Positions 1-64,000 of a stretch of 64,000 nucleotides of DNA are shown piece after piece (positions within the stretch are counted from its first letter, which is position 1; every line of letters begins with the position of its first letter). Under the pieces are notes generated by a model. It was not told the origin of the DNA. It ran no database searches and worked only from the letters and a program-made list of their open reading frames with translations. Location: NCBI GenBank assembly GCA_905477785.1, contig CAJQGR010000010.1, positions 1 through 64,000 on the forward strand, read 5' to 3'. The DNA comes from an uncultured Hellea sp. (GTDB lineage: Bacteria; Pseudomonadota; Alphaproteobacteria; Caulobacterales; Maricaulaceae). The position numbers were made by a program, and so were the translations under genes.

Positions 1-2
1 TT

Positions 3-2045
3 TTTTACTGTTCTTTGATTTTATTAAGGCAAAGGGGGGTTGGTGTTGGTGTATTTCGTTTATTTGATAAGTTTCACATCTTGGCAATTCATGGCCTAGT
101 AATGCCAATCACTAGATTTATTGGAGTTATAATAGCGGTACATTATGATGCCGGTTTTATTGGATTCTTGATAGCTTGGTATATAGGCTCAATGGCTGCC
201 TATTTCTTTCTTCCTATGATGGCCATATTGGAATTGAAATCCCGTGGTTTATTAATGTTAGTGGTACGTTCAAAGTCGCCTTTGTTTAAAGCTAGAAGTG
301 GTTTGTGGAAATTTATGATTAAGTCCAATATAGATTCTACCCTCTCAGCTTCAACAACACATTTACCAGCACTAATGGTGATGGGTATGTTTGGCTCTAC
401 ATGGGTGGCTATTTATAGAATTGCTGAAGAAGCTGCCAAATTATTATCCGAAGGTTTTAAGCTCCTTGACCAGGTTATTTATCCCGAGCTTGCTAAAATG
501 ATAAGCCTTGGAGAAGCAGAAAAAATATGGGGGTTAGTTAAAAAGACAGCGATATCGTTATTAAGTTTTGGTCTTGTGACCGCATTTATAGTAAAAGTAG
601 GAGGGCCTGATTTATTAAGTATGGTTTTCTCTGTTGACTATGCAATGGCTGCACCACTTGCTTCACTTTTAATTCTTGCTGCTGCCATAACAGGTATAGC
701 GGCTCCATTATACCCAGTGTTATATGCAACGGATAAACCTGAAAGGGCTATATACGCTCGTGGAACCGGAGTTATAGTCTATATAACAGCTTTTATACTT
801 TTGAGTTTTTCAATTGGAAAGATGGCTCCTGGTTGGGCGTCAATTCTTAGTAATATTACATCCGTGGGATTTTTGGTTTATTTAACTCAAGGTACGTTAA
901 AAAGTGTTGTAGAAAACAAGCAGTCAAAATCTAATGATTGCGTTAATAAACAGGTAAATTTTATTGGAGGCTCTAAGGTAAAGTTGTGGGGGATGCCTTT
1001 ATTGAAATGGCAGCAGCGTGCAATGGACAAGGCTATTTCAGATAATAACCCAGGGGTTATTTATTTGCAGTTAAATTGGATATTATCATCCAGTCTCGCA
1101 AAGGCTTTTGCTGCTGACAATAAAATGGCGTTAATTTCTGGAAATAAAATCATTGGTACTAATGGGATAGATAGAGAGTCAGCAGTTGAAATAATTGGAA
1201 AGAGTTCAGATATTTTAATAGGAACAGACATCGACGGATATAGGCCAGAAGATTTGGATGATGGCTATAATAAGGCACTTAGAAAAACAGAACATCCCTA
1301 TGCCCTTGATATCAATAAGACATCACCATCTGAAATCATGCGTCGACAATTTTCTAGCTCGTATAAAGGTGTTACTGATTTTGTGACTAAGTGGTTTTGG
1401 CCTATTCCTGCTTTTTATGTCACGCGTTTATTTGCCACTTTAAGGTTCTCACCAAATATGGTTACCACCATAGGGCTTCTATTAATGTTTGCTGCTTTGT
1501 ATTATTTTTGGCTTGGTGAGTGGATGTTAGGTTTTCTGACTGGTTGGCTCATGACATTTTTAGATACTGTTGATGGCAAGTTAGCCCGCACAACTATGAC
1601 ATATTCATGGTGGGGTAATATTTATGACCATGGTATAGATTTAATTCATCCACCGTTCTGGTATTGGGCATGGTTTGTTGGTTTAGGTGGAGTATTTACA
1701 TGGCAAAATTTACAATCCGATTATATGAGTTTAACTTTAGTGGCTATTTTAGTTGGATACGTCATCGATAGAATTATTGAAGGTATTTTTATAGCTAAGC
1801 ATGGATTTCACATTCATGTGTGGAAACCTATCAATTCTTTTATGAGGTATATTACTGCGCGTAGAAATCCAAATATGTTTATATTCATGATAGGTATATG
1901 TTTTTTACCATTGTTTCCTTATGCAGGTAGATGGGGTTTCTATGCTGTTGGAATTTGGACTTGGTTATGTATATTATTTAATTTTATTGTTTTATTCTAT
2001 AGTATGTTTTTGCCAAAGCCAGCACAAAGCTGGATGAGTAAATAA
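3..2045 (+). CDS. Partial (open at the window's 5' edge): Wzx/MATE-like polysaccharide or lipid flippase fused to a C-terminal CDP-alcohol phosphotransferase (DIPP-synthase-like)
   Basis: Frame is open to the window edge. N-terminal half is multi-TM and flippase-like. C-terminal half has the exact CDP-AP motif DTVDGKLARTTMTYSWWGNIYDHGID (D-x2-DG-x2-AR-x8-G-x3-D-x3-D). Confidence 0.8.
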   Translation, partial: FYCSLILLRQRGVGVGVFRLFDKFHILAIHGLVMPITRFIGVIIAVHYDAGFIGFLIAWYIGSMAAYFFLPMMAILELKSRGLLMLVVRSKSPLFKARSGLWKFMIKSNIDSTLSASTTHLPALMVMGMFGSTWVAIYRIAEEAAKLLSEGFKLLDQVIYPELAKMISLGEAEKIWGLVKKTAISLLSFGLVTAFIVKVGGPDLLSMVFSVDYAMAAPLASLLILAAAITGIAAPLYPVLYATDKPERAIYARGTGVIVYITAFILLSFSIGKMAPGWASILSNITSVGFLVYLTQGTLKSVVENKQSKSNDCVNKQVNFIGGSKVKLWGMPLLKWQQRAMDKAISDNNPGVIYLQLNWILSSSLAKAFAADNKMALISGNKIIGTNGIDRESAVEIIGKSSDILIGTDIDGYRPEDLDDGYNKALRKTEHPYALDINKTSPSEIMRRQFSSSYKGVTDFVTKWFWPIPAFYVTRLFATLRFSPNMVTTIGLLLMFAALYYFWLGEWMLGFLTGWLMTFLDTVDGKLARTTMTYSWWGNIYDHGIDLIHPPFWYWAWFVGLGGVFTWQNLQSDYMSLTLVAILVGYVIDRIIEGIFIAKHGFHIHVWKPINSFMRYITARRNPNMFIFMIGICFLPLFPYAGRWGFYAVGIWTWLCILFNFIVLFYSMFLPKPAQSWMSK

Positions 2046-2713
2046 TGAAGAATATAGTAATATTTGATCTTGATTACACGCTGACTAAAAAAGGTACATG
2101 GGGGAGATTTGTTTTTCATACTGTTAAATATAAACCATGGATATGGTTACCTTTAATTTTATCAGCTGGTTTTGCGCAGTGGCGTTATAAAGCTGGCTAT
2201 ACGCCAAGAATATCCGTTAAGCAAAGTATGATGAAATGGAGTATGGTTGGGTGTTCAAAGATTAAAATGAAAAAATTAGCCATTGAATTTGCTAGGAATG
2301 AAGTTCTCCAAGGTTTACGACCAGGAGCTATTGAGATACTAAATTGTCATAAAGCATTAGGGGACACAATAATTATAGCCAGTGCCGCTGTTGATTTACT
2401 AGTTAAGCCTATAGCTGAGTTATTAAAAATTGATTATTGGGTTGCGACTAATATGAGTTGGACAAATGGTGTTTTAAGAAAAGAATTTGCATCTAAGAAT
2501 TGTTATGGACCTGAAAAACTACAAAGAGTAAAATTGTTGCTTCAGGATACCTTAATGTTTAATAGGAGTGAAATTTTAATTAAAATGTATACTGATAGTA
2601 TCTCAGATATTGATATATTGAGGTTTAGTGACTTTGGTGTTGCAGTAAACCCAGATAGAAAACTTGCTAAAGCTGCTATTGACGAAAACTTTGAAATAGT
2701 TAATTGGAACTGA
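2045..2713 (+). CDS. HAD-superfamily hydrolase (SerB/PGP-like phosphatase)
   Basis: N-terminal DLDYTLT motif, later IIASAA and YTDSISDIDIL motifs; start overlaps the stop of the preceding gene. Confidence 0.8.
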   Translation: MKNIVIFDLDYTLTKKGTWGRFVFHTVKYKPWIWLPLILSAGFAQWRYKAGYTPRISVKQSMMKWSMVGCSKIKMKKLAIEFARNEVLQGLRPGAIEILNCHKALGDTIIIASAAVDLLVKPIAELLKIDYWVATNMSWTNGVLRKEFASKNCYGPEKLQRVKLLLQDTLMFNRSEILIKMYTDSISDIDILRFSDFGVAVNPDRKLAKAAIDENFEIVNWN

Positions 2714-2737
2714 AGTCAAATAAATGGGTTTAATTAC

Positions 2738-3496
2738 ATGCATGCTATAATACTTTCTGCAGGGCGCGGTTCAAGGTTGTTACCTTTAACAACTGATTTA
2801 CCAAAATGTTTGCTTCCAGTTGGGTTGTCATCTGTTCTTGCTCTACAAATTGATACTTTGTTAAAACAAGGGATAGAAAAAATAACGATTGTTACAGGAT
2901 TTAACTCTCATCTTGTGGAGGCGGAAGTATCGTCAGGTAAATTTGGTAAAGATGTGAACATTCTTTACAATCCTTTCTATCAAGTGGCAGATAACCTAGC
3001 ATCTTGTTGGATGGCACGACAAGAAATGAATAATGACTTCTTACTTATTAATGGTGACACACTATTTAGCCCAGAATTATTGATTAAAGTATTAGCAGCT
3101 CCAGCTAGAGATATATCAGTAACGATTGATCAAAAAGAGCACTATGATGGTGATGATATGAAGGTGTCATTGAATGGTTCGCAACTTACTGCGATAGGTA
3201 AAACATTGCTTCCACAAAAAACTCAAGGGGAATCCATAGGTATGTTACGTTTTATGGATAAAGGTCCAGATATATTTAAGAACGAGTTAGAGCGTTTGAT
3301 GAGAATGGAAGAAGGTACTAAAAGTTGGTTTTTATCGGCTATAAACGGCTTAGCGCAATCAGAGCAAACAATTGATACTACCAACATTAAGGGAGAAACT
3401 TGGTCTGAACTTGATACGCCTGAAGATTATGAAATTTGTTTGGATCTATTTGGCGGCAGTGCGATGGCAAGAAAGAGACTAGCAGCTATAAAGTAG
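2738..3496 (+). CDS. NTP transferase family protein (sugar/polyol-phosphate nucleotidyltransferase)
   Basis: MHAIILSAGRGSRLLPLTTDLPKCLLPVG signature; LLINGDTLF motif. Confidence 0.85.
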   Translation: MHAIILSAGRGSRLLPLTTDLPKCLLPVGLSSVLALQIDTLLKQGIEKITIVTGFNSHLVEAEVSSGKFGKDVNILYNPFYQVADNLASCWMARQEMNNDFLLINGDTLFSPELLIKVLAAPARDISVTIDQKEHYDGDDMKVSLNGSQLTAIGKTLLPQKTQGESIGMLRFMDKGPDIFKNELERLMRMEEGTKSWFLSAINGLAQSEQTIDTTNIKGETWSELDTPEDYEICLDLFGGSAMARKRLAAIK

Positions 3497-3567
3497 TTAT
3501 TAAAAATAATTACTAAGATTAATATTTCCTGTGTGAAATAATTAAATTAAGTTAGACATTATTAATT

Positions 3568-4377
3568 ATGAAAAAAGTTGTTGAAAAGCCAAAGCATTTG
3601 AAGAATCCCAGAAGGGCTTTTGTAAAAAAGAATGGTAAAAAGCTTGTAAGGAAAATTGCAAGCTTCCAAGCTAAGCAGTCTTTAGTTCCAGACACACCCA
3701 AAATTGATAATAAATACTTTCCATTTCTAAAGAACTTCACAGATAACTGGCTAGATATTAAAGCGGAAGTATTGGAAGTTTTGAAATACAAAGAAGTAAT
3801 CCCTGGTTTTCAAGATATTTCACCAGATCAATATCGATTGGCGACAGAAAATAATTGGAAGACTTTTGTTCTATTTGGATTTGGTAAACGGCTGGCTAAA
3901 AATGCATCTCTCGCTCCTAAGACATCAAAATTGCTTGAAGGTGTTCCAAACCTTCAGACTGCTATGTTTTCAATTTTGGCACCTGGGTACCATATACCGG
4001 CTCACAGTGGAGTAACTAAAGGTATATTAAGGTCTCATATTGGTTTGATAATTCCATCAGATCGTGAGAATTGCCGCATTCGTGTTGATAATACTATAAC
4101 ACCTTGGAAAGAGGGTGAAATCTTTGTATTCGACGATACCTATGAACATGAAGTTTGGAATGATACAGATCAAGAACGAGTTATTCTTTTGTTTGATTTT
4201 GATAGACCTATGAAATTTTGGGGTCGCTTATTAAACACTACATTCCTTCAAATAATGAAATTTACTGCCTTTTACCAAGACCCAAAAAAAAACTTAAAGT
4301 CTGCTGAAGACAGACTTGAGGCTGCTATCCGTAAAGTCGATGCAAACATAGAGGCAATGAGTGACCCTGCGCCATGA
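3568..4377 (+). CDS. Aspartyl/asparaginyl beta-hydroxylase family dioxygenase (LpxO-like)
   Basis: PAHSGVTKGILRSHIGLIIP and GEIFVFDDTYEHEVWNDTDQERVILLFDFDRP motifs of the family. Confidence 0.8.
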   Translation: MKKVVEKPKHLKNPRRAFVKKNGKKLVRKIASFQAKQSLVPDTPKIDNKYFPFLKNFTDNWLDIKAEVLEVLKYKEVIPGFQDISPDQYRLATENNWKTFVLFGFGKRLAKNASLAPKTSKLLEGVPNLQTAMFSILAPGYHIPAHSGVTKGILRSHIGLIIPSDRENCRIRVDNTITPWKEGEIFVFDDTYEHEVWNDTDQERVILLFDFDRPMKFWGRLLNTTFLQIMKFTAFYQDPKKNLKSAEDRLEAAIRKVDANIEAMSDPAP

Positions 4378-4381
4378 GCAA

Positions 4382-5056
4382 TTAATATATTATTTTGTTT
4401 ATTGCTAGGGGAAGATCGCGAAAATGTTGTAATAGATAATTGCCCCCTAGTCTTCTTGCAGGAATAGTTGAGTACCCATATTTCATAATTATAGAGGGAA
4501 TCTTTGCTTTTTGAGCTGATATTACATCGGGTAAACTATCACCTACCATTATTATCTTTTTTTTTGTTCCTTTATGACCAGCAGCTGTCCAAATATGGTC
4601 TGGATATGGCTTATTTCTGATTAAATCATCTGAACCAACAATGCGTATGAACAATTTTGAAAGAGATAAATCTTGAATTAACGGTCGTGCAAGATAGCCT
4701 GGTTTATTAGTACATATTGATAGCTCAGCTCCCATTTTTTTTAAACTTTTAAGAACGGTTTCTACTCCAGGGTATGGCTTACTCAATAAACACAGATTAT
4801 TAGCATATAAATTCATAAATATTTTTTGTAGCTTATCTAATCGAGTCTTACTCACTTCGTGTTTTTCTCTTCGTAAAGCCTCAATAATTAATTTTCTTGC
4901 ACCGTAACCAACACTTTTCTGCGCTTCCTTAAAGTTTGTTTTAGGAAGACCCTCAAGCGCGATAACTTCATTTAAAACTCTAATGAGATCTGGAGCAGTA
5001 TTTACAAGAGTCCCATCAAGGTCAAAGCATATGGAAATATTTTGAAGATTTTTCAT
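4382..5056 (-). CDS. gph: HAD hydrolase, phosphoglycolate phosphatase-like
   Basis: FDLDGTLVNTAPDL, SICTNKPGYLARPLI and IMVGDSLPDVISAQKAKI motifs. Confidence 0.8.
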   Translation of the reverse strand: MKNLQNISICFDLDGTLVNTAPDLIRVLNEVIALEGLPKTNFKEAQKSVGYGARKLIIEALRREKHEVSKTRLDKLQKIFMNLYANNLCLLSKPYPGVETVLKSLKKMGAELSICTNKPGYLARPLIQDLSLSKLFIRIVGSDDLIRNKPYPDHIWTAAGHKGTKKKIIMVGDSLPDVISAQKAKIPSIIMKYGYSTIPARRLGGNYLLQHFRDLPLAINKIIY

Positions 5057-5145
5057 ATATTTCCCTTAATAGAATCGCGTTCCGTGTTATCATGGTTTAT
5101 TGTTATAATAAGTCAACGCCGACGAATCATCTGGGAGAGTGCTTT

Positions 5146-6489
5146 ATGGTCCACAAAAGAGCTGCTATTATTTTAGCTGCGGGCAAGTCTTCACGTATGA
5201 AATCCTCGCTTTCAAAAGTCCTTCATTGTGTGGGGGGTCAATCAATGCTTGCATGGTCTGCATCCTTGGCTCGCGCAGCAAATGTTTCAAGAGCAATATG
5301 TGTCGCTGGTAGCGATAATGATGATGTTAAAGAAGCTGCAGAAAACCTTGGTCTAGATGTTGCAATTCAAAAAAAACAACTAGGTACAGCAAACGCTGTT
5401 ATGGCGGCTAAAGATATTTTAGGGGATTTTTCTGGTAGTATCATGGTTTTATATGCCGATACTCCTTTAATCCAAATAGAAACATTAGAAAAAGTCTTTA
5501 ATAGCCTCGAGGGTGAGGCCTCTGCTGCTGTTTTAGGTTTTGATGCGAGAGAACCTAATAGTTATGGAAGGCTGGTAACCGAAGGGGACAAGCTAATTGA
5601 AATTGTTGAGGCTAAAGAAGCAAGTCCAGATCAACTTTCAATAAGCCTTTGTAATAGTGGTATTATAGCATTCTCCTCAGAGGAATTTGATGAAACCCTT
5701 AAAAAAATTAATAATGAAAATAGTAAAGGTGAATATTACCTTACTGATTTGATAAAAATTATGTGCAAAGAAGGTAAGGTCTCAACATTTGTTATGGCTC
5801 CTGAGCATGAGGTGCTAGGTGTTAACTCTCGGAAAGACCTAGCTCTGGCAGAAAAATCTTTCCAAACCAGAATGAGAAATAATGCTATGGAGTCAGGTGT
5901 TACTTTGCGTGATCCATCTTCAGTTTATTTTTCGTATGATACAATCATTGAAAGAGATGCAGATATAGCTTCAAACGTTGTTTTTGGACTTGGTGTTAAA
6001 ATTTCTAGAGGAGCTATTATTCACCCCTTTTGTGATATTCAAGGGTCATTCATATCTAAGGGTTCCAAAGTAGGCCCCTTTGCAAGACTTCGCCAAGGTT
6101 CATTTTTAGGAGAGAATGCTAAAGTAGGAAATTTTGTTGAAACGAAAAACGCTCAAATAAGTAAGGGTACTAAAGTCAATCATCTATCGTATATAGGTGA
6201 TGCAGAAATTGGAGAAAATTGTAATATAGGAGCCGGAACCATAACCTGTAATTATGATGGCTATAAAAAGCATAAGACCATCATAGGGAAAAATGTTTTC
6301 GTTGGCACTAATTCATCTTTAGTTGCGCCCATAAAAATTGGTGACCAAGCATTTTTAGGTAGCGGAGGTGTGATAACCGAAGATGTACCTCCTGGGTCAC
6401 TTGCTTTGGCAAGGGCAAAGCAAATTAATAAAATAGATTGGGCTTACAGATTTAGGGCTGCACAAATAAAAAGAAAGAAAAGTGAGTAA
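5146..6489 (+). CDS. glmU: Bifunctional UDP-N-acetylglucosamine diphosphorylase/glucosamine-1-phosphate N-acetyltransferase
   Basis: AAIILAAGKSSRMKSSLSKVLH N-terminus and left-handed beta-helix repeats with NFVETKNAQI, IGAGTITCNYDGYKKHKT. Start placed at MVHKR; the ORF track begins at 5092. Confidence 0.95.
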   Translation: MVHKRAAIILAAGKSSRMKSSLSKVLHCVGGQSMLAWSASLARAANVSRAICVAGSDNDDVKEAAENLGLDVAIQKKQLGTANAVMAAKDILGDFSGSIMVLYADTPLIQIETLEKVFNSLEGEASAAVLGFDAREPNSYGRLVTEGDKLIEIVEAKEASPDQLSISLCNSGIIAFSSEEFDETLKKINNENSKGEYYLTDLIKIMCKEGKVSTFVMAPEHEVLGVNSRKDLALAEKSFQTRMRNNAMESGVTLRDPSSVYFSYDTIIERDADIASNVVFGLGVKISRGAIIHPFCDIQGSFISKGSKVGPFARLRQGSFLGENAKVGNFVETKNAQISKGTKVNHLSYIGDAEIGENCNIGAGTITCNYDGYKKHKTIIGKNVFVGTNSSLVAPIKIGDQAFLGSGGVITEDVPPGSLALARAKQINKIDWAYRFRAAQIKRKKSE

Positions 6490-7193
6490 TGCAAGTAACT
6501 AAGGAAAATGCAGCACTTGCTGCATTGGATTATGTAGAAGATGGAATGATCTTAGGTTTAGGGTCAGGTTCCACAGCAGAAATATTTATAAAACATTTAG
6601 GTATGAGAATAGCTGATGGAATGAAAATTATAGGAGTCCCAACATCCAAGCGAACAGAGGCTGTTGCAATAAAAAATGGCGTACCTTTAATTGAGCCTGA
6701 TAAAGTAAGTAGTATTCAACTAACAATTGATGGAGCTGATGAGGTTGACCCAGGGTTCTCACTTATTAAGGGGGGGGGTGCATGTTTGCTGCGAGAAAAA
6801 ATAATAGCTCACGCCTCTGATAAAATGATCGTGATAGCTGACGATAGTAAAATTGTTGATACTCTGGGGAAATATCCATTACCAGTTGAAGTAGACCCAT
6901 TCGCAATGGCTCTTACTGCAGAAAAAATATATAGTGCATTAGTAAACAGTGGTTGCGAAAGTGCGGTGACTGTTTTGAGGCAAAAAATAAATGGTCAAGG
7001 TCCTCTAGTTACTGATGGGGGTCATTTTTTACTTGATTGTAGCTGCAAAAAAATTCCAGATCCTGCCGAAACAGCTTTTCAGTTGTCTAGAATTCCAGGT
7101 GTAATGGAGCATGGCTTATTTGTTGGTCTTGCGAGTATAATTATTGTTGGGTTTGAGGATCATGCCAAGGTCATGGAAATAACTGAGGAATAA
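6489..7193 (+). CDS. rpiA: Ribose-5-phosphate isomerase A
   Basis: GLGSGSTAEIFI, TIDGADEVDPGFSLIKGGGACLLREKI, TDGGHFLLDC motifs. Confidence 0.95.
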   Translation: MQVTKENAALAALDYVEDGMILGLGSGSTAEIFIKHLGMRIADGMKIIGVPTSKRTEAVAIKNGVPLIEPDKVSSIQLTIDGADEVDPGFSLIKGGGACLLREKIIAHASDKMIVIADDSKIVDTLGKYPLPVEVDPFAMALTAEKIYSALVNSGCESAVTVLRQKINGQGPLVTDGGHFLLDCSCKKIPDPAETAFQLSRIPGVMEHGLFVGLASIIIVGFEDHAKVMEITEE

Positions 7194-7200
7194 AATATTA

Positions 7201-8559
7201 ATGTTAGAATTTGATTATGATCTTTTCGTAATAGGTGCAGGATCAGGAGGCGTTCGTGCGGCTAGGCTTGCTGCTCAAATGGGAAAAAAAGTAGCTATTG
7301 CAGAAGAAAGTAAACCCGGAGGAACTTGTGTAGTAAGAGGGTGCGTACCAAAAAAATACTTAGTTTACGGAGCAGAATACGGCTCCTCTATTGCAGCTAG
7401 TGAAAAGTATGGATGGTCATATGAAAATTTAGATTTTAATTGGGAAAAGTTGAGAGACTCCATTCAAAAAGAGGTGGATCGTTTATCAGGTATCTATTCT
7501 AATATTTTAAACAAAAATGGTGCAGTGGTATATAATGAGCGTGCGGAATTTATAGATAAAAACACAGTGATTTTAACTTCAAGTAAGAAAAAAATTTCTG
7601 CAGAAAATATACTGATCGCAGTTGGTGGTCGACCTTGGTCTCCAGATATAAATGGTGTCGAACATTCTATAATTTCGGATGATGCTTTCCTTCTTGAGAA
7701 ATTACCATCTTCTATTCTGATAATAGGTGGAGGTTATATAGCTTCGGAATTTGCTGGGATTTTTTCAGGGCTAGGTGTAAAAACTATCCAAGCATATAGA
7801 GGTGAACATTTACTTAAAGGTTTTGATAAAGACATTCGATTACGTGTTGGAACCCATCAAAAAATTAATGGTATTGATGTACGTTATAATATCTCACCTC
7901 TAGAGATTAGTATTAACGGTGAAACTTATAATACTCATTTTGATGATGATAGTATAATTAATTCTGACTTAGTATTCATGGCTACAGGACGTCGGCCTTA
8001 TACTTCTTCCTTAGGCCTAGATAGGGTGGGGGTAAAAACTGATGCCTTAGGAAGCATTATTGTAGATGGATTATCTAAAACTAATATTCAAAATATATAT
8101 GCAGTTGGCGATGTTACAAACCGATTAAACTTAACACCAGTGGCTATAAGAGAGGCTAAGGCATTCATTGAAACCCTATATGGATCTGAGCAAGTAGAGT
8201 ATGATCATAGTAATATAGCAAGTGCTGTCTTTACGCGTCCACCCATTGGAGTAGTTGGTTTGAATGAAGCTCAAGCTAGAGAGTTATACGGTGATGATAT
8301 TGTGGTGTATGAAACATCCTTCCGCCCAATGAAGAATATTCTTAGCGGAAAAGAAGAAAAATGTTTTATGAAGTTAATTACTGAAGGAATGAATGAAAAA
8401 ATTGTAGGAATTCATATTATTGGAGATGACAGTCCAGAAATAATTCAAATTTTAGGTATTTGTGTGAAAGCAGGATTAACAAAAGCTGACTTTGATAATA
8501 CTTGTGCTGTTCATCCTACGCTTGCAGAAGAAATTGTAACTTTAAATGCAAGGGCTTGA
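7201..8559 (+). CDS. gor: Glutathione-disulfide reductase
   Basis: FAD-binding GAGSGG, redox CVVRGCVPKK, NAD(P) domain GGGYIASEFA, C-terminal HPTLAEE. Confidence 0.93.
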   Translation: MLEFDYDLFVIGAGSGGVRAARLAAQMGKKVAIAEESKPGGTCVVRGCVPKKYLVYGAEYGSSIAASEKYGWSYENLDFNWEKLRDSIQKEVDRLSGIYSNILNKNGAVVYNERAEFIDKNTVILTSSKKKISAENILIAVGGRPWSPDINGVEHSIISDDAFLLEKLPSSILIIGGGYIASEFAGIFSGLGVKTIQAYRGEHLLKGFDKDIRLRVGTHQKINGIDVRYNISPLEISINGETYNTHFDDDSIINSDLVFMATGRRPYTSSLGLDRVGVKTDALGSIIVDGLSKTNIQNIYAVGDVTNRLNLTPVAIREAKAFIETLYGSEQVEYDHSNIASAVFTRPPIGVVGLNEAQARELYGDDIVVYETSFRPMKNILSGKEEKCFMKLITEGMNEKIVGIHIIGDDSPEIIQILGICVKAGLTKADFDNTCAVHPTLAEEIVTLNARA

Positions 8560-8623
8560 ATTAAGTCTATTTTACTTTAATTCTTGCTAGATTTTAATTT
8601 ATCTAACCTATAAGTTTAATTTT

Positions 8624-9115
8624 ATGACAAAACGAATAGCACTTTATCCTGGAACCTTTGATCCAATGACACTTGGTCACTTAGACATTTTAAAAAGGGC
8701 TAGTACTCTTTGTGATAAGCTAGTGGTCGCTGTTGCTATAAATCGCAATAAAAACCCTTTATTTGCACTAGATGAACGAGTCGAAATGGTTGAAAATGTA
8801 GTGTCACCATTTCGCGAGAGAATTGAAGTCGAGGTAAAATCTTTTGAGGGCTTATTAATTCATTATGCTGAACAAGTTGGAGCTAAAATGATAGTACGTG
8901 GTTTAAGGGCTGTATCTGACTTTGAATATGAATTTCAAATGGCAGGAATGAATGATCGTTTAAATCCTAATATTGAAACTGTATTTTTAATGGCTGACCC
9001 TCAGTATCAAACGATTGCTTCTCGACTGGTGAAAGAAATAGCTAGATTAGGAGGAAATATTTCACAATTTGTGACACCGGAGGTAGAGCTTCGCCTGAAA
9101 GATAAGTTTATATGA
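8624..9115 (+). CDS. coaD: Phosphopantetheine adenylyltransferase
   Basis: LYPGTFDPMTLGHLDILKRA, IVRGLRAVSDFEYEFQMA, ASRLVKEIARLGG motifs. Confidence 0.95.
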   Translation: MTKRIALYPGTFDPMTLGHLDILKRASTLCDKLVVAVAINRNKNPLFALDERVEMVENVVSPFRERIEVEVKSFEGLLIHYAEQVGAKMIVRGLRAVSDFEYEFQMAGMNDRLNPNIETVFLMADPQYQTIASRLVKEIARLGGNISQFVTPEVELRLKDKFI

Positions 9116-10020
9116 TAAAATATATATATTCTTTATTGTTATTATTAATATCCGTTTATCCTATAGCGCATGCTTCTGATTCAATAACAAAAAATGAAGA
9201 ACCCGCACTTCTAATAATAAATCAAGAAATTCCTGATGAAGCTTGGAGAACACCGGATCCGGAGAACTTACTATATATAGACCTTGAGTATGGTAGAATT
9301 ATTTTAGAGATGTATCCTGAAATCGCACCCAAACATGTAGCACGAATTAAAGAGCTAACTCGTCAGAATTTTTATGACTACATTGCTTTTCATAGAGTTG
9401 TTGAAGGTTTTATGAATCAAACGGGCGACCCAAGAGGTGATGGTACTGGGGGTTCAGATTTGCCCGACTTAATAGGCGAATTTACGTTTCGTAGGTCAGA
9501 GTTAATGCCCGTTTCATTGACAGGTTTAAAGCAAGTTGGTTCAAAAAAAATACCTGTTGGCTTTTACAAGTCTTTACCCGTAGCTACTCAACCTATTGTT
9601 CAGGCAATGTTTACTCGCGATGGTATGGTTTCTGCTTATGGATTGCATTGTAAAGGTGTAACATCTATGGCTCGTAGTACTGAGCCTAATACTGCTAATA
9701 GCCAGTTCTTTTTAATGCGTGATATCGCAGATCATTTGAATGCAAAATACTCAATTTGGGGCAATACATTAATTGGTCATGAGCATTTAACAAAAATCAA
9801 GGTGGGTTCAAAAAATGATAATGTTAGTTTTATTCCAGATATTATGAAGAAGGTCCGTCTGGCTTCTGATGTTCCATATGGTGAAAGAGTAAATTTTCAG
9901 ATTCTAAAAACTAATAGCATATTTTTTAAAAATTATTTAAGTAAACTCAAAGAATCTGAAGGAACTATTCCAGATATTTGTAATATTAGAATACCAACCC
10001 GCATTAAACAGGAAAAATAA
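9112..10020 (+). CDS. Exported cyclophilin-type peptidyl-prolyl isomerase
   Basis: N-terminal signal-like hydrophobic segment; FHRVVEGFMNQTGDP and NSQFFLM cyclophilin motifs. Confidence 0.88.
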   Translation: MIKYIYSLLLLLISVYPIAHASDSITKNEEPALLIINQEIPDEAWRTPDPENLLYIDLEYGRIILEMYPEIAPKHVARIKELTRQNFYDYIAFHRVVEGFMNQTGDPRGDGTGGSDLPDLIGEFTFRRSELMPVSLTGLKQVGSKKIPVGFYKSLPVATQPIVQAMFTRDGMVSAYGLHCKGVTSMARSTEPNTANSQFFLMRDIADHLNAKYSIWGNTLIGHEHLTKIKVGSKNDNVSFIPDIMKKVRLASDVPYGERVNFQILKTNSIFFKNYLSKLKESEGTIPDICNIRIPTRIKQEK

Positions 10021-10478
10021 TGACTGAAAAACTTATATTAAATATTGATGCCAATGATGGAAAAAATGGAGATGTAATTATTTTATTACGAACTGACTTG
10101 GCTCCAAAACATGTTGAGCAGATCACAAGATTAGCCAAGGAAGGTTTTTATGACGGCCTTACATTTCACAGAGTAATTAATGGTTTTATGGCTCAAGGTG
10201 GCTGTCCTGAAGGAACTGGTATGGGTGGGGCTAAAGATAATATTCCAGCCGAGTTTTCTAAACATCCACATATTGAGGGTGTTTGCTCTATGGCGCGATC
10301 GCAAAATCCTAATTCGGCGTCCAGCCAATTTTTTATCTGTTTAGATGATGCAACTTTTCTTGATGGCCAATATACGGTATGGGGAGAAGTTGAAAGCGGA
10401 ATGGATCTTATTCATGCTCTTCCAAAAGGCGAGCCACCTGCGTACCCGGGAAAAATAATAAAGGCGAGTATCCTTTAA
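10020..10478 (+). CDS. ppiB: Cyclophilin-type peptidyl-prolyl cis-trans isomerase
   Basis: TFHRVINGFMAQGGCPEGTGMGG, SMARSQNPNSASSQFFI motifs; no signal peptide. Confidence 0.9.
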   Translation: MTEKLILNIDANDGKNGDVIILLRTDLAPKHVEQITRLAKEGFYDGLTFHRVINGFMAQGGCPEGTGMGGAKDNIPAEFSKHPHIEGVCSMARSQNPNSASSQFFICLDDATFLDGQYTVWGEVESGMDLIHALPKGEPPAYPGKIIKASIL

Positions 10479-10525
10479 ATAATCAATTTCATCTATAGTT
10501 TATTATTCACAGAAAAATCAATTTT

Positions 10526-11593
10526 ATGAAAGTCAGTGATTTTGATTTTGATTTACCTGAAAATCGCATAGCGCTTAGGCCAGTCTCACCAAGGGATAGT
10601 GCAAAACTACTGCAAGTCTCAAATACAGGTGAATTATTTGATCACAGTGTTAAAGACTTGCCGGATTTACTCGAAAGAGGCGATGTGCTTGTAGTAAATG
10701 AAACAAGGGTTCTTAATGCTGCCCTTGATGGGACTAGAAAAGCGCGTGAACACGGTGGCGGGGGAGATGTTAGTCTCAATATTAATCTTCATACCTTAAT
10801 ATCTGATAATGAATGGCGTGCATTTGTTCGCCCGGCTAAGCGTTTGAAAAATGATGACATCATTTTCTTTTCTGATAATTTCTATGCCACCGTTTATGAT
10901 AAGTTGCAAAACGGTGATGTAGGTCTTAGATTTAACCTTGACGGTATTGCATTAATAAAAGCTATAGATAAATATGGAAAACCCCCTATACCGCCATACA
11001 TTTCTCGCAAACGACCTGTCGATCTCAGTGATGTAGTCGACTATCAAACTATTTATGCTTCCGAAGATTCTGGTTCTGTTGCTGCTCCGACTGCAGGACT
11101 CCATTTTACTAATGAATTATTTGAGGAATTAAATTTCAGAGGAGTCCAAATTGAACGCCTAACCTTGCATGTCAGTGCTGGAACTTTTCTACCCGTAAAA
11201 ACTGAAGATACTAAAGATCACCATATGCACACTGAGTGGTATGAGATACCTCCTGAAACAGCCAAACGAATAAATTCCGCAAAATACGAGGGCCGGCGTA
11301 TCATAGCAGTTGGTACCACTTCTTTACGTGCTCTTGAGTCATCCGCAAGGAACAGAAAAGTAACAAAACTCACTAACAAAACGAATATTTTTATAACTCC
11401 CGGTTTTAAATTTGAAATAATAGACGGACTTATTACAAATTTCCATTTACCAAGATCTACTTTATTTATGCTTGTTAGTGCTTTGTCCGGATTGAAAAAT
11501 ATGCAATCAGCTTATGCTTATGCAATAAGAAATAAATATCGATTTTATAGTTATGGCGACACAAGCCTTTTATGGAAAATTAAGGATGTTTAA
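10526..11593 (+). CDS. queA: S-adenosylmethionine:tRNA ribosyltransferase-isomerase
   Basis: FDLPENRIALRPVSPRDSAKLL, PPIPPYI, VAAPTAGLHFT, TTSLRALES, TNFHLPRSTLFMLVSA. Confidence 0.95.
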   Translation: MKVSDFDFDLPENRIALRPVSPRDSAKLLQVSNTGELFDHSVKDLPDLLERGDVLVVNETRVLNAALDGTRKAREHGGGGDVSLNINLHTLISDNEWRAFVRPAKRLKNDDIIFFSDNFYATVYDKLQNGDVGLRFNLDGIALIKAIDKYGKPPIPPYISRKRPVDLSDVVDYQTIYASEDSGSVAAPTAGLHFTNELFEELNFRGVQIERLTLHVSAGTFLPVKTEDTKDHHMHTEWYEIPPETAKRINSAKYEGRRIIAVGTTSLRALESSARNRKVTKLTNKTNIFITPGFKFEIIDGLITNFHLPRSTLFMLVSALSGLKNMQSAYAYAIRNKYRFYSYGDTSLLWKIKDV

Positions 11594-12721
11594 ATGACTC
11601 AATTTTCATTTGATATTCTATCAAAAGACGGTGATGCGAGGTCAGGGGTATTGCAGACATCTCGTGGAAAAATTATGACTCCTGCTTTTATGCCTGTTGG
11701 AACAGCTGGAACAGTTAAGGGTCTATATATGGATCAGGTAGCTGGTGCAGGTTCGGATGTAATACTGGGGAATACTTATCATCTAATGCTTAGACCTGGT
11801 GCTGAAAGAGTAAAAAAATTAGGAGGATTGCACAAGTTTTCTGGCTGGAGTGGCCCGATTTTGACTGACTCCGGTGGATTTCAGGTTTGGTCACTCTCAA
11901 AACTTCGAAAAATGACAGAAAAAGGGGTTGAATTCCAAAGTCATTTAGATGGTTCTAAGTATTTACTTTCACCTGAGAGATCTATTGAAATTCAGGCTGA
12001 TTTGTTGGGTGCTGATATATGTATGCAGCTAGATGAATGTACTGATTACCCTGTAACTCATGCGCTAGCTAAGAAATCAATGGAGCTATCCTTGAGGTGG
12101 GGTAGGCGATCTCTAGAGAAATTTGGTAGGCGTGAAAGCCAAAATTTGTTTGCAATAATACAAGGTTCAAATTTTGAGGACTTACGTCGTATTAGTGCAG
12201 AGGCATGTGTCAAAGAAACTCTCAATGGGGGTTATGGGGGTTTTGCAATTGGTGGTTTGGCTGTGGGTGAGGGGCATGAGAACATGTGTAAAACATTAGA
12301 CTTTACTATACCAAATCTACCTTTAGACCGCCCTAGATACTTAATGGGAGTTGGCAAGCCGATAGATCTCGTTGAGGCTGTTGCTCGAGGAGTTGATATG
12401 TTTGATTGCGTTATTCCAACTAGGTCGGGCCGGCACGGGCAGGTATGGACTGATAATGGTCCATATAACATTAAAAAGGCTAAGTTTTCTGAAGACCAAA
12501 CACCTCTTGATGAAAAAATTAATTGCTCCGCAAGTAATGACTATACAAAAGCTTATATTCACCATCTTGTGCGTTCTGGAGAATTGTTAGGTTCAATGAT
12601 CTTAAGCTGGCATAATATTGCTTATTATCAAAATTTAATGTCAAGAATTCGGACGGCTATAAGTGATGGTGAGTTTGATTCTTTTATAACTAATTTTCGT
12701 TTAAATTACTCTCAAACCTAG
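11594..12721 (+). CDS. tgt: tRNA-guanine transglycosylase
   Basis: TPAFMPVGTAGTVKG, ILTDSGGFQVWSL, RYLMGVGKPIDLVEAVARGVDMFDCVIPTRSGRHG. Confidence 0.96.
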   Translation: MTQFSFDILSKDGDARSGVLQTSRGKIMTPAFMPVGTAGTVKGLYMDQVAGAGSDVILGNTYHLMLRPGAERVKKLGGLHKFSGWSGPILTDSGGFQVWSLSKLRKMTEKGVEFQSHLDGSKYLLSPERSIEIQADLLGADICMQLDECTDYPVTHALAKKSMELSLRWGRRSLEKFGRRESQNLFAIIQGSNFEDLRRISAEACVKETLNGGYGGFAIGGLAVGEGHENMCKTLDFTIPNLPLDRPRYLMGVGKPIDLVEAVARGVDMFDCVIPTRSGRHGQVWTDNGPYNIKKAKFSEDQTPLDEKINCSASNDYTKAYIHHLVRSGELLGSMILSWHNIAYYQNLMSRIRTAISDGEFDSFITNFRLNYSQT

Positions 12722-12820
12722 AAGACTTTGAATAATTCTATTTTGCCAAGCATTTTGGGCTTGACGATAGTTAACCGCGCCCGTAGATACCCAATTTCTT
12801 ATACATTAAGTATGTATTGT

Positions 12821-12896
12821 GCGCCCGTAGCTCAGTTGGTAGAGCGCCTCACTTTTAATGAGGATGTCCACAGTTCAAGTCTGTGCGGGCGTACCA
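12821..12896 (+). tRNA. tRNA-Lys(TTT)
   Basis: Full cloverleaf: acceptor gcgcccg/cgggcgt, anticodon arm cctca-cttttaa-tgagg, T-arm cacag-ttcaagt-ctgtg, encoded CCA. Confidence 0.96.
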
Positions 12897-13139
12897 TTAC
12901 AATTCAATAATATTGATAAAAAACTCAGAAATTAGAATGAATTAGTTGTGATGTATTTTAGCAACTGATCATAAAAAAGCTTTTTAATAAATATAATTTA
13001 GTTCTATCCTAGGGTAGCAATTATCTAAAAATTATTGTAATGAACTGATAATTATAGCGTAAATACACATTTATTATCGCTTTTCGCGCATGTTGCGCAC
13101 AACTATCAAATGGTATTTTACCATTACGGAGGAAATAAA

Positions 13140-14513
13140 ATGAAGTCACGGCTTCTTATTGCAGTAGCAACAACTGCTCTGATGGCATTGCCATCACTTG
13201 CAACCGCTCATGATGAGTCAGGTTGGTACCTTAGAGGAAATGCTGGTTATGGTGTTCATACTGATATTGAACTATCTGGTGGACTCGATACAACTGCTGG
13301 CGACGCAACTGGACTTAACAGCAAGGGCGATGTGGCTATATCACTTGGCCTTGGTTATAATTTAGGTAACAGCTGGCGTTTGGAGTTAGATGGTGCACTT
13401 TTAAATACAGACCTTGGTTCAATCAGTGGAGTTCAAGATACATCTTCTGGTTTCAGAAGCAAATCTATTATGCTCAATGCAATTCATGACTTTGATACCA
13501 ATAGTCGCTTTCAACCCTATGTAGGTGCGGGTATTGGCTTTGTTCAAGGTAATGCTGAATTTACTGCAAATGATTATGGTAACTTAGCCTCGCCTACAGT
13601 GAATCCAGTTTGTGATGGAAGCCGTGGAACAATAGCAGGTGGTCAATCTTGTAGTCTTGATGACACAGACACTGCATTTGGCTATCAGCTTTTAGCCGGT
13701 TTGGGTTATGAAATTACAGAAAATATCAAATGGGATACACAGTATCGTTATTTAGATGCTCATGGTATGGATTTTAATGGTATAAGGGTAGCTAACACAA
13801 ATAATTCAGTTAATTCCTTAGCTGTAGAGGCATCAAATGTGGGTTCGCATACAGTGATGACTGGTTTTAGATACCTCTTTGGTCACAAGCATGAGCCAGA
13901 AGCACCACCGCCACCGCCACCGCCAGTTCCTGATTATCAGTGTTGGGATGGCTCAATGGTTTTTAATGCTGGTGAATGTCCAGCTAAACCAATTCCAAAG
14001 CAAACATGTTGGGATGGCTCAATAATTCCAGAAACATCTACTTGTCCTGTGCGACCAACATATACTTGTTGGGACGACTCAGTTGTTTATGATGAAGCTA
14101 ATTGTCCTGATCAAGTTTTTTCTGAAGCAAAAAATAATATGTCTGAATTATGTTCCATAAACAGTCATCAAGAAGTCATTTATTATGATTTTGATGAGCA
14201 TAAGTCACAAGATACAGTTAAAGCGATAACAAAAATAGCTGATATCGGACAGTATTGTAGTATTGGTAAAGTCAGCGTTGTTGGTCATACAGATACTTCT
14301 GGACCATCCGCTTACAATTTGAAGTTATCAAAGCATCGTGCGTCTAACACCAAAGATGAGTTAATTGCTAAAGGTATATCCGAAGATGTTATTACGTCAG
14401 AGGGTAAAGGCGAGACAGAATTAGCTGTTGAGACTGAAAATGGTGTTAAAGAAGAAATGAACCGCCGTACGGAGGTTTTGGTTTCATTAAGCTCATTAGG
14501 GTTAACTAACTGA
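13140..14513 (+). CDS. Outer-membrane beta-barrel protein with proline-rich linker, cysteine-containing CWDGS repeats and C-terminal OmpA peptidoglycan-binding domain
   Basis: Signal peptide MKSRLLIAVATTALMALPSLATA; porin-like barrel; PPPPPPP; C-terminal VVGHTDTSGPSAYNLKLSKHRA...GKGETELAV...NRRTEV. The ORF track start is 13110; ATG after gaggaaataaa is preferred. Confidence 0.9.
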   Translation: MKSRLLIAVATTALMALPSLATAHDESGWYLRGNAGYGVHTDIELSGGLDTTAGDATGLNSKGDVAISLGLGYNLGNSWRLELDGALLNTDLGSISGVQDTSSGFRSKSIMLNAIHDFDTNSRFQPYVGAGIGFVQGNAEFTANDYGNLASPTVNPVCDGSRGTIAGGQSCSLDDTDTAFGYQLLAGLGYEITENIKWDTQYRYLDAHGMDFNGIRVANTNNSVNSLAVEASNVGSHTVMTGFRYLFGHKHEPEAPPPPPPPVPDYQCWDGSMVFNAGECPAKPIPKQTCWDGSIIPETSTCPVRPTYTCWDDSVVYDEANCPDQVFSEAKNNMSELCSINSHQEVIYYDFDEHKSQDTVKAITKIADIGQYCSIGKVSVVGHTDTSGPSAYNLKLSKHRASNTKDELIAKGISEDVITSEGKGETELAVETENGVKEEMNRRTEVLVSLSSLGLTN

Positions 14514-14557
14514 TTGAGTCAAATCCGCCGGAAACATCGGTAGGAATAAAATAAATC

Positions 14558-14582
14558 AACCCCGTTTTTTCGGGGTTTTTTT
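14558..14582 (+). terminator. Rho-independent terminator downstream of the OmpA-family gene
   Basis: aaccccg-tttttt-cggggtt hairpin followed by a T run. Confidence 0.85.
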
Positions 14583-14658
14583 ATGCAATAAATCTAATGA
14601 TTTAGAAACTATTTTCTGTTTATTAACTTATAAAGGTAAAATGAGGTGAGGTTCTAAT

Positions 14659-15918
14659 TTGACAAATATCAGCTTAACAAAGGCAGAGCATAGTATTCTA
14701 GAAGAGATTGGTGCTACTCAACATGAAATGTTGAGTACTGTCAAAGATTGGTCGAATATAAATTCAGGTAGTTATAATCATTCAGGGTTAAAAGCCATGA
14801 GGGAACGATTATATGATAGTTTTGCATCACTTCCAGGTGAAATAAGTGAAGTCACTCTGGAAGAGGGGCAGAAAATAGATAAAAAAGGAAACATAGAGAC
14901 TGTAAACTATGAACCTGCATTAAAAATATCAGTGCGCCCAAAAGCCTCAATTCAACTAGTATTAACTGGACACTACGACACTGTATTTCCAGTAAATAGT
15001 CATTTTCAAAATTATGAGACATTAGGAGTTGATATTTTAAAGGGGCCGGGCGTTGCAGATATGAAAGGTGGTATAGTTGTGATGAAAACTGCCTTACAAT
15101 TTTTTGAAAGAATGCCAATTTCAAATAATATTGGCTATAATGTTCTACTCAGTCCTGATGAGGAGATAGGCTCTTTAGGTTCGGCATCTATTCTAGCAGA
15201 ATTAGGAAGATTGTCTCATGCTGGCCTTACTTATGAACCTTCACTTCCAGATGGATCATTGGCTGGTGCAAGAAAGGGGAGTGGTAATTTCACATTAATT
15301 ATAAAAGGTCGCGCTGCTCATGCTGGTAGAGAGCATCATTTAGGAAGGAATGCTATTGTTGCCATGGCTGAATTTATAAATGGACTAGAAAAATTAAATG
15401 GAAAACGCGAAGGGTTAACAATAAATATAGCTAAAATTGAGGGAGGGGGTCCTTCAAATATCGTTCCGGACCTTTCTATTGGTCATTTTAATATAAGAAT
15501 GCAGAAAAAAGAAGATATGCAATGGGTAAGTAGTAAAATAAATAATCTTGTTACATGCATAAATGACAAGGAAGGAATTTTCGCTCACCTTCATGGTGGT
15601 TTCACAAGACCACCTAAGCCAATGTCAGCAGCAAATGCTAGTATTTTTGAATGGGTAAAAAAGGCTGGAGATCTATTAGGGCAAGAAATCAATTGGTCAT
15701 CAAGTGGTGGGGTATGTGAGGGTAACAATTTATGGGCATCTGGTTGTCCAAATGTAGATACACTTGGCGTAATTGGGGGTGAAATTCATTCTGATAGAGA
15801 GTATATGAAAATTTCTTCTTTAACAGAAAGAGCCAAACTATCGTGCACTATTCTTCTCAAAATTGCTAGTGGTGAATTTGATGCGATAAAAGCTAAAAAA
15901 CTAGTTAAAAAATGTTAA
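14659..15918 (+). CDS. M20-family metallohydrolase (ArgE/DapE/CPG2-like) in the ast operon
   Basis: TGHYDTVFP, GPGVADMKGGIVVM, SPDEEIGSLGS metal-binding motifs; TTG start in the ORF track. Confidence 0.88.
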   Translation: MTNISLTKAEHSILEEIGATQHEMLSTVKDWSNINSGSYNHSGLKAMRERLYDSFASLPGEISEVTLEEGQKIDKKGNIETVNYEPALKISVRPKASIQLVLTGHYDTVFPVNSHFQNYETLGVDILKGPGVADMKGGIVVMKTALQFFERMPISNNIGYNVLLSPDEEIGSLGSASILAELGRLSHAGLTYEPSLPDGSLAGARKGSGNFTLIIKGRAAHAGREHHLGRNAIVAMAEFINGLEKLNGKREGLTINIAKIEGGGPSNIVPDLSIGHFNIRMQKKEDMQWVSSKINNLVTCINDKEGIFAHLHGGFTRPPKPMSAANASIFEWVKKAGDLLGQEINWSSSGGVCEGNNLWASGCPNVDTLGVIGGEIHSDREYMKISSLTERAKLSCTILLKIASGEFDAIKAKKLVKKC

Positions 15919-16931
15919 TTGTTCGTCCTATATGTGTAAATGACCTTGATGATATTTGTGAATTATCGCGACTTGCGGGGCCTGGATTTACATCTTTAGC
16001 GGTAAATAGAGAAGTACATAAAGCGCGTATACGGCATTCAATAAATAGTTTTTCCGATGTTAAAAATACATTACCCCACCATTTATATACTCTAGTTTTA
16101 GAGGATACTTCCATTAATGAAGTCATTGGAATAAGTTCAATTAAAACTAATATAGGCGTAAAGGACCCTTTTTTTAATTTTCGTATTTTACAACTAGCTC
16201 AGAAATCTTCTGTTACTGGTTCACGTTTCGATATGGCAGTTCTTGTTCTTGTGAATGAGTATGCAGGTTCTTCTGAGGTCGCTTCATTATTTGTTAAGAG
16301 TGAGTATAGAGGAAAAGGAGCAGGTATGCTCATTTCTCAAGCAAGGTTCATGCTTATTGCAGCCAACGAGGAACGCTTTGGAAATAAAATCATTTCCGAA
16401 TTACGTGGTCAGGTATCTAAAAATGGCGATTCTCCATTTTGGAATGCGATTGGAAAAAAGTTTTTCCGTATGGACTTTCAGAGTGCTGATGAGTTTTCAG
16501 CTGGAAAGGATAATCAGTTTATTGTTGAGTTAATGCCGAAACATCCGATATATGTAGCATTGCTTCCTGATAATGCTCAAAATGTTATTGGTAAAACACA
16601 TCCAAAAGGTATTGGGGCAAAACGCTATCTCGAATCAGAAGGTTTTAGGTATGATAATACAGTTGACATATTTGACGCTGGGCCAACTATGGCGGTTCTA
16701 AAGAAAGATATGCGAACTCTAAATGAAAGCTTTTTGACAAGTTTATCAACTGACTCTCCTGATTTGAATTATGATATTCCAGCTTTAGTTAGTAACAACT
16801 CTTTAGCTGAATTCCGCTGTGGTTTAATAAATTTATCGAAAGTTGATAATAACTATTTTGCTAAATTTGAGGAGTTGGAATTTCTTAAAATTAATGATTT
16901 AAAAACTGCTCGTCTATGGATTAAGAAATGA
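15912..16931 (+). CDS. astA: Arginine N-succinyltransferase
   Basis: IRP-like N-terminus, SPFWNAIGKKFFRMDFQSAD, FIVELMPKHPIYVALLP, EGFRYDNTVDIFDAGPT match AstA. Confidence 0.93.
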   Translation: MLIVRPICVNDLDDICELSRLAGPGFTSLAVNREVHKARIRHSINSFSDVKNTLPHHLYTLVLEDTSINEVIGISSIKTNIGVKDPFFNFRILQLAQKSSVTGSRFDMAVLVLVNEYAGSSEVASLFVKSEYRGKGAGMLISQARFMLIAANEERFGNKIISELRGQVSKNGDSPFWNAIGKKFFRMDFQSADEFSAGKDNQFIVELMPKHPIYVALLPDNAQNVIGKTHPKGIGAKRYLESEGFRYDNTVDIFDAGPTMAVLKKDMRTLNESFLTSLSTDSPDLNYDIPALVSNNSLAEFRCGLINLSKVDNNYFAKFEELEFLKINDLKTARLWIKK

Positions 16932-18367
16932 AAAAACCTTTATTTATAAATGGCCAATGGGTAGAAGGCACTGGCGAGTTTTTTAAATCCATAAATCCAT
17001 CTGATGGTTCAGAATTATGGCAAGGAAATTCTGCCTCACGTGCAGAAATTAATGCTGCATTTGATGCTGCGAAATCAGCGCACAAAGTATGGAGCTCTTT
17101 GCCATTTGTCTCGCGTAAAGCAATTGTTTTAAACTATAAAAATCTTGCATTTGAGGCAAGAAATGAAATGGCTGAAATAATATCAAAAGAAACAGGCAAA
17201 CAACTTTGGGACTCAACGGGTGAGGCATCTGCTTTACCCAATAAAGTCGATATTTCCTTGTCTTCTTATTTAGATAGAACTGGAAAAGTTAATAGAGAGA
17301 CCCCATTTGGTCGTGCTGAATTACAGCACAAATCTCATGGAGTATTTGCAGTTCTTGGTCCATATAATTTTCCTGCTCACTTACCTAACGGACAAATACT
17401 TCCTGCACTAATTGCCGGAAATACTGTAGTTTTTAAACCCAGCGATCAAACACCGGCAGTTGGTGAAGCACTTATGAAATTATATGACAAGGCGGGTTTT
17501 CCAAAAGGTGTTGTAAACATGGTTCAGGGTTCTGGAAAAGTGGGCAAGCTAATGTTAGATCAACCAGATTTATCAGGTGTTTTGTTTACGGGTTCTGCTG
17601 AAACGGGAAGAAAAATACATAAAAACTTTGGAGGAAAACCTGAGGTAATTTTAGCATTAGAAATGGGTGGTAATAACCCGATTATTGCTTGGGATATAGA
17701 AAATGCTGAACAAGCAACCAGCATAATTATACAATCAGCTTTTATTACTTCCGGCCAACGTTGTACTTGTGCTCGTCGATTAATAGTACCGGATAATAAA
17801 AAAGGTGAGGTTATTATACAATCAATCATTAAATCAATGGATAGAATAACTCTAGGTAAATGGGATGTAGAGTCTTCTATAGGTCCTGTAATTAATCAAG
17901 ATGCTGCTAATAAAATAGTTCAAGATGCTAAGTCTCTCAATGGTAAAGTTTTAAGGGCTTCTACTATTTCTGATTTAGGTAGTGCTTTTGTAACCCCAGG
18001 TTTTATAGATATGACTAATGTCAAAAAGAAAGATAAAGAGATATTTGGACCAGTTTTACAGGTTATTCGTGTTCCTGATTGGAATGCAGCAATATATGAA
18101 GCAAATGACACAAATTTTGGATTATCAGCTGGGCTTATTTCTAATAATAAAGATTTATGGGAAAGTTTTCAGCAAAACATAAGAGCAGGAATTGTTAACT
18201 TTAATAGACCGACAACCGGTGCAGCTAGTTTTTTGCCTTTTGGAGGCCCTGGTTTTTCTGGTAATCATAACCCTGGAGCTTATTATTCGGCAGACTTTTG
18301 TGCTTGGCCAATGGCTAGTCAAATATCAGATACACCGTCAATATTAGAATTTAAAGGTTTAAGGTGA
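16928..18367 (+). CDS. astD: Succinylglutamate-semialdehyde dehydrogenase
   Basis: ALDH fold; LALEMGGNNPII, TSGQRCTCARRL, FNRPTTGAASFLPFGGPGFSGNH. Confidence 0.93.
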   Translation: MKKPLFINGQWVEGTGEFFKSINPSDGSELWQGNSASRAEINAAFDAAKSAHKVWSSLPFVSRKAIVLNYKNLAFEARNEMAEIISKETGKQLWDSTGEASALPNKVDISLSSYLDRTGKVNRETPFGRAELQHKSHGVFAVLGPYNFPAHLPNGQILPALIAGNTVVFKPSDQTPAVGEALMKLYDKAGFPKGVVNMVQGSGKVGKLMLDQPDLSGVLFTGSAETGRKIHKNFGGKPEVILALEMGGNNPIIAWDIENAEQATSIIIQSAFITSGQRCTCARRLIVPDNKKGEVIIQSIIKSMDRITLGKWDVESSIGPVINQDAANKIVQDAKSLNGKVLRASTISDLGSAFVTPGFIDMTNVKKKDKEIFGPVLQVIRVPDWNAAIYEANDTNFGLSAGLISNNKDLWESFQQNIRAGIVNFNRPTTGAASFLPFGGPGFSGNHNPGAYYSADFCAWPMASQISDTPSILEFKGLR

Positions 18368-18368
18368 A

Positions 18369-19694
18369 ATGGTTACTGTTGCAAACTTTGATGGTCTCAT
18401 TGGGTCAACACATAATTATGCTGGATTGTCATTTGGAAATTTAGCTTCATTCGCTAATACAGGACTTATTTCAAACCCTCATGCTGCTGCATTGCAAGGT
18501 CTAGAAAAAATGAAAAAAATGTCTGATATTGGATTATTTCAAGGAGTTCTACCCCCACACCAGCGGCCATATTTACCAATGATACGTAATTTGGGATTTC
18601 AAGGAAATGATAATGAAATTTTCCAATCCGCTTGGAAACATTCTCCAGACTTAATGGTTAACTTTTTTTCTGCAAGTTCAATGTGGGCTGCTAACTCTGC
18701 TACAGTAAGCCCATCGTCAGATTGTAACGATAACAGACTTCATTTAACTGTAGCAAATATGTCAGAGATGTTTCATCGGTCTATGGAAAGCAGTCAAACT
18801 TACAGGTCTTTAAAGAAGGCTTTTCCTTTTGCTAAAGTTCATGAAGCTCTTTTTAGTCATTCTTTTCTTGCCGACGAAGGCGCAGCAAACCATGTAAGAT
18901 TATGTGGAGAAAAAAGTAAAAAAGGGGTTGAATTATTTGTATATGGACGTGATGCTTATACTAAATCTAATTCAGTTTATCCCGCAAGGCAAACATACCA
19001 AGCTAGTGAAACAATAACACGTAATCATGGATTAGAAATATTACGTACAGTTTATGCAAAACAATCTGAACGAGCTATTAATGCCGGAGCATTTCATAAT
19101 GATGTAGTTTGTGTGGGTGCAATGAGTACTTTATTCTATCATGAATTAGCTTTTGAAAATACAGATAAGCTCCAATCTGACATTAGAAAATCAGCTGATG
19201 GAATTTTTGAACCTATTTTTATTGAAGTTAAGGAATCTGAAATACCGCTTCAAGATGCAATAGAGTCATATTTATTTAACTCCATGCTAGTCAAAATTCC
19301 TGGTTGTGAATATTTAACCCTAATAGCACCACTTGAAGTAAAGAAAAATGAAAAGGTGGAAAGTTTTTGTGAAAATTTAGTTGCTAGCAATAATACTATA
19401 AAGGATATTTATTATGTAGACGTGCGCCAGTCCATGAGAAATGGAGGTGGGCCCGCTTGTTTAAGATTAGCTGTTCCACTTAATTCAGAAGAGAAAAAAT
19501 TGGTTAACAAAAAAAATATACTGACAGAAAGTCTATATAGTGATCTAAAAATATGGATAAATAGACATTATAGAAAAGAGATAAGCCCAAATGATTTGCG
19601 TGATGTTAATTTAATGAATGAAAGTTTTTCTGCACTCGATGAACTTACTAATATAATGAAACTTGGTAGTGACTTTTATTTTTTTCAAAAGTGA
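18369..19694 (+). CDS. astB: N-succinylarginine dihydrolase
   Basis: NFDGLIGSTHNYAGLSFGN, LPPHQRPYLPMIRNLGF, FHNDVVCVG, SMRNGGGPACLRLAVPL. Confidence 0.95.
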   Translation: MVTVANFDGLIGSTHNYAGLSFGNLASFANTGLISNPHAAALQGLEKMKKMSDIGLFQGVLPPHQRPYLPMIRNLGFQGNDNEIFQSAWKHSPDLMVNFFSASSMWAANSATVSPSSDCNDNRLHLTVANMSEMFHRSMESSQTYRSLKKAFPFAKVHEALFSHSFLADEGAANHVRLCGEKSKKGVELFVYGRDAYTKSNSVYPARQTYQASETITRNHGLEILRTVYAKQSERAINAGAFHNDVVCVGAMSTLFYHELAFENTDKLQSDIRKSADGIFEPIFIEVKESEIPLQDAIESYLFNSMLVKIPGCEYLTLIAPLEVKKNEKVESFCENLVASNNTIKDIYYVDVRQSMRNGGGPACLRLAVPLNSEEKKLVNKKNILTESLYSDLKIWINRHYRKEISPNDLRDVNLMNESFSALDELTNIMKLGSDFYFFQK

Positions 19695-19704
19695 ATGTTT
19701 ATAT

Positions 19705-21024
19705 CTATTGATTAAGATCTCTAACTGTAATCTGTCGCATTTTAGCTTCTTTTTTAAAATCTAAACTTGAATATCCCAGTATATCAATATTTGAAAGTTG
19801 ATCAATATTTTCAATGGCATCCATTTGTGACTCAAATTTATCTGTCCAATGAATTAGGTCAGCATAAATTGTTAAAGTGCTCAAACCATTTCTTTCAATT
19901 ATAACTGGAAGCTCTGGGCTTCCTAAATATTTATGGACATCCCTATTAGACGTTAGATAAGCTATATGTTCAATTGTTCTTAATTTACTCATGGCTATTG
20001 TGCGGTTATTTTCTTTGGCTGCTGCATTAAACAAATCTAATGCGAATGCTTTATCAGTTATTATATCCAGTGATTTAAAAAGACGTCTGCGATATTTTTT
20101 TGTATAAGTTTTATTTTTATAAAAGAAGTTTACTAAATCAGTTTCAGCTCCCCAACTCTTTAAAATTTCTTTTTCAAAATTTCTTTGTCTATGAGCATCT
20201 TCATAGCTAACAATAAATTCTGCATTATTATAATAACCAACGCCCATAAAGGCATCACTTAAGTAATCTATACCTGCTTGCCCGGCACCAAGTTTAATGG
20301 TCGTTCCTGTGTATGCATTAGCGTAAGCGAGGCGGTCTATCTGTTTTCTATATGATTTGTTATTTGTTTCTGGATCTGTACTGAACTCAGAATGCAACCT
20401 ACGTGAAGCATTATGTTTTCCAGCCAAAGAGTTAAAGCCTGACCATATATCAGTTCCTGCTTTTTTTACGCAAGTATAACCTGAACACTTTGTGCTGGCT
20501 GCACCTCTAGTAATTCTAATAATTGTAACCCCAAATTCACCAAAGCCTTTTGCCAATTGAAAAACGGCATTTGTACTATGTTTTGGTATGAACATTACAA
20601 AATCTTCAAAGGTTTTTATCTCGCTTCCGAGTCTACCAATGGTTTTACTTACTCGAATGGGTGTTTCTACTAAGTTTGTTGTACGATTTTTTGCTGATAA
20701 TAAGATAGCAAATGCAGTTGATCGGTTCTGTAAAGCCTCGGTTGCTTGTATTTCTCTTATATAGATTTTAGTTTGCTTTGTACCTAAAACCTTTACTATT
20801 TTATTATTATTTAGAATTTCATATTCAAGCATATAGCCATTGCTAAAAGCTTGGGGCCTAACTTGATGATTAGGGCTGCTCATATAATCTTCACCAAGAA
20901 AATTAATTGCGTTTAGATACTTTGATCCTGTTAATAAGTCTTGGGAATATGATGATGGAGAGTTAAATAGATATGTAATAGCAACTAAGTTTACAATGGT
21001 TTTATATATGAGTCTTATTACCAT
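19705..21024 (-). CDS. Hypothetical protein with N-terminal signal-like segment, no recognised family
   Basis: Long intact 439-aa ORF with N-terminal hydrophobic segment; fills an otherwise empty interval between astB and tRNA-His. Confidence 0.7.
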   Translation of the reverse strand: MVIRLIYKTIVNLVAITYLFNSPSSYSQDLLTGSKYLNAINFLGEDYMSSPNHQVRPQAFSNGYMLEYEILNNNKIVKVLGTKQTKIYIREIQATEALQNRSTAFAILLSAKNRTTNLVETPIRVSKTIGRLGSEIKTFEDFVMFIPKHSTNAVFQLAKGFGEFGVTIIRITRGAASTKCSGYTCVKKAGTDIWSGFNSLAGKHNASRRLHSEFSTDPETNNKSYRKQIDRLAYANAYTGTTIKLGAGQAGIDYLSDAFMGVGYYNNAEFIVSYEDAHRQRNFEKEILKSWGAETDLVNFFYKNKTYTKKYRRRLFKSLDIITDKAFALDLFNAAAKENNRTIAMSKLRTIEHIAYLTSNRDVHKYLGSPELPVIIERNGLSTLTIYADLIHWTDKFESQMDAIENIDQLSNIDILGYSSLDFKKEAKMRQITVRDLNQ

Positions 21025-21178
21025 GAAATAAATATAGTCAAAATGAAATAAAAAACCAATTAATCATTTTATATTATTGTATCAATTATATTTTTTTATA
21101 ATTATTTTTTATACTTTATATGATATTAGATACTTGAAGACTTGATCAGCTTGGTCTAGATGGCAATACTACTATTGT

Positions 21179-21255
21179 GCCGCTTTAGCTCAGTTGGTTA
21201 GAGCGCTGGTTTGTGGAACCAGAGGTCCTCAGTTCGAGCCTGAGAAGCGGTACCA
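21179..21255 (+). tRNA. tRNA-His(GTG)
   Basis: Acceptor gccgctt/aagcggt, anticodon arm ctggt-ttgtgga-accag, T-arm ctcag-ttcgagc-ctgag, A73 and encoded CCA. Confidence 0.96.
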
Positions 21256-21304
21256 TTTTAGAGGTTAAAGTTAAATTATTTGATCAAGGATATTGATAAT
21301 TTAG

Positions 21305-22090
21305 CTATACTGAAAACTGTTCCCTTAATATTTTTTCACTTAAGCCTTGTTCTTTATCGAATAAGAGAGTTAAGGATGTTTCTTTATCTTGTGAAATTTT
21401 TACATGAGTTATATTCCGAATTTCCATATTATCTGCTGAAGCAGCAACAGGTCTTTTTTCAGCATCTAAAACTTCAAATTCTACATCTCTATCGGCATTT
21501 AAAAGAGCGCCACGCCATCTTCTTGGTCTGAATGCGCTTATAGGTGTCAGCGCTAAAATATGAGCTGTTTGCGGTACTACGGGTCCATGAGCAGAGAGAT
21601 TGTAAGCAGTGGAGCCAGTGGGAGTTGCAAGTAAAACTCCATCGGCAATCAAGCATTCTAGCCGTGTTTTTTTATCAACTTTAATTTTTATATGTGCTGC
21701 TTGTTGAGTTTGCCTGTATAGTGAAACTTCATTAAAAGCTAGCTCTTCAAATGTTCCGCCCACGCCTTTAGCTACCATTTTTAAGGGTTTAACTGTGGTC
21801 GGTTCTGCTGCAGATAATCTAGAAATTAAATTATTTTCGTTGAATTCATTCATTAGGAAGCCAATAGTTCCTTTATTCATTCCATAAACGGGAAGTCCTC
21901 TTCGTATTAGAGTCATGTATCTTCTAAGTGTACGCAGCATAAACCCATCTCCTCCTAGAGCGATTATAGCATCAGCGTTAGCTGCATCATGATTACCATA
22001 CTTCTCTATTAAGGATTCACGAGCAGATTTTGCTTCTTTTCTTTCAGTACTAACAAAAGCTAACTTTTCAAATTTTTTTTCTTTAGTCAC
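21305..22090 (-). CDS. nadK: NAD kinase
   Basis: IIALGGDGFMLRTLRRYM, YGMNKGTIGFLMNEF, LLATPTGSTAYNLSAHGPVV. Confidence 0.94.
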   Translation of the reverse strand: MTKEKKFEKLAFVSTERKEAKSARESLIEKYGNHDAANADAIIALGGDGFMLRTLRRYMTLIRRGLPVYGMNKGTIGFLMNEFNENNLISRLSAAEPTTVKPLKMVAKGVGGTFEELAFNEVSLYRQTQQAAHIKIKVDKKTRLECLIADGVLLATPTGSTAYNLSAHGPVVPQTAHILALTPISAFRPRRWRGALLNADRDVEFEVLDAEKRPVAASADNMEIRNITHVKISQDKETSLTLLFDKEQGLSEKILREQFSV

Positions 22091-22127
22091 TATTACTCCA
22101 AATTTTCTTTCGTAGTATTTTATAGTT

Positions 22128-22577
22128 TTATTCGATACCTGGGGTTGTCATTGCCTTTAAGTAAATTAGTAAAGCAGTTCTGTCTTCTTGTTTTTTAATT
22201 CCTATAAAACTCATTCTGGTGCCCTCCATGAATTCATTAGGTTTTTGTATGTAGGCATTTAAGGTTTCATTATCCCAAATTATGTCTGAATTGCGCATAG
22301 CTTTGGAGTAATTAAAGTTAGCTTTATTACCTGCTACTGCCCCATAAATATTCCAGAGATTTGGTCCAACTGTATTTTTTCCTTTAATATCTAATGAGTG
22401 GCAAGCCCTACACCTTTTATAAATTATTCTTCCTCGCTCAAATGGCGATAGTGTTATTTCTTTTACAGATTTTGCTGTAGATACTTCAGACTGTCTTCCA
22501 TTTATATCTGTTTTCTTGTCTGTATTATTACAAGAGGTAAACATCAAAACACTAATGAGTAACATAAATATTCGCAT
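22128..22577 (-). CDS. Class I cytochrome c, predicted lipoprotein
   Basis: CRACHS heme-binding motif, GPNLWNIYGAVAG, distal M in GTRMSF; N-terminal MFTSC lipobox-like site. Confidence 0.88.
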   Translation of the reverse strand: MRIFMLLISVLMFTSCNNTDKKTDINGRQSEVSTAKSVKEITLSPFERGRIIYKRCRACHSLDIKGKNTVGPNLWNIYGAVAGNKANFNYSKAMRNSDIIWDNETLNAYIQKPNEFMEGTRMSFIGIKKQEDRTALLIYLKAMTTPGIE

Positions 22578-22735
22578 GATATTCCTTTAACAGATAAAGT
22601 TATATCTTATCATTGTGATTATGCTATTGAAAGGCTCAAATTTTTAAAAATAAAATTCAAAAATATAACGTGGCAAAATGGTACTTTATTTTTAAGTATT
22701 TTATGTGTCATATTACTTTTTTAGCAGAGGAAGAT

Positions 22736-24487
22736 ATGTCATTCACTCCACCAGTTAAATTGATAAAATTCTTAATCGAGCACAGTATTGATCTTGATAG
22801 CATATTGGGTATGCCAATATTCGAAGGGGTTAATATGGATCTGATAGGTGATGTTCTTTCGGCTGCCTCAAATTTTTCACAGAACAAATGGGCACCTCTA
22901 AATTGGTCTGGAGATCAAAATCCAGCAAAGTTAATTGATGGGCAGGTAATAAGCTCCCCTGGTTTCAAAGAGGCATACAAAGATTTTGTAGATGCTGAAT
23001 GGCTCTCAATAGCAACTTCTACTGAAGTTGGCGGAATGGGGTTGCCTCAAGTTATTAAAGTTGGCACAGACGAAATGTTTTATGCTGCAAATATGGCTCT
23101 TGGATTATGTCCTATGTTAACTTCTAGTGCAGTAAAGGCAATATTAGCCCATGCCGAAAGCTCTATTAGAAACAAATATTTACCAAAAATGGTTTGTGGT
23201 GAATGGACTGGTGCTATGTGCTTAACTGAACCTCAAGCTGGATCTGATTTAGGTCCTGTTCGAACAAAGGCAGTAGATAATGGGGATGGAACATACTCAA
23301 TTACAGGTCAGAAAATTTATATTACATGGGGTGATCATGATGTGGCTGATAATATAATACATTTAGTATTAGCACGTTTGCCAGATGCTCCATTAGGATC
23401 GAAAGGAATATCTCTATTTTTGTGTCCTAAATTTATGGTCGATGAAAAGGGCGAGTTAGGTTCTAAAAATAGTTTTTCTGCAATTGGGCTTGAGCATAAA
23501 TTAGGCATTCACGGGTCTCCAACATGTGTAATGGAATTCAGTTCTGCTAAGGGTTGGCTGATTGGGGAGGTGAATCAAGGTCTTTCTTGCATGTTCACCA
23601 TGATGAATGAGGCTCGTTTATTTGTAGGAGTTCAAGGTGTTGCTATTGGTGAGCGAGCTTATCAAGCTGCATTACAATATTCGAATGATAGAGTACAAGG
23701 ACGAACTATTTCTGGAAAAGATGCAATAATTGGACACCCTGATATTCGAAGAAGTTTAATGGATATGAAGGTTAAGTTATTAGGTGCTCGTGCGGTTTGT
23801 CTAGCTGCTGCTGCTGCTGGAGACATAGCAAGCCATTCAACTGATGAAGATATCCGAAAAAATGCACATGTACGTGAAGCTTTGTTAACACCGATAGCTA
23901 AGTCATATGGATCTGATATTGGTGTTGAAGTCAGCTCTATAGGCCTTCAGGTCCATGGAGGCATGGGTTTTGTTGAAGAGACGGGTGCTGCACAACATTA
24001 CAGAGATAGTAGAATTGCTCCGATATATGAAGGAACCAATGGAATTCAAGCAATTGATTTGGTAGGAAGAAAATTAAGACGGGATGGTGGCTCAGGCATG
24101 CATGCTTTAATTGTAGATTTAAAGAAAATCTATGATTTAGCAAATGAGTCTTCATATAACTTAACAGATTGTTCATCTGCACTTAAAGAGGGCATTCAAA
24201 CATTAGAGCGTGCCACTGATATAATTCTTCAAGCAGATGAAATTGATGCATTATCTTCTGCTACGCCTTATCTAAATATTGTTGCAAGTGTAATATCTGG
24301 CGCATTTATCATTAAAGCAGTTGTAAATGGAGCAATCGTTGGTGATGAAAATACAGACAACATGTTATCCCTTTGCAGATATCATGCAAAGTCTATCATG
24401 CCTATGGCTAAAAACTCTATTGAATTTTTAAGTAGTCCAAATAAGTTAGTTTTTGATTTTCCGATGGAACAGCTTGCTGATTTGTGA
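22736..24487 (+). CDS. Acyl-CoA dehydrogenase
   Basis: GAMCLTEPQAGSDLGPVRTKA, GLQVHGGMGFVEETGAAQHYRDSRIAPIYEGTNGIQAIDLVGRKL. Start placed at MSFTPP; ORF track begins at 22670. Confidence 0.92.
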   Translation: MSFTPPVKLIKFLIEHSIDLDSILGMPIFEGVNMDLIGDVLSAASNFSQNKWAPLNWSGDQNPAKLIDGQVISSPGFKEAYKDFVDAEWLSIATSTEVGGMGLPQVIKVGTDEMFYAANMALGLCPMLTSSAVKAILAHAESSIRNKYLPKMVCGEWTGAMCLTEPQAGSDLGPVRTKAVDNGDGTYSITGQKIYITWGDHDVADNIIHLVLARLPDAPLGSKGISLFLCPKFMVDEKGELGSKNSFSAIGLEHKLGIHGSPTCVMEFSSAKGWLIGEVNQGLSCMFTMMNEARLFVGVQGVAIGERAYQAALQYSNDRVQGRTISGKDAIIGHPDIRRSLMDMKVKLLGARAVCLAAAAAGDIASHSTDEDIRKNAHVREALLTPIAKSYGSDIGVEVSSIGLQVHGGMGFVEETGAAQHYRDSRIAPIYEGTNGIQAIDLVGRKLRRDGGSGMHALIVDLKKIYDLANESSYNLTDCSSALKEGIQTLERATDIILQADEIDALSSATPYLNIVASVISGAFIIKAVVNGAIVGDENTDNMLSLCRYHAKSIMPMAKNSIEFLSSPNKLVFDFPMEQLADL

Positions 24488-24525
24488 TTCATACTTCATA
24501 CGATGGCATAGCTATAGGAGTTCTT

Positions 24526-25344
24526 ATGTCAGCTCAAACAAATCTTAAAAGAATAACCGCCCCGCAAATTACAGAAAGAAAAAATGGCAAACCAATTGTT
24601 TGTTTGACGGCCTATGATGCTCCGACAGCAAATATTTTAGACCAATTCTGTGATATATTATTAGTTGGTGATAGCGTAGGTATGGTAGTCCACGGATTGT
24701 CAACTACTGTAGGTGTAACTCTTGATATGATGATTTTGCACGGTCAAGCCGTGATGCGTGGATCACAAAAAGCACTCGTGGTAGTGGATTTACCATTTGG
24801 TTCCTATGAGGATAGTGTTGAAACAGCGTTTCGTAGTGCCTCTAGAGTTATGATGGAAACAGGTTGCAATGCAATTAAAATCGAAAGCGGTTCATATGCT
24901 GCTGAAACAATTAGCTATCTTGTTGAAAGAGGAATACCCGTTATGAGTCATGTGGGGCTTCGCCCACAAAGCATGAATGTATTAGGGGGCTTTCGAGCAC
25001 GTGGTAGAAGAAAAGTGGTAGAAGATGAGATTATAGCCAATGCAATAGCTGCTGCTGATGCGGGATCTTTTGCTGTAGTTGTGGAGGGTACATCAGCTGA
25101 AATAGCAGAAAAAGTTACCAAATCAATCAAAATTCCTACTATTGGTATTGGTGCTTCTGAAAAGTGCGATGGTCAGATTTTAGTTACTCCTGATATGTTG
25201 GGGCAATTTGAGCGTGTGCCTAAATTTGTGAAAAAATTTGCAGATATGAAAGGTATGATAGAAGGTGCTGCTAAAGAATATGCCGAACAGGTAAAGAATC
25301 GAAGTTTTCCAGCCGAGGTAAATACTTATAAATTTAAAAAATAA
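24526..25344 (+). CDS. panB: 3-methyl-2-oxobutanoate hydroxymethyltransferase
   Basis: CLTAYDAPTANILDQFCDILLVGDSVGMVVHG, PVMSHVGLRPQ, IPTIGIGASEKCDGQILVTPDMLG. Start placed at MSAQTN. Confidence 0.95.
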   Translation: MSAQTNLKRITAPQITERKNGKPIVCLTAYDAPTANILDQFCDILLVGDSVGMVVHGLSTTVGVTLDMMILHGQAVMRGSQKALVVVDLPFGSYEDSVETAFRSASRVMMETGCNAIKIESGSYAAETISYLVERGIPVMSHVGLRPQSMNVLGGFRARGRRKVVEDEIIANAIAAADAGSFAVVVEGTSAEIAEKVTKSIKIPTIGIGASEKCDGQILVTPDMLGQFERVPKFVKKFADMKGMIEGAAKEYAEQVKNRSFPAEVNTYKFKK

Positions 25345-25484
25345 AAAAAGTTTATTTGTTAATAAATAGCTTTTTCCTAAATTATTAATTAAAAAAGGGT
25401 CTTTAAAAATAAATTACCATTATCACGTTAACTGTTGCGAAAATATTACTTGGAAGATATGTTGACTTTTAGCAGAAATTCATT

Positions 25485-26225
25485 TTGCAATTTTCAAAAG
25501 GTTATTCAGTGGTTGATTTTATCAATGAAGTTGAAGAAGAGCTACGTAAGGATGAGTATAATCGACTTCTAAGACGTTATGGTCCCGTTTTATTATCGAT
25601 TGTTATTATCGTTGTTATTATTGCTGGTTTTATTGAGTTCCGTAAATATTCAGAGGATAAGGCAGCAAGAGCAACATCAGCTAGTTATGTAGCTGCATCG
25701 GACAAGGCTGCTGCTGGAGAAACTTTAACTGCAATATCAGATTTTTTATCATTATCTGAGGAAGCCCCTTCTGGCTATTCAGGCCTTGCCCTAATGCGCG
25801 CTGCAGCTCTTCAGTTAGAATCTGGAGATAAGACTGAAGCAGTCCGTATGCTGGATAAAGCATCTATTAAATTTAGTTTACCTAGGCATGCGCAATTAGC
25901 AGAACTCAAAGCGGCTTATATACTTGCTAGTGATGGGAAACATTCAGATGTTATAAATAGGCTAGGGCCTCTTGCCCAAAAAGATACTCCCTATGAGTTT
26001 TTAGCTCGTGAGCTATTGGGAATATCGGCACTAGCTTTGGATGATAAAAATATGGCTCGAGAACAATTTGGTTATCTGGAATTTATACCAGGTGTTCCAG
26101 CAAGTATAAGGTCTAGAGCCAAGCAAAATCTTAGTCTAATGAAGGACAATGTAATTAACAGTAATGGAGCTGAAACTGTAAATGATACCAAATCTGTAAA
26201 AACTGAGAAAACTAATGAAAATTAA
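25485..26225 (+). CDS. YfgM/TPR-like inner-membrane-anchored periplasmic protein
   Basis: Short cytosolic N-terminus, single TM (VLLSIVIIVVIIAGFIEF), helical-repeat C-terminus; immediately upstream of bamB-der as commonly seen. Confidence 0.78.
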   Translation: MQFSKGYSVVDFINEVEEELRKDEYNRLLRRYGPVLLSIVIIVVIIAGFIEFRKYSEDKAARATSASYVAASDKAAAGETLTAISDFLSLSEEAPSGYSGLALMRAAALQLESGDKTEAVRMLDKASIKFSLPRHAQLAELKAAYILASDGKHSDVINRLGPLAQKDTPYEFLARELLGISALALDDKNMAREQFGYLEFIPGVPASIRSRAKQNLSLMKDNVINSNGAETVNDTKSVKTEKTNEN

Positions 26226-27678
26226 ATTAATGAAATATTATTTTGGTATAATCTCAGCACTAATTTTGACTAGTTGTTCGACTATAAGTGGAATAGGTGA
26301 CGCCGTAGGCTCAATTAATCCATTTGATAGGTCAGATGAAAAATCTAAGGCAGCTCAAGGTAAAGTCGCTGGAGAAACAGATAGGATATCTATTTTAGAA
26401 TTAAATGAAACACTAAAAGAATCAGAAAATATAAAACCAGAACAAATTGTTTTGCCACCTGCTTACTCAAATGTTAGCTGGCCCCAAGTTGGGGGTAATG
26501 CAGCTCATGCTTTACAGCACACAGATGCAAAAGGAAGTTTTCGTAAACTTTGGTCTAAAAGTACAGGTAAAGGTTCTAATCGAAAAGGAAGAGTTGTTGC
26601 TCCCCCTGTCACAGATGGTGGCTATATATATACTATGGATGGAAATAACTTAATTACTGCTATGGACGTTATTTCAGGAAATAAATTATGGAAGTATAAG
26701 GTGGCTTTAACAGAACGGCAAAGAACACGTAAAGGAAGAGTGGGTGTTATAGAACGTGTTCGAGACCCTCTTTCACTTTTGGATGGATCAGGAACTGATA
26801 AAGAGTCTGTTGGCGGTGGTATCGCTGTAGAAAATGGGAAGTTATTTGTTACATCAGGATTGGGTGTGGTGAGCGGTTTAGATTCTAAGACCGGGGAAGA
26901 GATATGGCGTACTGTTACTAGAACCCCGATGCACTCTGCACCCACTTCTGCGGGTGGGCGTGTGTTTGCTGTTTCGGATGATAACGAATTATTTGCTTTC
27001 AACGCTGAAACCGGAGAAGTTATTTGGACTTATCAGGGAATAGTTGAAAGTGCTAGGATGCTAACTGCTCCCAGCCCTGCTGTCGTTGGGGATACAGTTA
27101 TATCTGGTTTTGCTTCAGGTGAGTTAATAGCATTAAGAGTGCAAAATGGAAGTGTCCTTTGGCAAGATGCTCTATCTTCAGCAGGGCAATTAACACCCTT
27201 AGCCTCACTGAATGACATTGCTTCAGGACCAGTGGTGGATGATGGATATGTTATTGCATCAGCTCAGTCAGGAGTAACTAGTGCTTTTGATTTACGAACT
27301 GGACAGAGAATATGGACGCAGCCTGCTGGTTCGTTAAATTTTCCATTACTAGCTGGAGACTTTGTTTACCTAGCTATGACGGATGGTCGAATTATATGCA
27401 TGTCTAAAACTGATGGTTCAGTAATTTGGATTAAACAGCTTCGATCTCACAAAAACATCAAGAAAAAGAAGAAACGCATATCTTATTCCGGTCCAATATT
27501 TGTGGGTGAAAGACTTATGGTCATGTCATCAAGAGGTAAAGCAATAACATTAAATCCTTATGATGGGACTATAATTGATGAATTTAAAATTGGTGGAAAT
27601 GTTTTTATTGCTCCGGTAATTGCGAATGAAACAGTATTCGTTATGACTAATTCTGCTAAACTTATCGCTTTCCGGTAG
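26215..27678 (+). CDS. bamB: PQQ-like beta-propeller outer-membrane assembly lipoprotein
   Basis: Lipobox ILTSC; repeated DxxTGxxIW propeller blades; adjacent to der. Confidence 0.88.
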   Translation: MKIKLMKYYFGIISALILTSCSTISGIGDAVGSINPFDRSDEKSKAAQGKVAGETDRISILELNETLKESENIKPEQIVLPPAYSNVSWPQVGGNAAHALQHTDAKGSFRKLWSKSTGKGSNRKGRVVAPPVTDGGYIYTMDGNNLITAMDVISGNKLWKYKVALTERQRTRKGRVGVIERVRDPLSLLDGSGTDKESVGGGIAVENGKLFVTSGLGVVSGLDSKTGEEIWRTVTRTPMHSAPTSAGGRVFAVSDDNELFAFNAETGEVIWTYQGIVESARMLTAPSPAVVGDTVISGFASGELIALRVQNGSVLWQDALSSAGQLTPLASLNDIASGPVVDDGYVIASAQSGVTSAFDLRTGQRIWTQPAGSLNFPLLAGDFVYLAMTDGRIICMSKTDGSVIWIKQLRSHKNIKKKKKRISYSGPIFVGERLMVMSSRGKAITLNPYDGTIIDEFKIGGNVFIAPVIANETVFVMTNSAKLIAFR

Positions 27679-27688
27679 TTATACAAAT

Positions 27689-29143
27689 ATGTCCATTGAT
27701 TCAGGTAATTTCAAGGATAATGAATCCAATTTAGAAACACCCGGAGAGCTTCGACCTGCAAAAATTGCAATCGTTGGAAGACCTAATGTTGGAAAATCAA
27801 CGATATTTAATCGTTTAGCAGGTAAGAAATTAGCGATTGTTAACGATACTCCTGGTGTAACAAGAGACATTCGTGAGGTAAGGTCAAAGCTTCGAGGCCA
27901 TAATATGGTGCTGATGGATACTGCTGGTTTCGAGAATGCTAAAGGTCACAAAATTGAAGCTAAAATGCGAGCCCAAACTGAGTCGGCTGTGCTTGATGCT
28001 GATATCATTTTGTTTGTATATGATGCACGTGAGGGTGTTACCCCACTTGACCGTACTTTTGCTGAATTTGTAAGACGAAGTAATAAAACGACCTTTCTAG
28101 TAGCTAATAAATGTGAAAGTTCTGCTGCAGACGCAGGAATTACTGATGGTTACTCTTTAGGAATGGGAGACCCCATAGAGGTAGCGGCTGAGCATAATAT
28201 TGGTTTTGGAGAGCTTGATGATATGGTTGAGCTTGCCTTGCGCGATGTTGATTTAAGTCTTCGAAATGATAATATTGATTATGAAGAGGCCCCTGTTCGT
28301 ATTGCTATAGTGGGTAGGCCAAATGCCGGTAAATCTACATTAATCAATACTTTAATTGGTGAAAATAGACTTCTAGTTGGACCTGAAGCTGGTATTACCC
28401 GCGACTCTATAACAATCGACTATATGTGGCAAGATCGCCGTGTTCAATTCCATGATACTGCTGGATTACGTAAAAAATCAAAAGTACATGAAACTCTGGA
28501 AGTACTGTCAGTGCAAGACACATTGAGGGCAATTAAATTTGCACAGGTTGTTATCTTATTGATGGACTCAACTAAGCCATTAGATAAGCAGGACCTTCAA
28601 ATAGCCGCACTATGTGAACGTGAAGGTAGAGCACTTGTTTTGGGAGCTTCAAAGTGGGATTTAGTAAAAAACAAGTCAGAGACTTCAAAATTTCTACGTG
28701 ATGAAACTAAGAGATTATTACCTCAATTAAAAGGCTTAGAAATAATTATGTTTTCTGGACTAACGGGTAAAAGTGTTGATCGTTTATTACCAGCTATTGA
28801 ACGCGTGCAGATTAATTGGTCAGCCAAAGTTAAAACATCGGATTTAAATGACTGGTTACGCGAAAAAGTACAGCGGCACCCACCTCCAGCTGTAAATGGT
28901 AGACGTATTAAACCAAAATATATCTCTCAGACTAAAACAAGACCTCCTACATTTATATTAAAGTGTTCAAGGGCTACAAAGTTGCCTGAAAGTTACAAAA
29001 GATATTTGATTAATGGTCTTAGAGAGGATTTTGATCTACCATCCGTTCCAATCAGATTTTTTGTGAGAGCGGATGAAAACCCTTATGATAATACTGTTCG
29101 CAAACAAGGAATAGAGCCTTTGCGGAAAAAGGATAGGCCTTAA
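27689..29143 (+). CDS. der: Ribosome biogenesis GTPase Der (EngA)
   Basis: Two G domains: GRPNVGKSTIFNRL and GRPNAGKSTLINTL; DTPGVTRD; C-terminal KH-like domain. Confidence 0.97.
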   Translation: MSIDSGNFKDNESNLETPGELRPAKIAIVGRPNVGKSTIFNRLAGKKLAIVNDTPGVTRDIREVRSKLRGHNMVLMDTAGFENAKGHKIEAKMRAQTESAVLDADIILFVYDAREGVTPLDRTFAEFVRRSNKTTFLVANKCESSAADAGITDGYSLGMGDPIEVAAEHNIGFGELDDMVELALRDVDLSLRNDNIDYEEAPVRIAIVGRPNAGKSTLINTLIGENRLLVGPEAGITRDSITIDYMWQDRRVQFHDTAGLRKKSKVHETLEVLSVQDTLRAIKFAQVVILLMDSTKPLDKQDLQIAALCEREGRALVLGASKWDLVKNKSETSKFLRDETKRLLPQLKGLEIIMFSGLTGKSVDRLLPAIERVQINWSAKVKTSDLNDWLREKVQRHPPPAVNGRRIKPKYISQTKTRPPTFILKCSRATKLPESYKRYLINGLREDFDLPSVPIRFFVRADENPYDNTVRKQGIEPLRKKDRP

Positions 29144-30214
29144 TTAACCTATTTGCCCTCTGTGTCTAAGCTTATGGTCTGCAAGTACACAAGCTAGCAT
29201 TGCCTCTGCCACAGGCACACCTCTTATTCCGACGCAAGGGTCATGTCTTCCTTTTGTTTTCAAATCAATTTCTTGTCCATCAGAATTGATGCTTTGAACG
29301 GTTTTTAATATTGAGGATGTTGGCTTAATCGCTATGCGAACTATGATATCATCTCCATTAGATATACCTCCTAATATTCCGCCGGAATTATTACTTAGAA
29401 AATGTGGTTTACCTTTGTTCATTCTTAATTCATCAGCATTTTGAGTGCCGTTCCATCCAGCTGAATTAAAGCCAGCTCCTATTTCAACACCTTTTGCTGC
29501 ATTTATACTCATCATACCCATTGCGATATCAGAGTCTAATTTTCCATAAATTGGAGCACCCCATCCGGCAGGAACACCAGAGGCGTTTATTTCAATAACA
29601 GCTCCTACTGAATTACCCTCTTTTCTGATGGAGTCTAAATAAGATTCCCAGTTTGAAACTGAATCAGGGTCAGGACACCAGAATGGATTGTTATCTGTTA
29701 CATCCAAATTAAATTTTGTTCTATTAATTTTTAATTCCCCAATCTGAACAACAGCTCCCCTTATTTTTATATCTTTTCCCAGGACTTTTCTAGCAATTGC
29801 CCCAGCTGCAACACGATTAGCAGTTTCACGTGCAGAACTTCTACCCCCACCCCTATAATCACGTATTCCATACTTATTCTGATACGTCATATCCGCATGG
29901 CCTGGGCGATAACTTGATTTTATCTCTGAATAATCTTTACTTCGTTGATCTGTATTTTCTATCATTAAACTAATTGGAGTTCCTGTGGTTTTTCCTTCAA
30001 ATACCCCAGATAAAATTTTAACAAGATCAGCTTCTCTTCTTTGAGTAACGAAACGTGAAGTACCTGGTTTTCTTTTATTTAAGTATTTTTGAATGTCGAA
30101 TTCAGATAATTCAACAAGTGGGGGGCAGCCGTCTATAACGCAGCCTATAGCTGGTCCGTGACTTTCTCCCCATGTAGTAAATCGAAATAGGTGTCCAAAG
30201 GTATTGTGTGACAT
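29144..30214 (-). CDS. aroC: Chorismate synthase
   Basis: [72 protein letters not shown]. Confidence 0.97.
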
Positions 30215-30304
30215 ATTAATATCTTTAGACGTCTAAGATATATAATGCCAGAGGAAGTTGACTAATATTTAACAAATATATCAATTTATATATTATTTAA
30301 AAAT

Positions 30305-30334
30305 AAAAAATGGAGGGTTTAACCCTCCATTATA
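30305..30334 (-). terminator. Rho-independent terminator of the TonB-dependent receptor gene
   Basis: Near-perfect aatggagggtt/aaccctccatt inverted repeat, T-rich on the minus strand, just downstream of the receptor stop. Confidence 0.75.
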
Positions 30335-30355
30335 TAGTTCGAGACTTACGTTAAA

Positions 30356-33300
30356 TTAAAAATTATAATTAGCACCAAATCTGATTTCATATGCTGAAGC
30401 ATCGAAACTTGTTGAGAATGGTTGTCCTTCCACCAATGTGCGAGGGAAACCAGGTTGCTCAAGAACGCCCCATTTGTCATTAATTAGATTAGTTAGATTA
30501 TCAATGACCATGAACACTTGCGCTCTGTCGCCATCACGCATGCCTGGCAATTCCTGAGAAATTTTTAAGTCAACTTTAGTCCAGCTTGGGCCAGTGAACT
30601 GATTTCTAGTTGTACCTTGTTGAAGGATGCTTGAGTTACCTAAAAATGGAGTGAAACTATAGATACTATTTTCTACTCCATCTTGGGTGCGGCTGTATGG
30701 ACGTCCTGAGCTAGATTGGAAGAAAGCAAAGATACGAGTATCATAGTCTTTCCAAAAATCTTTTGTGTAAGATACTGAACCTGAAAAACGATGCTTAATA
30801 TTATAATTCGAAGGAGCTAATACCTCTTCTTCTGGGTCTAGAAATGCTCTGTTGTTATAGTTTGAAAACGCAACAGAACTTGTCATAGGCGATACATCTT
30901 TTGCATTTGAGTAAGCATAACCAAAGGTCGCTGCCCATCCACTATCCCAGTCCTTTGAAATACCGAGAGAGGCTACAAAAGCTTCATTTCCAATTTCACT
31001 ATTAGTCAAAGTAAAGGCATCCATGTTAGGACTGTCATATGTCGGGTATGTAACGCCATCGACAATGCGTGTTCCATCTTGGATAAGGTCAGCACGTTTA
31101 ATTATTGCCGTATCTTTACTTTTGGAAATTAATAGGTCGGCTTGGAACAACCATGGACCACCAAATATATCCTCACCAGTATTAAAATCTGGTGTCCATG
31201 TAGCACCAAGGGAGTATTTCCAATCGGATGGAATTTTAAAGTCAGGGTCAAGGTAGTTAAGTTCAAAATTACTACCTACTCCAGTAGCCACTGAATCATA
31301 GACTACATCTGGTATTGCATAACCAGCAAAGTTAGGAACTCCTTCTTCAGCACCAGAGTATGTTTGAGCAAACAAGTCGATTGGATTTGGCTGCCCACCA
31401 CGACCAGCACGTGCTAGTGCACCCACTTGATCAATATTATTTGCTGAATAGTTGTTTGAAAGCCAAACATTTGGATTACCACCTGAGTATCTACCAATTC
31501 CGCCTCGAAGTTGTAAGTCATCAGCCGCGTCCCATGTAAATGCTAAACGAGGCTGCAATAGGCTTTTGCCATCGAGTGTTTGAGAATTAGAGAATCCATA
31601 TTCTTGAAGAAAATCAGGATTTTCTGTTGGTGCGTCTGAAGTTGTATACCAATCAAAACGTGCACCAGCTATAACAGACAAGCTGTCATTTAATTGAATT
31701 TCGTCTTGAGCGTATACTGTATTGATAGCATAACCCCAATCAGCAGCTGCATCTACAGGGTTTTGCGATGGTGCGTTATTATAGTATATACGATCGACTT
31801 GGCCAGCCTCGAATTCATCAATACCACGAAAACGGAGCTCTGTTTCTGTATGTTGCACAAATAAATTAAAGATGTTCAAATTACGGTGTTCTGCACCGAA
31901 TAGTAATGAATGGTTTCCGGCATCATAGTTTGCCCTAAAAGACAAATCTAACTGATCATAAGCTAATTTGTTTGCTTGACGGCTATCATCGCCACCCAAG
32001 TAGACTGTTACGCCACGGTCGGTACGTATTTGGATTTCTCCAAAATCATTTCCACCAATTGAACGCACATCATTTTCAAGATCCAGATAACCTACTCTAA
32101 CTTCTGTTGAGAAATTGTCTGACCAGTCTGAATAGATGGCTCCAGATATGGACTCAAGCTTAGAGCCTCTGTTGTAAAGGTGATTTGAGAATTCATATTC
32201 ATTACTATCCCCGTCAGAACGTACTGTGTTGAAGCCATCATTATAATTATATGTGAAGGCAGCTCTGTGCTGGTCATTAATATTCCAGTCGAGCTTAACT
32301 AATATTTTTTCATCGGCATTGGCAAAGCTTGAAGGCGTTGTGCCTGGGTTATATTGATAAACGCGATTAGAGATTTCTGAAATTCGGTCAAGTTCCGCTT
32401 GGCTGACCTGAAAATTACCCGTTCCAATAGTTTGGTCTAGATTAAATGTATTCGCACCCTCTAGTTTTTCATAAGCTACATTGAAGAAGAGCTTATCTTT
32501 GATGATTGGGCCATTTACGTTTATGCCATAACGGATTTCATCATAATCATTGTAATTTGCATCTCTTCCATCAACTTTTTTTCCACGGAGTCCGTTATCA
32601 GTGTAATCCATAAATGCGCCGCCGTGAATTTCATTCGTACCCGATTTCGTAACTGAGTTAATGTTACATGCTGTAAATCCACCGTATTTTACATCAAAAG
32701 GAGCAATCTCAACGGAAACTTGTTCAATAGCATCAAAAGGAAATGGTTGGCGCTCTGTAGGGTATCCATTTGAATTTAAACCAAAAGCATCATTCATAGA
32801 GATACCGTCAAGTGTTATTGAGTTGAATCTTGAACTTTGCCCTACGCACTGTACTGAGTTTATATCTCCTCTGGATTCGTCCACATAAACTCTAGGGTCT
32901 AATCTAATAATATCAGCAATATTTCTGTTTATTGCAGGTGCATTTTCTAATGTTACCTGACTGAATGTTGCACTAGGGCCAACTGCTACATCTGCTAAAA
33001 CTTGCTTTTGAGCCACAACAATGATTTCGTCCACGGAACTGCTTGCATCAAGAGAAAAGTTCATCGAGGTCGAACCACCGAGTGAAAGGCTGATGTTTTC
33101 CACGCGCTTACCTTGGAAACCATTTGCTGACACTGTTACTTCATACTGACCTGAAACGGGCAAGTTTCTAACAGCAAAACTACCAGATACATCAGTTTGC
33201 GCGCTTCTCGTTAAGCTTGTAGCTGTATTTGTTATAGTTACTTGTGCTCCGGATAAAGGTGCATTGCTAGAAGTTGTAACATAACCCTGTACTTCTGATG

Positions 33301-33403
33301 TTGTAACTTGCGCTTGTGCTATTGAACCAAGGCTCATAGCAAGGGCTATAGATGATGCGCTCATGATGGCTTTGAAGCCTAATGAAGTAATGTGTGAGTT
33401 CAT
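30356..33403 (-). CDS. TonB-dependent receptor with N-terminal carboxypeptidase-regulatory-like (Oar-type) domain
   Basis: Signal peptide, VTTSSNAPLSGAQVTITNTATSLTRSAQTDVSGSFAVRNLPVSGQYEVTV domain, plug domain, barrel ending in IRFGANYNF. Confidence 0.92.
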   Translation of the reverse strand: MNSHITSLGFKAIMSASSIALAMSLGSIAQAQVTTSEVQGYVTTSSNAPLSGAQVTITNTATSLTRSAQTDVSGSFAVRNLPVSGQYEVTVSANGFQGKRVENISLSLGGSTSMNFSLDASSSVDEIIVVAQKQVLADVAVGPSATFSQVTLENAPAINRNIADIIRLDPRVYVDESRGDINSVQCVGQSSRFNSITLDGISMNDAFGLNSNGYPTERQPFPFDAIEQVSVEIAPFDVKYGGFTACNINSVTKSGTNEIHGGAFMDYTDNGLRGKKVDGRDANYNDYDEIRYGINVNGPIIKDKLFFNVAYEKLEGANTFNLDQTIGTGNFQVSQAELDRISEISNRVYQYNPGTTPSSFANADEKILVKLDWNINDQHRAAFTYNYNDGFNTVRSDGDSNEYEFSNHLYNRGSKLESISGAIYSDWSDNFSTEVRVGYLDLENDVRSIGGNDFGEIQIRTDRGVTVYLGGDDSRQANKLAYDQLDLSFRANYDAGNHSLLFGAEHRNLNIFNLFVQHTETELRFRGIDEFEAGQVDRIYYNNAPSQNPVDAAADWGYAINTVYAQDEIQLNDSLSVIAGARFDWYTTSDAPTENPDFLQEYGFSNSQTLDGKSLLQPRLAFTWDAADDLQLRGGIGRYSGGNPNVWLSNNYSANNIDQVGALARAGRGGQPNPIDLFAQTYSGAEEGVPNFAGYAIPDVVYDSVATGVGSNFELNYLDPDFKIPSDWKYSLGATWTPDFNTGEDIFGGPWLFQADLLISKSKDTAIIKRADLIQDGTRIVDGVTYPTYDSPNMDAFTLTNSEIGNEAFVASLGISKDWDSGWAATFGYAYSNAKDVSPMTSSVAFSNYNNRAFLDPEEEVLAPSNYNIKHRFSGSVSYTKDFWKDYDTRIFAFFQSSSGRPYSRTQDGVENSIYSFTPFLGNSSILQQGTTRNQFTGPSWTKVDLKISQELPGMRDGDRAQVFMVIDNLTNLINDKWGVLEQPGFPRTLVEGQPFSTSFDASAYEIRFGANYNF

Positions 33404-33541
33404 TTAATTCTCTATGGGTTGTGAGATTTATCTCGGGTGAATCATTAAAAAAATTTAATCTTGAGCATTAATACTTATTTTTCGTCCATCATGCCACCTA
33501 TCAACAACAAAAAACTGTGAATTGAAATTATTTTTTTTATA

Positions 33542-33559
33542 TGTTGTACTCTTACAACA
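33542..33559. promoter_or_regulatory. Candidate operator: perfect 7-bp inverted repeat with 4-bp spacer
   Basis: tgttgta-ctct-tacaaca in the divergent intergenic region between the receptor and the uridine kinase gene. Confidence 0.4.
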
Positions 33560-33644
33560 CCTCTGACTTCACTTAATAGAAAATATCATTAGCATCTATA
33601 AGAATGGTTTGTTAGTTAGGGGCTAATTTAAAAAAGTAATATTT

Positions 33645-34277
33645 ATGTCACATATCATAGTTATTTCAGGTGGTAGCTGTTCCGGAAAAACCACTTTAGC
33701 AAGACTCTTACAAGAACGTTTAGGGCCTAATCGCTCCATGATCATTTGTCAGGACGATTATTACCTCGATATACGCGAGAGAGTGACAGATGATAAAATT
33801 CCAAACTTTGATATTCCCGATGCTCTTGATTTTAATTTACTATTAGAAAACCTTGAGTGCCTGAAGGAAAATAAGTCAGTCGTTTTACCTAAGTATGACT
33901 TTTCAGTGCATCAAAGAATTGATTCTTCCAGCCTCACAGATCCAAAAGATTTCATAATTGTAGAAGGTTTATTGTTGTTAGATAATCCTGGAATTAGAAA
34001 TTTTTCCGATTTATCTGTATATCTATCTTGTTCTAAAGACATCCGATTTGAGCGAAGACTTACTAGGGATGTTAAAGAAAGAAAAAGAATAAAGGAATTC
34101 GTTATTAAACAATTTTCGAATGATGTTGAGCCAGCACATATCAAGTACATTAAACCCTCCTCTGTTCATGCAGATTTAATCATAGATCAAAATGACTTTA
34201 TAAATTCTGTTGACCAAGTGCTAGAGACTATTATGGATTTACTTCCTAAGGTTGATTCTAAAAAATCAGTTTGTTAA
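33645..34277 (+). CDS. udk: Uridine kinase / P-loop nucleoside kinase
   Basis: ISGGSCSGKTTLARLL Walker A, QDDYYLD, IIVEGLLLLD; next to nucleoside transporter. Confidence 0.82.
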   Translation: MSHIIVISGGSCSGKTTLARLLQERLGPNRSMIICQDDYYLDIRERVTDDKIPNFDIPDALDFNLLLENLECLKENKSVVLPKYDFSVHQRIDSSSLTDPKDFIIVEGLLLLDNPGIRNFSDLSVYLSCSKDIRFERRLTRDVKERKRIKEFVIKQFSNDVEPAHIKYIKPSSVHADLIIDQNDFINSVDQVLETIMDLLPKVDSKKSVC

Positions 34278-34300
34278 ACACTTCCTCTTAGGGGCAATTT

Positions 34301-35533
34301 ATGAATCATCCAGCTTTTGGCTTAATAGGCGTTTTTCTCATTCTTTTAATGGCATGGCTTTTTTCAGAGGATAGGAAAGCAATAAGACTCAGAACAGTCT
34401 TTATTTGTTTCGCGTTGCAAGTTTTTATAGCTGTTTTAGTATTATATGTACCTTTTGGTCAAAAAGTTCTCACAGGAATGTCTGATCTCGTAATCACTTT
34501 ACTTTCCTATGCTGATGTTGGGATAGATTTTGTATTTGGCGGCTTAGCATCTGAGAATATTGGCTTTAGTTTCTTAATTAGAGTCTTGCCAGTTGTTATT
34601 TTTTTTGCTGCCTTAATGGAGGTTATGTATCACCTTAAAGTTATGCAATTTATTGTACGTCACGCAGGAAGAGCAATATGTAAATTAACAAATACGAGAC
34701 CTGTTGAATCTTTAAATGTGGTAGCCAATATCTTTGTTGGGCAGACTGAAGCACCTTTGAGTCTTAAGCCATATTTGCCAAGTATTTCTCGACCTGAACT
34801 CTTTACTATCATGGTTTCTGGTATGGCTTCAATTGCAGGAACTGTTTTAGCTGGTTATATTCAATTAGGTATCAAGCCTGAATATCTAATTGCAGCTTGC
34901 TTTATGTCGGCCCCTGCAGGGCTATTAATGGCAAAGATAATAATGCCATCCAGTGATGAAGATTTTGATAAACCAGTGGATGAAGTGTTTGATCTCGCTG
35001 ATGACCGTGAACATGCAAATGTTATTTTAGCCGCCGCTGTAGGCGCGCAGAATGGTATGAAGCTTGCTGTTAATATAGGAGCAATGTTGTTAGCTTTCGT
35101 ATCTTTGATTGCTTTATGTAATGGACTTCTTGGTTGGGCTGGAGGTTTTTTTGGCGTTGATAGCTTATCCATGCAAACAATTCTTGGTTTTATATTTGCT
35201 CCTGTAATGCTGGTATTAAATGTTCCATGGGCGGAGGCACAACAAGCTGGAGCTATTTTTGGAGAAAAAATTGTACTTAATGAATTCATAGCATACATAA
35301 GTCTTGTAGATGTGCAGGGACAGCTATCCGAACGTACAGTTGTTGTTTTGACTTTCGCACTTTGTGGGTTTGCTAATTTTAGCTCAATTGCTATTTTGCT
35401 AGGGGGCCTTGGGGCCCTTATTCCTGACCGTATGTCTGAAATGGCAAAGATGGGAATCAAAGCGGTATTTGCTGCTTCTCTTGCAAACTTAATGAACGCT
35501 GCTTTGGCAGGGATACTAATCAGTGGTTTTTAA
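34301..35533 (+). CDS. nupC: Concentrative nucleoside transporter (NupC family)
   Basis: FLIRVLPVVIFFAALMEVMYHL, NIFVGQTEAPLSLKPYLPSISRPELFTIMVSGMASIAGTVLAGY, ALCGFANFSSIAI. Confidence 0.92.
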   Translation: MNHPAFGLIGVFLILLMAWLFSEDRKAIRLRTVFICFALQVFIAVLVLYVPFGQKVLTGMSDLVITLLSYADVGIDFVFGGLASENIGFSFLIRVLPVVIFFAALMEVMYHLKVMQFIVRHAGRAICKLTNTRPVESLNVVANIFVGQTEAPLSLKPYLPSISRPELFTIMVSGMASIAGTVLAGYIQLGIKPEYLIAACFMSAPAGLLMAKIIMPSSDEDFDKPVDEVFDLADDREHANVILAAAVGAQNGMKLAVNIGAMLLAFVSLIALCNGLLGWAGGFFGVDSLSMQTILGFIFAPVMLVLNVPWAEAQQAGAIFGEKIVLNEFIAYISLVDVQGQLSERTVVVLTFALCGFANFSSIAILLGGLGALIPDRMSEMAKMGIKAVFAASLANLMNAALAGILISGF

Positions 35534-36458
35534 GTCCAATTTCAATTAAACGTTGAGTTAGGAAGTCTTGCGCTGTAATTGCTGGCTCGGCTTCACGGTC
35601 CTCACTCAAGCAGCTTTTCAGTGGCTCAATTATTGTGTCATTGTTAAGATGTAAAAAGAAAGGTTTTGAATATCTTGAAAACATTGCTCTACTTGGCTTT
35701 GGATTTATAACGCGATGGGTTGTTGAAGGCAAAAGACCAGATGTTATTCTTTGAAGCATATCGCCAACATTGACAACAACCGCTCCTTTTTTAGTATTAA
35801 TATCTATCCAGTTTCCAGACCTGTGTTTGACTTGAAGTCCTGACTCTGATGCTCCGAGTAATAGTGTTATAAGGTTAATGTCTTCATGCTCGCCTGCACG
35901 TACTGAGCCATTTGGGGGAGTTACTTTTTGAGCAGGATAATGTAGGAGCCTTAATATGGAGTTACCAAAATTCACTTTATTTTGAAACCAATCTTCATTT
36001 AAATTTAAATAAATAGCTATTGCTTTTAGTAACTCATTTCCAAATTTATCAAATTCTTCATATAATTTAAATATGTTTTGGTCGAAATTCTTTATTTCAA
36101 GAACGGGTGGGGTGCATTTCATTGTTTTGTTATACTTTGACGATGGAGGAAGCTTTCTTCCTGTATGCCAAAATTCTTTTAAATCTGCTTCTTTTTTGTT
36201 CTTTGCATTTTCTGTACCGATAGGTGAATAACCACGTTGAAAGCCATCTTCTGGATCAGAATATTTTTGTTTAATATTTTGCGGCAATGAAAAAAAAGCT
36301 TCAGATGATATATCGGCATCATGAATTACTTTTTCAGGTATTCTATGATTTTCAATTACAGCAAATCCAGTTTCTTTAAATGATTGACCGAGTAATTTAG
36401 AAAAAGCAAACTTATTTATGCTCCAAAGTTGATAATCAATTGGATCTAATTTGATCAT
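35520..36458 (-). CDS. 2-oxoglutarate/Fe(II)-dependent oxygenase, isopenicillin-N-synthase-like
   Basis: GFAVIENHRIPEKVI, AGEHEDINLITLLLGASESGLQV (HxD), VVVNVGDMLQRITSGLLPSTTHRVINP (distal H, R). Confidence 0.9.
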   Translation of the reverse strand: MIKLDPIDYQLWSINKFAFSKLLGQSFKETGFAVIENHRIPEKVIHDADISSEAFFSLPQNIKQKYSDPEDGFQRGYSPIGTENAKNKKEADLKEFWHTGRKLPPSSKYNKTMKCTPPVLEIKNFDQNIFKLYEEFDKFGNELLKAIAIYLNLNEDWFQNKVNFGNSILRLLHYPAQKVTPPNGSVRAGEHEDINLITLLLGASESGLQVKHRSGNWIDINTKKGAVVVNVGDMLQRITSGLLPSTTHRVINPKPSRAMFSRYSKPFFLHLNNDTIIEPLKSCLSEDREAEPAITAQDFLTQRLIEIGLKNH

Positions 36459-36553
36459 ATGATGCTTTCAGTTAACATTTTATACTATAATATATATTGT
36501 AATTTATATAGCAAACTAATCTAAATCAATTTAGACTTTTTTCTGAGGATAAT

Positions 36554-37411
36554 ATGACAAGCTTAAAAATATGCTCTTTAGGTTCTATAAATTTAGACTT
36601 TATTGTTCAAACCCATTGTTTGCCCACAGCTGGTAAAACTATAGGAGGAGGAACTTTTGAAACACACCCAGGAGGTAAAGGTGCTAATGTTGCACTAGCA
36701 GCAAAAAAAATGGGTGCATATACTACTTTATTAGGTGCTGTTGGTAATGATGAATTTGCTGTGAAGGCTCTTGATTTATTAAAAAAATCAGATGTGGACC
36801 TTAAAAGCATAGTAGTTCTTGATGATGTCTCTACTGGTGTTGCATTTATTAATGTTGATGAAGATGGTGAGAATCAGATTGCTGTTGCCTCAGGTGCTAA
36901 TAAAAAATTCTCTCCTGAGCATATTGGAATTATAGATTATGATGGCATTATTACTCAATTTGAGATTCCGTTAGAAACAATATTTGAAGCTATCAAGAAT
37001 TACAAAGGATTTGTGGCAATAAATCCATCACCAGTTTTAGATGGATTGGATAAGTTATTACCTTACGCATCAGTTATAATTGTTAATGAAGGTGAATATC
37101 AGGCTTATAAGGAAACTCTAAGATCCTATACCGGATTATTAGCAGTTACTCACGGTGCTCAAGGGGCGGTACTAATTAAAAATAATATTGTATTAGCCTC
37201 CGTTAAGCCTCCCCATATGAATGCAATAGATACCACCGGGGCAGGCGATTGTTTTGCAGCGGCGCTTTCTATATCTTTGATGGAGGGAAGGTCTTACGAA
37301 GATGCATTAGCATTTGCATGTGCTGCAGGTGCATTAGTTACTCAAAAAATAGGCACGCAACCTGCTATACCGTTTCGCCATGAAGTAGAAAAATTATCTA
37401 GTATCTTTTAA
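36554..37411 (+). CDS. rbsK: Ribokinase / PfkB-family carbohydrate kinase
   Basis: GSINLDFIV, GGTFETHPGGKGANVALAAKKMG, IDTTGAGDCFAAAL. Confidence 0.88.
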   Translation: MTSLKICSLGSINLDFIVQTHCLPTAGKTIGGGTFETHPGGKGANVALAAKKMGAYTTLLGAVGNDEFAVKALDLLKKSDVDLKSIVVLDDVSTGVAFINVDEDGENQIAVASGANKKFSPEHIGIIDYDGIITQFEIPLETIFEAIKNYKGFVAINPSPVLDGLDKLLPYASVIIVNEGEYQAYKETLRSYTGLLAVTHGAQGAVLIKNNIVLASVKPPHMNAIDTTGAGDCFAAALSISLMEGRSYEDALAFACAAGALVTQKIGTQPAIPFRHEVEKLSSIF

Positions 37412-37960
37412 TATTCTAAAAAAACGTTCAGGCACTGGTTTTTTTTCCATTATTTCTTTAAGGGTGCAGCCTACCATTTCATGTGGGAAAACAGTCCATG
37501 ATTTAGTTTTGTGAACAAAGTAATCTGGTTTTCTTTTGGTTTTATTTTTTTTTGGTTTGTAAAAAACCGTAGCGACTTTAATTTCACAGGGCTCGCTTAA
37601 TTTGCAGTTGGTTTTTATTGCTTCAATTGTTGCTTCAACCGATCGACCTGTATCAAAGATATCATCAACTAATAAAACTTTACTATCGGATGAAATATTT
37701 TCAATAATTTGAGTGATTCCGAAAATCTTTACTTCATTTGATTGCTTGTTTATTCCTTTATATGAAGAAGTTCTAATGGCAAAGTGTTCTGCATGTGCGC
37801 CAAGTAAATCTAATATTTCATGAACGGCGATGCCAATCGGTGCCCCACCTCGCCAAATTCCAATAATGTGTGTTGGGTTAAACTCACTTTCAAATATCTT
37901 GAGCCCCAATTCAAATGAACTTTTAAGTAGTTCTTCAGCTGTAATAAATAGTTTTTCCAT
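37394..37960 (-). CDS. Purine phosphoribosyltransferase (xanthine/hypoxanthine PRT-like)
   Basis: PRPP-binding VLLVDDIFDTGRSVEATIEAI; GIWRGGAPIGIAVHEIL. Confidence 0.85.
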   Translation of the reverse strand: MEKLFITAEELLKSSFELGLKIFESEFNPTHIIGIWRGGAPIGIAVHEILDLLGAHAEHFAIRTSSYKGINKQSNEVKIFGITQIIENISSDSKVLLVDDIFDTGRSVEATIEAIKTNCKLSEPCEIKVATVFYKPKKNKTKRKPDYFVHKTKSWTVFPHEMVGCTLKEIMEKKPVPERFFRILKDTR

Positions 37961-38031
37961 GTAATAAAGTTAATATAAAGCTTTTCTGTAATCAACTGTT
38001 CTAATCCTGTAAAAATACGTTATAGTAATTT

Positions 38032-38970
38032 ATGAAACGGAAACTTATAATTGATTGCGACCCAGGACAAGATGATTGCATAAATCTGTTTCTGGCCTTA
38101 CCTCCTACAAATCTGTATGAGGTATTAGGGATAACTGTTGTAGCTGGTAATGTAAGTTTAGATAAAGTTTCAAGAAATGCCCGTCTGATCTGCGAGTTGT
38201 CTAATCGTTTTGATATTCCTGTTTATGAAGGCTGTGATGCTCCTCTAGAGATTTCTTTGGTAACAGCAGAGGAAGTGCATAGTGATGAAGGTTTAGAAGG
38301 AATAGAGATTTTTGAACCAAAAATTAAAGCTCAAGATAAACATGCTGTGGACTTTATAATTGATGAATTAATGGCTGCTGAAAACGGAGAAATCACTTTA
38401 GTTCCCACAGGCCCTCTTACTAATATTGCATCAGCTATTAAGAAAGAGCCATTAATTGTTGATAAAATAGCTGAGATTGTTTTGATGGGTGGCGCTATGA
38501 GAGAAGGAGGAAATATTACTCCTTCTGCAGAATTTAATATTTTTGTTGATCCTAAAGCTGCCCAAATAGTATTTTCTAGTGAATGTAAAATAACTGTTTT
38601 TGGGCTTGATGTAACTCATCAAGTTTTATCTTCCTTTGAAGTCCTCGAGAGAATTAAGGCAATTAAAAATAATGTTGCTCAGTCGGCTTACAATCTATTA
38701 ACTTGCTATGGTCGATTTGATGCTGAAAAATATGGTAATGATGGAGCGCCATTGCATGATCCATGTACAATGGCCTATATCCTTAAGCCCGATTTATTTG
38801 AGTTTAAACAATGCAATGTGAGAGTAGAAGTTCAATCTGAATTAACGAGGGGTCATACCTCTGTAGATTTTTGGAATTCCACTAGTTTGCCCCAAAATAG
38901 CTTTTGGGCACATAAGGTTGATACTGAGGGCTTTTTTGATTTGTTGGTTCATCAACTTAAAAAATATTAA
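38032..38970 (+). CDS. Inosine/uridine-preferring nucleoside hydrolase
   Basis: IIDCDPGQDDCINLFLALP N-terminal Asp cluster; LVPTGPLTNIASAIKKEP; NIFVDPKAAQIVF; PLHDPCTMAYIL. Confidence 0.93.
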   Translation: MKRKLIIDCDPGQDDCINLFLALPPTNLYEVLGITVVAGNVSLDKVSRNARLICELSNRFDIPVYEGCDAPLEISLVTAEEVHSDEGLEGIEIFEPKIKAQDKHAVDFIIDELMAAENGEITLVPTGPLTNIASAIKKEPLIVDKIAEIVLMGGAMREGGNITPSAEFNIFVDPKAAQIVFSSECKITVFGLDVTHQVLSSFEVLERIKAIKNNVAQSAYNLLTCYGRFDAEKYGNDGAPLHDPCTMAYILKPDLFEFKQCNVRVEVQSELTRGHTSVDFWNSTSLPQNSFWAHKVDTEGFFDLLVHQLKKY

Positions 38971-38975
38971 AGACT

Positions 38976-39560
38976 TTATTTGCAGGTTTTTTTCTCTAGC
39001 CAATGTCTTCTGCATAGGCTTATGTACTTTTCATTTCCTCCTACTTCAACTTGTTCACCATCTGTTATAGCTTTGCCTTTGGTGTCAAAGCGCAAAGTCA
39101 TCGTAGCTTTTCTTCCACACCAACAAAGTGTTCTTATTTCTCTCACGTCATCTGCGATTGCTAACATTGTAGCGCTTCCGGGAAATAGATTTCCTTTGAA
39201 ATCTGTTCTAAGACCATAGCACATAACTGGTATGCCAAAATCATCAGATATACTCGCAAGTTGCCAAACCTGATCTGAGGTTAGAAATTGAGACTCGTCA
39301 AGAAGAATACAATCGACTTTTATTTTATTATAATATTGTTTTATAAATTCTTCTAAATTTGTATCCGTAGTAAAAATTTCTGCCTCAGCTTTGATTCCAA
39401 TTCTTGAAACAATGTGATTTGATAATGGATCACGTGTGTCTACCTCAGGCTTTAGTAGCAGTGTTTTCATACCTCTCTCATGATAATTATATGCTGACTG
39501 GAGTAATATAGCAGATTTTCCAGCATTCATTGCCGAATAACTAAAATATAATTTTGCCAT
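38976..39560 (-). CDS. tdk: Thymidine kinase
   Basis: FSYSAMNAGKSAILLQSAYNYHERGM, DCILLDESQFL, CYGLRTDFKGNLFPGSATMLAIAD. Confidence 0.96.
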   Translation of the reverse strand: MAKLYFSYSAMNAGKSAILLQSAYNYHERGMKTLLLKPEVDTRDPLSNHIVSRIGIKAEAEIFTTDTNLEEFIKQYYNKIKVDCILLDESQFLTSDQVWQLASISDDFGIPVMCYGLRTDFKGNLFPGSATMLAIADDVREIRTLCWCGRKATMTLRFDTKGKAITDGEQVEVGGNEKYISLCRRHWLEKKTCK

Positions 39561-39636
39561 TAATTAAGCCTTTTTGAACGAATCTATTCTTCATTCAATA
39601 CACGAATTATTTATTTGCCCAAACTAGTAGATGAAT

Positions 39637-39852
39637 CTAAAAACTACGACTCCTAGCCTGAACTCTAAAAGCTTTTGGCACAGGCGGTATTAAAGTTTGG
39701 TATGCCTCTTGGGCCAAAAAAAACCCGCGCTCGTCCGCATAGGGACTATCAGGATGAAAAAACTTTGCTTTTTTACGCCAAGCAGTCCTAATGTCGGCTT
39801 CTCTTGCTGACATATTGAGACCTAAGGTAAGTAAGGCTTGTTGACGTGTCAT
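39637..39852 (-). CDS. Minimal J-domain protein
   Basis: MTRQQALLTLGLNMSAREADIRTAWRKKAKFFHPDSPYADERGFFLAQEAYQTL with HPD motif. Start is uncertain; the longer ORF extends to 39930. Confidence 0.7.
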   Translation of the reverse strand: MTRQQALLTLGLNMSAREADIRTAWRKKAKFFHPDSPYADERGFFLAQEAYQTLIPPVPKAFRVQARSRSF

Positions 39853-39979
39853 TATTATAGCCCTAAATTCTAAGAGGAAACCATTATTCGATATCAGCGT
39901 ATCTGATAATAGTAACGACATAGTTAACAATAAGGTTAATTATAGGGTTAATTAATAAATTTTTAGCTGTGGAAATACA

Positions 39980-40636
39980 ATGAATAAATCGATAATTCCA
40001 ATTACTCCAAGTGAAACAGAATATGCTTCCAGCAAGTCGAGAGATGTAAGCTGGATAAAAAGTTTAAACCCTATTGAATTATTTTCAGAATGGCTGTCTG
40101 ATGCAATTACATCAGAAGTAAATGATGCTAATGCGATGTCTGTTGCCACAGTAGATAAAAATGGAATGCCAGATGTCCGTATTGTTTTACTAAAAAATTT
40201 AGATGAGCGCGGTTTTGTATTTTATTCAAACTCAGAAAGCTCTAAAGGCCAGCAGTTAAATTTTAGCAATAAAGTAGCCTTAGGCTTTCACTGGAAAAGT
40301 AAAAAAAGACAGGTACGTGTGCGGGGGAATGCCGAGGTTGTAACTTCAATTGAAGCGGACAATTATTTTGCATCTAGAGCCCGTGGATCAAGACTAAGCG
40401 CTTGGGCTTCAAATCAATCACGTCCAGTTAAAGATAGAGAAACAATGATGCACAAATTAAATAAAATCGAAGCAAAATTTGAAGGAAGTTCTGTTCCACG
40501 GCCAAGTCATTGGCAGGGTTGGCGAGTAAAACCAGAAACTATAGAGTTTTGGCAAGATGGCGCTTACAGATTCCATGATCGCATAGTTTTTTCTTCGAAT
40601 GGCGATAGCTGGATCAAGAGTAGGCTTTATCCATAG
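39980..40636 (+). CDS. pdxH: Pyridoxamine 5'-phosphate oxidase
   Basis: ANAMSVATVDKNGMPDVRIVLLKNLDERGFVFYSNSESSKGQQL, VRVRGNAEVV, PSHWQGWRVKPETIEFWQDGAYRFHDR. Confidence 0.96.
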   Translation: MNKSIIPITPSETEYASSKSRDVSWIKSLNPIELFSEWLSDAITSEVNDANAMSVATVDKNGMPDVRIVLLKNLDERGFVFYSNSESSKGQQLNFSNKVALGFHWKSKKRQVRVRGNAEVVTSIEADNYFASRARGSRLSAWASNQSRPVKDRETMMHKLNKIEAKFEGSSVPRPSHWQGWRVKPETIEFWQDGAYRFHDRIVFSSNGDSWIKSRLYP

Positions 40637-40641
40637 CATAG

Positions 40642-41541
40642 CTAATTAGAAGTTATTGTATATCTGCACTGCAGACTATTATCTGTACCCGCCGTCACTA
40701 TGCCTTTTTCTCGAAGATGTATTAAATGTGCTAGTACACTATGGGCCGCAGCTGGGTATAGTCTTTTATCAAGATTTGAGTACAATTTCTTCACAATATC
40801 TAAAATTTCATTGGAACCTGTTTTGAGTGCATCAATAATTTGCTGTTCTCGATTATATCTATGATTTATGTAAGCATCAATAAAGTTATTGACCTCTTTA
40901 ATATAAGTTCCGTGAGTTGGAAATAGTAATGAAAAATCTCTGTCTTTTATTTTTTTTAAGCTGTTTAAGTAATCGCCCATGTGACCTTCATAAGGAGATA
41001 CCACACTCGTAGACCAGCCCATTATATGATCACCTGAAAATAGTAAATTCTCTTCCTTAAGAGCGTAACAAACGTGATTAGATGTATGTCCTGGTGTGTG
41101 GATAGCTTCAATAGTCCATCCTTCACCTTTAAATAAATCTCCGCATTTAATATCCACATCAGGTTTAAAAGTGTTGTCATCACCCTCTTCAAGGGATGGA
41201 ATTTTTATTTTATTTTTTTTATCAGTGCTAAGTCCATATATATTGCAACCGTGTTCAAGTGCTAGGGGTTTGGCTAGAGGTGAGTGATCAAGGTGATGGT
41301 GTGTCAAAAAGATATGGGTAACTTTTTTTTCTGTAAGTGCTTTTTTGAGCGCTTTCTTGTGTTCAGATGTATTTGGTCCAGGATCTATAACGGCTACGTT
41401 TTTATTTCCAACAATATAGACACCTGTTCCTGTAAAAGTAAAAGGACCTGGATTATTGGCAATAACTCTTTTAACGAGAGGGCTCATGACAGAACATTCG
41501 CCGTATTTAAAATCAAAGTCTTTTATAAATGGAATGCTCAT
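40642..41541 (-). CDS. Metallo-beta-lactamase-fold hydrolase
   Basis: IFLTHHHLDHSP (HxHxDH), HTPGHTSNHVCY, FSGDHIMGW, FPTHGTY. Confidence 0.9.
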   Translation of the reverse strand: MSIPFIKDFDFKYGECSVMSPLVKRVIANNPGPFTFTGTGVYIVGNKNVAVIDPGPNTSEHKKALKKALTEKKVTHIFLTHHHLDHSPLAKPLALEHGCNIYGLSTDKKNKIKIPSLEEGDDNTFKPDVDIKCGDLFKGEGWTIEAIHTPGHTSNHVCYALKEENLLFSGDHIMGWSTSVVSPYEGHMGDYLNSLKKIKDRDFSLLFPTHGTYIKEVNNFIDAYINHRYNREQQIIDALKTGSNEILDIVKKLYSNLDKRLYPAAAHSVLAHLIHLREKGIVTAGTDNSLQCRYTITSN

Positions 41542-41578
41542 TATTTGAATATCATATGAAATTCTAGTTTAAACATTT

Positions 41579-42226
41579 TTATCTTACACGTCTTACACGT
41601 ATAGCAACCCCACGTGAGTTAATTCTCAGGAAGAAACTGCCTAAAGCCCCCTTGGATATTAATGCAGTATTTTTTTCCTGGTTTTTTGTTTTTGGTAATT
41701 TAAAGCGTGTAGTATCGATTTGTTCCCAAACCTGTCCGTTTGTCATAAAGAACCTAGTTTTTTTATAGCCAAACTCTGTCGTTTTTTTGATATTTAAAAC
41801 AACTTCATCAATATTTTTTACTTTAATATTTTGCTTTTTATCTTTTTTCTTATCTGATTTTTTTACAGGTGATATCAGATCATTTGTTTCTGTAACATTC
41901 TCTGCGCTGGCTACACCTTCAGGCTTTTCTTTTAATCCAAATATGCGATTGATAGATAAAGAAGGAATATTAAAACCAAAGGCTTCGCGTTCAACATTTT
42001 CAATTTTTGATTTACTTACGGTCACTAATTCCCCGTCATTATTGGCCTTTTCAAAGCGTTCTACGGCGTTATCATAGCATTCAAGCCTTGTTTTTGGATT
42101 TTTTAGAGACTTACATTTATATATAGCTAACAATTCATCTGGGGTATCTCTGTCTTGTGCGAAAGATATATTTATCGCGAATATGCCAATCACAGCTGAT
42201 ATTATCAGAAAGTTTGCTTTAATCAT
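41579..42226 (-). CDS. Hypothetical secreted protein
   Basis: Signal peptide-like N-terminus; CKSLKNPKTRLECYD motif seen in alphaproteobacterial exported proteins of unknown function. Confidence 0.65.
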   Translation of the reverse strand: MIKANFLIISAVIGIFAINISFAQDRDTPDELLAIYKCKSLKNPKTRLECYDNAVERFEKANNDGELVTVSKSKIENVEREAFGFNIPSLSINRIFGLKEKPEGVASAENVTETNDLISPVKKSDKKKDKKQNIKVKNIDEVVLNIKKTTEFGYKKTRFFMTNGQVWEQIDTTRFKLPKTKNQEKNTALISKGALGSFFLRINSRGVAIRVRRVR

Positions 42227-42488
42227 TTGCTGCTCATTTGTATTAAAAAATTAATTTATTAACTAAATTCTTACCCGTCTATCCTTGAGTTATATATAGA
42301 AATTCAAAAAGAACAATATTGAGATTAAGGTGGGTGGCAAATTTGCAACTATGCGATAAAAATATTTTTTTTATTAAATTTTAGTAATTTTTTTCTTGTG
42401 ACTCATCCTTTTATAGGATTTAAGCATAGATTACACACGGAATGAATCCGTCAAAATTAATATGAAACCAGTTCGAAGGGGTTCCTTT

Positions 42489-45400
42489 ATGAATATTTTA
42501 GACAAAACACGTTTGCTTCAAACTTCTATTTTATCAAGTTTGATGATGGGACTGGGAGGAGTTGCTTACGCACAAGTTGATACAACCCCAGCTGAGGTAG
42601 AACAAGTTGAAGCAGAAGCAGAAGAAGATGATTTTGCAGAGGAGAAAGGTGAAATAGTTGTTACTGGTTCACGTCTTCGTAGGAATGAATTTACATCCGC
42701 TTCGCCATTACAGGTTATCGATGGGGAGCTTGCTCGAGACCTAGGTTTAGTTGATGCTTCAGATTTACTAGGACAAACAACTGTTGTTCAAGGTCAGCAA
42801 ATTACTACTGGTTTATCAACATCAGCTGGTAATTTATCAGCTAACGGGCCTGGTTCTGCTACTGCATCTCTTCGTGGTTTGAATCCTGGACGTACATTAG
42901 TTTTAGTTAATGGTCGACGCTTAGCTCCTGCTGGTGTTCGTGGCGCTCCAAGTGCGCCGGACCTTAACCTTATCCCAGGCTCGCTTGTACAGCGCGTTGA
43001 CGTACTTCTTGATGGTGCTTCATCGGTTTATGGTTCAGATGCTGTTGCGGGTGTTGTTAACTATCAGTTACAAAGAGAGTTCGAAGGTATTGAAATTGAT
43101 GCATACGCTACAATACCTGAGCTACCGGGTAATGCTGGTCACAGAGAAGTCTTTTCTCTTAAGACAGGTGTATCTAACGATAAAGGTTTCTTAACGTTCG
43201 CAGCTGAGCACAGCCGTGTGGCAGGATATCCTGAAAGTGCGTTGTCTGATTTTTATTCTCCATATAGCAATGGGTGCTTAAGTTATGTTACTCAGGGTGC
43301 TAGTGGTGAAATTTATGACCCAGACCGATGTGCTGGTTCTTTCGGTGCTGGCTCTGCTATTACTGGCATCGGGTATCTAGGTTATCAAGAAGGTAACGTA
43401 GGCGAGGTTTATCGAGGCTTTGCTTTACCAGATAACTTCACTGGAATTGGAATCACTGGAAACCTGATTCAGCCTGACGATCCAGATGGACAAAGATTGT
43501 TAATATTCCCTGAAGAACTGGATGCAGCTTTTGCGCCAGACTTTAACCGTACATCAATGTTCACGTTTGGTGAGTATGACACGGGTCTCTATGGTAATAT
43601 GACAGCTTATTTTGAAGCTTCGTATGCTACCCGTGAGACAAAAACTAACACAGCTGGTCAGGGCGCCATTAATTTATCTGGTGACTATCCTCTTAATCAG
43701 TTCGATTTTGCTGGTACTAGCTCAACGCTTTTTTTCCAATCAACTTTTATTAACGACACAAATGTTGCGCAAACACGCTTCATCTCTGGTCTGAAGGGTG
43801 ACCTTCCTTTTCTTGAGGAAGCTGGTTTAAATAATTGGGCTTATGATGTTAATGTGAGTTATTCTCGTTCAAGTGGTCAAGATGCCGTAAAGGGTATCCC
43901 ATACTTTCCGCGCCTAGCCCAAACACTTAACAATACAGTGGTTGATGCTACAACAGGTGAAATATCTTGTACGCCTGTAACTGTAGCAGGGGCGGATCAA
44001 GACGTGCCTTGTCGTCCTTTAAACTTCTTTGAGCCAACTTTCTTGTTTGGCGGAGAATTTGAAGACCCAGAAGATACTGAATACCTTTTCCCGAATCGTT
44101 TAACTGATACCATTGTTAAGCAAAACATGATTCAGGGTTATGTTTCTGGTGATCTTTTTGATATTCCCACAGGTGGTACAGTGATTGCTGGATTTGGTGG
44201 TGAATATCGTGAAGATATTATTGAAACACGCACCTCCTTAGCGGGTGATTTTGAAGGTTTCTTCAATGATCCAGGCTCAAATGGTAGAAGAACTTTACAT
44301 GAAGTCTTCGGTGAGATTGAAGTGCCATTGGTTAAAGATCAGTATGGTATTCATGAGTTGAGTGTTAACCTCGCTGGACGTTATACCGATGAAAGTAACT
44401 TTGGTTCAGCTGAAACTTATAGTGTTAAGGGCGTGTTTGCTCCAACTGATTGGTTGAGCTTACGTGCCACATATGGCACATCATTCCGTGCTCCTAATTT
44501 AGGAGAGCAGTTTGGTGGACGCGTAACAGGATTTGCTAACCCAAGCGACCCATGTCGTGTTCCAGGTGTGGCTGTTCCGTTCCAAGATACTGATGGTGAC
44601 GGAGAAGATGATAGACGTATCTATGATGCAAACTTAGACCCACGTGATGCTGACATTATTGCAAACTGCCAAAATGGCGGTGGCCCATTTGGTCTTGCTG
44701 CTACGGACCCATTCAATTTAGGAGCCAATGGTATAGGTACAAGTCCAACCCCATTCTTCTATGGGTCACCAACAAGAGTGGCAACTGGTTCAAATCCTGA
44801 TCTCAAGCCAGAAACTTCAACTGCGATCTCAGTAGGGGGGTCATTCGATCAGCCTTGGTTTGAAGATTTTGACTTACGTTTTGCAGTTAACTATTTTGAG
44901 ATAGAGATCAATGATGAGGTTAACCAGTTAACAGCTGGTACAATTGTTAATCGTTGCTATAACTCAACAGGGTTAACGGATCCAACATGTGAGTTTATAA
45001 CACGTGCTCCGCGTACAACTGATCCTACATCTGGTGAAGTGACATTTGTGTCAGCTTTAAATCAGAACTTAGGTGCCCAGTACGTTGAAGGTATCGACTA
45101 CAACGCTGAATTTGGTTTTGATTTCAAAGCACCTTTCTCAGATGACCAATTTGATTACAATTTAATCTTCCGTGCTACGCAGTCGCTCAGACAGGATATA
45201 GAGGAAGCTATTGTTACTGGTGTTAGAGTTAATGACAATTTGGGTGAATATGGTAATCCAAAGTGGCGCTTGAACTTTACACAGCAGCTAACTTGGAAAG
45301 ATTTTGGTTTCTTATTCCAGTCACGTTATCTTGATAGTATGGTTGAAAGTGTGATTGAATCAGAAAGAAATGATCCTGTTACTACTTTCTTCTCACGTTG

Positions 45401-45650
45401 TGTTCAAGCTGAGGGCGCTGGTACTCCAGAAAACCGTAATTGTCGTCAATATGATGATTTGGCTAGTTATTGGTTACATAGCGCATCAATATCATATTCG
45501 AAAGATACATATGTACTACGTGCAGGTGTAAACAACGTATTTGATACTGCTCCTCCTTTGACTGATAATAACAATTTAGGTAGCCTTGCGGGTATCGGCT
45601 ATGATATTGGCGGACGTACTTTCTTTGTAAACGCGACTAAAAAGTTTTAA
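42489..45650 (+). CDS. TonB-dependent receptor
   Basis: Signal peptide; GEIVVTGSRLRRNEFTSASPLQVID TonB-box/plug start; ASLRGLNPGRTLVLVNGRRL; RVDVLLDGASSVYGSDAVAGVVN; C-terminal barrel ending NATKKF. ORF track starts at 42462. Confidence 0.93.
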   Translation: MNILDKTRLLQTSILSSLMMGLGGVAYAQVDTTPAEVEQVEAEAEEDDFAEEKGEIVVTGSRLRRNEFTSASPLQVIDGELARDLGLVDASDLLGQTTVVQGQQITTGLSTSAGNLSANGPGSATASLRGLNPGRTLVLVNGRRLAPAGVRGAPSAPDLNLIPGSLVQRVDVLLDGASSVYGSDAVAGVVNYQLQREFEGIEIDAYATIPELPGNAGHREVFSLKTGVSNDKGFLTFAAEHSRVAGYPESALSDFYSPYSNGCLSYVTQGASGEIYDPDRCAGSFGAGSAITGIGYLGYQEGNVGEVYRGFALPDNFTGIGITGNLIQPDDPDGQRLLIFPEELDAAFAPDFNRTSMFTFGEYDTGLYGNMTAYFEASYATRETKTNTAGQGAINLSGDYPLNQFDFAGTSSTLFFQSTFINDTNVAQTRFISGLKGDLPFLEEAGLNNWAYDVNVSYSRSSGQDAVKGIPYFPRLAQTLNNTVVDATTGEISCTPVTVAGADQDVPCRPLNFFEPTFLFGGEFEDPEDTEYLFPNRLTDTIVKQNMIQGYVSGDLFDIPTGGTVIAGFGGEYREDIIETRTSLAGDFEGFFNDPGSNGRRTLHEVFGEIEVPLVKDQYGIHELSVNLAGRYTDESNFGSAETYSVKGVFAPTDWLSLRATYGTSFRAPNLGEQFGGRVTGFANPSDPCRVPGVAVPFQDTDGDGEDDRRIYDANLDPRDADIIANCQNGGGPFGLAATDPFNLGANGIGTSPTPFFYGSPTRVATGSNPDLKPETSTAISVGGSFDQPWFEDFDLRFAVNYFEIEINDEVNQLTAGTIVNRCYNSTGLTDPTCEFITRAPRTTDPTSGEVTFVSALNQNLGAQYVEGIDYNAEFGFDFKAPFSDDQFDYNLIFRATQSLRQDIEEAIVTGVRVNDNLGEYGNPKWRLNFTQQLTWKDFGFLFQSRYLDSMVESVIESERNDPVTTFFSRCVQAEGAGTPENRNCRQYDDLASYWLHSASISYSKDTYVLRAGVNNVFDTAPPLTDNNNLGSLAGIGYDIGGRTFFVNATKKF

Positions 45651-45675
45651 ATTACTCAGTAATTTGAATTTAATT

Positions 45676-45703
45676 AATCCCGCTTAATGCGGGATTTTTT
45701 TTG
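45676..45703 (+). terminator. Rho-independent terminator after the TonB-dependent receptor gene
   Basis: aatcccgc-ttaat-gcgggatt hairpin followed by a T run. Confidence 0.85.
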
Positions 45704-45874
45704 TTGTAAACATATGTCATCCAGATTGTTAGGTAATTTTATTGTATTCTATAAGATAGAAATCATAGGTTGTAAGTTTTTTAAAAATCAGAACGATTTG
45801 AGTTAAAAACGAATTGCAATTATAAATTTGAGCAGATAGAAGCCGCATTTATAAAGTTGACTCTGTAGTGTTTT

Positions 45875-45948
45875 TGGGGCGTAGCCAAGCGGTAAGGCAT
45901 CGGGTTTTGATCCCGTGATCGTTGGTTCGAATCCAGCCGCCCCAACCA
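45875..45948 (+). tRNA. tRNA-Gln(TTG)
   Basis: Acceptor tggggcg/cgcccca, anticodon loop ttttgat, T-arm gttgg-ttcgaat-ccagc, encoded CCA. Confidence 0.95.
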
Positions 45949-46175
45949 CAGTCTTTGCAAATAATAACTTAAATACTATAAATGGTTAATTTTAACTGCC
46001 AAATTTAAAATTGGACTGATATTTTATTAGAAACATTAATTTTCAGCATTAATCCCAAAAAAAATCCACAGATATGCATCCTAGCGATTGATTTAATATT
46101 TTTGGACGTGTAAGCGAATTCATATAATGATATAAAACTCTGTTCAATGAGCCTAAATTATTTTGGAGGGAAGTC

Positions 46176-46991
46176 TTGGTGAATTTACGTATCGCCACTA
46201 AATCAATATTATTAGGGGTTGCAGCCTTAGTTGTTTCCGCGGGTAACAATGCTTATGCGCAGAGTTCATCCTTGGAAACCTACAAGAGTATACTACAGCA
46301 AATATCTGACCTAAAATTATCTACAGCTCAGAAGGAAGTTTTTGTTCAAACTCAAAATGATAAAATTTCTAACCTTCAAGGACAGATTGAAGGAATTCCG
46401 GCCACAACAGTAACTGTTGGTCCATTGCTTCAAAAAATGGCAGCAGCTATCGAAAGTGAAATATATTCTGATTATCCTTTTAAAATTGAAGAGCGTTTAA
46501 TTCGTCTTGATAAGTTTAAAGAAACGCTAGATGATCCTGAGGCATCACCGGGTCAAAAAATGAGACAGGCATTAAATATATACGATATAGAGGTGGGTTA
46601 TGGTAATTCAGTTTCTTCATATACTGGTAATAACCCTATAAACCCTGGTGTTAGATATGCTGCTTGTCAAGAAGATCAGGATAGTCGCGCTTGTGGTTTA
46701 ACGGATGACCATAAAAAGAAAATGGCTTATAATAATGGTAAGCCAACAGGAAATGGGGCTTCAATTGAGGATCTAAAACCTGAGCTTATGGACGGCGCAT
46801 ATCTTCATTATGGTCGACTTTCTTTTGTATATCTAGAATTTGATAGCTCAGAAGCTTGGCGATATGATTTAGACACTAAGAGTTGGGTTGAGTTATCGGG
46901 CTCTGATGTATTGGATGTTAGGAGAGCAGTTAGAATTGCACGTGGACAATCAGCACCAGGTGTTTTATCTGCTCCTGTACATTTGAATTAA
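46176..46991 (+). CDS. DUF3450-like periplasmic coiled-coil protein, copy 1
   Basis: Signal peptide; QKEVFVQTQNDKISNLQGQIEGIP...VGPLLQKMAAAIESEIYSDYPFKIEERLIRLDKFKETLDDPEASPGQKMRQALNIYDIEVGYG; same layout as copy 2 and upstream of ExbB genes. Confidence 0.8.
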   Translation: MVNLRIATKSILLGVAALVVSAGNNAYAQSSSLETYKSILQQISDLKLSTAQKEVFVQTQNDKISNLQGQIEGIPATTVTVGPLLQKMAAAIESEIYSDYPFKIEERLIRLDKFKETLDDPEASPGQKMRQALNIYDIEVGYGNSVSSYTGNNPINPGVRYAACQEDQDSRACGLTDDHKKKMAYNNGKPTGNGASIEDLKPELMDGAYLHYGRLSFVYLEFDSSEAWRYDLDTKSWVELSGSDVLDVRRAVRIARGQSAPGVLSAPVHLN

Positions 46992-47065
46992 TAAAAATGG
47001 GTACAGAAATGCTTTAGGGTATTTCTGAAGTAAATAAACAACGAAAGCAAACTTGGAAGGAAACC

Positions 47066-47827
47066 ATGTTAAAATCTTCAATTGCAAAGCGCTTTTTGAT
47101 GCTAGGGGCTGCCGGGCTTATGATGTCTGGCCCTGCTTACGCTCAGCTTGAGAGTGCGTTAAATACGGCTAAAGCATCATCATCGGCAAGCGCAGCATCT
47201 CAACAACGAATAGAGGGCCTTGATGACGAGGCTGATCAAGCGGTTCGAGAATTTCGTGCCGTTCTTCAGCAGAAAGATAATATAGCTCTCTTTATAGCTC
47301 AGCAGGACGTATTTTTGCAGTCGCAAAAGTCTGAAATAGCTAGTTTGGGGCGGCAATTGGGAACTGTTGAGCAGATTAAGCAAGGCATGTCACCCATGAT
47401 GCTTAAAATGGCTGCAGAGATTGAAGATACCATTAAGGCTGATATTCCTTTTAACTTAACTGAGAGACTTTCTAGAGTTGAAAGAATGAAAAATGTTTTG
47501 GCTGATCCCGATGTATCGCCTGCAGAGCAATACAGACAGGTGTTAAATGCTTTTAAAATAGAAGTATCATATGGTCAGGGTATAGATAGTTATGAGGGTA
47601 TGCACCCGACTCGACCAGGAAACGTCGTTAACTTCTTACGTTTTGGACGAGTATCTCTTGTTTATATGACAAAAGATGAGTCAGAGGTTGGTAGATATAA
47701 TCTAGAAAATCGCTCATGGGATATACTTAAAGGTGCTGATGCTTTGGCTTTACGTAAAGCAATACGTATTTCCAAGGGTGAAGCAGCCCCAGATGTGGTC
47801 TTCGCGCCAGTCACAGTTAGCAATTAG
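47066..47827 (+). CDS. DUF3450-like periplasmic coiled-coil protein, copy 2
   Basis: Signal peptide; MSPMMLKMAAEIEDTIKADIPFNLTERLSRVERMKNVLADPDVSPAEQYRQVLNAFKIEVSYGQ...FGRVSLVYMTKDESEVGRYNLENRSWDIL. Confidence 0.82.
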   Translation: MLKSSIAKRFLMLGAAGLMMSGPAYAQLESALNTAKASSSASAASQQRIEGLDDEADQAVREFRAVLQQKDNIALFIAQQDVFLQSQKSEIASLGRQLGTVEQIKQGMSPMMLKMAAEIEDTIKADIPFNLTERLSRVERMKNVLADPDVSPAEQYRQVLNAFKIEVSYGQGIDSYEGMHPTRPGNVVNFLRFGRVSLVYMTKDESEVGRYNLENRSWDILKGADALALRKAIRISKGEAAPDVVFAPVTVSN

Positions 47828-47843
47828 GTTTGAGGGAAAAAAA

Positions 47844-49229
47844 GTGAGTAACAAAATGAAATTCTTTACTAAGACAACGGCCACTATAATGAGTGCCGCA
47901 TTAATGCTTTCAGCTACTGCTGCGAGTGCTCAGATAAACTCTATAAGTGATCTTTTGAATCAGGTGCGTTCAGATTCTGCTAAAACTGCTGCAGAGAACC
48001 GTGATCGTGAAGCCAAATTTAGACAGAAACGTAATCAGCAATCTGCTCTTTTAAGGCAAGCTCGCGGCGAACTCGGGGCACTAGAGCGTAAAGCGCAAAG
48101 CGTTCAATCAACTTTTGATGCTAACGGAAGAAGAATAGCTCGTCTTGAGGGCGAACTTAGGGCAGCCCAGGGTGATTTTGGCGAAGTTTTTGGACTTGCA
48201 AGATCTAAAGCGGGTGAGTTTAAAGCTATACTGGATAGTTCACTCATAACTGCTCAGTATCCCACCCGAACTGAGGTTCTAGGTACTGTATCAGAGTCTA
48301 AGGCTCTTCCAGACTCTGATCAGTTAAATGCAATCTGGCAGTCAATGCTTCAGGAGATTAAAGCGCAAAGACAGGTAGCTACTTTCTCAGCTCCTGTTGC
48401 TAATGTTGATGATGGGGCAATGCAGTCAGTGACTCGTGTTGGACCATTTTCGATATTTACAGCTGAAAATGCTGACTTTTTACAATATACACCTCCTTCT
48501 GGAAGTGAAGAGAATACACTTCTTGCAAAATTACCTCGTCAGCCAGGCGGAGCAATCTCTTCTGCTGCTTCTGATGTAACTAAAACAAACTCGGGTATTG
48601 TTTATGCTCCGATTGACCCAACACGTGGAGAGCTATTAAAGTCTTTCGAACGTGTTCCGGACACTGGGGAGCGAATTGCACAAGGTGGAACTATCGGTAA
48701 GATCATACTCTTATTATTAGCTATAGGTGTTCTATTTGGTATCCTTAACATAGTACGTCTTTCATTGGCTAAGATGGCTGTAGGTGGACAGAAGCGTAAT
48801 GCCCAGCCTGATGAAAAGAATGCTTTGGGTCGTATTATGATGGCTTATGAAGGTTCAAAAAATAAGGATGCAGATACAGTCGAGCTCAAGCTTGATGAAG
48901 CTATTCTTCGCGAGTCGCCCAAATTTGAATTTGGGTTGAACTTTTTAAAACTTGCGGCTGGTATAGCCCCTCTATTGGGATTATTGGGTACTGTTACAGG
49001 TATGATTAAGACCTTCCAAGCTATGATGATTTACGGTACTGGTGATCCTCAGTTAATGGCTGGCGGTATTTCTGAGGCATTGGTAACTACGATGCTTGGT
49101 CTCATAGCTGCAATTCCTCTTCTAATATTGCATAGTTTCTGTTCTTCTATAGCGCGTTCTATTCAAGGAACGCTTGAGGAGCAGTCAGCTGGTATAGTTG
49201 CGCGTCATGTTGAAAGCCGTGGTGCGTAA
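47844..49229 (+). CDS. MotA/TolQ/ExbB-family protein with periplasmic coiled-coil N-terminus (TtpC-like)
   Basis: Signal peptide and coiled-coil domain followed by C-terminal APLLGLLGTVTGMIKTFQAMMIYGTGDPQLMAGGISEALVTTMLGLIAAIPLLI. GTG 47844 or ATG 47856 is preferred over the 47733 ORF start. Confidence 0.9.
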   Translation: MSNKMKFFTKTTATIMSAALMLSATAASAQINSISDLLNQVRSDSAKTAAENRDREAKFRQKRNQQSALLRQARGELGALERKAQSVQSTFDANGRRIARLEGELRAAQGDFGEVFGLARSKAGEFKAILDSSLITAQYPTRTEVLGTVSESKALPDSDQLNAIWQSMLQEIKAQRQVATFSAPVANVDDGAMQSVTRVGPFSIFTAENADFLQYTPPSGSEENTLLAKLPRQPGGAISSAASDVTKTNSGIVYAPIDPTRGELLKSFERVPDTGERIAQGGTIGKIILLLLAIGVLFGILNIVRLSLAKMAVGGQKRNAQPDEKNALGRIMMAYEGSKNKDADTVELKLDEAILRESPKFEFGLNFLKLAAGIAPLLGLLGTVTGMIKTFQAMMIYGTGDPQLMAGGISEALVTTMLGLIAAIPLLILHSFCSSIARSIQGTLEEQSAGIVARHVESRGA

Positions 49230-49264
49230 AATTCCAGTTATAAAGCTGTGGAAAGGTTAATCAG

Positions 49265-49786
49265 ATGAATCCCATCAATGTTTATAACGGCCTCCAAGAG
49301 TTTTTGGGAGTTGGCGGAGTTGTACTTTTTGTGATAATGTTAGTAACTTTCGCTCTTTGGACATTTATTCTTGAAAGGTTTGCGTATTATTTCTTTGCAC
49401 ACAAACCTGCCATGTCTGAGTTGAAATTAGAGTGGAATGCTCGGAGCGACAAAACATCTTGGCGGGCCCATGCTGTTCGAGATGAAATGGTTTCGCAGAT
49501 TAAGGAAAAAACTGATACTAATGTTGGCATTATCAAAACATTAGTTGCGTTACTTCCCTTGCTCGGTTTACTTGGTACTGTTACGGGTATGATCGAAGTT
49601 TTTGATGTGATGGCACTTTCAGGCTCATCTAATGCACGACTTATGGCTGGTGGAGTCTTTAAGGCAACAATCCCAACAATGGCGGGTATGACAGCAGCAT
49701 TATCAGGTTTATATTTTTCAACTGTATTGCCGCGTTGGAGTGCACGTGAAACTGCTCGTTTCTCTGATGAATTACAGGTAGGATAA
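49265..49786 (+). CDS. exbB: ExbB/TolQ-family proton channel protein
   Basis: LVALLPLLGLLGTVTGMIEVFDVMALSGSSNARLMAGGVFKATIPTMAGMTAALSGLY. Confidence 0.92.
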   Translation: MNPINVYNGLQEFLGVGGVVLFVIMLVTFALWTFILERFAYYFFAHKPAMSELKLEWNARSDKTSWRAHAVRDEMVSQIKEKTDTNVGIIKTLVALLPLLGLLGTVTGMIEVFDVMALSGSSNARLMAGGVFKATIPTMAGMTAALSGLYFSTVLPRWSARETARFSDELQVG

Positions 49787-49790
49787 TATT

Positions 49791-50210
49791 ATGCGAAGAG
49801 GACGCCGTAAATCAGGTGGTGATGAAGCCGAAGTAGATATGACGCCAATGCTTGACATTGTGTTTATCATGCTCATTTTCTTTATTGTGACTGCAACATT
49901 TCTGGATGAAAAGGGTGTAGACCTTACTCAGCCTCCACCGCCTCCAGACAATGATATACCAACAAAATCTACTCCTGCAATTACTGTGTATGTGGATGGT
50001 AGGGATCAGTGTTCTGTAGATGGGCAGGGTACAACTTGCGATAGAGTTTCTCTGCGTGTTGAACGATTGCTAGCTGATAAGCCAGGCGCGAGTGTTATTC
50101 TCAGATTAGACGAGGGTGCCAGGCATGAGCTTATGGTTGGCTTGAAAGATGAATTGGATACAAAAGGTTTGGCTTCGAAAATAGAAATTCTTCGAACAAC
50201 TGGTTCTTAA
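49791..50210 (+). CDS. exbD: ExbD/TolR-family protein, copy 1
   Basis: EVDMTPMLDIVFIMLIFFIVTATFLDEKGVDLTQP. Confidence 0.92.
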   Translation: MRRGRRKSGGDEAEVDMTPMLDIVFIMLIFFIVTATFLDEKGVDLTQPPPPPDNDIPTKSTPAITVYVDGRDQCSVDGQGTTCDRVSLRVERLLADKPGASVILRLDEGARHELMVGLKDELDTKGLASKIEILRTTGS

Positions 50211-50260
50211 AAAGAATTTTTTGACGTATGCCTTCTGTGTAAATGAAATAAGGTAGTAAA

Positions 50261-50659
50261 ATGGCAAGACGAAGTCGCATTCAAATGGATGATGAGGATA
50301 CAGAACTAAACATGACACCAATGCTGGATGTTGTGTTTATTTTATTAATATTTTTCATTGTTACTTCAGTTTTTGTAAAAACGCCAGGGATTGAACCTTC
50401 AAAACCTGAGGCAGTAACATCTAAAGAGTGGAAGCCTTCTATCTTGATCGCTGTAAACTCTGCTAATGAAGTGTGGATTGATAAGCGCCCATACGATGTT
50501 GATGAAATTAGACCTGTAATTATGTCAATGCAGGCTGAAAACCCAAAAGCAGAAGCTATTATTAATGCGGATAAAGATTCTGAGGTTGGTGTTGTTATGT
50601 CTGTTCAAGAAATGATGCAAGATTTAGGAATTGTCACACGTGTTGGAACAAGTCAGTAG
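50261..50659 (+). CDS. exbD: ExbD/TolR-family protein, copy 2
   Basis: ELNMTPMLDVVFILLIFFIVTSVFVKTPGIEPSKPEA. Confidence 0.92.
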   Translation: MARRSRIQMDDEDTELNMTPMLDVVFILLIFFIVTSVFVKTPGIEPSKPEAVTSKEWKPSILIAVNSANEVWIDKRPYDVDEIRPVIMSMQAENPKAEAIINADKDSEVGVVMSVQEMMQDLGIVTRVGTSQ

Positions 50660-50668
50660 GAACTAAAG

Positions 50669-51298
50669 ATGAAGAATGTAATTAGATGGATACTTGGATT
50701 TCCTGTAGCTGCTTTAGTTACTATAGGATTGTTTATATTGATGATGACTCTAATTGCGGAAGAGTTTAAACCGCAAGAGAAGTTAGCCACTGCTTCATTT
50801 GATATTAATCCAACAGTTGAAGACATAAAAGTTATAAAAAGAGATACTAAAGTTAAGCAAGTAAAAAAAGTTGTTACACCTCCACCCCCCCCAACTATTG
50901 AGAGGCAACAGGCTGCTAAACCACAAGAACGTATTGCCTCTTTGGAAGGAGCAATTCCGGATTTTGAAGCCCCTAAGATTGATAGAAAGAACTTCAAAAT
51001 TGCTGTATCAGACCGTGATGCTCAGCCACTAGTAAGAATACCTCCTATTATGCCACCACGTGCAGAAAAATCTGGGCATTGCAGGGTCAAGTTTGATGTA
51101 AGTCCTGAAGGAGCTCCATTTAATGTGACAACGACTTTTTGTACTCAAAGACTTTTTGAGCGTGCGACAATTAAGTCTGTTCAAAGGTGGAAGTATAATC
51201 CTAAGATAGTTGATGGGCGCGCTGTTGCTCGAAATGGAGTTGAGAATAAAGTAACTTATCGTCTTACTGACGAGCGTGGTCGCATTATTCCTGAATAA
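50669..51298 (+). CDS. tonB: TonB-family energy transducer
   Basis: Single N-terminal TM; PPPPPT linker; C-terminal GHCRVKFDVSPEGAPFNVTTTFCTQRLFERATIKSVQRWKYNPKIVDGRAVARNGVENKVTYRL. Confidence 0.93.
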   Translation: MKNVIRWILGFPVAALVTIGLFILMMTLIAEEFKPQEKLATASFDINPTVEDIKVIKRDTKVKQVKKVVTPPPPPTIERQQAAKPQERIASLEGAIPDFEAPKIDRKNFKIAVSDRDAQPLVRIPPIMPPRAEKSGHCRVKFDVSPEGAPFNVTTTFCTQRLFERATIKSVQRWKYNPKIVDGRAVARNGVENKVTYRLTDERGRIIPE

Positions 51299-51349
51299 AT
51301 AATAGTTTAACTCTTCTTCTGAAGAGTAATTTGAAAATTGGAGAAATTG

Positions 51350-52849
51350 ATGATGGCTCTTTATCGGAAAAAGTCTTCACTTAAAAAACTTATAGCGGCA
51401 ACGGCTATAGCGCTCGTTTCAGCCACAACACTTCCTGTTTTGAGCGTATCTGGGTTTGCCTATGCGCAAGAAGTTACAGAGGGAAGGCAATTTTCTGCCA
51501 AAGCAGGCGAAGCTGTAAATGCAGCTCTTCAACTGATTAATAATGACCAGCACAAAGAGGCTTTAGTCGCTTTGAATGCTGTATTAGTTTTTCCAACACT
51601 TAACCCATATGAGCGATCAACTATTTATCAAATGCAAGGCGCCAGCAATTATGAGTTAAATGACTATCCTGCTACAATTACCTCCTTTAGAAATGCTATT
51701 AAAGCAGGCGGTTTGTTACCCAACGAAATAAATAGTCTGCAAGTAAATATAGCTCAATTAATGATAGCTAATGGACAATATGCTGAAGGAGCTCAAGCTC
51801 TTGAGCGTTTTATTAATAGAACTGGGCAAGTTAAGCCTGCTTATATTGAAATGTTAACCCAAGCATGGGTGCAATCAGAAAACTATAAGAAAGCATTACC
51901 TTGGGCTGAGAAATGGTTCAAAGCCGCTCGCCCTAAAGAACGTAAGCATTTTGACTTAATGAACTTCTTATACAACAACTTAGGAATGCAAGCTCGCCAA
52001 GCTGATATCGTAAAGCAGATGATTAGTAGGTGGCCAGAAGACAAAAACCTTTGGGACGCTTGGGCTTCTATGCTGGCGAACGGAGGCCGAGAACAAGAAG
52101 CTTTTGAGGTTACTAAGATGTTGTATCTAGGTGGAGCACTAAATTCTGAGCAAGACTTAATGAAAGTTGTACAGTATTACTCTTTTTACGATATGCCATT
52201 TCAGGCGGCTGAGATTCTTGAAAAAGAAATGAATGCAAACCGAATATCAAGATCATCAGAAAAAATGGTTCAATTATCTTCTTTATTTCGTCAAGCACGT
52301 GAATACAAACGAGCGATACCTATTTTAGAGAGCGCAGCTGCAAGTTCTGGTAAAGCTAAATTATATGCTGATTTGGGGGAAGCGCTTTATAATGAAGGGC
52401 AGTGTTTAAAAGCTGAAACAGCCTTTAAAAGTGCTATTAATAAAGGTTATGATGCTGGTAAATCTTGGATGTTAATTGCCACATGCCGTTATGAGGATAC
52501 ACAAAAACAAGCAAGAATTAATTGTAAAATGTCTGAAGAAGAAAAGCGTTCAGCACCAATTACTAAATCACGTGAAAGCGCTATACAGGCATTTGAGCAA
52601 GTTCCAAGTTCATCACGCGAGGGAAGAAACGCTAAAAAATGGATTTCGTTCATAAAAGCAGAACGCCAAGCTGTTGAAAATCGATGTATTTTTGAAGCTA
52701 ACGTGGTTAAAGAGCTTTGCTTTGCAATTATTAAAGGTGCTTATGATAATGAGGTTTTTGTTGGAAGATTTGATCTCGATGATCCAAAGTGTGAGGCCTT
52801 TAAGGAAGAGTACGATTCCAAGTATCGTGTAAAAATAGTTGAAAGATAG
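51350..52849 (+). CDS. Exported TPR-repeat protein of the TonB system
   Basis: Signal peptide, repeated helical TPR pattern; last gene of the exbB-exbD-tonB operon. ORF track start is 51338. Confidence 0.83.
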   Translation: MMALYRKKSSLKKLIAATAIALVSATTLPVLSVSGFAYAQEVTEGRQFSAKAGEAVNAALQLINNDQHKEALVALNAVLVFPTLNPYERSTIYQMQGASNYELNDYPATITSFRNAIKAGGLLPNEINSLQVNIAQLMIANGQYAEGAQALERFINRTGQVKPAYIEMLTQAWVQSENYKKALPWAEKWFKAARPKERKHFDLMNFLYNNLGMQARQADIVKQMISRWPEDKNLWDAWASMLANGGREQEAFEVTKMLYLGGALNSEQDLMKVVQYYSFYDMPFQAAEILEKEMNANRISRSSEKMVQLSSLFRQAREYKRAIPILESAAASSGKAKLYADLGEALYNEGQCLKAETAFKSAINKGYDAGKSWMLIATCRYEDTQKQARINCKMSEEEKRSAPITKSRESAIQAFEQVPSSSREGRNAKKWISFIKAERQAVENRCIFEANVVKELCFAIIKGAYDNEVFVGRFDLDDPKCEAFKEEYDSKYRVKIVER

Positions 52850-52882
52850 TAATTAGGTATTATTTTTGTTGTTTTTTTGGTT

Positions 52883-54988
52883 CTATAAAATAGAAATTAT
52901 AAAGGCATATTCTAGCGAAACTTCTTTGAGCGAATCATATCTTCCTGATTGGCCTTGATGCCCTGAATCCATATTTATTTTTAGTAGGATGGGGGAATTA
53001 CCTTGCTGATTTTCACGCAGTATAGCTGCCCACTTTGCGGGCTCCCAATAAGTAACCCTGGGATCGGTTAGTCCGCCAGTAATTAGTATGGGAGGATAAT
53101 CATTTTTAACTACATTTTCGTAGGGCGAATAAGCTGCAATGCAATCATAGTCTTCGGAATTAACCAATGGATTACCCCATTCAGGCCATTCTGGCGGTGT
53201 TAATGGAAGTTCACTATCTGACATTGTATTGAGTACGTCTACAAAAGGTACGGCTGCTACAGCTCCGGCAAACAACTCAGGAGCTTGGTTAATGGCTGCT
53301 CCTACAAGCAGACCACCAGCAGAGCCTCCATATGCGCAAATTATACCGGGTGAGGTATATTTTTTCTCACAAAGCCCTTTTCCGACATCTATATAGTCAT
53401 TAAAGGTATTCTTTTTTTTCTGAAGCTTTCCATCTAGGTACCATTGATAACCCTTAGACATCCCTCCTCTAATGTGAGCAATTGCATATGTAATACCACG
53501 ATCAACTAGGGGTAGTATTGAAGTTCTAAAGCTAGCTGGTATTGTAATACCGTATGAACCATACCCGTACAGTAAAAGTGGTGAATTACCATCTTGAATA
53601 AAGCTCGAATTGTAGAGAAGAGTAACTGGAATATTAGAACCATCTCTCGCTTTTATGTCAATTCTTTCACATTTATAATCAGTCGTTGTGTGCCCACTTG
53701 GAACTTTCTGAGTTTTCAGTAGAGCTCTTTTATGAGTCTGCATATTATAATCATATATTTGGTTGGGTGTAGTGGGTGAAGAATATGAATACCGAAGATA
53801 TTGAGTTCTATATTCATACCCCGGTAAAAGACTTATACTATAAGCCTGTTCATCGAAATTGATTACTTTTTCTGAGCTATCTTCTAGGTTTCTAATTATG
53901 ATTTTTGGGAGAGCATTTTCTCTGACTAGTCTAACCAAGTAATTTGAAAAAGTTATTAATTCTAAAATCAATGTTCCAGGCTGATGAGGTATAACTATAT
54001 TCCAATTTTTGCAATCTAGTTCGTTGATGCTTGTTTGCATAACTGCAAAATCTGTAGAGTTATTATAATTTGTTAGTATATATAAACTTTCATTATGATC
54101 GTGAATGCTATATTCATGACCTAGGGATCGTTTATTAATACAAACTGGCTTATCGTAAGGTTTATTTGAAGGGATTACCCATACTTCATTAGTAGTGTGG
54201 TTGTGAATATTAATTTTAATATAATTGCCACTATCTGTCTCTCCTACGGATACAAAAAAACTAGGGTCTTTTTCAAGATAAACTAACTTTGGTTTATCTG
54301 ATAAATCATGGATATTTTTGGCATAGACAGCGCAAGGTCTTTGGTTGTTATCACGCTCAACCCAAAATAGAATATTATTATCTTTAGCCCATTGAATTTC
54401 CCCGTTACTATTTATTATTTTTGTAGTGTGAGCCTCACCAAGCATAGGCTTAATAAATATTTCATAGTTTTCCGCCCCTGATCCATCAACTGCATAAGCT
54501 AACCATTCATGATTTTTACTATGGGCTATGTCGCCAATGTCAAAATAAGATGGGTAAGATTTTGAAAGTTTTTCTGCATCAAGTATTATTTGTGGTTGAT
54601 TTAATACTTCTCTAGTTGCTTGATTAATTGGAAAGCGCTGGTAGATGCCATGTTCATGATTAACTTCGTATTTGTGATTATATGCATATTTGTAATCTGG
54701 AGATGGTACCGTTGCGGTGTTTGGCTCTAAACGACCTTTCATTTCTTGAAGTAGTTTTTCCCTAAGAGGTTTTAAGTCTTCCAGTACCTGTTCAGTATAA
54801 AGGTTTTCTTTCAATAAGTGTTTATTTATTTCAGGGTTTAATTTAGACGTATTTGTCATTACGTCTTGCCAGTTATCGTCTTTAAGCCAGCTATAATTAT
54901 CATATCTAGTTTTATTTAACTGTTTTATAGTTTTTCGGACTTTTTTTGTAATTGGTGGCGAAACATTCGTTCTTAAATTTTTTAACAT
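52883..54988 (-). CDS. ptrB: Oligopeptidase B / prolyl oligopeptidase (S9A)
   Basis: LLYGYGSYGITIPASFR, AHIRGGMSKGYQWY, ICAYGGSAGGLLVGAAINQAPELF, GLTDPRVTYWEPAKW, MDSGHQGQSGRYD. Confidence 0.93.
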   Translation of the reverse strand: MLKNLRTNVSPPITKKVRKTIKQLNKTRYDNYSWLKDDNWQDVMTNTSKLNPEINKHLLKENLYTEQVLEDLKPLREKLLQEMKGRLEPNTATVPSPDYKYAYNHKYEVNHEHGIYQRFPINQATREVLNQPQIILDAEKLSKSYPSYFDIGDIAHSKNHEWLAYAVDGSGAENYEIFIKPMLGEAHTTKIINSNGEIQWAKDNNILFWVERDNNQRPCAVYAKNIHDLSDKPKLVYLEKDPSFFVSVGETDSGNYIKINIHNHTTNEVWVIPSNKPYDKPVCINKRSLGHEYSIHDHNESLYILTNYNNSTDFAVMQTSINELDCKNWNIVIPHQPGTLILELITFSNYLVRLVRENALPKIIIRNLEDSSEKVINFDEQAYSISLLPGYEYRTQYLRYSYSSPTTPNQIYDYNMQTHKRALLKTQKVPSGHTTTDYKCERIDIKARDGSNIPVTLLYNSSFIQDGNSPLLLYGYGSYGITIPASFRTSILPLVDRGITYAIAHIRGGMSKGYQWYLDGKLQKKKNTFNDYIDVGKGLCEKKYTSPGIICAYGGSAGGLLVGAAINQAPELFAGAVAAVPFVDVLNTMSDSELPLTPPEWPEWGNPLVNSEDYDCIAAYSPYENVVKNDYPPILITGGLTDPRVTYWEPAKWAAILRENQQGNSPILLKINMDSGHQGQSGRYDSLKEVSLEYAFIISIL

Positions 54989-55145
54989 TATAATGATTTA
55001 AACTGATGCAGAAAAACAGGCAAGGATTGCTTTCAAATAAGGTTTAAAAATGTGTTAAGATAATCAATTGAACTATAATCAAGTATATGCACAAATTTTT
55101 TGGATAATTTATTTTTTTTTGTTCTATTTTACTTCCACTTGAGAG

Positions 55146-55685
55146 ATGACATGTTTATGTAGTAAAAGTATTATTCATTTGAACGGAGCATTTTTAATGC
55201 GTCATGCATCTCTTTTGACACTGGCTATGGCGGCGACTTGGCTTATGCTCTCAGGTTATTTCATTGGCATGATTTTAACTTTTGGCTTTATCTCAATAAT
55301 CTTGGTGGTGTGGATGACTAAAAGATTATCTATTCTCGATAATGAAAGTGTTCCATATTTAAATATATTAAAGACATGTAAATATTACATATGGTTATTT
55401 ATAGAAATAGTTAAGGCCAATATTCAAGTAGTAAAAGCTGTGATAGGTCCTAATGCGGAAATTAGCCCTTCATTAATAAAAATACCTATGCATACTGATA
55501 TTGATATAGCTCAAACAATGTTTGCAAACTCTATTACACTTACGCCGGGAACGGTAAGCGTAGATGTTCAAAAAGACCATATTTTGGTTCATGCTTTATT
55601 GAAGGAAATGAGTAAACCAGAAGATTTTTATGAAATGCATTGTCGTTCAGCAAAAGCTGTAAGCATTGACTTGAAAGACAACTAA
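55146..55685 (+). CDS. mrpE: Na+/H+ antiporter subunit E (MrpE/MnhE)
   Basis: IWLFIEIVKANIQVVKAVIGP and FANSITLTPGTVSVDVQKDHILVHAL motifs. Confidence 0.9.
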   Translation: MTCLCSKSIIHLNGAFLMRHASLLTLAMAATWLMLSGYFIGMILTFGFISIILVVWMTKRLSILDNESVPYLNILKTCKYYIWLFIEIVKANIQVVKAVIGPNAEISPSLIKIPMHTDIDIAQTMFANSITLTPGTVSVDVQKDHILVHALLKEMSKPEDFYEMHCRSAKAVSIDLKDN

Positions 55686-55997
55686 ATGGTCACATTTTTA
55701 GAATACTTTAACCTAGGTGCTGCATTTTTTATTATCATATGTATGGTATTAATGTTAGGCCGTTTATTGGGTGGACCAACATTATATGATAGGTTATTGG
55801 CGGTAAACTCTTTTGGCACTAAGACTATAATATTTCTCTGTATTTTTTGTTTTATCATCAATAGGCCAGATGGCTTAGATATCGCTTTATTATATGCCCT
55901 GATGAATTTCATAGCAACAATTGCTGTTTTGAAGTTTTTTAATTATCGTTGTCTTGGTGTTCCTTTAATAAAAGAGCAGATAGAGGCGGAGGAATGA
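55686..55997 (+). CDS. mrpF: Na+/H+ antiporter subunit F (MrpF/MnhF)
   Basis: GPTLYDRLLAVNSFGTKTIIFL; TM pattern; position after mrpE. Confidence 0.9.
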   Translation: MVTFLEYFNLGAAFFIIICMVLMLGRLLGGPTLYDRLLAVNSFGTKTIIFLCIFCFIINRPDGLDIALLYALMNFIATIAVLKFFNYRCLGVPLIKEQIEAEE

Positions 55998-56383
55998 TAA
56001 TTGCTTTTCTTTCAGCAGTTGTTCTAGATAGTAATTTAGTTTGGACCGAAATACTTCAAATTTGTCTTTCCTGCCTGGCTATAGCTTCAGGACTATTTTT
56101 TGTATTGGCTGGATCAATAGGTGTTCTTAGGTTTCCAGATTTTTATACTCGATTGCATGCTGCTGGAATGACAGATACTTTAGGAGCTGAATTAATATTA
56201 ATTGGATTAATTCTTCAATCAGGGTTTACTCAAACGAGTTTAAAGCTTTTGATGATAGGTTTCTTTCTATTATTAACAAGTCCCACTGCTACTCATGCGA
56301 TAGCACATTCAGCTCATACAGCTAATCTTAAGCCCAAGCTAGGAAAGCATAGTTTTTCTAAAGTCCAGAGGGATAGATCGTGA
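55994..56383 (+). CDS. mrpG: Na+/H+ antiporter subunit G (MrpG/MnhG)
   Basis: GSIGVLRFPDFYTRLHAAGMTDTLGAELILIGLILQSG; LTSPTATHAIAHSAH. Start placed at ATG 55994. Confidence 0.92.
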   Translation: MIIAFLSAVVLDSNLVWTEILQICLSCLAIASGLFFVLAGSIGVLRFPDFYTRLHAAGMTDTLGAELILIGLILQSGFTQTSLKLLMIGFFLLLTSPTATHAIAHSAHTANLKPKLGKHSFSKVQRDRS

Positions 56384-57120
56384 TGCTGTTATCTTATGTT
56401 GTATCTCCAACCATAATTCTTGATGTAGCCTTAATGGCAATTTTGATAATAGTTGCTTTTTCAATAGTTAGAATGCGTAGTTTATTTGCTATAGTTATGC
56501 TTCAGGGCGTTTACTCTTTAGTTTCAGCTGCTTGGTTTGTATCTTTGGATGCAGTTGATGTTGCATTCACTGAAGCTGCAGTAGGCGCTGGGGTTTCTAC
56601 TGTATTAATGTTGGCCGCAATGTTGTTGGCGAATAGAAAGTCAGACCCCGTCCCTATTTCTAAACAAATTGCCCCTTTATTGGTCGTTCTAATTGCTGGT
56701 TTAGCGATGTTTTATGCAATTGGAGATATGCCGGCTTATGGTGATGTAAATTCACCTGCTAACACAGGTGTTGGGATGGACTATATTGAGCGAACTACCA
56801 AAGAAATTCACATTCCTAATGTTGTTACCGCTGTTTTAGCAAGTTATCGAGGTTATGATACATTTGGAGAGGCAGTAGTTATTTTTTCTGCAGGATTAGG
56901 TGTCCTTTTATTACTTGGTCTTAACGGAAACGCAGGCCGGTGGACAGCAAGACCTACTGGTAGGCAGATATACCCGCCAATAGCTCCGTCTGCTAATTCA
57001 CGATTGATCGCTTCACGTGATAATATTAAATTATCAAAAGGTTCTATAATTGAAAAACCTTCTTCTGTTAACTTGAGAAAGAGTAAAAATAATCGTCTTA
57101 AAGATAAAGGTAATAATTGA
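56380..57120 (+). CDS. MbhD/MbhE-like (DUF4040-type) antiporter subunit, equivalent to the MrpA C-terminal region
   Basis: VALMAILIIVAFSIVRMRSLFAIVMLQGVYSLVSAAWFVSLDAVDVAFTEAAVGAGVSTVLMLAAMLL; later VLASYRGYDTFGEAVVIFSAGLGVLLLL. Confidence 0.85.
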   Translation: MMLLSYVVSPTIILDVALMAILIIVAFSIVRMRSLFAIVMLQGVYSLVSAAWFVSLDAVDVAFTEAAVGAGVSTVLMLAAMLLANRKSDPVPISKQIAPLLVVLIAGLAMFYAIGDMPAYGDVNSPANTGVGMDYIERTTKEIHIPNVVTAVLASYRGYDTFGEAVVIFSAGLGVLLLLGLNGNAGRWTARPTGRQIYPPIAPSANSRLIASRDNIKLSKGSIIEKPSSVNLRKSKNNRLKDKGNN

Positions 57121-57560
57121 TGCACGATCCGCATGTAATTTTGAAAGTTATAAGTAAGTTTTTAGTGCCATTTATTGCATTGTTTGCTTTTTATGTTCAG
57201 TTCCATGGTGATTTCGGTCCAGGAGGAGGCTTTCAAGCTGGAGTTATACTTGCTGCTGCTGTAATATTATATGCATTAATATTTGGTCTTGATGCAGCAA
57301 AGAAAGCATTCCCGCCTAGTTGGATAAGGATAGGTATGTCATTGGGTGTTTTGCTTTATGGCGGCACTGGAGTTCTTACTTGGATTTTAGGGGGTGACTT
57401 TTTATCTTATGGAGTACTAGCCCATGATCCAACACATGGACAGCATTATGGAATAATAGCAGTAGAGCTTGGTGTTTTATGCTCTGTGACTACTGTGATG
57501 ATAGCAATTTTTTATGCATTTGGTTCGAGGCAACCTGAAGTAAATGAGGATAATTGGTAA
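57117..57560 (+). CDS. mrpB: Na+/H+ antiporter subunit B (MnhB/MrpB)
   Basis: FYVQFHGDFGPGGGFQAGVILAAAVILYALIFG. Confidence 0.92.
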   Translation: MMHDPHVILKVISKFLVPFIALFAFYVQFHGDFGPGGGFQAGVILAAAVILYALIFGLDAAKKAFPPSWIRIGMSLGVLLYGGTGVLTWILGGDFLSYGVLAHDPTHGQHYGIIAVELGVLCSVTTVMIAIFYAFGSRQPEVNEDNW

Positions 57561-58021
57561 TGCTTTCTACTGTACTTGATCAATATAATTATGCAGTTGT
57601 CATAATTCTGATGATGACTGGTCTTTATGTAGTTTTTGCGAGCAGAAATTTAATAAAAAAACTTGTTGGGTTGTCTATTTTCCAAACCTCTGTTTTTTTA
57701 CTTTACATAACGATTGGAAAAGTATCAGGAGGACAACCTCCTATTGTGGAAAGTCATGGCTCTGATCATGGTAATTTAGAAATTCCACTTGTTGCTTCAA
57801 TCAGCGAGATTGATTCTGTAATTCAATCAAGTTCTGAAGTATTATACTCTAATCCGTTACCACATGTTTTAATTCTAACGGCAATCGTTGTAGGTGTTGC
57901 CACATTGGCAATAGGTTTGTCACTAGTAGTTCGTATACGAGAAGTTTATGGTACTATTGAAGAAGATAAAATAGAGGAATTTGATCGAATTTATTATAAA
58001 GAAATATTGGAAGGGCAATGA
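57554..58021 (+). CDS. mrpC: Na+/H+ antiporter subunit C (MrpC, NuoK-like)
   Basis: GLYVVFASRNLIKKLVGLSIFQTSVFLLYI; DPLPHVLILTAIVVGVATLA-like NPLPHVLILTAIVVGVATLAIGLSLVVRI. Confidence 0.92.
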   Translation: MVMLSTVLDQYNYAVVIILMMTGLYVVFASRNLIKKLVGLSIFQTSVFLLYITIGKVSGGQPPIVESHGSDHGNLEIPLVASISEIDSVIQSSSEVLYSNPLPHVLILTAIVVGVATLAIGLSLVVRIREVYGTIEEDKIEEFDRIYYKEILEGQ

Positions 58022-59556
58022 ACTTAATGTCCATATTTTCACAATGGATTATTGAACAAGGTCCTGCTTTTTTAATTGTCCTTCCACTATTAATGGGTGC
58101 AGTCACGGCGGTAATACCAAATAAAGGTATGGCATGGTGGATAACATTTTTCGTAACAATAATTTGTACATATACTGCTTTTAGTCTTTTTCAGCATGTT
58201 TATTTTGACAGCTTTTTGCTTTATACCATGGGTGGGTGGAATCCTCCTCACGGAATATCACTAATTGTTGATGGCTTAAGTGCTCCAATTTTACTTCTGA
58301 TCTCTGTGATGGCAGTATTAACTGTTATTTATGCTTTACCTGCCTCAATTTCAGAAATTGAGCCAAAAAAGAGAGCCCCTTTTTACGCAGCTTTCTTGAT
58401 ATGCTTTGCAGGTTTAATGGGAATGGTAATCACTGGTGATGCTTTTAATGTTTTCGTTTTTCTTGAAGTAAGTTCTATTAGCACTTATGCTCTTGTAGCG
58501 ATGGGTGCCGCGCGTGACAGGCGTTCTTTAGCAGCAGCTTATAATTACCTTATAATGGGTTCTATTGGTGCTACATTCTTTGTTATTGGGCTGGGTTTTC
58601 TGTTTATGGAAACAGGAACCTTAAATATGGCCGAGATGTCAGATATTTTATCTGAGCTTGATGGTGGCTCTCGTGTATCTAAAGTTGGCTATGGATTTAT
58701 AATAGTAGGCTTGGGGCTTAAGATTGCAATGTTCCCGCTTCATACTTGGTTACCACGTGCTTATGCATATGCTCCAACAAAAATTACAATTTTCCTGGCT
58801 TCGACAGCTACTAAAGCGGCTATTTATTTGTTACTCAGATTTACATTTACAGTATTTGATCCAAGTTTTGATTACATTGCTATTATGCTTAAGTACTTAA
58901 TTATGGGTGTTGCTATTGTGGGAATGGCCTTCGCATCGTTTCAAGCTATTTTTCAAAGTGATGTACGCAGAGTATTAGCTTATTCATCAGTTGCACAAGT
59001 GGGTTATATTTTGCTTGGTATTGGTATTGCCACATCCTCTGGCTTAGCAGCGGGCTATTTACACTTGCTTAACCACGCAGTTATCAAGGGCTGCTTATTT
59101 ATATCAGTTGGTGCTTTTTGGTATCGTTTTGGCATTACTCGTGTAAATGATTTTTCTGGTTTATTTAAGACAATGCCTTTAACTATGGGAGCATTTACTC
59201 TGGGTGGTTTGTCATTAATAGGCGTTCCATTTACAGCTGGTTTTGTGTCAAAAGTTAAATTAATTCTAGCTGCTGCCGAACAAGATATGTGGTGGGCTGT
59301 ATTGGTTATCGTATTTAGTTCAGTTTTAGCTATTGTTTATATAGGTAGAATAATTTTATTTGCTTATTTTGGAACCCCACCAAAAATTAATGGTAGTATT
59401 TTAGTAAAAAATGAGGCGCCCTTAATGATGCTCTTTCCAATGTGGACGCTAGGATTAATGTCGATTGCTATCGGTGTAAATGCATTTGGAATAGGAGATA
59501 GTTTCGTTTCTGCCTCAGAGATTGCTGCATCTGTATTGCTTGGAGAAAGAGGTTAG
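58018..59556 (+). CDS. mrpD: MrpD-like proton-translocating antiporter subunit, copy 1
   Basis: DAFNVFVFLEVSSISTYALVA, KIAMFPLHTWLPRAYAYAPTKITIFLASTATKAAIYLLLR, QSDVRRVLAYSSVAQVGYI. Confidence 0.92.
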   Translation: MNLMSIFSQWIIEQGPAFLIVLPLLMGAVTAVIPNKGMAWWITFFVTIICTYTAFSLFQHVYFDSFLLYTMGGWNPPHGISLIVDGLSAPILLLISVMAVLTVIYALPASISEIEPKKRAPFYAAFLICFAGLMGMVITGDAFNVFVFLEVSSISTYALVAMGAARDRRSLAAAYNYLIMGSIGATFFVIGLGFLFMETGTLNMAEMSDILSELDGGSRVSKVGYGFIIVGLGLKIAMFPLHTWLPRAYAYAPTKITIFLASTATKAAIYLLLRFTFTVFDPSFDYIAIMLKYLIMGVAIVGMAFASFQAIFQSDVRRVLAYSSVAQVGYILLGIGIATSSGLAAGYLHLLNHAVIKGCLFISVGAFWYRFGITRVNDFSGLFKTMPLTMGAFTLGGLSLIGVPFTAGFVSKVKLILAAAEQDMWWAVLVIVFSSVLAIVYIGRIILFAYFGTPPKINGSILVKNEAPLMMLFPMWTLGLMSIAIGVNAFGIGDSFVSASEIAASVLLGERG

Positions 59557-59557
59557 C

Positions 59558-61042
59558 ATGGAGTTTACTAATGAATTGGCATTGCTTCTACTTTTGTTAA
59601 TTCCACTCATTGCTGGTGTATTAATACCTTTCTTTTCTGATCGTCCTAATTTCAGAGAGGCGATTACATTTTTAGCAGGCATACTGCTACTATTTGATGT
59701 AATATATTTATTAAGTGTTATTAGCTCAGGGGTAAAACCAGAATTGCATTTGTTCACATTTGCTGGCAACTTTGATATTAGGCTAGAGCTAGAACCATTA
59801 GGAGCAATCTTTGCAGCAATTGCAAGTTCATTATGGATTATAAACTCTGTATTTACTTTAGGTTATATGCGGGGAAATAAAGAAAAAAACCAAACACGAT
59901 TTTTTGCATTAGTCGCAATTGCTATTTTTGGTACTATGGGGATAGCAGCTTCTGCTAACTTAATAACATTATTTATATTTTATGAAGCTTTAACAATCTC
60001 AACATTTCCTTTGGTTACTCACAAGGGTGATGCGAAAGCAAAGCGTGGAGGTACAATATATGCTTTAGCTTTAATGGGATCATCATTAATGTTTTTACTT
60101 CCTGCAATACTTGGTACACATATAGTGGCGGGGCATTCGGACTTTACTATTGGTGGAATTTTTCCGACAGGTACAAGTATCTTCACTACATCTATTTTAC
60201 TTTTATTATTTGTTTTTGGTATTGGTAAGGCAGCCTTAATGCCCATGCATTTTTGGTTACCTAACGCAATGGTAGCTCCTACCCCAGTTTCAGCACTTTT
60301 ACACGCTGTAGCAGTTGTAAAGGCAGGTGTTTTTTCTGTCTTAAAAGTAATCATATTTATCTTCGGCGAGTCTGTAATGGCTGATATGAATATGAGCACT
60401 TGCCTATCTTGGGTGGCAGCCATAACAATTGTGCTTGCTTCAATTATTGCCTTAAGAAAAGATAATTTAAAAGCGAGGTTGGCTTATTCAACAGTTTCAC
60501 AACTCGCATATATTACATTTGGAGCGATGCTAGCCACGCCAGCTGCATTTATAGGTGGTGCGTTACAAATTATAATGCATGCTTGGGGTAAAATTACCCT
60601 ATTTATGTGTGCTGGTGCAATTTATACTATCTCACATAGAACAGAAATATCTAAACTGGATGGTCTAGGTAGAACCATGCCTTGGGTCTTCGGGGCTTTT
60701 CTAGTAGGCTCTATCTCAATTATAGGAATACCACCTATGGGCGGATCTTGGCCAAAATACTTTTTGATTGTAGGAGCCATTGAGAGTGGTAAGGGTATTT
60801 TGACTGCTGCACTTGTATTGTCATCTATTCTAAATATTGTTTATCTAATCCCGATTTCTATCAGAGCTTTTATGAAGCCACCTAAAGATATTTCAATAGA
60901 TAATAGCTTAATAGAAGTACGAAAGAAAAATATTTGGGTAATAGTTCCGCCAGTGATCTCAGCTTCTGGAGCTTTCATTTTATTCTTTTATGTTGGAAGT
61001 ATTGTTGACTTCTTGCAGCCTGTAATTTCAGTAGGTGAATAG
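59558..61042 (+). CDS. MrpD/NuoM-like proton-translocating antiporter subunit, copy 2
   Basis: ANLITLFIFYEALTISTFPLVTHKGD, KAALMPMHFWLPNAMVAPTPVSALLHAVAVVKAGVFSVLK, KARLAYSTVSQLAYI. Start placed at ATG 59558. Confidence 0.9.
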   Translation: MEFTNELALLLLLLIPLIAGVLIPFFSDRPNFREAITFLAGILLLFDVIYLLSVISSGVKPELHLFTFAGNFDIRLELEPLGAIFAAIASSLWIINSVFTLGYMRGNKEKNQTRFFALVAIAIFGTMGIAASANLITLFIFYEALTISTFPLVTHKGDAKAKRGGTIYALALMGSSLMFLLPAILGTHIVAGHSDFTIGGIFPTGTSIFTTSILLLLFVFGIGKAALMPMHFWLPNAMVAPTPVSALLHAVAVVKAGVFSVLKVIIFIFGESVMADMNMSTCLSWVAAITIVLASIIALRKDNLKARLAYSTVSQLAYITFGAMLATPAAFIGGALQIIMHAWGKITLFMCAGAIYTISHRTEISKLDGLGRTMPWVFGAFLVGSISIIGIPPMGGSWPKYFLIVGAIESGKGILTAALVLSSILNIVYLIPISIRAFMKPPKDISIDNSLIEVRKKNIWVIVPPVISASGAFILFFYVGSIVDFLQPVISVGE

Positions 61043-61044
61043 TT

Positions 61045-61410
61045 ATGAGTTTAATTAAAAAATCAAGTCAGCAAGTCAAGCCTTTTGACAAAGAACGAGA
61101 TATTCACCCTTTTGCTATTCCTTTTCTTTGGTTGGGAAATAAGAAGGTAATAAAAAACTTTATATGGATACCGTTTTCCGGCTTAATATTAATGATTTTA
61201 ATCGGTCTTTTATATCCACAAAAACACCCTGCCCCTTGGGATGTAATACCAGGTTCTTGGGCTTTAATAGGATTTTTTTCTTATTGTTTAATAGTTTTAT
61301 GTGCGAAACCCCTTACCTCGCTTTTGGCTCAGCCGGAGGATTATTATGGCGAAGGAGGGCTATTGGACCCTGAATTTTCTGTAGAAAATATGGTAGATGA
61401 AAATGATTGA
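61045..61410 (+). CDS. Small membrane protein of unknown function in the Mrp-type operon
   Basis: About two TM segments; located between antiporter subunits, overlaps the next start. Confidence 0.7.
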   Translation: MSLIKKSSQQVKPFDKERDIHPFAIPFLWLGNKKVIKNFIWIPFSGLILMILIGLLYPQKHPAPWDVIPGSWALIGFFSYCLIVLCAKPLTSLLAQPEDYYGEGGLLDPEFSVENMVDEND

Positions 61411-63154
61411 TTTTTTACAAATTAATCCAGGGATTTGGCTTATACTATCAGGTCTTATCTGTACAATAATTCCTCACACCCCTTTCACTCAACTATACCG
61501 TAAGTGCTTAGTTGTTTGTGCACCTATATTTACCGCCTTTATGATAACCCAAATTTTTACTTCCGACATTGCCATAGGGGGTTTGATATCGATTGCGGGT
61601 ATTGAATTGACAACCTTACGAATTGATAATTTATCAATGGTATGGGGTTATCTGTTTTGTTTAATTGGTATACTTAATGGCATATATGGATTACATGAAA
61701 AATGTAAAATTACTGATAGTGCTGCTTTAATTTATTCAGGCGCTGCAGTTGCAGGAGTTCTCTCAGGCGACCTTTTAACTTTATTTCTTTTTTGGGAGTT
61801 AACTGCTATTTCATCCGTTTTTTTGGTATGGCGTGGCGGAGAGCATGCATATGCAGCTGGAGTAAGGTATCTAGCTTTACATGTATTATCTGGTGTTATT
61901 TTATTAATAGGTGCAGTTATTCATGCGAAGTTTAATGGTGGGAGTTATGCCTTTAACCACATTGGCTTACAAAACCTTGGCGGTTGGCTTATATTACTCG
62001 CCATTGGTATTAAATGCGGTTTTCCTTTTCTACACATGTGGATGCAAGATGCATACCCTAAGGCTTCAATTACGGGCACAGTAATTTTATCTGCATTTAC
62101 CACTAAAATGGCAATCTACACATTAGCTCGAGGGTATGTTGGAACCGATATTTTAATATACATTGGGGCAGTGATGACTTGTTTCCCTGTGTTTTTTGCA
62201 TTGGTTGAAAATGATCTAAGAAGAGTATTATCTTTCTCGTTAAATAATCAATTGGGCTTTATGGTTTGTGGTATTGGTATAGGTACTGAATTGGCAATTA
62301 ATGGGGTTGTGGGGCAAGTTTTTGTTCATGTAATATTTAAAAGTTTGTTATTTATGTCTATCGGTGCGGTTATCTATCGCGTTGGAACTGCGAAAGCCTC
62401 CGAATTAGGAGGTTTGTTTCGTTCAATGCCTATAACTGCATTGTTTTGTTTAATTGGTGCTGGTTCAATAGCCGCCTTCCCGTTGTTGGCAGCTTTTGTC
62501 ACAAAGGCTATGATTATAAGTTCTGTTATTTATGAGGCACATCATAATTCAGTTTTATATCTGATAGCAGCAATGTTACTTTTTGCATCAGCTGGTGTTA
62601 TGGAGCATTCGGGAATAAAAGTTCCTTATTTTACATTTTTTAGCCATGATAGTGGACGCCGTGTTAAAGAAGCTCCATGGAATATGTTAGTAGCTATGGG
62701 ACTCGCAGCTTCATTATGTATATTTTTAGCTTTTCCTTGGGGGGGTTACCAAATGTTATATAACCTACTTCCTTATGAGGCTAACTACAAGCCATATACC
62801 GTAGATCATGTAGTCTTCCAACTACAATTATTATTTGCAGCAATCACAGCATTTTGTCTTCTGAAGAAATCAGGCCTATATCCAGCAGAAAAACGATCAG
62901 AAATTTTAGACTTTGACTGGTTCTATAGAAAATGTGGATTTGATCTGCTTAAGTCGATAAACTTAGGGTGGAATACTCTTGATGCGAAAATATCAAATAT
63001 CACCCGAAGTGCATATGGCTCGGTGAATAAGTGTTTGTATGGAGTATTTAGTCCTATTGGTAGTTTTAGCAAAGCAGCCCCAAGCGGATTGGCTTCTGTT
63101 ATGACTGCAGCTATGCTCATATTGGTGCTTATTATTGTATATTTTGTAAGATAA
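61397..63154 (+). CDS. MrpD/NuoL-like proton-translocating antiporter subunit, copy 3
   Basis: GDLLTLFLFWELTAISSVFLVWRGG, IKCGFPFLHMWMQDAYPKASITGTVILSAFTTKMAIYTLAR, NDLRRVLSFSLNNQLGFMV. Confidence 0.9.
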   Translation: MKMIDFLQINPGIWLILSGLICTIIPHTPFTQLYRKCLVVCAPIFTAFMITQIFTSDIAIGGLISIAGIELTTLRIDNLSMVWGYLFCLIGILNGIYGLHEKCKITDSAALIYSGAAVAGVLSGDLLTLFLFWELTAISSVFLVWRGGEHAYAAGVRYLALHVLSGVILLIGAVIHAKFNGGSYAFNHIGLQNLGGWLILLAIGIKCGFPFLHMWMQDAYPKASITGTVILSAFTTKMAIYTLARGYVGTDILIYIGAVMTCFPVFFALVENDLRRVLSFSLNNQLGFMVCGIGIGTELAINGVVGQVFVHVIFKSLLFMSIGAVIYRVGTAKASELGGLFRSMPITALFCLIGAGSIAAFPLLAAFVTKAMIISSVIYEAHHNSVLYLIAAMLLFASAGVMEHSGIKVPYFTFFSHDSGRRVKEAPWNMLVAMGLAASLCIFLAFPWGGYQMLYNLLPYEANYKPYTVDHVVFQLQLLFAAITAFCLLKKSGLYPAEKRSEILDFDWFYRKCGFDLLKSINLGWNTLDAKISNITRSAYGSVNKCLYGVFSPIGSFSKAAPSGLASVMTAAMLILVLIIVYFVR

Positions 63155-63320
63155 ATATTTTTACTTATTCTATTCTTTAAATTGAATCGGTTCCGTAATA
63201 AAAAATAAGGTTAATTCCTTATTAACCTTTAAATCAATCAAACAATAGCTTGCCACACTAATATCCCTGATTCACTTATAGTTAAAGTTATTAAACTTTT
63301 ATTTTAAATGTTTATAGGGG

Positions 63321-63833
63321 TTGAAAGTGCTTTCTGATAATAATGTTCTTCAGCAAATGGTTTTGCCAGAGCAGCAAAGCTTTTATAATTATTGGTTGAG
63401 TAAATGTGATGGAGAATTTTTTCCTTCAAGGCAAGATATTTTCCCGAGTGATATCTCTAAGCAGCTTCCAATGACTAGTATTATCAATGTGGAGAACAGA
63501 GAAGTTAGAAGATTCAAGTATAGACTTGCTGGAACCGGTTTTTGGAAACTATATAAAAGTGAGATACAAGGAAAATTTATAGATGAGCTACCTATTGGTG
63601 ATCGTTCAGATTATTGGAATCGAGTGCTTGGACAAGTGGTTGATAAACGTAAACCTTATGCTGGTGTAACTCAACCTGGAACAAAGAATTCATCTAACTA
63701 TGCTTTATTTTGGGTAAGATTACCTATTTCTGACAACAAAAAAGATGTTAATCTCATATTGGGTTACGATCATTTAGTAAAAATTTCTGAAGTAGAGCAA
63801 GATCAATCAAAATCAGGTTTAATGTCAGCTTAA
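63321..63833 (+). CDS. PAS-domain protein (PAS_5-like)
   Basis: LPSRQDIFPSDI-like FFPSRQDIFPSDISKQLPMTSIINVE; FKYRLAGTGFWKLYKSEIQGKFIDEL. Confidence 0.8.
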   Translation: MKVLSDNNVLQQMVLPEQQSFYNYWLSKCDGEFFPSRQDIFPSDISKQLPMTSIINVENREVRRFKYRLAGTGFWKLYKSEIQGKFIDELPIGDRSDYWNRVLGQVVDKRKPYAGVTQPGTKNSSNYALFWVRLPISDNKKDVNLILGYDHLVKISEVEQDQSKSGLMSA

Positions 63834-63915
63834 AAACAATGCTTGTTTTCAAATAGTGACAAAAGATAATTTAGTTGCCTCTTGTTATGCATATTTTTAT
63901 TCTTAAATTATATTA

Positions 63916-64000
63916 ATGGCTAAAGACCCTTATAAATTATTGAATGTACCAAAGACAGCTAATGATACAGAGATTCAAAAAGCTTACAGGTTATTAGCTA
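63916..64000 (+). CDS. J-domain protein, truncated by the window end
   Basis: Reads MAKDPYKLLNVPKTANDTEIQKAYRLLA, typical DnaJ J-domain helix I/II. Confidence 0.8.
   Translation, partial: MAKDPYKLLNVPKTANDTEIQKAYRLLA

Follow-up and report, generated by a model that had tools for sequence, protein, structure and literature searches.

Single-gene fusion of a predicted flippase and a CDP-alcohol phosphotransferase in a putative sphingolipid locus of Hellea and its relatives

The fusion gene and its surroundings

The DNA analyzed here (the window) is a 64,000-nucleotide stretch from the genome of an uncultured Hellea sp. (G000) and covers contig C10 from its first base to 64 kb. Its first gene is an open reading frame on the plus strand (positions 3-2045; 680 codons, zero internal stops), which bears out the original prediction of one uninterrupted frame joining a flippase-like region to a CDP-alcohol phosphotransferase (CDP-AP). 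The frame is open at its 5' end, since the window starts at base 1 of the contig. Window positions 1-127 recur as a 127-bp exact copy at the end of contig C45 of the same genome, an overlap of the sort left by an assembler at a graph break. The upstream extension to the true start that had been suggested was made by joining C45 to C10, whereupon the frame stays open back to an ATG at L003:11989 and yields a protein of ~829 aa, of which the window holds the last 680 codons. The junction between the flippase and enzyme halves lies ~900 bp inside C10, and the contig break therefore cannot be the source of the fusion. The features of the gene and its neighbors are as follows.

L003:11989-12435 on contig C45: flippase residues 1-149, in the frame joined via the overlap
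3..908, plus strand: C-terminal two thirds of the predicted flippase half, MOP-type, corresponding to residues ~150-450 of the ~829-aa protein (Foldseek matches to MurJ/WzxE)
909..944, plus strand: hypervariable tether that connects the two halves (12 aa in this protein; pLDDT <50 in the AlphaFold2 model)
945..1367, plus strand: N-terminal alpha/beta domain of the putative CpgA half, cytidylyltransferase-like without the GxGxR/PK motif (precedent in AF2299, PMC4634129)
1368..2045, plus strand: predicted six-TM CDP-alcohol phosphotransferase of the CpgA type, with the stop codon included (Pfam, homologue alignment, AlphaFold2/Foldseek)
1563..1640, plus strand: catalytic signature DTVDGKLAR...GNIYDHGID (sequence, alignment)
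2045..2713, plus strand: HAD-IB phosphatase, the next operon gene, whose start overlaps the fusion stop by 1 bp
2738..3496, plus strand: CpgD-type CTP:phosphoglycerate cytidylyltransferase (profile and residue comparison)
3568..4377, plus strand: OlsC/LpxO-like lipid hydroxylase of the aspartyl beta-hydroxylase fold, conserved in the locus

On the minus strand of C45 lie a cpgC-like gene, a gene for a diacylglycerol-kinase-family protein in the place of cpgB, and genes for LptG and LptF. Next, toward the fusion, come genes for DUF2141, for a GNAT protein in the position of ceramide synthase and for a MobA-like NTP transferase, and downstream of the fusion the window continues with the HAD phosphatase, the CpgD-like cytidylyltransferase and the lipid hydroxylase. 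The order in G000 thus reads cpgC, cpgB, lptG2, lptF2 / DUF2141, cerS, CC_1153-like NTP transferase, fusion, HAD, cpgD, hydroxylase; aasR-cerR-acpR-spt are also present, on contig C72, and the genome has two LptF/LptG pairs.

Judged by gene content, this locus appears to correspond to the C. crescentus phosphosphingolipid gene set CC_1152-CC_1168, in which CpgA (CC_1159) and a "potential flippase" (CC_1166) are encoded separately (PMC11324152). CC_1159 is a CDP-AP required for the ceramide-diphosphoglycerate CPG2 (PMC11324152), and CpgD makes CDP-glycerate, the proposed CpgA substrate (PMC12275187). The C. crescentus phosphoesterase CC_1158 may have been replaced here by the HAD gene. Genome G054, from the same order as the window, carries the genes for the flippase, an AMP-ligase, an epimerase, a PLP enzyme, cpgC, a kinase and cpgA, followed further on by lptF2, lptG2, cerS, the NTP transferase and cpgD. 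This matches the published gene order, with separate genes for the homologues of the flippase and of CpgA, and orthology to CC_1159 and CC_1166 was judged from gene order and from these G054 homologues.

Both the neighborhood of CpgA (cerS, cpgB, cpgC, lptF2/G2, cpgD) and the co-occurrence of cpgD tie the enzyme to this pathway, with G010 as the exception. Among 34 genomes, all those tested that have CpgA, G010 excepted, also had CpgD, against 0 of 11 genomes that have the flippase only. Residues that contact substrate in CpgD structures (PMC13228409) are conserved in the CpgD of the window wherever spacing allows them to be placed.

Predicted folds and catalytic residues of the two halves

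An AlphaFold2 model was made on an 88%-identical complete homologue (pLDDT 77, pTM 0.54). It has a 12-TM N-terminal half by helix count, a disordered tether at residues 454-464 and then the enzyme half, so the AlphaFold check of the domain edges that had been proposed separates the two halves at the tether; their relative placement is uncertain at this pTM. Foldseek searches of the first half against the PDB returned MurJ (E 3.5e-7), WzxE (TMt 0.74) and also MATE transporters, all of the MOP superfamily. As modeled, the N-terminal half has a MOP-type flippase fold, and the flippase-like multi-TM region read from the sequence at the outset is upheld by these structural matches. MurJ and WzxE share this fold at 14-16% identity, but they carry no enzyme domain and act on isoprenoid-linked substrates, whereas the fusion carries a CDP-AP half.

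The window protein has no match to the Pfam flippase models; PF01943 (Polysacc_synt) is matched by two of 15 fused homologues and by the unfused G054 homologue (E 1.3e-11). The latter stands at the place corresponding to CC_1166 and is 29% identical to the flippase half, but it is a separate gene on the opposite strand, ~6 kb from cpgA, whereas the two are fused here. The even TM count would place both flippase ends on one side of the membrane, which is consistent with a cytosolic enzyme domain.

The enzyme half matches Pfam CDP-OH_P_transf (PF01066) with E=2.2e-6 and 28.6 bits against a cut-off of 22. Its signature DxxDGxxAR...GxxxDxxxD is complete, the P(D/N)xx(T/S) element is present as PNMVT, and the eight signature residues are invariant in alignments with 15 fused and 14 mostly unfused homologues, in agreement with the earlier claim of a CDP-AP domain with all catalytic residues. 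A sequence search of the PDB gave weak CDP-AP matches only, and a PHROGs search gave no match. Modeled alone, the enzyme half reached a pLDDT of 89.5, and Foldseek matched both of its domains to PIP synthase constructs, AF2299 (TMt 0.72) and IPCT-DIPPS, with 4o6n, 4o6m and 4mnd among the entries matched.

The enzyme half would thus have the architecture of AF2299 and DIPP synthase, namely six TMs and an N-terminal cytidylyltransferase-like domain, the possession of which makes those two enzymes unusual among CDP-APs (PMC4634129). The six-TM CDP-AP fold is shared with AF2299, the A. fulgidus IPCT-DIPPS and bacterial PIP synthases, and the cytosolic N-terminal domain with AF2299 and DIPPS, but identity to the enzyme half is 13%, the locus offers no inositol context and the curated family cut-offs are not reached. 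The DIPP-synthase likeness first suggested for the linker and pre-catalytic region therefore stands for fold and architecture but is not supported for the inositol product. What had been called a linker is really a hypervariable tether of 12-32 aa followed by an N-terminal domain also found in the enzyme's unfused relatives. Six-TM CDP-APs are reported with soluble acceptors, and those with lipid acceptors usually have three to four extra TMs (PMC4634129); use of ceramide phosphoglycerate (CPG), a lipid, as acceptor would therefore be unusual for this fold.

Likeness to C. crescentus CpgA (CC_1159/CCNA_01217) lies in the gene neighborhood, the CDP-AP signature and the partner cpgD. The CpgA-type homologue of G054 is 39% identical to the enzyme half, but is a stand-alone protein of 371 aa, in contrast to the enzyme fused behind a 12-TM flippase here.

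In the G000 genome, the fusion is the only CDP-OH_P_transf match over the Pfam cut-off, the other match being weak and short (contig C48). This suggests that the usual PgsA and PssA are divergent in, or missing from, the G000 MAG.

Distribution and history of the fusion

The single-frame fusion is present in 26 of the 137 genomes of the window's family (the Hellea/Litorimonas group), spread over four genera with 9, 2, 10 and 5 genomes. It is found in the isolates Hellea balneolensis DSM 19091 and Litorimonas cladophorae KCTC 23968, and many Hellea/Caulobacterales MAGs carry it as well, as a scan of named genomes showed. The search for the same fusion in other genomes was therefore successful, and neither objection anticipated with the original prediction holds: its presence in isolates and many MAGs speaks against a frameshift or assembly join, and its being common to 26 genomes against two genes that are always separate elsewhere. 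An assembly artefact is ruled out by the fused genomes, two isolates included, and by the distance of the junction from the contig edge. The flippase-CDP-AP fusion is real and is a single gene.

Outside the family, both halves occurred in one open frame in none of 398 genomes of the order and 385 of the class, where the two genes are separate and often adjoin in the same gene order. Apparent frames of 975-1009 codons over both halves in G417 and G181 were followed up in G181, where the gap holds stop codons, and a single "TAG" match in G224 consists of two adjacent genes.

Among relatives, the tether varies between 12 and 32 aa and is hypervariable in sequence, and every fused genome examined keeps the frame open. 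The complete genome G010 has one in-frame TAA, followed immediately by an ATG, between the halves (L063 9171-11729), both being otherwise intact, while in G014 and in Robiginitomaculum MAGs the halves adjoin in different frames. Placed on a tree built from both halves, the fused state takes three changes, which may reflect a single fusion followed by two splits or more than one fusion. Adjacency of the flippase gene and cpgA without fusion recurs across families, and the neighboring gene order is older than the fusion.

Other arrangements of the two genes were observed. G140 (L117 9605-13139) has a second flippase-CpgA-CpgD set away from the main sphingolipid locus, with a 4-bp overlap between flippase and CpgA, and a second flippase-CpgA pair arranged alike lies near a contig end, away from the main locus, in G141. 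The G140 set resembles a mobile module of three genes. Two other families of the order (L059 and L125; L126 and L127 by spacing) have an apparent antisense gene, seemingly HIT-like from a reading of the reverse frame, between flippase and CpgA.

Proposed function and alternative readings

We propose, with a probability of roughly two in three, that the gene is a CpgA of the C. crescentus type fused to the C-terminus of a CC_1166-type putative phosphosphingolipid flippase. Assignment to the CPG2 pathway is strongly indicated by the genes of the locus, and we infer flipping by the N-terminal half from its fold and context. In this pathway, Spt, CerS and CerR would make ceramide, CpgB would phosphorylate it, CpgC and others would make CPG, and CpgD would combine CTP and phosphoglycerate into CDP-glycerate. 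With CDP-glycerate as donor, the C-terminal half would add phosphoglycerate to CPG on the cytosolic side, giving CPG2, and the tethered 12-TM MOP half would accept this anionic product in the inner leaflet and flip it to the periplasmic leaflet, from which LptF2/LptG2 would lift it to the outer membrane. Direct use of CDP-glycerate by CpgA, the direction of flipping and the hand-over to the flippase are presumed. The activities of CpgB and CpgD and the genetic need for CpgA come from the literature; the fusion, folds, catalytic residues, locus and CpgD co-occurrence come from this analysis. A stronger version, tentative and on balance doubtful, is an integrated synthesis-and-flip machine in which the CDP-AP half feeds new CPG2 straight into the MOP half and on to a dedicated LptF2/LptG2 exporter, the CC_1166 family being the missing bacterial sphingolipid flippase and the flippase helping a six-TM CDP-AP to hold its lipid acceptor.

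It is improbable, in our estimate, that the substrate of the flippase half is a different lipid of the pathway (oxidised ceramide before the periplasmic CerR, or CPG) and that the fusion does no more than set the stoichiometry or membrane co-localisation of two operon neighbors. Eleven genomes that lack CpgA and CpgD retain the flippase, a weak point of the main reading, since the substrate therefore cannot be CPG2 only; this fits a general phosphosphingolipid flippase; in the four flippase-only loci that were read, it stands with cerS, cpgB, cpgC and lptF2/G2. Since CerR is periplasmic (PMC11087976), some ceramide precursor must cross the membrane, and the adjoining gene order predates the fusion. 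However, the second flippase travels with cpgA off the main locus in G140 and G141 (with cpgD too in G140), a specific tie to CpgA, and the fusion has persisted through four genera.

That the frame is fused on DNA while the halves work apart, through proteolysis of the tether or internal initiation, is very improbable. The disorder and variability of the tether, together with the TAA-ATG split at the same point in G010, would agree with it, but the frame stays open through 12-32 variable codons, and an unsystematic look at the tether revealed no conserved internal start with a ribosome-binding site.

Fusion of a flippase to a synthase of an inositol-phosphate lipid or polyol, the reading first suggested, is scarcely credible and was rejected: fold similarity to PIP synthase, AF2299 and IPCT-DIPPS is accompanied by weak NCBIfam matches, but these fall far below the curated cut-offs (PIP synthase, 40.1 vs 170 bits; archaetidylinositol-phosphate synthase, 41.7 vs 180; Thermococcales IPCT-DIPPS, 23.9 vs 580), the neighborhood is one of ceramide and phosphoglycerate genes, the partner cytidylyltransferase matches CpgD, and inositol-1-phosphate synthase was found in 0 of 10 genomes of the genus by a search that finds it in six well-known control genomes, though inositol could also be imported.

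Bacterial sphingolipid flippases and transporters were stated to be unidentified in 2024, and anionic sphingolipids aid survival of C. crescentus without LPS (PMC11087976). The fusion bears on the identity of the flippase because the predicted last headgroup enzyme is joined to the MOP flippase of the same locus; it is a strong guilt-by-fusion pointer to a sphingolipid flippase candidate and offers one gene to test. MprF, lysyl-phosphatidylglycerol synthase and flippase, likewise makes and flips a polar lipid in one polypeptide (PMC8131360, PMC2774229), but its domains are unrelated, its product is of opposite charge and it has no CDP-alcohol chemistry; the MprF flippase and aminoacyl-tRNA-dependent synthase domains have no Pfam match in the fusion protein. 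If the proposed function is true, single chains that both make and flip a lipid would exist in a second form, unrelated to MprF. A limited text search of the literature for a flippase-CDP-AP fusion found nothing relevant. The parts of the pathway are known and a synthase-plus-flippase precedent exists in MprF; the arrangement, a conserved single-chain fusion, is new.

Sphingolipid loci of relatives differ in further genes. G010 has no CpgD match at E<=1e-15, reflecting either pathway decay or another CDP-alcohol. G033, without CpgA and CpgD, has an ATP-grasp enzyme and a second NTP transferase in that place (L064 13220-15036), which suggests a different sphingolipid headgroup. A CMAS-family (cyclopropane synthase-like) gene, not present in the window, occurs in the loci of relatives (L065 16040-17254, L063 7070-8263, L062 5485-6810, L066 8936-10150). 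C. crescentus CPG species may bear a hydroxyl (PMC11324152), and the OlsC/LpxO-like protein, with homologues at 67-85% identity across the sphingolipid loci of the family (L062, L064, L065, L066, L068 and L120-L123), is a candidate hydroxylase of the sphingolipid acyl chain.
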